This document shows, piece by piece, positions 1-25,623 of a stretch of 25,623 nt of DNA. The notes beneath the pieces are model-generated. The model ran no database searches. It was not told the origin of the DNA and was given only the letters and a program-made list of their open reading frames with translations. Origin of the DNA: a virus; the IMG/VR virus record IMGVR_UViG_3300035204_001168, positions 1 through 25,623 of that record; one strand, written 5' to 3'. A program made the translations under genes and the position numbers. Every line of letters starts with the position of its first letter. The first letter of the stretch is position 1.

Positions 1-675
1 TCACAACATGTACCACAACATGTTTCATTCGCACCACAACATTCATTATCATTACAGCAATCTTCACATCCACAATTATCACCGCAGCATTCTGATGTAT
101 TGCAACATGTATCACCACAACAACTTACTTCTGGTCCGTCCGGACCCACGAAGAGTCCTTCCCCACAACAAGCACCACCACAACATAATGATCCAGCAGG
201 ACAGCAATTACCATCACAACAAATTGTTCCAGCCCCACAACAATTACCATCACAACAAGTTTCGAGTGAATTGCAACACGAATTCCCGCAGCACACCGGA
301 CAACATTGACCATCGCCGCAGCATTCAAATCCGGGTGGGCAAGGAGGAACGCATAGTGGTGGAGGGCAATACAAACAAACACCACCATTACAGCACAAAT
401 CCGAACCAAAACAATCAGAATCTACCTCACATTCAGAACATGGCGGGTACTCACACACACCATCACAACAAACCTTCCCTTGTGATATGCATTGTTCATT
501 TGAAACACATTCCCCGCAAAGCGACAGTTCGCATAATGTGTTGTCTCCCATATACTCACCGGCATACGAAATGCATTGTTCTCTTGTTGTTTCGATGCAG
601 GATTTACATGTTATATTCAGGAGACAACATGCACCCAACACTAAAGGATCAACACCACAATCCGAATAGTCACAA
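1..675 (-). repeat. Cysteine-pair array (CC-x3-CC type) in partial giant protein
   Basis: Translation of this stretch gives about 26% cysteine, mostly as CC pairs spaced by 3 to 6 residues, for example CCGNSCC, CCDGNCC, CCGGACC and CCGDTCC. The DNA appears as a run of ACAACA-rich units on the plus strand. The array begins directly after the Gly-X-Y stretch and continues beyond base 1. It is coding sequence, not an intergenic repeat. Confidence 0.85.
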
Positions 676-2525
676 TAACCTGGCGGTCCCGGTTCTCCAA
701 AATTACCAATATTTCCTTCGCCGCCCGGATGACCAATTGGTCCCTGAATAAAATCAGTAGGAGAAAGTCCACGATCACAAGTAAAAGTGTTACTGTTTTT
801 AAATGATGAGAATATGTCATTCTGATAATGTCGTAATGCTATTTCGTCTTCTTCACAATCAAAACAATAACAAGGGGAACCGGCTTCAGGATAAGGAGCA
901 AATAACAATTCCTCAAAAGACACATTTGATGCTTTTTCGATATGCGCGAATTCAGGAAAGAATGTGTCTGTAGATCGTGTAACACCATTTTTGATATCAA
1001 GCAATTTGTGCTTGAATTGGGGTGTGCTGAAAACCTCCGAAACTAATTTCGAGAATATTGGATCATTTTCTGTTTCTTTGAGGATGCTCTGACCAACAGT
1101 ATAATTGTGTACTATTTTCTTAGCCTTACAGTAATTCGTTTCATCATTGTCTATTAGATCATGTACGTCTTTGATTATTTTTGGAAGGAATGAAGAAACA
1201 ACCGAATCTAAAACAGTAGGATTGTGCCATAACTCCAGAGCCAAACCAATGATACCTGATCCTTCTTGAATCGATGTAGAATCACAAGATTCGCAAGGCA
1301 CACATGCAGTTTTATTGATGATTTTGTTGAGATGAAAATCGCCAATTCCCATCAAACTACCAAAAACGAACGAATACCGTTCTTGATCAATATCGGTGAT
1401 TGTTTTCATTATGCTGGAATACGCCCCAGCAACAGACAACCTATCGAAAAACTCATCCATCGTTTCTGAATTCTTTCCCGAAATAGCATCTGTGTGTAGT
1501 TTTAAGAGATTCAATTCTAGCAAGAGCGATTCGAGTAAATCTATCACTTCGTCTGCTTGGTTTCTAGAAAGCGGAAGAATTTCATATAGAGGAGGCGTAT
1601 CCTCAACCGGGACGGGAATTGGTCCTTGATGTAAGTTGTATACTTCCGCAGTACTTCCCTCTGGAGTATCAGGTATTATCGTTACTATAACACTACCAGA
1701 ATCACCAATTGCTATTGCACCACGCACATTATCGTCTTCATATACAATACCGTCTTCGCTAATTACTTCGGATGGTGTTGCCGATTCGGCTTCACTATCA
1801 CAAATGTAATAAATCGTAGAACCGCTTGAATCAAGAGTTTCTCCACTAACCCCACAAGTGCTACCCGAACCACCATAAACACCACCAGACAAGTGACACT
1901 GTAATTCAGTTAGTGAATGACAATCGTTTAATATACAACACCAACCAGTACCCCCAGATAGTTCACCCGCCGGTGGAGTAAATGTTTCAGGATCAACAAC
2001 ATTTCCCCCCTCTGTGTAGACTGGTGATGGAACAAAATTGCCCTGCTCATCATACACAACATTTTCAATTTCTTCTTCGAGTTCTTCTATTGTGTCTGAT
2101 GTCACACCATAAGTTCCGTGGAACTGTATACCGCTACCAGCACCACCCAATCCGTTAGGCATATAGTAATCGACACCTTCAATTGTGTGTGTATGATAAC
2201 CTACTGTGTTTTCATTTTCTCTGCTGTAATCGGGTGTTGGGCTTGCGGCAATTGCTTCTTCTGGTGTGAGGAATAGGGGATAGTACCCATCTAGAGCAAG
2301 TGCGTTTGCTCCAGGCCACGGTTCCCCTTCCTCATGAGGGAGGGCAAAAAGAGAATTGAGAATATCAATTTCATTCAAACATACATCTATAGACTCATTG
2401 ATAATTTGAACGAGCGGGTTTTGAAACCCATCACCCTCGGCGATAAGGACAATCGCATGACGCTGTTCGGGTGTCAACGAATCAAAAGGTATTTCTATGG
2501 TTTTTGGGATTTCAAATTTATGCAT
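1..2525 (-). CDS. Giant cysteine-rich collagen-like virion protein (partial, 3' end outside window)
   Basis: This reading frame is open from ATG at 2525 to the window edge (841 codons, no stop reached). The stop of the upstream paralogue lies 7 bases away and provides a GGGGTGA ribosome site. The start, MHKFEIPKTIEIPFDSLTPEQ, matches the start of the neighbouring 1489-residue protein. The shared helical domain continues later, around LKLHTDAISG and RLSVAGAYSSIMKTITD, but is interrupted by an insert of about 200 residues that contains one Cys module (about 1855-1946). After the domain come seven Gly-X-Y triplets (about 680-745) and then a dense cysteine array (about 59 Cys in the last 225 residues visible). 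No enzyme motif was seen. I infer a tail-fibre or baseplate-attached structural protein from the position after the hub genes and the collagen-like stretch; the actual role is unknown. Confidence 0.85.
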   Translation of the reverse strand, partial: MHKFEIPKTIEIPFDSLTPEQRHAIVLIAEGDGFQNPLVQIINESIDVCLNEIDILNSLFALPHEEGEPWPGANALALDGYYPLFLTPEEAIAASPTPDYSRENENTVGYHTHTIEGVDYYMPNGLGGAGSGIQFHGTYGVTSDTIEELEEEIENVVYDEQGNFVPSPVYTEGGNVVDPETFTPPAGELSGGTGWCCILNDCHSLTELQCHLSGGVYGGSGSTCGVSGETLDSSGSTIYYICDSEAESATPSEVISEDGIVYEDDNVRGAIAIGDSGSVIVTIIPDTPEGSTAEVYNLHQGPIPVPVEDTPPLYEILPLSRNQADEVIDLLESLLLELNLLKLHTDAISGKNSETMDEFFDRLSVAGAYSSIMKTITDIDQERYSFVFGSLMGIGDFHLNKIINKTACVPCESCDSTSIQEGSGIIGLALELWHNPTVLDSVVSSFLPKIIKDVHDLIDNDETNYCKAKKIVHNYTVGQSILKETENDPIFSKLVSEVFSTPQFKHKLLDIKNGVTRSTDTFFPEFAHIEKASNVSFEELLFAPYPEAGSPCYCFDCEEDEIALRHYQNDIFSSFKNSNTFTCDRGLSPTDFIQGPIGHPGGEGNIGNFGEPGPPGYCDYSDCGVDPLVLGACCLLNITCKSCIETTREQCISYAGEYMGDNTLCELSLCGECVSNEQCISQGKVCCDGVCEYPPCSECEVDSDCFGSDLCCNGGVCLYCPPPLCVPPCPPGFECCGDGQCCPVCCGNSCCNSLETCCDGNCCGAGTICCDGNCCPAGSLCCGGACCGEGLFVGPDGPEVSCCGDTCCNTSECCGDNCGCEDCCNDNECCGANETCCGTCC

Positions 2526-2532
2526 AAGAATT

Positions 2533-5500
2533 TCACCCCGTAAACCCTAAACCACCGACAAAACCATAATATGAAGTTCCGCCATCCATAGTAGTAAACG
2601 AGATGATATCTATACCAGATGCTGATAATGTGGGTGCTGTGCCTCCAGGCCATTGAATAGATGATGTAAACTCGACATCACCGTGTGCCAACCCATCTTC
2701 AAATATCACAGTCATTGTACCGACTGTTCCTGATGTTGGGGCGTTAGTTAGAGCCCATATGATGGTGTTGCCGCTATCCATCCCACCAACCTTTACTTTT
2801 TGTACGTTACCGTTTTCAAAATCAAAAGTCACACTACTTGGTGTCTGACCATTATCATAGTACGTCTCAGCATAATCTTTTAGGTTTACGTTGTTGACTG
2901 TGTTATCTTGAAGATAAACAGAACCACCAGAGGTAAATCCAGAATTTAGATTTACACCACTAGATACTTCAAGCGTTCCTGTATCGTAATCATATTTCAG
3001 ATCATCACTTCCAGTTGGTGTCCCGCTTTGATTGAACAATATCTGTTTGTCTGAACCACCAACTGGTCCCGTTGGTCCAACCGGACCAACGCCTGGTTGT
3101 GTTGGTATCCATTTTTCAGCAGCAGAATTGTATTGTAGGATATCCTGATCTTCTGGTGCATTTTCTGATACATCAACCAACTCATGAAGATATAGATCAT
3201 CGACCGATATCCGAATAATGTTGTTAGCCTCATTGGTGTCTAGTTTGATATTAGAACCAGACACAAAACTAACAACCAACCCTTCCCCAATCAAACCATC
3301 CTTCTGAATGGAAGCAGTGAGTTCCCCCTGAATGATTGTTGTTATGGCATCAAAATCTTCGTACCCGGCATAGCCTAATTTAGAATCACTCTTCATTTCT
3401 GCTTTGGAGATAAGCGACAGAGATCCCTGAGCAGTGGATGTGTCCCGAGTATCTGTCTTCTTCTTTTTCGATGCAGCGAAGTTTACTAATTGAAACTGGA
3501 TAGGCTGAGAAAGTATAGTTGGTGAAGACGAACCAACTAAAGGTTTTGACGTAGAGATGCTTGAATCTATTCCAGTAGTACCATTTCGGAATTCTAGTTC
3601 TACTTCATATTTTTTCAATATGCCATTTTCATAAATGGGCTTGTATGTTTTGTTTGCATCAACTAAATTTTGTAGTGATTTGTTTGGGTATTTCTTTAGT
3701 AATGCAGAATATTTTCTATTGTTTGCCGTAAAGACAACAGTAGATGATTGCTTAGTTTCTGGTGTGGGGGCAAAATGACTAGGGGGAATATAGTCATCAC
3801 AACTATCCTCCCACATCCCACCAAGAACAGCACAACTCTCTTGGGTGATTTCTTCATTACATCCACTCTCTAACCAACAAACACCGAGGCTTCTAGTAGC
3901 ACCCATTGTACAGGTATTGCAAACATCTTCGTAACATTCGCTACCGTCCAACATAGGTCGTGAAGCACACGATTCAAACCCACTACCAATACATCCAAAA
4001 CGACAACCATGATGGCACTGATAATATCCATCAAACGATCCGGTATCAAGACCCACATACCTATCAACACAACTAATGTTCTCTCTTGGTACTGGTTTGC
4101 ATTTATCCTCGAATTCCACCAATTGACCATCGTTATCACCATCGGGCTTGGCTGCGCCGGGTCTAAGAGCATCTGGTGTCTCTTGATCGCACCACACTTT
4201 ACCGAAACCACATTCTTCACAATTATCACTGTCTTTACAACACCAAGAACAAGGACCTTCTTCCCTTAGATTTAAACCATCTTCATATTGACCCCAGTCA
4301 CCCGTATCTGACAGCAGAGCATATCGTACTGGCATATTCGGGTCCACTCTACATTCACACGGATCTCCTTCTGTACCACTCCATTCCTCACAACGGTAAT
4401 CTACACTTTTATGTGTCTCCGCACTAAGAGGTAAAAACAACGGGCAGTATGTTCTGCATGCCGATTCACCAATGGGCAATCTATCATCATATATTGCAAA
4501 GTCTGTATCATCACTATGTTCGCAACCACAAGGGCAACCATGATTATCAGAACAAACACCACCAACACAATCCTCATTAACAACGGAAAATGCTCTTGTG
4601 ATTGGTTGCCAGTCATTCCATTCTAACCATGCGTCATAATCATTATGAGGGCAACAGCCAGTTTCCGACCAAACACAAGTGACTGTGTCTGAATTGGGGT
4701 TAGTTGCACAACAGCACTCACCAAGTGTTTCGTCTTTACATTCTCCGTTACAACATATTCCTTCCTCACAGCACTCGACTTCACCCTGATCTGTTATGCA
4801 TTCTGCTTCGTTACAATTACACACTGTACAGTATTTGTTGCCATCATCATCAGGACAGCAAATTTCATCGGCCCCACAACATTCCCCTTCACAAAAATCA
4901 GTGGTGCCGGTCGGACAGCAATAGTGGACAATTCCATTATACGCCATCTCGCATGATTCACCTTCATCACAGCAACACCCACCAATTGACCAACAATCTT
5001 GATTGTCATTATCATTGCCACAAGGTTCTAGATTGTTACTATTGCATTTACAATTACAGGAACCATCATAGTATTGGGTGTCTCTCGCACAATATGTGGT
5101 TTCTACACCAGAAAAATAATCGTAATAAACATCTTCGGTAGCACTATAGCAGATGCAGTGTGTGTTTTCATTTCCGTCATTTTGCCAGAATTCCGTGCAT
5201 ACCTCACACGAGGCAGGACAACAAGAACCAGCAACACAAGTTCCATCACAGCAAGTGTCACCGCAACATTCTCCACCACAACAATAGATTGAGCCTCCCG
5301 AATCTAAACAACAACTTTCTTCGGGGAGACAACAATGGAACGGACCTTCTAACTCACACGGGACAGTACCAGCCGGACATGTGCATTGTTCATCTTCTGG
5401 AACACATTCATCAATACAACATCGTAACCCATCACCACAGCACACTCCGTTACATTGTTTCTCTGGTTCACAACACACATTCTCACCAACCGAAACTTCA

Positions 5501-7002
5501 AAGCAAGTTTCTCCGTCTGGGCAACACACGCAACTCCCATCTTGACAAGTTTTACCAGACATCCCCGCCCCGCAGCATTCATCATTACAACAATTCCCAT
5601 CGAGACAACACCCGTCACCACCGCAACATGATGTTCCTGATGGACAGCACTCTCCCTGACAATCTGGGCATCCGCCATCAGGACAAGGATCCTTACAATA
5701 CCCACCACAGCAAACTTTTCCTTCCTCACAACAAGTATTGCCACAAACAGTTGTTCCTGTTGGGCATTGCGGGCAAGGCGGGCAGGTTCCATCCGAACAG
5801 GGATTTATGCACTGTCCACTACAACATATCATTCCAATTGCACAATCATTTCCAGTAACACAACCACTCGGCATACAGTCGATGATGGCACAAGATGAAT
5901 TTTCTCCAAAGAAAACACCACCGTAATGTGAACATTGAAAATCAGTTGCAGAAACACAATAACCACAAACACAACATGCCCCCGGTTCAGTGTCACCTTG
6001 CCAACACGGACTCTCCTCGCCTTGATTGTTTGTTTGCCCGCAATTACAATCACCAACAGGACCAGGTATTCCTGCCGAACCAGTAAGCCCCTTTGCGCCG
6101 GGAGCGCCGACAGGTCCCTCGGGTCCTATTGAAATCAACTGATCTTCAATCAAACAAGGTCCAGTAACTTCTAAATTGAACTGAGGAAAGAAATCATTAG
6201 TGGTAGTATCTGAACTTGGATTCCGAATTTCGTTGATTGCTTGTTTTAGTTGAGGGGACGCAAACACAGATTCCATTGCAGAACCAAATATCGGATCACT
6301 ATCAAGTGTTTCGATTATTTTTGTTCCATACGAATATCTTTCGATTACCCTTCTTGCTTTACAAAAATTCTTTTCATCGGTATCAATTAGCGATTTGAGT
6401 TTGTCTACGATATTAGGTAACAAACAACTCAATATGCTTGGGATTGTAACTGGGAATTTTTGAACAACCCCAGCAAGACCATTCAGTCCCGACGAGTTTG
6501 TGTTTGCTTCGCAATAATTAGAAGACGATTCGCAAAAGGTTAAATGCTTTATGTTACCGATGATGTTATCACCAAGAACAGAAAGGCTACTAAAAATTTC
6601 CGAGTATTGTTCTTTGTCTAATCCAGTGATACTTTTCATCACCCTAGTATACAAACCTGCAATTGATAGACGCTGGATCAAATCGGAAGTATATTCACTT
6701 TCCACCCCAGACAACTTATCGGTATGTAATTTTAGAGCATCCAGCCAATATGTGATTGTTGTCAACCAGTAATCTAATTCGATTATTTGTTGTTCTGATA
6801 TGTGGGTTTGCTCGAATGGGTGTATGTCCAAAGACATAATCTTCGAGTGTTCATCAGAAACGATTGACTTCGCTTTTGCTATATTTTCTGCTTGGGGATT
6901 TACAAACCCATCGCCGCTCATTACCATATAGATAGCCTCACGTTGCTCAGACGTAAGCATATCGAACGGAATCTCGATGTTAGATACAGAAAAGTTTGCC
7001 AT
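2533..7002 (-). CDS. Giant cysteine-rich collagen-like virion protein (1489 aa)
   Basis: I place the start at ATG 7002 (MANFSVSN) because it aligns with the paralogue and has GGATTGATA before it; TTG at 7008 would add two residues. Counting from TTG 7008, the order is: helical N-terminal domain (1-285) shared with the next gene, eight Gly-X-Y triplets (295-319), a cysteine-rich region (321 to about 1069, about 132 Cys), a Lys-rich linker, then a C-terminal part of phage-fibre type with DILQYNSAAEKW and GGSDKQILFN motifs and a second short GPVGPTGPVGG run. These last motifs are common in phage tail fibre and appendage proteins. It follows the gp5 spike and the 267-residue protein in one operon, which suggests a baseplate-attached fibre or adhesin. 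No catalytic motif is visible. Many plus-strand ORFs here are shadows created by the biased composition. Confidence 0.85.
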   Translation of the reverse strand: MANFSVSNIEIPFDMLTSEQREAIYMVMSGDGFVNPQAENIAKAKSIVSDEHSKIMSLDIHPFEQTHISEQQIIELDYWLTTITYWLDALKLHTDKLSGVESEYTSDLIQRLSIAGLYTRVMKSITGLDKEQYSEIFSSLSVLGDNIIGNIKHLTFCESSSNYCEANTNSSGLNGLAGVVQKFPVTIPSILSCLLPNIVDKLKSLIDTDEKNFCKARRVIERYSYGTKIIETLDSDPIFGSAMESVFASPQLKQAINEIRNPSSDTTTNDFFPQFNLEVTGPCLIEDQLISIGPEGPVGAPGAKGLTGSAGIPGPVGDCNCGQTNNQGEESPCWQGDTEPGACCVCGYCVSATDFQCSHYGGVFFGENSSCAIIDCMPSGCVTGNDCAIGMICCSGQCINPCSDGTCPPCPQCPTGTTVCGNTCCEEGKVCCGGYCKDPCPDGGCPDCQGECCPSGTSCCGGDGCCLDGNCCNDECCGAGMSGKTCQDGSCVCCPDGETCFEVSVGENVCCEPEKQCNGVCCGDGLRCCIDECVPEDEQCTCPAGTVPCELEGPFHCCLPEESCCLDSGGSIYCCGGECCGDTCCDGTCVAGSCCPASCEVCTEFWQNDGNENTHCICYSATEDVYYDYFSGVETTYCARDTQYYDGSCNCKCNSNNLEPCGNDNDNQDCWSIGGCCCDEGESCEMAYNGIVHYCCPTGTTDFCEGECCGADEICCPDDDGNKYCTVCNCNEAECITDQGEVECCEEGICCNGECKDETLGECCCATNPNSDTVTCVWSETGCCPHNDYDAWLEWNDWQPITRAFSVVNEDCVGGVCSDNHGCPCGCEHSDDTDFAIYDDRLPIGESACRTYCPLFLPLSAETHKSVDYRCEEWSGTEGDPCECRVDPNMPVRYALLSDTGDWGQYEDGLNLREEGPCSWCCKDSDNCEECGFGKVWCDQETPDALRPGAAKPDGDNDGQLVEFEDKCKPVPRENISCVDRYVGLDTGSFDGYYQCHHGCRFGCIGSGFESCASRPMLDGSECYEDVCNTCTMGATRSLGVCWLESGCNEEITQESCAVLGGMWEDSCDDYIPPSHFAPTPETKQSSTVVFTANNRKYSALLKKYPNKSLQNLVDANKTYKPIYENGILKKYEVELEFRNGTTGIDSSISTSKPLVGSSSPTILSQPIQFQLVNFAASKKKKTDTRDTSTAQGSLSLISKAEMKSDSKLGYAGYEDFDAITTIIQGELTASIQKDGLIGEGLVVSFVSGSNIKLDTNEANNIIRISVDDLYLHELVDVSENAPEDQDILQYNSAAEKWIPTQPGVGPVGPTGPVGGSDKQILFNQSGTPTGSDDLKYDYDTGTLEVSSGVNLNSGFTSGGSVYLQDNTVNNVNLKDYAETYYDNGQTPSSVTFDFENGNVQKVKVGGMDSGNTIIWALTNAPTSGTVGTMTVIFEDGLAHGDVEFTSSIQWPGGTAPTLSASGIDIISFTTMDGGTSYYGFVGGLGFTG
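3797..6048 (-). repeat. Cysteine-rich multi-domain array, about 132 Cys in 750 residues
   Basis: The array is built from CC-pair units such as CCGGYC, CCGGDGCC and CCGDTCC in the first half and more widely spaced Cys in the second half. It is bracketed by two modules of the pattern G-x-C-(C/W), Cys, Cys, GG, Cys (about 5872-5981 and 3797-3889). The spacing resembles small disulfide-knotted domains, granulin-like in spirit, but I cannot assign a family. Confidence 0.75.
6049..6126 (-). repeat. Collagen-like Gly-X-Y stretch (8 triplets)
   Basis: Translation reads GPE GPV GAP GAK GLT GSA GIP GPV, directly between the N-terminal domain and the first CNC of the cysteine array. Short collagen-like stretches are known from phage fibres, where they trimerise. 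The paralogue carries a similar seven-triplet stretch at about 680-745. Confidence 0.8.
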
Positions 7003-7018
7003 TATCAATCCAGTATTA

Positions 7019-7822
7019 TTAGATTATATCACCTATATCTATGCTGGGCAGTTCGATGCTACCCACAAGGCAATCGAGACCGGGGATGTCGGGCATCAGT
7101 CCATCAACATCAGGAAGCATTCCACCAACATCAGGAATCATTCCACCAAGTTCTCCGCCGATGTCGCCCAACGAGACATTCATCAAATCCCCAACCATAC
7201 CATCAATCATCCCACCAACATCAGGTATTGTGGGGATCGCAGGTAATTTGAACTGACACAGATCAGCCAATGGGTTGTCGATATTTAACGAACCCAATAC
7301 ATCATTTGCAAAATTCTTTGCTGCGGCCTCTACTTCTGCCAGCGATACTTCCGGTATCTTTGGCATTTTAATTAGACCGCTAAATTCGGGTATACCGGAA
7401 AACATCACTTCTGGATCTAGTTTCTTTGCTAGATCGGGAATCCCTGATGCAGCAATAATAGAATCAATATCAGGAACGCTTGGTAACGAACCAAGAGATG
7501 CCAGCCCATCTATATCTTTGAATAAATTTTCATCGCACAACGGATTCCCAGAAAGCAATCCACCTATACCGCCTAGATCAGGAATTAGTCCTTCGAGAGC
7601 ATCACCAGCACAACCCGCAATATCTGGCATTATCCCACCAAAATCAACATCTGGTAAAAAGCCTCCAAGATCAGGAAGCCCGATATCAGGAATCATCCCA
7701 CCAATCGCACCTTCAACGGCACTTCCAATGTTAGAAGGAGATATGCTGTCGATAGCATCATTGACGGTATTTTTAACATCATCATATGCTGGAATTCTTG
7801 GAATATTATCTTCGAGTGCCAT
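7019..7822 (-). CDS. Repetitive IPD(I/V)GG-rich protein of unknown function
   Basis: 267 residues. The start ATG at 7822 overlaps the gp5 stop in TAATG. The protein is dominated by imperfect repeats of the kind GGMIPDIG, GGFLPDVD, GGIMPDIA, GLIPDLGG, GGMIPDVGG and GLMPDIPG, clustered at both ends, with a helix-like centre (LAEVEAAAKNFANDVLGSL). It is acidic and hydrophobic, with very few Cys and no recognisable enzyme motif. In T4 the spike gp5 is capped by a PAAR-type tip protein, and this gene sits directly after gp5. It shows no obvious PAAR signature or metal-binding His cluster, so a tip or spike-associated role is only a guess from position. It could equally connect the giant fibres to the hub. 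Confidence 0.75.
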   Translation of the reverse strand: MALEDNIPRIPAYDDVKNTVNDAIDSISPSNIGSAVEGAIGGMIPDIGLPDLGGFLPDVDFGGIMPDIAGCAGDALEGLIPDLGGIGGLLSGNPLCDENLFKDIDGLASLGSLPSVPDIDSIIAASGIPDLAKKLDPEVMFSGIPEFSGLIKMPKIPEVSLAEVEAAAKNFANDVLGSLNIDNPLADLCQFKLPAIPTIPDVGGMIDGMVGDLMNVSLGDIGGELGGMIPDVGGMLPDVDGLMPDIPGLDCLVGSIELPSIDIGDII

Positions 7823-9108
7823 TATTGACTATAGTATCCGGGATGGTTTAGGTGTATATCTGGTCCGGCATTGTAATATTGGTTTTTACCTGATTGTACT
7901 TGAATTTGACCATCAACCCTTACGTTGTAGTCTCCGCTAACATAAGCATCATAGTTACCATTAACGTGGGTGTTCATGTTTCCATCAGCAAGTTCAACAT
8001 TGACATCCCCTTCTCCGAGTTTGGCATTGACATTTCCCTTCTTCACATCCAAATTGATATTGGCATTTTCTCCAACGTGGATGTCGAAATGACAATCACC
8101 CTTTGGTTCTCCCCCACCCTCTTCCTTCTTTTGCTTGTCTTTATTCACAATGATCTTGCAGCCCTTGTCCATCGTAACATTAGTCCACCCATCAATATGA
8201 ACACACTCATTTTTTAAAACCACTGTATAGTCATTACGGACAACCTTTACTACCTTGTCTCCGTTCGGATGAATTTCTTCAAATGTACCAGATCTATGAT
8301 AACGGTGAAGACGCTCACGACCTGGTGTATCATCAACTTCTATTGTGTGCCCCGACTCGCTTTCATAAACATGGTTGTGTGGGTATGTTGCCTTGTATGC
8401 TGTTTTTGGTTCTGTCCACTTTCCACCAGCCGATTTCTTTGCTGTACATTTTTTGTCTTTTTTGATACTGCAACGAACTGGTTCACCACTACAATCAGAT
8501 GTTGGTACGTTCATGTCGAGCAACCCAGGCGAACTCCCTGCTAAAGGTCTACGCTTAATTTCAACTATGGTCTTGTCAATCTCTTCATTTCTGGCAAGAC
8601 GATTTGTATCAGATTCGTCTATAACAAAATCTTTAGGATATGACTTTCCCTTATCAGAATTTACTAACACAGCACCAAGACCATCATCAGGATACTTCTG
8701 AACTTTATAGCCTTTTGCCAACATATTACTTACTGGATCTTGTTCTAATTGACTATCGGTTCTTGGATCATTGAAGCCCGTTTCATTATCTGCTTCTTCC
8801 TCTGGAATTCCCCCAATTGAACCCATCATTATTGGTTCTTGTGCATTTTCTCCATCTCGGAAAAACCCCATCACCCATGAACCGGGAACCAATCCAGTTG
8901 GGCTGTGCCCCATTCCGCTGATAGCAGCACTGGTAATTGGTTGAATTGGATATGCCCAGGGCAAATCCTCCGTCTTAATCAAACTCTTATCGTCTGAATG
9001 AAACCCCAACACTCGAACACGACACCTACCGAGCATCAGTGGATCGTCAACATCTTCCACTACACCTTGCCACCAAACGAAATTATCTTTACCTATAAAG
9101 TTTTGCAT
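7822..9108 (-). CDS. 5: gp5-like baseplate central spike, without lysozyme domain
   Basis: 428 residues. Residues 1 to about 110 match the T4 gp5 N-terminal OB domain (VVEDVDDPLMLGRCRVRVLG, LPWAYPIQPITSAAISG, and a GxVPGSWVMGFFRDG stretch). About residue 240 onward matches the spike stem start (YPHNHVYESESGHTIEVDDT, GRERLHRYHRSGTFEEIHP). The C-terminus holds short beta-helix repeats (VNVELADGNMNTHVNGNYDA, then VSGDYNVRVDG). The protein forms the trimeric membrane-puncturing needle on the gp27 hub. T4 gp5 (575 aa) has a lysozyme domain between these parts; here only a linker of about 130 residues with no recognisable lysozyme residues remains. The start lies 2 bases after the gp27 stop. A lysozyme-less gp5 is, from memory, usual in cyanophages. 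Confidence 0.93.
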   Translation of the reverse strand: MQNFIGKDNFVWWQGVVEDVDDPLMLGRCRVRVLGFHSDDKSLIKTEDLPWAYPIQPITSAAISGMGHSPTGLVPGSWVMGFFRDGENAQEPIMMGSIGGIPEEEADNETGFNDPRTDSQLEQDPVSNMLAKGYKVQKYPDDGLGAVLVNSDKGKSYPKDFVIDESDTNRLARNEEIDKTIVEIKRRPLAGSSPGLLDMNVPTSDCSGEPVRCSIKKDKKCTAKKSAGGKWTEPKTAYKATYPHNHVYESESGHTIEVDDTPGRERLHRYHRSGTFEEIHPNGDKVVKVVRNDYTVVLKNECVHIDGWTNVTMDKGCKIIVNKDKQKKEEGGGEPKGDCHFDIHVGENANINLDVKKGNVNAKLGEGDVNVELADGNMNTHVNGNYDAYVSGDYNVRVDGQIQVQSGKNQYYNAGPDIHLNHPGYYSQ

Positions 9109-9110
9109 TG

Positions 9111-10463
9111 TTATTTACCTAATTCCTTCATTGTGTTTGACTCTGGATATGACTCTTGAACAGAATCCTTGGCAAGTTCCATATCCATTTGATATCCACC
9201 ATCTTGCTGGAAGAAATGACGAACAGAAGTTACGAGATACTTGCCACTAATGTACTTGTCAGTATTAGATTCGTCCCCCGCTTCTCCCGGTTCTAGTGGT
9301 TCAAATCTCAAATGCACAACATCCCCACACATCCTCCGACTATCACCAGCCCCGTTAGTATATAGTCGCATCGATTCAATTTGCTTCATTTGAGATTTTC
9401 TTTTACTGAACCACTTTTCATATTCGTCGTTGTCTTCGACGGTTTCGCCGCCGTGTAGTTTGTTCTTGCGGTTTAAGAATTTGTGTTTGGGCTTGAAATC
9501 ATAAACCGTGTTTGATTCAGGACTAAACTTATCAATACCTTTGATGATGGGATATTCCTTCTCTACATGTTTGATCCCATCCCAACTATCTTTCAAGTTA
9601 AAATCTGTCACCTCATACTTTTTTCTAACAATGTCATGTGTTAGTACTTTAGAGGCATACATCCCCGTTTCAATTTCTTCGAGTCTGTTTCCCGCATCAG
9701 CAAAACGAATAGATTCTAGATTTCTATGTTCATACCCAACATCTCTCTGCCCCCGAACGCTAGATGGTTTTGACAAATCACGATATTTTCTGGGATGCCA
9801 CATATAGGATTGTTTGGGGATGGGAACATCAACCAATTTATCAAGTGTAGTGAAATGAAAACCTTCCCTGTCTTCATAAAATACAAAATTACAAGCATCT
9901 GTGTTGTCTTCTGCAACTGCCCTTGCAGTCAACCAGTTAATTGCTGTAAATGGTGACCAGTTTGGAATGACGTATTTCTTCTTGACGTTTGTGGTTTTTA
10001 CATCGATGCTAAGTTCTTTACCAGAGACATCTTTGATATTGGAGTCGTATATCTCTGTGACAATATCACTTATCGTTCCATAGTAAGATTTGCTGATCTT
10101 TGTATGGGAATCTTTGAACATTTCGGGAGATACGCAAGACAGAACCATAACTTGAGATCTGCCCGCCGTCGAAACATGCTTAGATCTAATTCCATACACA
10201 TCAAACTCAAAAGTAACATCATCCGCCCCAGCCAAAGAGAAAACAATTTCTAGTTTTTCCTGTTGTCCTATTATTGGTAGATGTCTTGCCCAGTTATGAA
10301 CATCCAAGAAACTCAATTCACAAGACATAGTGTTTGAAAATATGTTTTCAAAAATACTACACGAAACGAACTTGTATATCAAAGAAACCTTACCGCCATT
10401 CGGAGAAGTGATAATAAGGTCTTTCAGTAGGTAATCTCTTGTGCCCTTGTGTGCGTCAACCAT
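9111..10463 (-). CDS. 27: gp27-like baseplate hub protein
   Basis: 450 residues, against 391 in T4. The start ATG at 10463 overlaps the gp53 stop (TAATG). The beginning (YLLKDLIITSPNGGKVSLIY, FENIFSNTMSCELSFLD, LPIIGQEKLEIVF-like segment) fits the tube-like first domain of gp27/gpD hub proteins. The middle (FKDSHTKISKSYYGTISDIV, WSPFTAINWLTARAVAED) is the most typical segment of the family, and the C-terminus (GKYLVTSVRHFF) closes the last domain. gp27 forms the trimer that joins the gp5 spike to the tail tube, which agrees with gp5 being the next gene. Confidence 0.9.
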   Translation of the reverse strand: MVDAHKGTRDYLLKDLIITSPNGGKVSLIYKFVSCSIFENIFSNTMSCELSFLDVHNWARHLPIIGQQEKLEIVFSLAGADDVTFEFDVYGIRSKHVSTAGRSQVMVLSCVSPEMFKDSHTKISKSYYGTISDIVTEIYDSNIKDVSGKELSIDVKTTNVKKKYVIPNWSPFTAINWLTARAVAEDNTDACNFVFYEDREGFHFTTLDKLVDVPIPKQSYMWHPRKYRDLSKPSSVRGQRDVGYEHRNLESIRFADAGNRLEEIETGMYASKVLTHDIVRKKYEVTDFNLKDSWDGIKHVEKEYPIIKGIDKFSPESNTVYDFKPKHKFLNRKNKLHGGETVEDNDEYEKWFSKRKSQMKQIESMRLYTNGAGDSRRMCGDVVHLRFEPLEPGEAGDESNTDKYISGKYLVTSVRHFFQQDGGYQMDMELAKDSVQESYPESNTMKELGK

Positions 10464-11308
10464 TACAGATTAATCATCCTTTTCAATTCAGCGTCAATAT
10501 TCGGAATCAGTTCTTCTTTGAGTATTTTGATTTCTTGCTTGCTGGTGTTGAGATTTTCTTCGTACTCACGATTTGTTACTGTGGTGTGTGTTGAAAGATT
10601 TCCATCCTCTGATATGAGGTACGAATGTAAAATCGTATTACCAAAAGTGGCTGCTGTAATATCGTATGGAGATGCTCCGGTTTGCCCCACCAATACTTGT
10701 TCACCAGTACCACCCACTGGTGGAGTTCCATATGGGTTTATCTTCTTACCATCTAAATTTTCAAAGTGGTGTAAACTTTCTTTGTGAATATCCACTATTC
10801 GACTAATTGTTCCTGTGGTGGTATTCTCATACTGGATAATGTCATCAACACTAAAGGAGCCAACCGTGTCTCTCAATACCAATTTCCTATAAGTAGGATC
10901 CCAACTTTCAACAAACCCACGAACACTTCTATCTGATACATTGTACACTTCCGTGTCTTTAGTAAACCCTGTTCCCCCAGATATATTGTTGATGTAGTAT
11001 GCTTTTTCTGGATATTTCTTATCGAGAAAATTCTCAAGAGATCTGCTACCTAAACACCAATCGAAATATGGATCGATTATTTGATTTGTTAGTAACACCA
11101 CCCAATGTAATTTTGCATTGTTGTAAAACTTATGCGCCACCATTTCTGGTGTTTCTCCGTCTTGTACGGCATAGTTTTCAAAGAAGTTGGAATTGTCGAT
11201 AATCTCTTTGCGTATTGCTACTCGTCTAAGGATGTCTGTTGCGGTTTTGATCGATCCGTCTTTGTTTATATCGTACCGAATCAGTGGAAACTTACTAAAA
11301 AATGTCAT
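10463..11308 (-). CDS. 53: gp53-like baseplate wedge protein
   Basis: 281 residues with start ATG 11308 (MTFFSKFPLIRYDI), which overlaps the stop of the previous gene in TAATG and resembles the T4 start MLFTFF. An in-frame ATG at 11329 would add 7 residues but lies inside the upstream gene. Residues about 15-100 carry the gp53 core (DILRRVAIRKEIIDNSNFFE, GETPEMVAHKFYNNAKLHW, LLTNQIIDPYFDW). T4 gp53 is 196 aa; the extra C-terminal part here (VTNREYEENLNTSKQEIKIL) resembles extended gp53 of marine T4-like phages, from memory. gp53 joins neighbouring wedges around the hub. Confidence 0.9.
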   Translation of the reverse strand: MTFFSKFPLIRYDINKDGSIKTATDILRRVAIRKEIIDNSNFFENYAVQDGETPEMVAHKFYNNAKLHWVVLLTNQIIDPYFDWCLGSRSLENFLDKKYPEKAYYINNISGGTGFTKDTEVYNVSDRSVRGFVESWDPTYRKLVLRDTVGSFSVDDIIQYENTTTGTISRIVDIHKESLHHFENLDGKKINPYGTPPVGGTGEQVLVGQTGASPYDITAATFGNTILHSYLISEDGNLSTHTTVTNREYEENLNTSKQEIKILKEELIPNIDAELKRMINL

Positions 11309-12258
11309 TATCGCTCTCCATCCATCCACTTGTAATCTTGTCTTGCCAGCAATGCCAATTCTCTGAAATCCATTGATAACTTAACACTTGTGGGGGCATT
11401 AGTTCCTTCAAACGCACTCCATATACCGCCTCCTGCATAATCGACTTTAATGGATGTCATACAGCAACGTGCTATCTTACCAATATATTGATTTTCTTCT
11501 CCACCAGACAAGAAGAATATTTGATATTCGGAGGGATACTCAAACAGAGCATGATCACCCTTATAGGCGCTCGGAGCCGAACTGTATTTTAGAAACTGTA
11601 TGATTTCTTTTAGATTGTCCGAATCTTTTTGGTTTCGTGGAGTAAACTCCCAAGAGAAACTGAAAGTCCTCTGTTCGGGCTCCTGAAACATTGTTTCTTT
11701 TCGGGGGTTCACCACTCGTTTCATTTTATGAGCAATTAATTTGTCTGCATTTTCAAGAAACAACTTACCAGCCATACCGGCAACCACCTGGCCAGCCTGT
11801 TGTGTCGCCGAAGCAAAGTTACCAGTTACCATATTGCCCAGAGCAGATCTTTGAAACGACACGGTTTCCCAAGTCCATCCGTCCGACATTGATATTTGAT
11901 GAGGAAACGGAAGAACCACATTATCTTTAATTCCGCCCGAAGATTTTGCATAAGTGCTTTCATCGACCGCTATTTCTGTCATTGTTTTTACATCATTACC
12001 TTCTTCATCTTTTCCCACACCTCGTTCAAATACCTGAACCTGCTCGTTCCTCACATCCCCCCGAGGTGATCCAGTCCGTACCCCTGCCATATTTTTTGAT
12101 AATTTTTGTACTTCGGAAGAAACCGCCGAAGACATATCTTCCCCACCGCTCTTTGATGAGTCACCTAACGGCGCAGTTTCATCCTGATATACCCGCAAAA
12201 AGAAGACATGCTGATGTTCTGAGTTTGATGCAATATCAGATGGAAAATGTAGAGACAT
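11308..12258 (-). CDS. 48: gp48/gp54-type baseplate tail-tube cap protein
   Basis: 316 residues. ATG 12258 has an AAGGAG ribosome site at 12264-12269. The C-terminal half holds the tube-fold signature seen in T4 gp48: FSFSWEFTPRNQKDSDNLKE, IIQFLKYSSAPSAY, then SIKVDYAGGGIWSAFEGTNA and VKLSMDFRELALLAR. The N-terminal 120 residues are polar and poorly conserved, with LPFPHQISMSDGWTWE as an order-giving motif. gp48 sits on the hub and starts tube assembly. gp54 shares the fold; I prefer gp48 because of the pattern around the TPR and FRELALL motifs, though the call is between these two. It is the first gene of the hub operon and is divergent from gp4. Confidence 0.82.
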   Translation of the reverse strand: MSLHFPSDIASNSEHQHVFFLRVYQDETAPLGDSSKSGGEDMSSAVSSEVQKLSKNMAGVRTGSPRGDVRNEQVQVFERGVGKDEEGNDVKTMTEIAVDESTYAKSSGGIKDNVVLPFPHQISMSDGWTWETVSFQRSALGNMVTGNFASATQQAGQVVAGMAGKLFLENADKLIAHKMKRVVNPRKETMFQEPEQRTFSFSWEFTPRNQKDSDNLKEIIQFLKYSSAPSAYKGDHALFEYPSEYQIFFLSGGEENQYIGKIARCCMTSIKVDYAGGGIWSAFEGTNAPTSVKLSMDFRELALLARQDYKWMDGER

Positions 12259-12275
12259 TGATGCTCCTTAGTGTG

Positions 12276-12290
12276 ATACATACTATGTAT
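12276..12290. promoter_or_regulatory. Palindrome ATACATA-C-TATGTAT in divergent spacer
   Basis: A 7-base inverted repeat with one central base lies in the 30-base spacer between gp48 (minus) and gp4 (plus) and runs into the gp4 start codon. The same arms occur at 19777-19792 in the only other divergent spacer of the window. It could be an operator or two back-to-back promoter elements. No activity is proven. Confidence 0.4.
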
Positions 12291-12738
12291 GTCTTACAAA
12301 GGGAAATTTACCCCAAAGAACCCAAATAAATACCACGGTGATCCCACAAAAATCATATATCGCTCATTGTGGGAACGTCGGTTTATGGTATTCTGTGATG
12401 AGAATCCTTCTGTGTTGGAGTGGTCTTCCGAAGAGATGTTTATACCATATGTATCGCCGATTGACAACAAAAAACACAGATACTTCGTTGACTTCAAAAT
12501 CAAAACAAGAAACAAACGTGGATTTATTGAAACTCGCCTGATCGAGATCAAACCAAAAAAGCAATGTAAAGCCCCAACCAAACCAAAAAGAATGAGCAAA
12601 CGATATATCACCGAAGTACAGACTTGGGGCATTAACTCTGCTAAATGGGAAGCAGCGAAAGCATACGCAGATTTGCGTGGATGGAAATTCCAGATCATAA
12701 CAGAAGACACTCTATTCGCAGGAAAGAACAATGGCTAA
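12289..12738 (+). CDS. 4: gp4-like head completion protein (nuclease fold)
   Basis: 149 residues, against 150 in T4. The start MSYKGKFTPKNPNKYHGDPT and IIYRSLWERRFMVFCDENP closely follow T4 gp4. Nuclease-fold residues of the PD-(D/E)XK/TnsA type are visible: E29 (in WER), D68 (YFVDF) and E86-I-K88. gp4, with gp50, prepares DNA-filled heads for tail joining. No good ribosome site precedes the ATG; the upstream bases are the palindrome shared with the divergent promoter region. Its end overlaps the next gene by 8 bases. Confidence 0.93.
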   Translation: MSYKGKFTPKNPNKYHGDPTKIIYRSLWERRFMVFCDENPSVLEWSSEEMFIPYVSPIDNKKHRYFVDFKIKTRNKRGFIETRLIEIKPKKQCKAPTKPKRMSKRYITEVQTWGINSAKWEAAKAYADLRGWKFQIITEDTLFAGKNNG

Positions 12739-13363
12739 AAGCATACGAGGCTCGGATAGCATTTTCGAGGCATTCCACGACAATCAAAAAGTAAATTCTC
12801 AAACCAAGAAGCAACAGACATATGATTGGTTTCGTAATACTATCAATACAGCATTGGAAGATTATGATATGAACGAAATCCGAAATATGATAATAACCGA
12901 CCGAAACAGAGTTTCAAATAGGTTGTTTGTTGGTAAACTGTATTTCTTTTTCTATAACGATCCAATATACAAAACCACCCTACCATATTATGATACCTTT
13001 CCACTGTTTCTGTTATTACGACGAAAAGGAAAATTGATGTTTGGATTGAATTTCCATTACCTTAGTCCGACGAGGAGGATTGTGGAATTTTTAAAAATGC
13101 TTCGATATACTACCAATCAGCGTTTGGATACTACAACACGCATAGAACTTCCTTATAAAGAAATCAAAAAATCGATGAATTGGCGAATGCTTGTCCCAAC
13201 TCTTCGACAATATCGAATAGATAGAATACAAGGAAACATAATAAATATTCCAGCACAGGACTGGCCAGTTGCAATTAATTTACCTGTTGAACGCTTCAAA
13301 AAAGCATCAAGGAGGAGCATCTGGAGACAATCAAGCATCAAGGGACGAACAGGACGAATATAG
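12731..13363 (+). CDS. Conserved T4-like phage protein of unknown function
   Basis: 210 residues. ATG 12731 overlaps the gp4 end and has AGGAAAG before it. The centre reads LFVGKLYFFFYNDP, LPYYDTFPLFLLLRRKGKL and FGLNFHYLSPTRRIVEFLK. I remember the pattern 'YYD-FPL...GLNFHYL' from many marine T4-like phages, always without an assigned function. The C-terminus is strongly basic (FKKASRRSIWRQSSIKGRTG), as if binding nucleic acid. No membrane segment was seen. Its place between gp4 and the tube-fold gene suggests a role in tail or head-tail assembly, but the function is unknown. Confidence 0.8.
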   Translation: MAKSIRGSDSIFEAFHDNQKVNSQTKKQQTYDWFRNTINTALEDYDMNEIRNMIITDRNRVSNRLFVGKLYFFFYNDPIYKTTLPYYDTFPLFLLLRRKGKLMFGLNFHYLSPTRRIVEFLKMLRYTTNQRLDTTTRIELPYKEIKKSMNWRMLVPTLRQYRIDRIQGNIINIPAQDWPVAINLPVERFKKASRRSIWRQSSIKGRTGRI

Positions 13364-14023
13364 ATGGCAGATTTAAAACTAAGTAGCAGCATCCAAGAAA
13401 TATGGGCAGAGAAACTTCTTCGGAAAAATCGGTATGGGATTTCTTTTATGGGGAACGGTGTCGAATTAGCCCTGAAGGAAATGGGAAGAGAAAGCGGACC
13501 GCTTCGTCGAAGAATACTAGAACTTCTAGTACGAAATTGTGAAGTTGCTTCTTTGGTTGGTGCATCTTTCTCAACTGCCCCAAATAGAATACACGGACCT
13601 GTTCGAGAAATGCCGTATGAACGTCTTTATAGCGGTGACTTGAGTTTGACATTTCGGGAAGTTCGTTCAACAAAGGTACGAAAATTCTTCACTTCTTGGC
13701 AGAATTCCATCTACAAGAACACCTCTGGGAATTTTACATATTACGATGATTATATCGGCGATATTGAAATATACCAATATGATGAAAAAGGCGACAGCAA
13801 TGCTGTATATGGAATAAGAATAAAAGAGGCATATCCAAAAAACATTCACGAAATGACTTTGGGTTATGCCGAAAATGACTCATATCACAGACAAACAGTA
13901 GATTTTGCTTTTCGTGATTGGGAAGAGATTTCAATTCCCAGAAAACCCAAAAACCAAGAAAAGGACAATACATCCTTTGCCCCTGCCCCACTTACATTTG
14001 ACTCACCCCCACTTACATTCTGA
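13364..14023 (+). CDS. Tail-tube-fold protein (gp54- or gp19-like)
   Basis: 219 residues, ATG directly after the previous TAG. The tube-fold pattern is clear: MPYERLYSGDLSLTFREV, VRKFFTSWQNSIY, FTYYDDYIGDIEIYQYD, YGIRIKEAYPKNIHEMTLGY and TVDFAFRDWEEI. This matches the family that contains T4 gp19 (tube subunit) and gp54 (junction protein that starts the tube on gp48). Location beside gp26, the tape measure and gp48 favours gp54; the compact size (gp19 163 aa, gp54 320 aa in T4) leaves gp19 open. The last 30 residues are a Pro/Lys-rich tail ending LTFDSPPLTF, unusual for gp19. Confidence 0.8.
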   Translation: MADLKLSSSIQEIWAEKLLRKNRYGISFMGNGVELALKEMGRESGPLRRRILELLVRNCEVASLVGASFSTAPNRIHGPVREMPYERLYSGDLSLTFREVRSTKVRKFFTSWQNSIYKNTSGNFTYYDDYIGDIEIYQYDEKGDSNAVYGIRIKEAYPKNIHEMTLGYAENDSYHRQTVDFAFRDWEEISIPRKPKNQEKDNTSFAPAPLTFDSPPLTF

Positions 14024-14052
14024 CTAATGAAATGATCCATAGGAGATAAATT

Positions 14053-14784
14053 ATGGCTTTACCAAAACTAACAGTACCGTACTACAAAACCAAAATACCT
14101 TCAACCGGAAAAGAAGTCAAATTTCGACCCTTTCTGGTAAAAGAAGAAAAGATTCTAATGCTTGCATTGGAATCTGAAGATGAGTCGCAAATATGTGATG
14201 CATTGTTTCAAATCATAGACAATTGTACCGACAACAAAGTCGATGCAAGAGATATGCCGGTATTTGATGTCGAATACCTCTTTTTACAGTTGAGGAGCAA
14301 ATCGGTCGACAGCGAGATAGAGGTAAAAAACAGATGCTCAAATCCGAAATGTCTAAAACCTACAACCCTCAAAATAAACCTTGATGATGTTACAGTCAAA
14401 AACAAAGAAACCAACCACAAAATTGAACTCACCAAAGACATTGGTGTCATTATGAAATTTCCCCGCCTATACAACATTAAATCTTTACCAGATGTTGACG
14501 AGAGCAACAGCGAATACATTTTTGCTGTAATTAAAAGTTGTTTAGAATCCATTTACGACGAAGATCAAATATACAAAATATCAGAACAAACTCCAGAATC
14601 GGTAGATGAATTCCTTGAGAGTCTGACTGGTGAACAATTTGAAAAACTCACTGATTTTTTTGAAAATGTCCCATCTTTAGAATTCAACTTGAAGTATGAC
14701 TGCGCTCACTGCGGAGAAAAAATAGATATCAAACTGTCTGGACTACAGGATTTTTTCTCCTATGCCTCTCTCACAACTCGGTAG
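14053..14784 (+). CDS. 26: gp26-like baseplate hub assembly protein
   Basis: 243 residues; ATG 14053 has AGGAG 8 bases upstream. The N-terminus (VPYYKTKIPSTGKEVKFRPF, LVKEEKILMLALES) and the C-terminal end (CAHCGEKIDIKLSGLQDFF) are typical of the T4 gp26 'baseplate protein' family. Two cysteine pairs, C95/C100 and C217/C220, could bind zinc together. In T4, gp26 is needed for hub assembly. Its place just before a small WERDYY-type ORF and the tape measure copies the gene order of tail assembly chaperones G and GT. The slippery heptamer at 14751-14757 falls in codons 233-235. Confidence 0.85.
   Translation: MALPKLTVPYYKTKIPSTGKEVKFRPFLVKEEKILMLALESEDESQICDALFQIIDNCTDNKVDARDMPVFDVEYLFLQLRSKSVDSEIEVKNRCSNPKCLKPTTLKINLDDVTVKNKETNHKIELTKDIGVIMKFPRLYNIKSLPDVDESNSEYIFAVIKSCLESIYDEDQIYKISEQTPESVDEFLESLTGEQFEKLTDFFENVPSLEFNLKYDCAHCGEKIDIKLSGLQDFFSYASLTTR
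14751..14757 (+). other. Candidate -1 ribosomal frameshift site T TTT TTC
   Basis: In the gp26 frame the codons are GAT TTT TTC, so the heptamer T_TTT_TTC has the X_XXY_YYZ phase. The -1 frame has no stop from here to the end of the 53-residue ORF at 14951. A slip would give a 299-residue fusion: 235 gp26 residues, 11 linker residues (LLCLSHNSVEN) and the 53-residue ORF. Confidence 0.6.
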
Positions 14785-14789
14785 AAAAC

Positions 14790-14951
14790 ATGCTCAGAAC
14801 AAATTTTGCAATGATTCAACACCACAACTGGAGTCTAGAATCACTGGAAAATATGGTGCCGTGGGAGAGGGATTATTATGTCATTTTACTAAATAACCAT
14901 GTCCAAGAAGAGAATGAACGAATCGAGAGACAAAACCAACGGATGAGATAA
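14790..14951 (+). CDS. Small tail assembly chaperone-like ORF, probable frameshift tail of gp26
   Basis: 53 residues from ATG 14790, ending one base before the tape measure ATG. The core NMVPWERDYYVILLNNHVQE has the aromatic 'WE-x-x-Y' helix followed by a charged helix that I associate with the second part of tail assembly chaperones. There is no strong ribosome site before the ATG, and the frame is -1 relative to gp26 and open back through the slippery heptamer. I therefore infer that it is made mainly as a gp26 fusion, as GT is in lambda. A separate small protein remains possible. The likely role is holding the tape measure soluble during tube assembly. Confidence 0.7.
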   Translation: MLRTNFAMIQHHNWSLESLENMVPWERDYYVILLNNHVQEENERIERQNQRMR

Positions 14952-17882
14952 ATGGAACCAAACGAAAAACAACTCAAAGACATCAATGCTAAACTAAAGG
15001 ATCAAAACAAGATTCTTAGTGATAAGGTTGGTGATCCACTCAAAGATCAAAGTGGTATTGTCAAAGATACAAAGACGGCAGTGGATAGAGTTGAATCCTC
15101 GGTGAAAAATGTAGAAGCGAGTGATATTGAAAGGGCCAATAAATTCAACGATTTGGCAGACGATCTAACTAAAAAGTTTTCATCGTTCAATGCTGATCAA
15201 ATTTCAAATCTTACTAACTTTGGTGCTATAGTAGAAACTGCTACTGCCCGAACAGAAAAAATACAACAAGAATCCCTTACCGGGATATCATCAACTCTCA
15301 CCGAGTCGTTTGCAACATCTCTAAGTTTCGTTGATAGACTAGCCTTTCGCATTCATGCTAAAGCAGATCAAAACATTCGGAAAATGAACGAGGCTGCCGC
15401 CGAATTTGATGATATGCAAACGAATGTTGGTAATTTCATGCAAACCAGAATGCTTGAGTTGTCCAATCAACTCCTTACCGCAGATCATAAACAAGCGATC
15501 AACATTAAAAATGAAATGTTAGCCCTACGAAAAAGGTCTGGTGTCCTTCACGGTCATGAACGAGATCGTATGGAGGCGATGCACAGTGCAATGGCAGACG
15601 GTATGGAGGAGATGACCAATAGTACTTCTATATTTAAACAAGCGATTGTTGACACGCTACCAACAATGGATAGTTTGGCGGAAAAGATGCTCGGTGGGGG
15701 AATTCTTGGTAAATTCGCTGGAAACTTAATCCGAGCAAGAAAAGCCAAGAAACAACAACAAGCAGCCACAGATATTGGTATTGAATCAGCAATGCAAAAA
15801 GATTTTGTTGAAGATGGTGTTGCCAAAGCAAAGGGGGCTGATGCTATAATGGGCGGTGATGGTGAACTTTCCGAGGAAGAAGAGGAGACCGTCCGAAATG
15901 AACAATTAGAAATTCTTAGAGAAATTTCGGAACAGGGATTGTCTCTCATAGAAGGCAATAACGACATAGAAGAAGCGATAGTTGATGGAAATAAGAACGA
16001 GGAGTCTAGACATAAGGGTGATAAACTAGACAAGAAAGAAAAACGAAGAGAACGTCTACGAAGAGAAAAATCACGACATGGGGATTTGCTAAAGGGTGGT
16101 GGTAAGGGCATCACCAAAAAGAAGAGTGGTATGTTAGGGAAGATATGGGGTCTTCTTAAAGGCAGTTTCTCTAAACTTCTCCTTGGGGTTGGCAGTCTTG
16201 TGACTTCTATGGGTGGTCTTGCCTTGAAAATGGGCGGGGGAATGCTTTCATTGGGTGGGAAAGTAGGTAAACTTGGTCTAAAAATGGGAAGCGGATTGCT
16301 CGCTCTTGGTGGAAAACTTGCACCAATGCTATTGAAAATAGCGGGACCTGTGGCTCTCATGGCTGGTGCTGGTATTTTGGGATTTAAAGCAGGTAATTGG
16401 TTACACGATAATCTTGTTGGACCTTGGCTTGAGGACTACTACGACGAGCAAGATAAGAGAAAATGGGATGCCAATAATGCAGTTATAAAAACCACTACGC
16501 AACAAGCAAAGGTGAGAGACGAAGAAACTGGTGAACTGCTCCCTCTCTACCGAGTATGGGACCCCAAATTACAAAAGGAACTAGGAAAACAGATTGCAAC
16601 AGAAAAAGAAATTATGGAAGCAGCAAAGAAGACTGGACATGAAGGTGATTTCAGTCAACTAATGGTGCCAGACTCGGAGGGCGAGACAGCGGTTGGAAAA
16701 GCAATGGCAACCAAAACAGCGACAGGAGCGCAAGCGTATAGTGCGTGGGGCGGAGGACTCACCGAAGACATGAGTGCGGGCGAGTTAGAGAAGGTGGTGA
16801 GTGGAGAAACGGCTAGAGATGAACTAAGTAACTTGTCTAGTGGTGGGGGAAGATTGCATGGCAAGGGAAAAGAAGGATTTGAAGGACAGAGGGAGGCGAA
16901 GAGGAAACAGCAAATTCTCCATACGGCTGATCAATTACAGCAAGCAGAGAAAGAACTCGTCAATTATATGAGCAAACCTTACGACACTGAAGAAGAGGCC
17001 GAAGTGGCGTCTCGGAAAGTAAAAGAACTACTGATAAACACTGGTAAGGTATTTGAAGTTTTTCGTGGTCATGGTAAGAGGAAAAGCCTGGGCGGGGTGC
17101 CGATTCTAAAGACGAGTGATTATCATAAAATGAAAAAAGCATTTCCTATGATGTATGATTATTCTCGGGGAGAATATAGGCCTGCCATGAAAAAAGTTGA
17201 TTATGATTGGGAAGACCCACAAAGCGATGCAGAAAAGTCTTTCACAGGTGCAAAAGATAATCAATTCCTTCTTATGATGGATCACCTTTGGGACGAAAAA
17301 CAAATAGTAGAATTGCTGGGAGAATATGACAATGCCCAATCCGGGAGCATCGCAGCGAATTGGCGGGGCACCTCATGGGAAAGGTTTGGGGGCGGTGAGG
17401 CTTTTATGGGAGAACGCTGGTCAGACCCAGAACTCCCGGGCGAGGTCAGGTTCGCAAAGGGAGGTTTGGTCCGACGACCAACTCGCGCCCTAATAGGGGA
17501 AAACAACAAACCCGAAGTTGTAATTCCACTAAGCAAATCTCATGAGGTAATGGCTAAAACGATAGTAAAGACCGCTTCGCTCCAACCAACCAATCAAAGT
17601 GGTGGTATATTGGGTAACGTCCATCGTCTTCTTGGAATGGAACAATCTACAATAACAAAGCCCGACCACATCGAGAACCACCTAGTCAATTTACAAAACC
17701 AAAACCAACAACTCAAAGAGAAAACAACACTAACCCAAAACACACCAGAACAACTGAACAATACAAACATTTCTAGTGTAAATCAGAGCAACACCACAAT
17801 GTCATTGCCACCATCGCCTCATTACAACGAGTCAACACTACAGAGCCTACGCGAAAAACGAATGCGTTCGACTACCATCTAA
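14952..17882 (+). CDS. Tail tape measure protein
   Basis: 976 residues; ATG follows the preceding TAA immediately, with GGATGAGATAA as a weak ribosome site. Residues 1 to about 240 are long charged helices (KQLKDINAKLKDQNKILSDK). Residues about 320-385 are a Glu/Lys-rich segment. Residues about 394-490 form a Gly-rich hydrophobic stretch with internal repeats (LKMGGGMLSLGGKVGKLGLK, then LKMGSGLLALGGKL). Residues about 834-866 carry the tape-measure C-terminal signature FAKGGLVRRPTRALIGENNK, PEVVIPLSKS. Size (T4 gp29 is 590), position after the chaperone-like ORF, and this signature support the role: it sets tube length and is injected with DNA. The last 100 residues are rich in Asn/Gln. A terminator follows the stop directly. 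Confidence 0.88.
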   Translation: MEPNEKQLKDINAKLKDQNKILSDKVGDPLKDQSGIVKDTKTAVDRVESSVKNVEASDIERANKFNDLADDLTKKFSSFNADQISNLTNFGAIVETATARTEKIQQESLTGISSTLTESFATSLSFVDRLAFRIHAKADQNIRKMNEAAAEFDDMQTNVGNFMQTRMLELSNQLLTADHKQAINIKNEMLALRKRSGVLHGHERDRMEAMHSAMADGMEEMTNSTSIFKQAIVDTLPTMDSLAEKMLGGGILGKFAGNLIRARKAKKQQQAATDIGIESAMQKDFVEDGVAKAKGADAIMGGDGELSEEEEETVRNEQLEILREISEQGLSLIEGNNDIEEAIVDGNKNEESRHKGDKLDKKEKRRERLRREKSRHGDLLKGGGKGITKKKSGMLGKIWGLLKGSFSKLLLGVGSLVTSMGGLALKMGGGMLSLGGKVGKLGLKMGSGLLALGGKLAPMLLKIAGPVALMAGAGILGFKAGNWLHDNLVGPWLEDYYDEQDKRKWDANNAVIKTTTQQAKVRDEETGELLPLYRVWDPKLQKELGKQIATEKEIMEAAKKTGHEGDFSQLMVPDSEGETAVGKAMATKTATGAQAYSAWGGGLTEDMSAGELEKVVSGETARDELSNLSSGGGRLHGKGKEGFEGQREAKRKQQILHTADQLQQAEKELVNYMSKPYDTEEEAEVASRKVKELLINTGKVFEVFRGHGKRKSLGGVPILKTSDYHKMKKAFPMMYDYSRGEYRPAMKKVDYDWEDPQSDAEKSFTGAKDNQFLLMMDHLWDEKQIVELLGEYDNAQSGSIAANWRGTSWERFGGGEAFMGERWSDPELPGEVRFAKGGLVRRPTRALIGENNKPEVVIPLSKSHEVMAKTIVKTASLQPTNQSGGILGNVHRLLGMEQSTITKPDHIENHLVNLQNQNQQLKEKTTLTQNTPEQLNNTNISSVNQSNTTMSLPPSPHYNESTLQSLREKRMRSTTI

Positions 17883-17911
17883 AAAGGGACCTGGCGAACC
17901 AGGCCCCTTTT
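17883..17911. terminator. Bidirectional intrinsic terminator
   Basis: AAAGGG-A-CCTGG pairs with CCAGG-C-CCCTTT around a CGAA loop, with A and T runs on the two sides. It lies between the convergent tape measure gene and gp32 and can serve both strands. Confidence 0.88.
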
Positions 17912-17922
17912 CTTCATCATTT

Positions 17923-17943
17923 AACGAAGGATTAACCTTCGTT
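17923..17943 (-). other. Hairpin holding the gp32 stop codon in its loop
   Basis: AACGAAGG (17923-17930) pairs perfectly with CCTTCGTT (17936-17943). On the gp32 transcript the loop is TTAAT and contains the TAA stop. The terminator hairpin follows 12 bases later. It may protect the mRNA 3' end; this is inference. Confidence 0.5.
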
Positions 17944-18819
17944 CGCTAACTTCTCAAAATACGAGAGTGCATCGTCGGACTCACCACTATCCACCGAGGG
18001 AGCATCGACTGCCGAAGACGATGAAGTATCTTCGGACTTGGTGGTATCATAACCAATATCTTCTGCGCGTGCGGCAGAACCAGAACCACCAGTAACCTGA
18101 TCAAAACGACTCTTTAGTTCACTATATGACTTGAATTTAGAATCGTCTGTAAACTCATTGAGTGGATATTGATTATTCCAGAGTTCTTCTAGTTTGGAAT
18201 CATCACCGTCAAAAAGAGCAGAGGGTGACTCAAATTCACTCTTATCGTAGTTGATAAACCCAGCAACCTTTCGGACCTTCAGTTTGAAATTTGCACCATT
18301 CCAAAAATCGAACGGATTGACTGCATCCTCGTCTTGGAACTCTGGGTTCATTGCCTCATTGATCTTATCGAAGATTTTCTTTCCAAACTTATAGAGGAAA
18401 ATCTTACCTTCGTTTTGAGGATTGGCTGGATCGCTCACAACAAGAATATTGGAAGTATATGACAACTTTCTCTTGCGGCTGCGTGCGATATCCTTGTCCG
18501 ATTCAATTCCACTGTTCCAGAGGAGGCTATTCGCTTCACAAATTGGGCATTTACCACCGATTGTGGTTGGACAGTTATCAATCAACCAACCACCCGGACC
18601 CTTGAATCCGTGCGAAAATGTACGAGCCCAAGGCACATCCTCACCATCAACGGCTGGAAGAAACCGAATAACAGCATAACCATTACTCGATTTGTCGAGT
18701 TCTGGGCGCCAAAAACGGTCGTCCTTATACGATTCTGAGCCCTTCGAGAGTTTGTTCATTTCCTCGGTCAGTTTACCGAAGCCACCCTTCGAGTTCTTTT
18801 TAAAATCTGAAAATCCCAT
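17932..18819 (-). CDS. 32: gp32-like single-stranded DNA-binding protein
   Basis: 295 residues from ATG 18819 (MGFSDFKKNS), preceded by AGGAG at 8 bases; an in-frame ATG at 18867 would add 16 poorly fitting residues. T4 gp32 has 301. The zinc site is visible as H70-x12-C83-x7-C91-x2-C94, close to T4 H64-x12-C77-x9-C87-x2-C90. The aromatic, basic core (DRFWRPELDKSSNGYAVIRF, RKRKLSYTSNILVVSDP) fits the OB-fold binding cleft. The C-terminal 45 residues are Ser/Asp/Glu rich and end in YFEKLANEG, as expected for the acidic tail that recruits partners such as gp59. gp32 coats ssDNA in replication and recombination. It is last in gp33-gp59-gp32, and also has its own late-type promoter motif. Confidence 0.95.
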   Translation of the reverse strand: MGFSDFKKNSKGGFGKLTEEMNKLSKGSESYKDDRFWRPELDKSSNGYAVIRFLPAVDGEDVPWARTFSHGFKGPGGWLIDNCPTTIGGKCPICEANSLLWNSGIESDKDIARSRKRKLSYTSNILVVSDPANPQNEGKIFLYKFGKKIFDKINEAMNPEFQDEDAVNPFDFWNGANFKLKVRKVAGFINYDKSEFESPSALFDGDDSKLEELWNNQYPLNEFTDDSKFKSYSELKSRFDQVTGGSGSAARAEDIGYDTTKSEDTSSSSAVDAPSVDSGESDDALSYFEKLANEG

Positions 18820-18835
18820 AATACCATCTCCTATT

Positions 18836-18853
18836 GTTGTGTACGTTGTGTAC
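18836..18853 (-). repeat. Direct repeat GTACACAAC x2 in gp32 leader
   Basis: Two perfect 9-base copies in tandem end a few bases before the gp32 ribosome site. T4 gp32 represses its own translation by binding its leader, so this may be the cooperative binding stretch here. This is inference from position. Confidence 0.4.
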
Positions 18854-18882
18854 GGGGTATTCGACATATGCTTAGTATACGC

Positions 18883-18890
18883 TATTTATG
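18883..18890 (-). promoter_or_regulatory. Late-type promoter element CATAAATA upstream of gp32
   Basis: CATAAATA on the minus strand is one base from the T4 late element TATAAATA. It lies 64 bases before the gp32 ATG, just past the end of gp59. It is part of a 15-base sequence repeated exactly at 24462-24476. The nearby gp33 gene, a late co-activator, makes T4-style late promoters expected in this phage. Confidence 0.5.
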
Positions 18891-18897
18891 ATCCGAG

Positions 18898-19503
18898 TCA
18901 ATCACTATCTTGAAGTTTGTCTAGTAAAATTTTTCGATATTTGTTGGTGTTTGTAATTGCCATAAATGGCTCGTATTTGAGGCTTCTCATCCGAACACCT
19001 GCCCATAAGTAATCATCTGGCATTACCCGATCAAACTGATCAAAGAACCCAAGCATTTTGTTCAACAATATGAAGGTTTCTATACTGATATCCTCTCGGA
19101 CAACCATCCGCAAAATGATAGGGTGTTTTCCGCCTTCTGCTTTGAATAGATCATCAAATGACATACCATTCATTTCATTGATGATCACAGACACATCGTC
19201 GGAGAATACCATCGATAAGGATTGAATTCGGCGTTTCCAGTCTGTGAAAATTTGTTCGGCTGAATCATCAAACAGTTCACCAATCCAAAAATTACCCCTC
19301 ACCACAAAGTTAGATACCAAGAAACCAAACACATCTCCTTTCTTGGTTTTAGCCAACCTATCAAAGAAGTGTCTATCTTTTCGATTTAGAAAAGTTTTGG
19401 TTGATGCTTTAGTTTTACCGTTGAACTTGACATAATCGTATGAGTCTTTGGTGAAGTGTAACTTCAATCCAAGATACAGACAGAATACATCATATCCGTT
19501 CAT
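18898..19503 (-). CDS. 59: gp59-like helicase loader
   Basis: 201 residues, against 217 in T4. ATG 19503 overlaps the gp33 stop in TAATG. Matches to gp59 include FDRLAKTKKGDVFGFLVSNF with a following GNFWIGEL, the helix SIETFILLNKMLGFFDQFD, and the end YRKILLDKL. gp59 binds forked DNA and gp32 and loads the gp41 helicase. The gene order gp33-gp59-gp32 is the T4 order, which strengthens the assignment of each. Confidence 0.92.
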   Translation of the reverse strand: MNGYDVFCLYLGLKLHFTKDSYDYVKFNGKTKASTKTFLNRKDRHFFDRLAKTKKGDVFGFLVSNFVVRGNFWIGELFDDSAEQIFTDWKRRIQSLSMVFSDDVSVIINEMNGMSFDDLFKAEGGKHPIILRMVVREDISIETFILLNKMLGFFDQFDRVMPDDYLWAGVRMRSLKYEPFMAITNTNKYRKILLDKLQDSD

Positions 19504-19721
19504 TATATGGGCAATCTTGCCCCTTTTGGGAGCATGTTGATTGATTCGCCCTCTATTCGGATCTTCTCGATAATTGGTTTGGTTAGAAATTTTGCTGCTG
19601 CCTCTGGTTCGATGTTGTTTTGTTCTGCAATCTCAAGAACAGCATCCATATATGGACCACCGTTCTCTTTCACATAGTTCTCTATTTCAGAGATAAATTT
19701 ACTAGGATCTTCAAATATCAT
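19503..19721 (-). CDS. 33: gp33-like late transcription co-activator
   Basis: 72 residues; ATG 19721 has AAGGA 5 bases before it. T4 gp33 has 112. The conserved part is MDAVLEIAEQNNIEPEAAAK, FLTKPIIEKIRIEGESINML, comparable to the T4 stretch with FIPSGIIEKI. gp33 links RNA polymerase to the gp45 sliding clamp at late promoters, working with sigma gp55. The protein is shorter than in T4, missing mainly N-terminal residues and the extended C-terminal clamp-binding end (here it stops at KGARLPI). The neighbour gp59 supports the call. Confidence 0.85.
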   Translation of the reverse strand: MIFEDPSKFISEIENYVKENGGPYMDAVLEIAEQNNIEPEAAAKFLTKPIIEKIRIEGESINMLPKGARLPI

Positions 19722-19741
19722 AGTGTCCTTTCTATGTGGTT

Positions 19742-19770
19742 ATTCTACCATACTCTCAAAACAGAGTCAA
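19742..19770 (-). promoter_or_regulatory. Sigma70-type promoter TTGACT-17-TAGAAT for gp33-gp59-gp32
   Basis: On the minus strand TTGACT (19770-19765) and TAGAAT (19747-19742) are separated by 17 bases and stand 20 bases before the gp33 ATG. This is close to the bacterial consensus and suits an early or middle transcript. Confidence 0.65.
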
Positions 19771-19776
19771 GAGGAT

Positions 19777-19792
19777 TATACATATATGTATA
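19777..19792. promoter_or_regulatory. Perfect palindrome TATACATATATGTATA in divergent spacer
   Basis: A 16-base perfect palindrome lies between the gp33 promoter and the ribosome site (AAGGAG, 19799-19804) of the plus-strand gene at 19812. It shares ATACATA/TATGTAT arms with the palindrome at 12276-12290. Confidence 0.45.
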
Positions 19793-19811
19793 CTGAACAA
19801 GGAGAGTTATA

Positions 19812-20738
19812 ATGTCTGATATCGACAATGATGTTGTCCTAAATGCCGGCGCCGGCGGACCAAACATCAAGACATATTTTGAAGATGCGGCAGCAGGTTC
19901 GAGTGCTGGGCATTACCAATTAATGATGGTAGCATTCGATGGTGCTGCTGGTGGTGATACCGCCGACATTGCTGCAAGAAATAACCCATTACCTGTTGAT
20001 ATCCCGATTGGGTATACTACAGTCGGTGGATACATTCAAGACATTTGGACTAGTCTCACCGCAGATGGTGCGGGTGGAACGGCGATGTATGTTGATATTA
20101 GCCCATCCAGCGAAATCACAGTCTCTGCAATCGTCGAAGACCTAATCGTTGGTATTACCACTGAAGGATCCTTTGCACAAATTGCAGTATATGGAACTGG
20201 TGGTACAGCAGTTGGAGTTACTGGTTCAGTCTATATTCTCGATACTGCATCGGTTACTGGTACGGTAGCAATAGATTCATCCTCTGTAATAGGAATTAGT
20301 GGTTCGCCTGATGTATTATCAACCACGGGGATACCGATGTTTGGTACGGGCGGTACAGCAGTTGGAATTACTGGATCAGTTTATGTTTTGGATCATGCCT
20401 CGGTAACGGGCGAAGTCGATATCGCAACGATGCCTACTGTTAGCGTCAACATATCATCTGGGATCACAAATGGTAAGTTCTCTGGTGACTTGACTTCTGG
20501 TACAGTAATAGGAAGCGGCGGTCTATCCAGTGGTATTAGAGTTTCAGCATTCAGCACAGGAATTAGCACAGACTATGTGTATGTGGGTGCAACTCTAGCA
20601 TATGGTTCCGAAAGTCTGACGGCTTATGGGCATCCCCTTCGTGAGATGGAATCTGTATTCGTTGAAGTAAATAATCTCAATCAAGTGTATGTCATATCAG
20701 ACAACACATCAGTTGATGTTCGGTGGATCGCAAGTTAG
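19812..20738 (+). CDS. Repetitive Gly/Thr-rich virion appendage protein
   Basis: 308 residues; AAGGAG lies 7 bases before ATG 19812. The protein is rich in Gly, Ser, Thr and Val and nearly free of Cys. Two copies of a 29-residue unit beginning GTGGTAVG(V/I)TGSVY(I/V)LD and ending ASVTG(T/E)V(A/D)I occur at about residues 127-155 and 177-205, 50 residues apart. The end SVFVEVNNLNQVYVISDNTS, VDVRWIAS resembles ends of phage fibre and appendage proteins. The beta-rich repeat suggests a fibre or decoration. It forms a pair with the next gene (3 bases apart). Specific function unknown. Confidence 0.78.
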   Translation: MSDIDNDVVLNAGAGGPNIKTYFEDAAAGSSAGHYQLMMVAFDGAAGGDTADIAARNNPLPVDIPIGYTTVGGYIQDIWTSLTADGAGGTAMYVDISPSSEITVSAIVEDLIVGITTEGSFAQIAVYGTGGTAVGVTGSVYILDTASVTGTVAIDSSSVIGISGSPDVLSTTGIPMFGTGGTAVGITGSVYVLDHASVTGEVDIATMPTVSVNISSGITNGKFSGDLTSGTVIGSGGLSSGIRVSAFSTGISTDYVYVGATLAYGSESLTAYGHPLREMESVFVEVNNLNQVYVISDNTSVDVRWIAS

Positions 20739-20741
20739 TAG

Positions 20742-21740
20742 ATGTCACATTATAAGTTCAATCCAGCCAAAAAGCAGGATATGTTTCATGATGATCGGGT
20801 AGACGAACCGCTCAAGAAACACTCTAAGATATATCCTACTGGAGATTGTTCTATATCAAGAGAAAATCCCAATAGGAAATTGCCAAATTCTGATGTGCTG
20901 GTTGTTGGTTTTGATAGTTCTGGCACATTCAACAAAATAATCCCAGAAGGCAATACTCACGGATACTGGACACTAACTGGTCTGAACCCAGCATCTCCAG
21001 AAGACGGAGCAGGTGCAAGTGGTGATTATGTTTCACGGATTCTGATGGAGTTTGATCTTGCTGATGCTGGTATTACTAGCGGCGATGCGATTGAACGAGC
21101 ATCATTGCAGTTGACAGTATTTCAATCCAAAACCATCGAAGGTTCGAGTTCGTTTGATTTTGATTTCTTCCGGTTTCATCCCGGCACAACAATCAATAAT
21201 ACCGCTGGTTATGAAAACCACTTCACAGAAAATGCAACGTGGTACGAGTATGATTATAGCGGTACGGGATTAACTACCGGGACATATGCTACTGGTGATT
21301 TCGGTGTAACCGATAGTAATCACGGAACCAACCGATGGGACTACCAAGGTCTTGGTGTTACCGGATCGACTGCTGAACATAGTGGGGGCGGTGATACCGG
21401 GCAGTGGGTAGATATTAGTGGTGGGACATCATCGTCAAATATAGATGAATACTCCGACAACATATACAAGTACGCTATGTCGTTATCAAGATGGGAAGTG
21501 ATCGGGGGTGAAATGCTGTATCTTGATCTGACATCAGCAGCACAAGATGCCTTAGCGAACTATCTTGGGAAGATGAGAATAATGATTAGATTGAGGGACG
21601 ATCAGTCTTACGATAACACAGACACAGAAGCATTTGTTTCATTCTATTCATCTTCCTCTTTGAGAGACACAAGCACATTCTCACAATCTAAAGGTTCTCA
21701 GATACCAACATTATCTGTTGATTACTTCGACGTTACTTGA
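20742..21740 (+). CDS. DNRLRE-like beta-sandwich protein, probable adhesin
   Basis: 332 residues. ATG 20742 follows two consecutive TAG codons ending the previous gene. After a basic, His-rich first 40 residues, the stretch SRILMEFDLADAGITSGDAI, ERASLQLTVFQSK has the pattern of DNRLRE/carbohydrate-binding beta-sandwich domains ('L-x-F-D ... A-x-L-x-L'). Further beta-type segments include NHGTNRWDYQGLGVTG, MLYLDLTSAAQDAL and MIRLRDDQSYDNTDTEAFVS. Such domains occur in surface proteins of bacteria and in environmental phages. A host-surface binding role is inferred. Its stop TGA abuts the stop of the opposite gene (TGATCA). Confidence 0.75.
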   Translation: MSHYKFNPAKKQDMFHDDRVDEPLKKHSKIYPTGDCSISRENPNRKLPNSDVLVVGFDSSGTFNKIIPEGNTHGYWTLTGLNPASPEDGAGASGDYVSRILMEFDLADAGITSGDAIERASLQLTVFQSKTIEGSSSFDFDFFRFHPGTTINNTAGYENHFTENATWYEYDYSGTGLTTGTYATGDFGVTDSNHGTNRWDYQGLGVTGSTAEHSGGGDTGQWVDISGGTSSSNIDEYSDNIYKYAMSLSRWEVIGGEMLYLDLTSAAQDALANYLGKMRIMIRLRDDQSYDNTDTEAFVSFYSSSSLRDTSTFSQSKGSQIPTLSVDYFDVT

Positions 21741-22430
21741 TCATTTCTTCATTTTCTGTTGAAAGATTTTTTGTGTTTCTTTCTTGAGTGCGTCCCCTTT
21801 AAATCCAGCCTTTTTTGCTTCGCGGGTTGCCTCCTCAAGTAATTTCTTCTTTTTCTTACAACTAGAGCAACCACCGGGTTCTTTCGATTGCGGTTTCATG
21901 TTGTATTTTTTTTCTATTACCTTTTTTGCTTCTTCTACAGCCGACACTGTATCATATCCTTCGCTTTTCTTTTTGTCAACTTCCTGTTGAAGTTCTTTTC
22001 GTCTTTCCTCACACTTAGGGCAACCCTTTTCTTCTTGAGTTGGTTTGACGATATACGGATCTACCTCCCCAATCAACAATTCAATCTGAACTTTTCTTTC
22101 GTCTGGATCATCGTCGGACTCTGATGTGGTGTAATCACTAAACCCAGGCATATGTCGTGGACATGCAAGATACGGATGGTCCAGTTTGGTGTATTCATCA
22201 TTCTCACCATTGAGGAACACAGAAGGTTTGTCACCACAACCACACTCACCACATATAAACTTACCCATTTTTACAGAACTCGGTCTGAGACCCGGACACA
22301 CCTTTACAGTTTCACCATCACCAAAGCAACTCAAAAGTCTGATATCTTTAGTAGTAACGTCTGTTCTCTTCCCGCTTATACCTTTTGACCATTTAGCCTT
22401 CAGGTAGTTTCCAATCATACTTAGATTCAT
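21741..22430 (-). CDS. CxxC-repeat protein of unknown function
   Basis: 229 residues; ATG 22430 overlaps the exonuclease stop in ATGA. Ten Cys: C35, C45, C60/C63/C65 (CGECGC), C90 (CPRH), C137/C140 and C188/C191. Residues 136-172 and 187-222 are two copies of one unit: G-C-x-x-C followed by a Lys/Glu-rich helix with a Gly about 16-18 residues on (GCPKCEERRKELQQE and GCSSCKKKKKLLEEA). The first 100 residues look like a compact zinc-binding domain (SCFGDG, KVCPGLRP, YLACPRHMPG). I do not recognise the family. Co-translation with the exonuclease suggests a linked role in DNA metabolism, but a structural role is possible. Confidence 0.72.
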   Translation of the reverse strand: MNLSMIGNYLKAKWSKGISGKRTDVTTKDIRLLSCFGDGETVKVCPGLRPSSVKMGKFICGECGCGDKPSVFLNGENDEYTKLDHPYLACPRHMPGFSDYTTSESDDDPDERKVQIELLIGEVDPYIVKPTQEEKGCPKCEERRKELQQEVDKKKSEGYDTVSAVEEAKKVIEKKYNMKPQSKEPGGCSSCKKKKKLLEEATREAKKAGFKGDALKKETQKIFQQKMKK

Positions 22431-23110
22431 TCTGACTCCATTTCATCGTAGAATGTTTTGATGTCGTTGTATAGACCTTCAACATATTCGATAGGTCGTT
22501 TCTTGAATACTTGATTTGTTCCATCTTCATTAGCGATGATTATTACTATATTTTCAATCGTCATTCCAGTCTTCTCTTGAAACATTATAGCATAAGCAGT
22601 CGCTTGATGGAAGTAATTTGTAATCCACCCTTCTTGTTTTGGTTTGGTGCTACCCTTAAAGTCGATGATTGATAATTCACCATCGAACTCAGCAACACAA
22701 TCAACTCGCCCTGCTAAGGCAACCGTCTCAGACCAAAGAGCGACCTCTTGAGCATACACATTATCAATCCGATCCAATTCTGGTTGGACTTGTTTGAATA
22801 GTGCCACATTTTCTGGTTGTTTGTCGCCGAAGAAATCTTCTTTGTTGTTGATGTAATCTTCGATGAGTGTATGTAACTCGTTGCCACGGGAAAGACATCT
22901 TGATGATTCGATTTTGTTATCTGGGTTGGATCGCCATTCTTTGAAGAAATCACGTTTGCTCCAGCCAGTTACAGTGGTGACACTGGGATACCAATCCCCG
23001 GTTGGAGATTGATACATTCTAAGCCCGTTCTTTGTCTCGACCGGCAAAGAATCAAACTCGGCGCCTAGTTGGATATGGTTGAATGTTTTTTCGTTTACCA
23101 TCATAATCAT
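22427..23110 (-). CDS. PD-(D/E)XK exonuclease
   Basis: 227 residues from ATG 23110; ATGs at 23104 and 23101 are equally possible because the -10 hexamer of a strong promoter overlaps 23110. Motifs in order: YPSVTTVTGW (41-50), RGNELHTLIEDYI with H80, GRVDCVAEFDGELSIIDFKG with D137, D150 and K152, then HQATAYA with Q169 and Y173. This is the RecB-like/Cas4/MGME1-type nuclease core, and similar small exonucleases are widespread in T4-like marine phages. It probably degrades or processes DNA ends during replication, recombination or host DNA breakdown. It is the first gene after the terminator at 23232-23259. Confidence 0.88.
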   Translation of the reverse strand: MIMMVNEKTFNHIQLGAEFDSLPVETKNGLRMYQSPTGDWYPSVTTVTGWSKRDFFKEWRSNPDNKIESSRCLSRGNELHTLIEDYINNKEDFFGDKQPENVALFKQVQPELDRIDNVYAQEVALWSETVALAGRVDCVAEFDGELSIIDFKGSTKPKQEGWITNYFHQATAYAIMFQEKTGMTIENIVIIIANEDGTNQVFKKRPIEYVEGLYNDIKTFYDEMESE

Positions 23111-23136
23111 TATACCTCACTAAATGATGTTGTCAA
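23109..23136 (-). promoter_or_regulatory. Consensus sigma70 promoter TTGACA-16-TATAAT
   Basis: Both hexamers match the bacterial consensus perfectly on the minus strand (TTGACA 23136-23131, TATAAT 23114-23109). The -10 overlaps the first ATG of the exonuclease, so initiation would fall near 23102 and give a nearly leaderless mRNA from ATG 23104 or 23101. Confidence 0.65.
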
Positions 23137-23231
23137 AATATTTAGATCTAATTTCAAATTTTTATCAGCCTATCACATTTGGCTGCACATAAATACATGT
23201 GTAATCAGAGAACATGATTATTCATGACCAG

Positions 23232-23262
23232 AAAGGATGGGACCGGAATCCCATCCTTTTCT
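23232..23262. terminator. Intrinsic terminator, 11-bp stem
   Basis: AAAGGATGGGA (23232-23242) pairs perfectly with TCCCATCCTTT (23249-23259) around CCGGAA. It directly follows the stop of the minus-strand gene at 23261. The better T tract (TTTTCTATTT) is on the plus strand, so it may also end plus-strand RNA. Confidence 0.85.
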
Positions 23263-23992
23263 ATTTAGTGTTCTCGTATGCAAACCGAATCATCTTCTTG
23301 AAAGAGTCCATCGAACTATTCAACTGATCTTGGAACTGTACTTGGTTTTCTTCGTTGAGTGACTGATTCACATCAACTATCGTATCAGCACTATCACACT
23401 CAAGCAGTATTGACTCATCACCAAATTGTATCGGTGTTGGGATCATTGTATTGGATACCCACTCTGCAATAACATATGCCGATTCGGTAAGTTTACCCTT
23501 TCTCTTTTTCATCATCTTGGCTAATGCACGATGAGCAGAACCTACGGATGACACTCGGAGCAACGTCACTTCTACGGTTTTCCCAATTACTTTGGCGGTT
23601 GCAATAGCAGCACTCGACACTTCTTCGGCGAACTCCTTGGCGTTTCTTGTAGAAGGGAAAATGAATGTCATTGGTACAGTGGTAGTACCCTCATCCAAAT
23701 ACATATTCGTAAATTTTGGATTGATTTGATTCTTGTATGTCTTCTCGATATACTTCTTTACCTTCATAATGTCTTTCTTTGATCCCTCAAAGGAGACATC
23801 AAACCCCGTACCACCCGAACCATGACCAACATATAACTTCTTGAAACGCTTCTGTATATCAGAGAGGATGTCTTCTGCGGTCTCACTGTTATAGTCGAGA
23901 TCAAAATCGAAACCAAGAATCCATGTTTCTTTTGATTCGTTCATAATACCGTGTGATTCAATTTTTTCTGAAAGTGTTATGAATTTTTTCAT
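23261..23992 (-). CDS. Conserved hypothetical phage protein
   Basis: 243 residues from ATG 23992 (MKKFITLSEKIESHGIM), which overlaps the preceding stop in ATGA and has AGGGCAG upstream. The in-frame ATG at 24040 is inside the upstream gene. Residues about 25-90 look like a small alpha/beta domain (WILGFDFDLDYNSETAEDIL, KKLYVGHGSGGTGFDVSFEG). A second such domain follows (TTVPMTFIFPSTRNAKEFAE), suggesting an internal duplication of a ferredoxin-like fold. The C-terminal third is acidic. The MKKF-x-(T/S)-(F/L)-x-E start recalls many small T4-like phage proteins. Function unknown. Confidence 0.75.
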   Translation of the reverse strand: MKKFITLSEKIESHGIMNESKETWILGFDFDLDYNSETAEDILSDIQKRFKKLYVGHGSGGTGFDVSFEGSKKDIMKVKKYIEKTYKNQINPKFTNMYLDEGTTTVPMTFIFPSTRNAKEFAEEVSSAAIATAKVIGKTVEVTLLRVSSVGSAHRALAKMMKKRKGKLTESAYVIAEWVSNTMIPTPIQFGDESILLECDSADTIVDVNQSLNEENQVQFQDQLNSSMDSFKKMIRFAYENTK

Positions 23993-24378
23993 AGTTCTGC
24001 CCTTGTTATGTTCAGTAACTTCTCTACTTGTAGGTTGCATTGGGCTTCTCGCTGACCTCCTGGCCAGTAGAGATAGTCCTTGTTTTTGTTCTTTCGGAGA
24101 TTTACGAGAAGTGGGATGACAATCTTTTCCACTTCAAGCATCTTGGCTTTCATTAGATTCTCATATTCAACCTTCACAGCCGTTGTTCCTTCACAAGTCG
24201 AATGCATCGAGATGATCTGTGCTAACTTGTTCTGGATGTCGAGAATCTCATCAACGGATGTGGTTTCAGCATCTTGTCCGAGTAAACTACCCAGTTCGTT
24301 TTCATCTGCTGCTGTAAAACCAAAATCGAATGCATTGTCGGTATATTCATCTGGGATGTCGTGTTGAAAATCGCTCAT
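23989..24378 (-). CDS. Conserved small T4-like phage protein
   Basis: 129 residues; ATG 24378 overlaps the FmdB-like stop in ATGA. The N-terminal third is acidic (MSDFQHDIPDEYTDNAFDFG), followed by helices (VDEILDIQNKLAQIISMHST, LEVEKIVIPLLVNLRKNKNK) and a conserved-looking end DYLYWPGGQREAQCNLQVEK, LLNITRAEL. I recall this 'YWPG-x-R...C-x-x-Q-x-E-K-x-L' ending from many T4-like marine phages, where it has no known function. It is predicted to be soluble. Translational coupling on both sides implies it is made together with its neighbours. Confidence 0.78.
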   Translation of the reverse strand: MSDFQHDIPDEYTDNAFDFGFTAADENELGSLLGQDAETTSVDEILDIQNKLAQIISMHSTCEGTTAVKVEYENLMKAKMLEVEKIVIPLLVNLRKNKNKDYLYWPGGQREAQCNLQVEKLLNITRAEL

Positions 24379-24668
24379 TGGGTATTGTACCTTGCGCCTG
24401 TTCTGTTTACTGCTCTATCTAGGTTTTCGTGGTATCGTTTTGGTACTGCACCACCGTGCTTTACGCTATTTATGATTTCACCGAAGGCGGGATGTGGTTT
24501 TAGGGATGCATCGTACCCACCAACTGGTGCAGTAAAGAATCCCTGCTCTATAGAATTCTCTGAGCATTTAGGGCAGGGTTTTTTCGTTGGGGCTTCTCTA
24601 TTAGAGATAGTGTGCATCTCATCAAATCGAAATTTACAAGATTTACATTCATATTCGTACATCGGCAT
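24375..24668 (-). CDS. FmdB-like zinc ribbon protein
   Basis: 97 residues. I choose ATG 24668 (MPMYEYEC) because FmdB-family proteins start MPxYEYxC and TAGGAG lies 7 bases upstream; longer in-frame starts run into the HNH gene. The zinc ribbon is C8-x2-C11 ... C30-x2-C33 (YECKSCKFRFDEMH, KKPCPKCSENS). The rest (GGYDASLKPHPAFGEIINSV) resembles phage members of the family. FmdB-type ribbons are proposed regulators; the phage role is unknown, perhaps transcription-related. It lies between the HNH gene and the two conserved unknowns. Confidence 0.82.
   Translation of the reverse strand: MPMYEYECKSCKFRFDEMHTISNREAPTKKPCPKCSENSIEQGFFTAPVGGYDASLKPHPAFGEIINSVKHGGAVPKRYHENLDRAVNRTGARYNTQ
24467..24474 (-). 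promoter_or_regulatory. Late-type promoter element CATAAATA inside the FmdB-like gene
   Basis: Minus-strand CATAAATA is embedded in a 15-base sequence identical to the one before gp32 (18878-18892). It stands about 90 bases upstream of the 129-residue gene and could drive a late transcript of that gene and its neighbour. It is also coding sequence, so chance is possible. Confidence 0.35.
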
Positions 24669-24684
24669 CGGTTTGCTCCTATTA

Positions 24685-25206
24685 CTATATATGTATCCAC
24701 CGTTCCCAAAGCATTTTTCCGTCATAATCGACACCAACCATTTGCAATGCTAATTTCTTAGGTTTGAATGGTTTCTTTGACAATTTCATCCCGCTATCTT
24801 TCAGTAGTTTGTTACCTTTCTTTATGTTACAATCCGGGCAAGCAGTTGTGAGATTGGTCCATTGTGTCCCACCGCCACGACATCGTGGATGAACATGATC
24901 AATCGTAAGGTTTTTGGGATTCTTTGATGAATACCCACAATACTGACAGGTGTATTTGTCTCGTTTGAAAATGTTGGTTCTGGTAGGCGACACAACATCA
25001 TCTGAATATGGCAGATACACATAACGAACAAGGACGATTGCAGCAGGAAGGTTATACTCACCGCTGGTCGTCCTTATTGAATAAGACTTATTGTAGTTGA
25101 AGGGCTTTTTTGCTTTTCCACTTTGAAGCAGTTTGACTGCTCGCTTCCATCCTATAACTCGAAGAACCTCTTCGCTTGAATTCAGTAGAAGAACATTTCG
25201 ACTCAT
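24685..25206 (-). CDS. HNH endonuclease
   Basis: 173 residues; ATG 25206 has AAGGAGG upstream, though 11 bases away. The N-terminal domain (VLLLNSSEEVLRVIGWKRAV, KLLQSGKAKK) is the one usually found before HNH domains of the HNH_5 type. The catalytic part has C87-x2-C90, the T-I-D-H104 motif (LTIDHVHPRCRGG), N118 (WTNLTTAC) and C123-x2-C126 with N127 and K129-K130. The two Cys pairs bind structural zinc and H104 is the expected general base. Such genes are often free-standing mobile endonucleases, or in some families packaging-associated. No intron border is visible. It lies next to a tRNA gene, a common insertion area. Confidence 0.88.
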   Translation of the reverse strand: MSRNVLLLNSSEEVLRVIGWKRAVKLLQSGKAKKPFNYNKSYSIRTTSGEYNLPAAIVLVRYVYLPYSDDVVSPTRTNIFKRDKYTCQYCGYSSKNPKNLTIDHVHPRCRGGGTQWTNLTTACPDCNIKKGNKLLKDSGMKLSKKPFKPKKLALQMVGVDYDGKMLWERWIHI

Positions 25207-25230
25207 TTAGCGGCGATCCTCCTTCTTCAC

Positions 25231-25236
25231 ATTATA
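25231..25236 (-). promoter_or_regulatory. Possible -10 element TATAAT for the HNH gene
   Basis: TATAAT lies between the tRNA gene and the HNH ribosome site. The -35 position (GGCGTT, 17 bases upstream) fits poorly, so this is weak evidence. Confidence 0.3.
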
Positions 25237-25255
25237 TATGGCTGTTGTGTTTTAA

Positions 25256-25328
25256 CGCCCTCGCTTGGAATCGAACCAAGGTATGTCAGTTTAGAAGACT
25301 GATGCGTTATCCACTACGCTACGAGGGC
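25256..25328 (-). tRNA. tRNA-Arg (anticodon UCU)
   Basis: The acceptor stem GCCCTCG pairs with CGAGGGC. The D arm is GCGT...ACGC, the anticodon arm TCAGT-CTTCTAA-ACTGA gives anticodon TCT, and the T arm is CTTGG-TTCGATT-CCAAG. G is the discriminator base and the CCA end is not encoded. It reads AGA codons, which suits an AT-leaning phage with many AGA arginines. Confidence 0.95.
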
Positions 25329-25338
25329 TATAGCCCCC

Positions 25339-25464
25339 TCACTTATCCTTTTTCTTTGGTTTGGTTTTCTTTTTAGACGGTTTCTTCTTGAAAGCGAGAT
25401 CCCATCCCTTACTGAACTTCTCAGAATCTACTCGTCTATACCTGTCGCCTTTACCAGCCCCCAC
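25339..25464 (-). CDS. Small basic GKGD-type phage protein
   Basis: 41 residues from GTG 25464, whose G is the last base of the preceding stop (TAGTG). The sequence starts (V)GAGKGDRYRRVDSEKFSKG, then WDLAFKKK, and ends in a run rich in Lys and Pro. It matches the small family, common in T4-like phages, with 'GKGDxxRPV...F...WDxIF', of unknown function. The very basic end (14 Lys in the last 19 or so residues) suggests nucleic acid binding or disorder. No ATG start is available, which explains why it is easily overlooked. Confidence 0.7.
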   Translation of the reverse strand: MGAGKGDRYRRVDSEKFSKGWDLAFKKKPSKKKTKPKKKDK

Positions 25465-25623
25465 TAACATTCACCACATTCACAACACTTACCCATAATT
25501 CGCTTGAGTAGTCCACATTTGGTTTTTTTGCAATTGTTAATATCCCAACAGATACCATCTACTGCACTTTCAGGAATATCAGAAGACCTGTTTGTTGCAC
25601 GCCCCGAGGCTTTTTCTGTTTCT
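25464..25623 (-). CDS. Cys-rich protein, C-terminal fragment (5' end outside window)
   Basis: An open frame enters from the right edge and ends at TAG 25466-25464, giving 52 residues: polar start (ETEKASGRATNRSSDIPESA), then DGICWDINNCKKTKCGLL and the end RIMGKCCECGEC. Seven of the last 28 residues are Cys, with CC and CxxC pairs that could bind a metal ion. The start is not in the window. The TAGTG overlap with the next gene supports that it is a real, translated gene. Family not recognised. Confidence 0.6.
   Translation of the reverse strand, partial: ETEKASGRATNRSSDIPESAVDGICWDINNCKKTKCGLLKRIMGKCCECGEC

Follow-up and report, generated by a model that had tools for sequence, protein, structure and literature searches.

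Giant proteins with cysteine arrays in the baseplate operon of T4-type phages, probable tail appendages

A 25.6-kb virus record (IMG/VR IMGVR_UViG_3300035204_001168; the whole stretch of 25,623 nucleotides is called the window) comes from the tail-gene region of an uncultivated myovirus of the T4 superfamily and holds two adjacent minus-strand genes, P1 and P2, which encode giant proteins with long cysteine arrays. Our overall reading, which we consider probable, is that both are virion appendages of the tail-fiber kind, placed at the baseplate as trimers with a disulfide-stapled shaft. In phage fibers, the usual building blocks are beta or coiled-coil trimers that are poor in cysteine. A fiber with more than 100 cysteines per chain raises the question of how and where a virus assembled in the reducing cytoplasm would form so many disulfides correctly. 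Tail appendages are a known kind of protein, and the cysteine-array shaft is new as far as these tools show.

Results

P1 and P2 lie inside a tail and baseplate operon

The minus-strand genes of the window run in the order tube cap, gp53 wedge, gp27-like hub, gp5-like spike, a 267-aa gene, P1, and P2. The context genes were assigned by family matches: the tube cap (11308-12258, PF11091, 3.1e-10; phrog_230), the gp53 wedge (10463-11329, PF11246, 6.6e-11; phrog_232), the gp27-like baseplate hub (9111-10463, phrog_350, 2.1e-84), and the gp5-like baseplate spike/OB protein of 428 aa (7822-9108, PF06714, 6.3e-28; phrog_430, 3.2e-94), all on the minus strand, together with a tape measure on the plus strand (14952-17882). 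A position behind hub and spike genes in a T4-type setting, as proposed in an earlier note made from the sequence alone, was thus confirmed. For the gp5-like protein, matches covered the gp5 OB domain and, in part, hub/lysozyme PHROGs. Pfam reported no lysozyme domain, and the spike seems to lack lysozyme. The sole gene between gp5 and P1 (7019-7822, minus strand, 267 aa) is rich in short MIPDVGG/PDxP motifs and matched no Pfam or PHROG family. A gene of about 180-270 aa stands directly behind gp5 in most contigs of the family described below and is absent from two of them, L010 and L039.

P2 is cut by the window edge. Its remaining 737 residues, up to the stop codon, were found on a second record, IMGVR_UViG_3300035204_000991 (L007, positions 1-2211), which overlaps the first 150 bp of the window at 95% identity. 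Beyond the P2 stop, L007 encodes a glycine-rich tail protein (phrog_863, 9e-24), a PAAR protein, a membrane protein, gp25, and gp6, the last two named by sequence and order against Pelagibacter phage Mosig rather than by family search. Taken together, the two records give a baseplate operon of gp53, hub, gp5, small gene, P1, P2, glycine-rich tail protein, PAAR, membrane protein, gp25, and gp6, so that P1 and P2 are flanked by gp5 on one side and PAAR/gp25/gp6 on the other, as genes of the tail-fiber kind would be. Near the overlap (window 1-160, L007 1-330), the number of cysteine repeat units differs, the window being without units present in L007; the cause could be variation in copy number or a collapsed assembly. 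In the overlapping contig, the major capsid protein shares 58% identity with its counterparts in Methylophilales phage Melnitz, Prochlorococcus phage MED4-213, and Pelagibacter phage HTVC008M, which places marine T4-type phages as the closest relatives in culture.

Domain layout of the two proteins

P1 is the complete gene of the pair (2533-7002, minus strand), with an ATG at 7002 and a listed TTG start upstream at 7008; it encodes 1489 aa with 137 cysteines. The N-terminal domain (residues 1-290, 6133-7002), common to all family members and predicted to be all-helical, is followed by a collagen-like Gly-X-Y stretch read from the sequence (residues 295-319, GPEGPVGAPGAKGLTGSAGIPGPVG, 6046-6120), which the relatives have likewise. 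The cysteine array comes next (residues 320-1075, 3778-6045) and has 131 cysteines and 30 CC pairs in 756 aa. It is followed by a neck (residues 1076-1300, IQFQLVNF ... VSFVSGSNIKLDTNEANNIIRISVDDLYLHELVDVS, 3103-3777), a second short Gly-X-Y stretch (residues 1306-1318, GVGPVGPTGPVGG, 3049-3087, also read from the sequence), and the C-terminal tip (residues 1319-1489, 2536-3048).

P2 (1-2525, minus strand) is visible for 841 aa with 74 cysteines. Its N-terminal domain is interrupted by an insert of ~260 residues (residues 51-309, 1599-2375) with 6 cysteines, which the P2 ortholog Q2 has as well, whereas P1 and Q1 lack it, as do the other clades. The second part of the domain (residues 310-590, 756-1598, aligned in A1, A3, and A7) leads into a Gly-X-Y stretch, read from the sequence and aligned (residues 595-617, GPIGHPGGEGNIGNFGEPGPPG, 675-743), and then into the visible part of the array (residues 618-841, 3-674), with 59 cysteines in 224 residues. 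The earlier note had described an adjacent paralogous pair sharing an N-terminal domain, a Gly-X-Y stretch, and a cysteine-rich region, with counts of 132 in 750 and 59 in 225 residues; the pair is as described (N-terminal domains 36% identical, E 7e-43), and our counts differ from these only slightly. The layout of P1, P2, and their relatives is generally an N-terminal domain of ~290 residues, ~25 residues of Gly-X-Y, the cysteine array, the neck (FQLVNF ... SFVSGSNIKLDTNEANNIIRISVDDLYL), and the tip. The neck core is identical in P1 and P2, while the rest of the proteins is ~39% identical.

Long His/Asn-rich open frames also lie opposite the cysteine arrays on the plus strand (2-751 and 5160-5858). 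We rejected them as genes and regard them as a by-product of Cys/Gly codons read backwards.

The cysteine-rich giants form a family

A gp5 profile scan of IMG/VR yielded 79 loci for a family survey. Wherever a contig's gp5 shares at least 57% identity with that of the window and the contig extends past gp5 and the small gene, a gene for a cysteine-rich giant was found there; at more distant gp5 loci, many of them on short contigs, no comparable frame was found. A profile of the N-terminal domain detected the protein in 12 of the 13 clade contigs, and the 13th begins inside P2 and holds only its end. The family proteins have about 1,500 to 2,400 residues, with one or two genes per phage. Both genes are complete in IMGVR_UViG_3300008954_000045, where Q1 (1472 aa, 135 cysteines) is the ortholog of P1 at 66% identity and Q2 has 1602 aa and 144 cysteines. 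The two proteins first noticed are therefore not the only ones, and in one subclade the pair gives way to a single gene, that of L039, which is the longest member (2425 aa, 269 cysteines). There the giant is followed by a protein with a right-handed beta-helix (L039 10281-11441; PF13229, 1.1e-06), which may stand in for P2 as a tail protein of the depolymerase type. In the subclade of L039 and L040, a protein of 460 aa whose start resembles a P-loop (GGAGSGKG) was observed just upstream of gp5 (L039 198-1580; L040 5196-6578); in L040 it sits between hub and gp5.

When P1, P2, and the L039 and L048 proteins were compared by tblastn with 50,697 phage records, isolate phages included, no homolog was detected, nor was one found in isolate phages for part of the P2 insert. 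Two profile scans of bacterial and archaeal genome contigs gave no confirmed homolog. Pfam, NCBIfam, and PDB contained no matching family; PHROG families matched the tip and, in L039, the Gly-X-Y stretch. Within the data covered by these comparisons, the family counts as new. Cysteine-rich tail spikes as such are not entirely unprecedented (PMC9723712).

The gene is also easy to miss in metagenomes. Eleven of the 13 contigs stop inside it, indicating that metagenome assemblies tend to lose it. Of the 26 contig ends of these 13 records, 11 fall inside the gene, whose share of the sequence is 15% (binomial p about 0.001, subject to the contigs having been selected for containing this neighborhood).

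Cysteines are the feature under extreme selection in the array

Cysteine accounts for 17-26% of array residues, roughly every sixth position. By comparison, among 249 frames of at least 300 aa around gp5 relatives (loci L046-L121), the median cysteine content was 0.3%, and only six frames exceeded 5%, all of them family members (11-16%). In the P1 array, which is strongly acidic (137 D+E vs 28 K+R), CC pairs number 30, vs 11 CxxC and about 10 CxC, and the commonest spacings include CC-x5-CC-x3-CC. A 36-bp tandem repeat in P2 (163-258, minus strand, 2.7 copies) encodes one 12-residue CC-x5-CC-x3 unit per copy, so that duplication of units is a way in which the array can lengthen.

Conservation was assessed between the two phages with both genes. 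Of the aligned array cysteines, 129 of 130 are kept between P1 and Q1, where the other array residues of P1 are 52% identical, and all 59 in the visible part are kept between P2 and Q2, which makes 188 of 189. Among the kept cysteines, 81 show a synonymous TGT/TGC change (58 in P1/Q1, 23 in P2/Q2). As the control, 31 other proteins of the same two phages, at 77% overall identity, kept 89 of 105 cysteines. In the first part of the array, aligned over 10 genes, there are 38 invariant cysteine columns vs 12 other invariant residues. After cysteine, the best kept residues of P1 are tryptophan (11 of 13), glycine, histidine, and proline. The array dN (0.34-0.40) is far below dS (1.8 or saturated). 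A translation artifact was rejected, because dN is far below dS and the cysteine codons switch between TGT and TGC without loss. Cysteine is thus the feature under extreme selection in the array. Such near-absolute retention looks like the pattern of disulfide frameworks and by itself would be compatible with metal binding too.

Predicted structure and the role of the cysteines

Residues 320-592 of P1 were modeled with AlphaFold from five sequences. As had been proposed as a check, the array structure was predicted, and it came out as short beta-hairpins arranged in a row (mean pLDDT 71, pTM 0.39); the model informs on local shape, which is plausible, rather than on overall shape. A Foldseek search against PDB gave no significant match (best E 0.21); its weak look-alikes were mostly disulfide-rich extracellular proteins (uromodulin, LRP2, follistatin, TNF receptors), and such cysteine-rich hits may follow composition. 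Giant-virus proteins made up most of the BFVD hits, none of them a strong fold match; one reached E 9e-04 but had a low TM-score. Granulins and mini-granulins resemble the array in their CC pairs and hairpin row, and the common unit here is CC-x5-CC-x3. The granulin 12-Cys framework (C-x5-6-C-x5-CC-x8-CC-x6-CC-x5-CC-x4-C-x5-6-C) occurred in none of the 13 family sequences and no Pfam hit was obtained, so a granulin identity was rejected.

The array could itself be the adhesin, with multivalent disulfide-tied modules binding host glycans or particles and the tip in a secondary role; this would keep both the virion location and the disulfides of our main reading. Among the clades, arrays range widely in length, from 756 to about 1,400 aa, the 12-residue unit is duplicated in tandem, and the breaks of many contigs inside the gene may mean strain variation. 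However, closely related phages hardly differ in the cysteine framework, and little about binding can be read from the weak structural look-alikes. We regard an adhesive array as unlikely.

More improbable still is a metal-binding surface, in which a metallothionein-like polymer, virion-borne or intracellular, would use thiolates to hold Zn, Cu, or Fe for metal capture, redox protection, or host attraction. The cysteine content and acidity given above would suit it, and it would work in the cytoplasm without oxidation. However, CC pairs exceed CxxC and CxC, the predicted structure is a beta-hairpin row, and aromatic residues are present, tryptophan being kept at 11 of 13 positions. Arrays of hundreds of residues are atypical of metallothioneins, which are short and have few aromatics; each array here is hundreds of residues long and contains W, Y, and F. 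The first reading of the sequence had left disulfides and a metal surface side by side. That the cysteines matter is borne out by selection, and, from spacing, composition, and the predicted hairpins, we infer that they likely form disulfides rather than a metal surface.

Tip homology and comparison with known tail fibers

The ~100 C-terminal residues of P1 match tail fiber families (phrog_7760, 2.8e-07; phrog_9017, 6.8e-07; phrog_24774, 3.2e-09). The Q1 tip matches phrog_7760 (3e-05), the P2 tip weakly matches the virion protein family phrog_19200 (E 0.0034), and the C-terminal parts of L039 and L048 gave no match. With these four PHROG families, only the tip is shared. The Gly-X-Y part of L039 matches PHROG tail fiber and collagen-like minor tail families. 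The neck, present in P1, Q1, P2, Q2, L039, and L048, is kept wherever visible, and the tip is replaced in L039; a kept neck with an exchanged tip would be as expected of host-contact ends, where this pattern is usual. The tip and the setting make a tail appendage a well-supported assignment for P1 and P2. We consider it very unlikely that they are instead large proteins that are secreted or act at the time of lysis (as matrix, decoy, or enzyme) and whose genes happen to be placed in the late baseplate operon: giant size and the non-structural genes in the gp5-gp25 interval of Pelagibacter phage Mosig would fit it, but the tail-fiber tip, the Gly-X-Y stretch, and PAAR with gp25/gp6 directly downstream point to a virion part, the N-terminal domain is kept in the whole clade, no signal peptide was visible by eye, and the search for a non-structural enzyme, by which the appendage idea could have failed, yielded no matching enzyme family.

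The N-terminal domain was modeled as helical with low confidence (pLDDT 46) and has no known relative; a PDB sequence profile search gave only a marginal hit, poxvirus A49 (E 0.027), which was taken as chance.

Collagen-like prophage tail fibers EPclA and EPclB of E. coli O157:H7 have an N-terminal domain, Gly-X-Y repeats, and a C-terminal trimer domain, and form trimers (PMC3368898). P1, P2, and their relatives share with them an N-terminal domain and Gly-X-Y repeats, although the latter span only about 25 residues; no Pfam fiber domain was matched here, and the EPcl domains are listed there without a cysteine array. As for the T4 long and short tail fibers, no Pfam, NCBIfam, or PHROG homology to gp34-gp37 or gp12 was found in P1, P2, L039, or L048 beyond the tip and Gly-X-Y.

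How the appendage may be built and matured

We infer that P1 and P2 are present in the virion and trimeric. In the arrangement we favor, the helical N-terminal domain would mount the fiber on the baseplate, an anchoring role suggested by gene position. The Gly-X-Y stretch and the tip would bring three chains together, the array, with numerous disulfides stapling its small beta-hairpins, would serve as an elongated shaft or stack, and contact with the host would fall to a trimeric end made of neck and C-terminal tip.

T4-type virions form in the cytoplasm, so most disulfides would need to form late. Speculatively, the chains would stay reduced in the cytoplasm and oxidize after lysis, which would make the fiber rigid and protease-resistant. 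A fuller version, a redox-matured appendage whose 130 to 270 cysteines per chain stay reduced and flexible in the cytoplasm and become a rigid ladder only after lysis, through outside oxygen and with no protease or enzyme, is put forward tentatively, the chances being somewhat against it. No Erv/Alr oxidase or thioredoxin was found in the family fragments, although the Erv/Alr negative is worth little because its control gave no signal.

Disulfides are known in particles of ssRNA phages whose coats are made in the cytoplasm (Qbeta, PP7, and AP205; PMC6513524), which shows that assembly in the cytoplasm and disulfides in the particle can go together. Those capsids have few inter-subunit bonds, whereas one fiber chain here has more than 100 cysteines. 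In the literature on cysteine-rich or disulfide-bonded phage fibers, we found nothing describing this architecture. The nearest statement concerns two viruses linked by assignment to methane-cycling archaea: their tail spikes rank among their most cysteine-rich proteins, and disulfides are proposed for virus proteins in general (PMC9723712). These are different viruses from anoxic habitats, and we found no such array or architecture described for them.

Other features of the window

Two further features were observed outside the operon. A 229-aa protein (21741-22430) has 10 cysteines, several as CxxC pairs and all kept in contig G004, and looks like a zinc-binding protein. A tRNA-Arg (tct) lies at 25256-25328, and a tRNA-Arg(tct) was found in Pelagibacter phage Mosig too.
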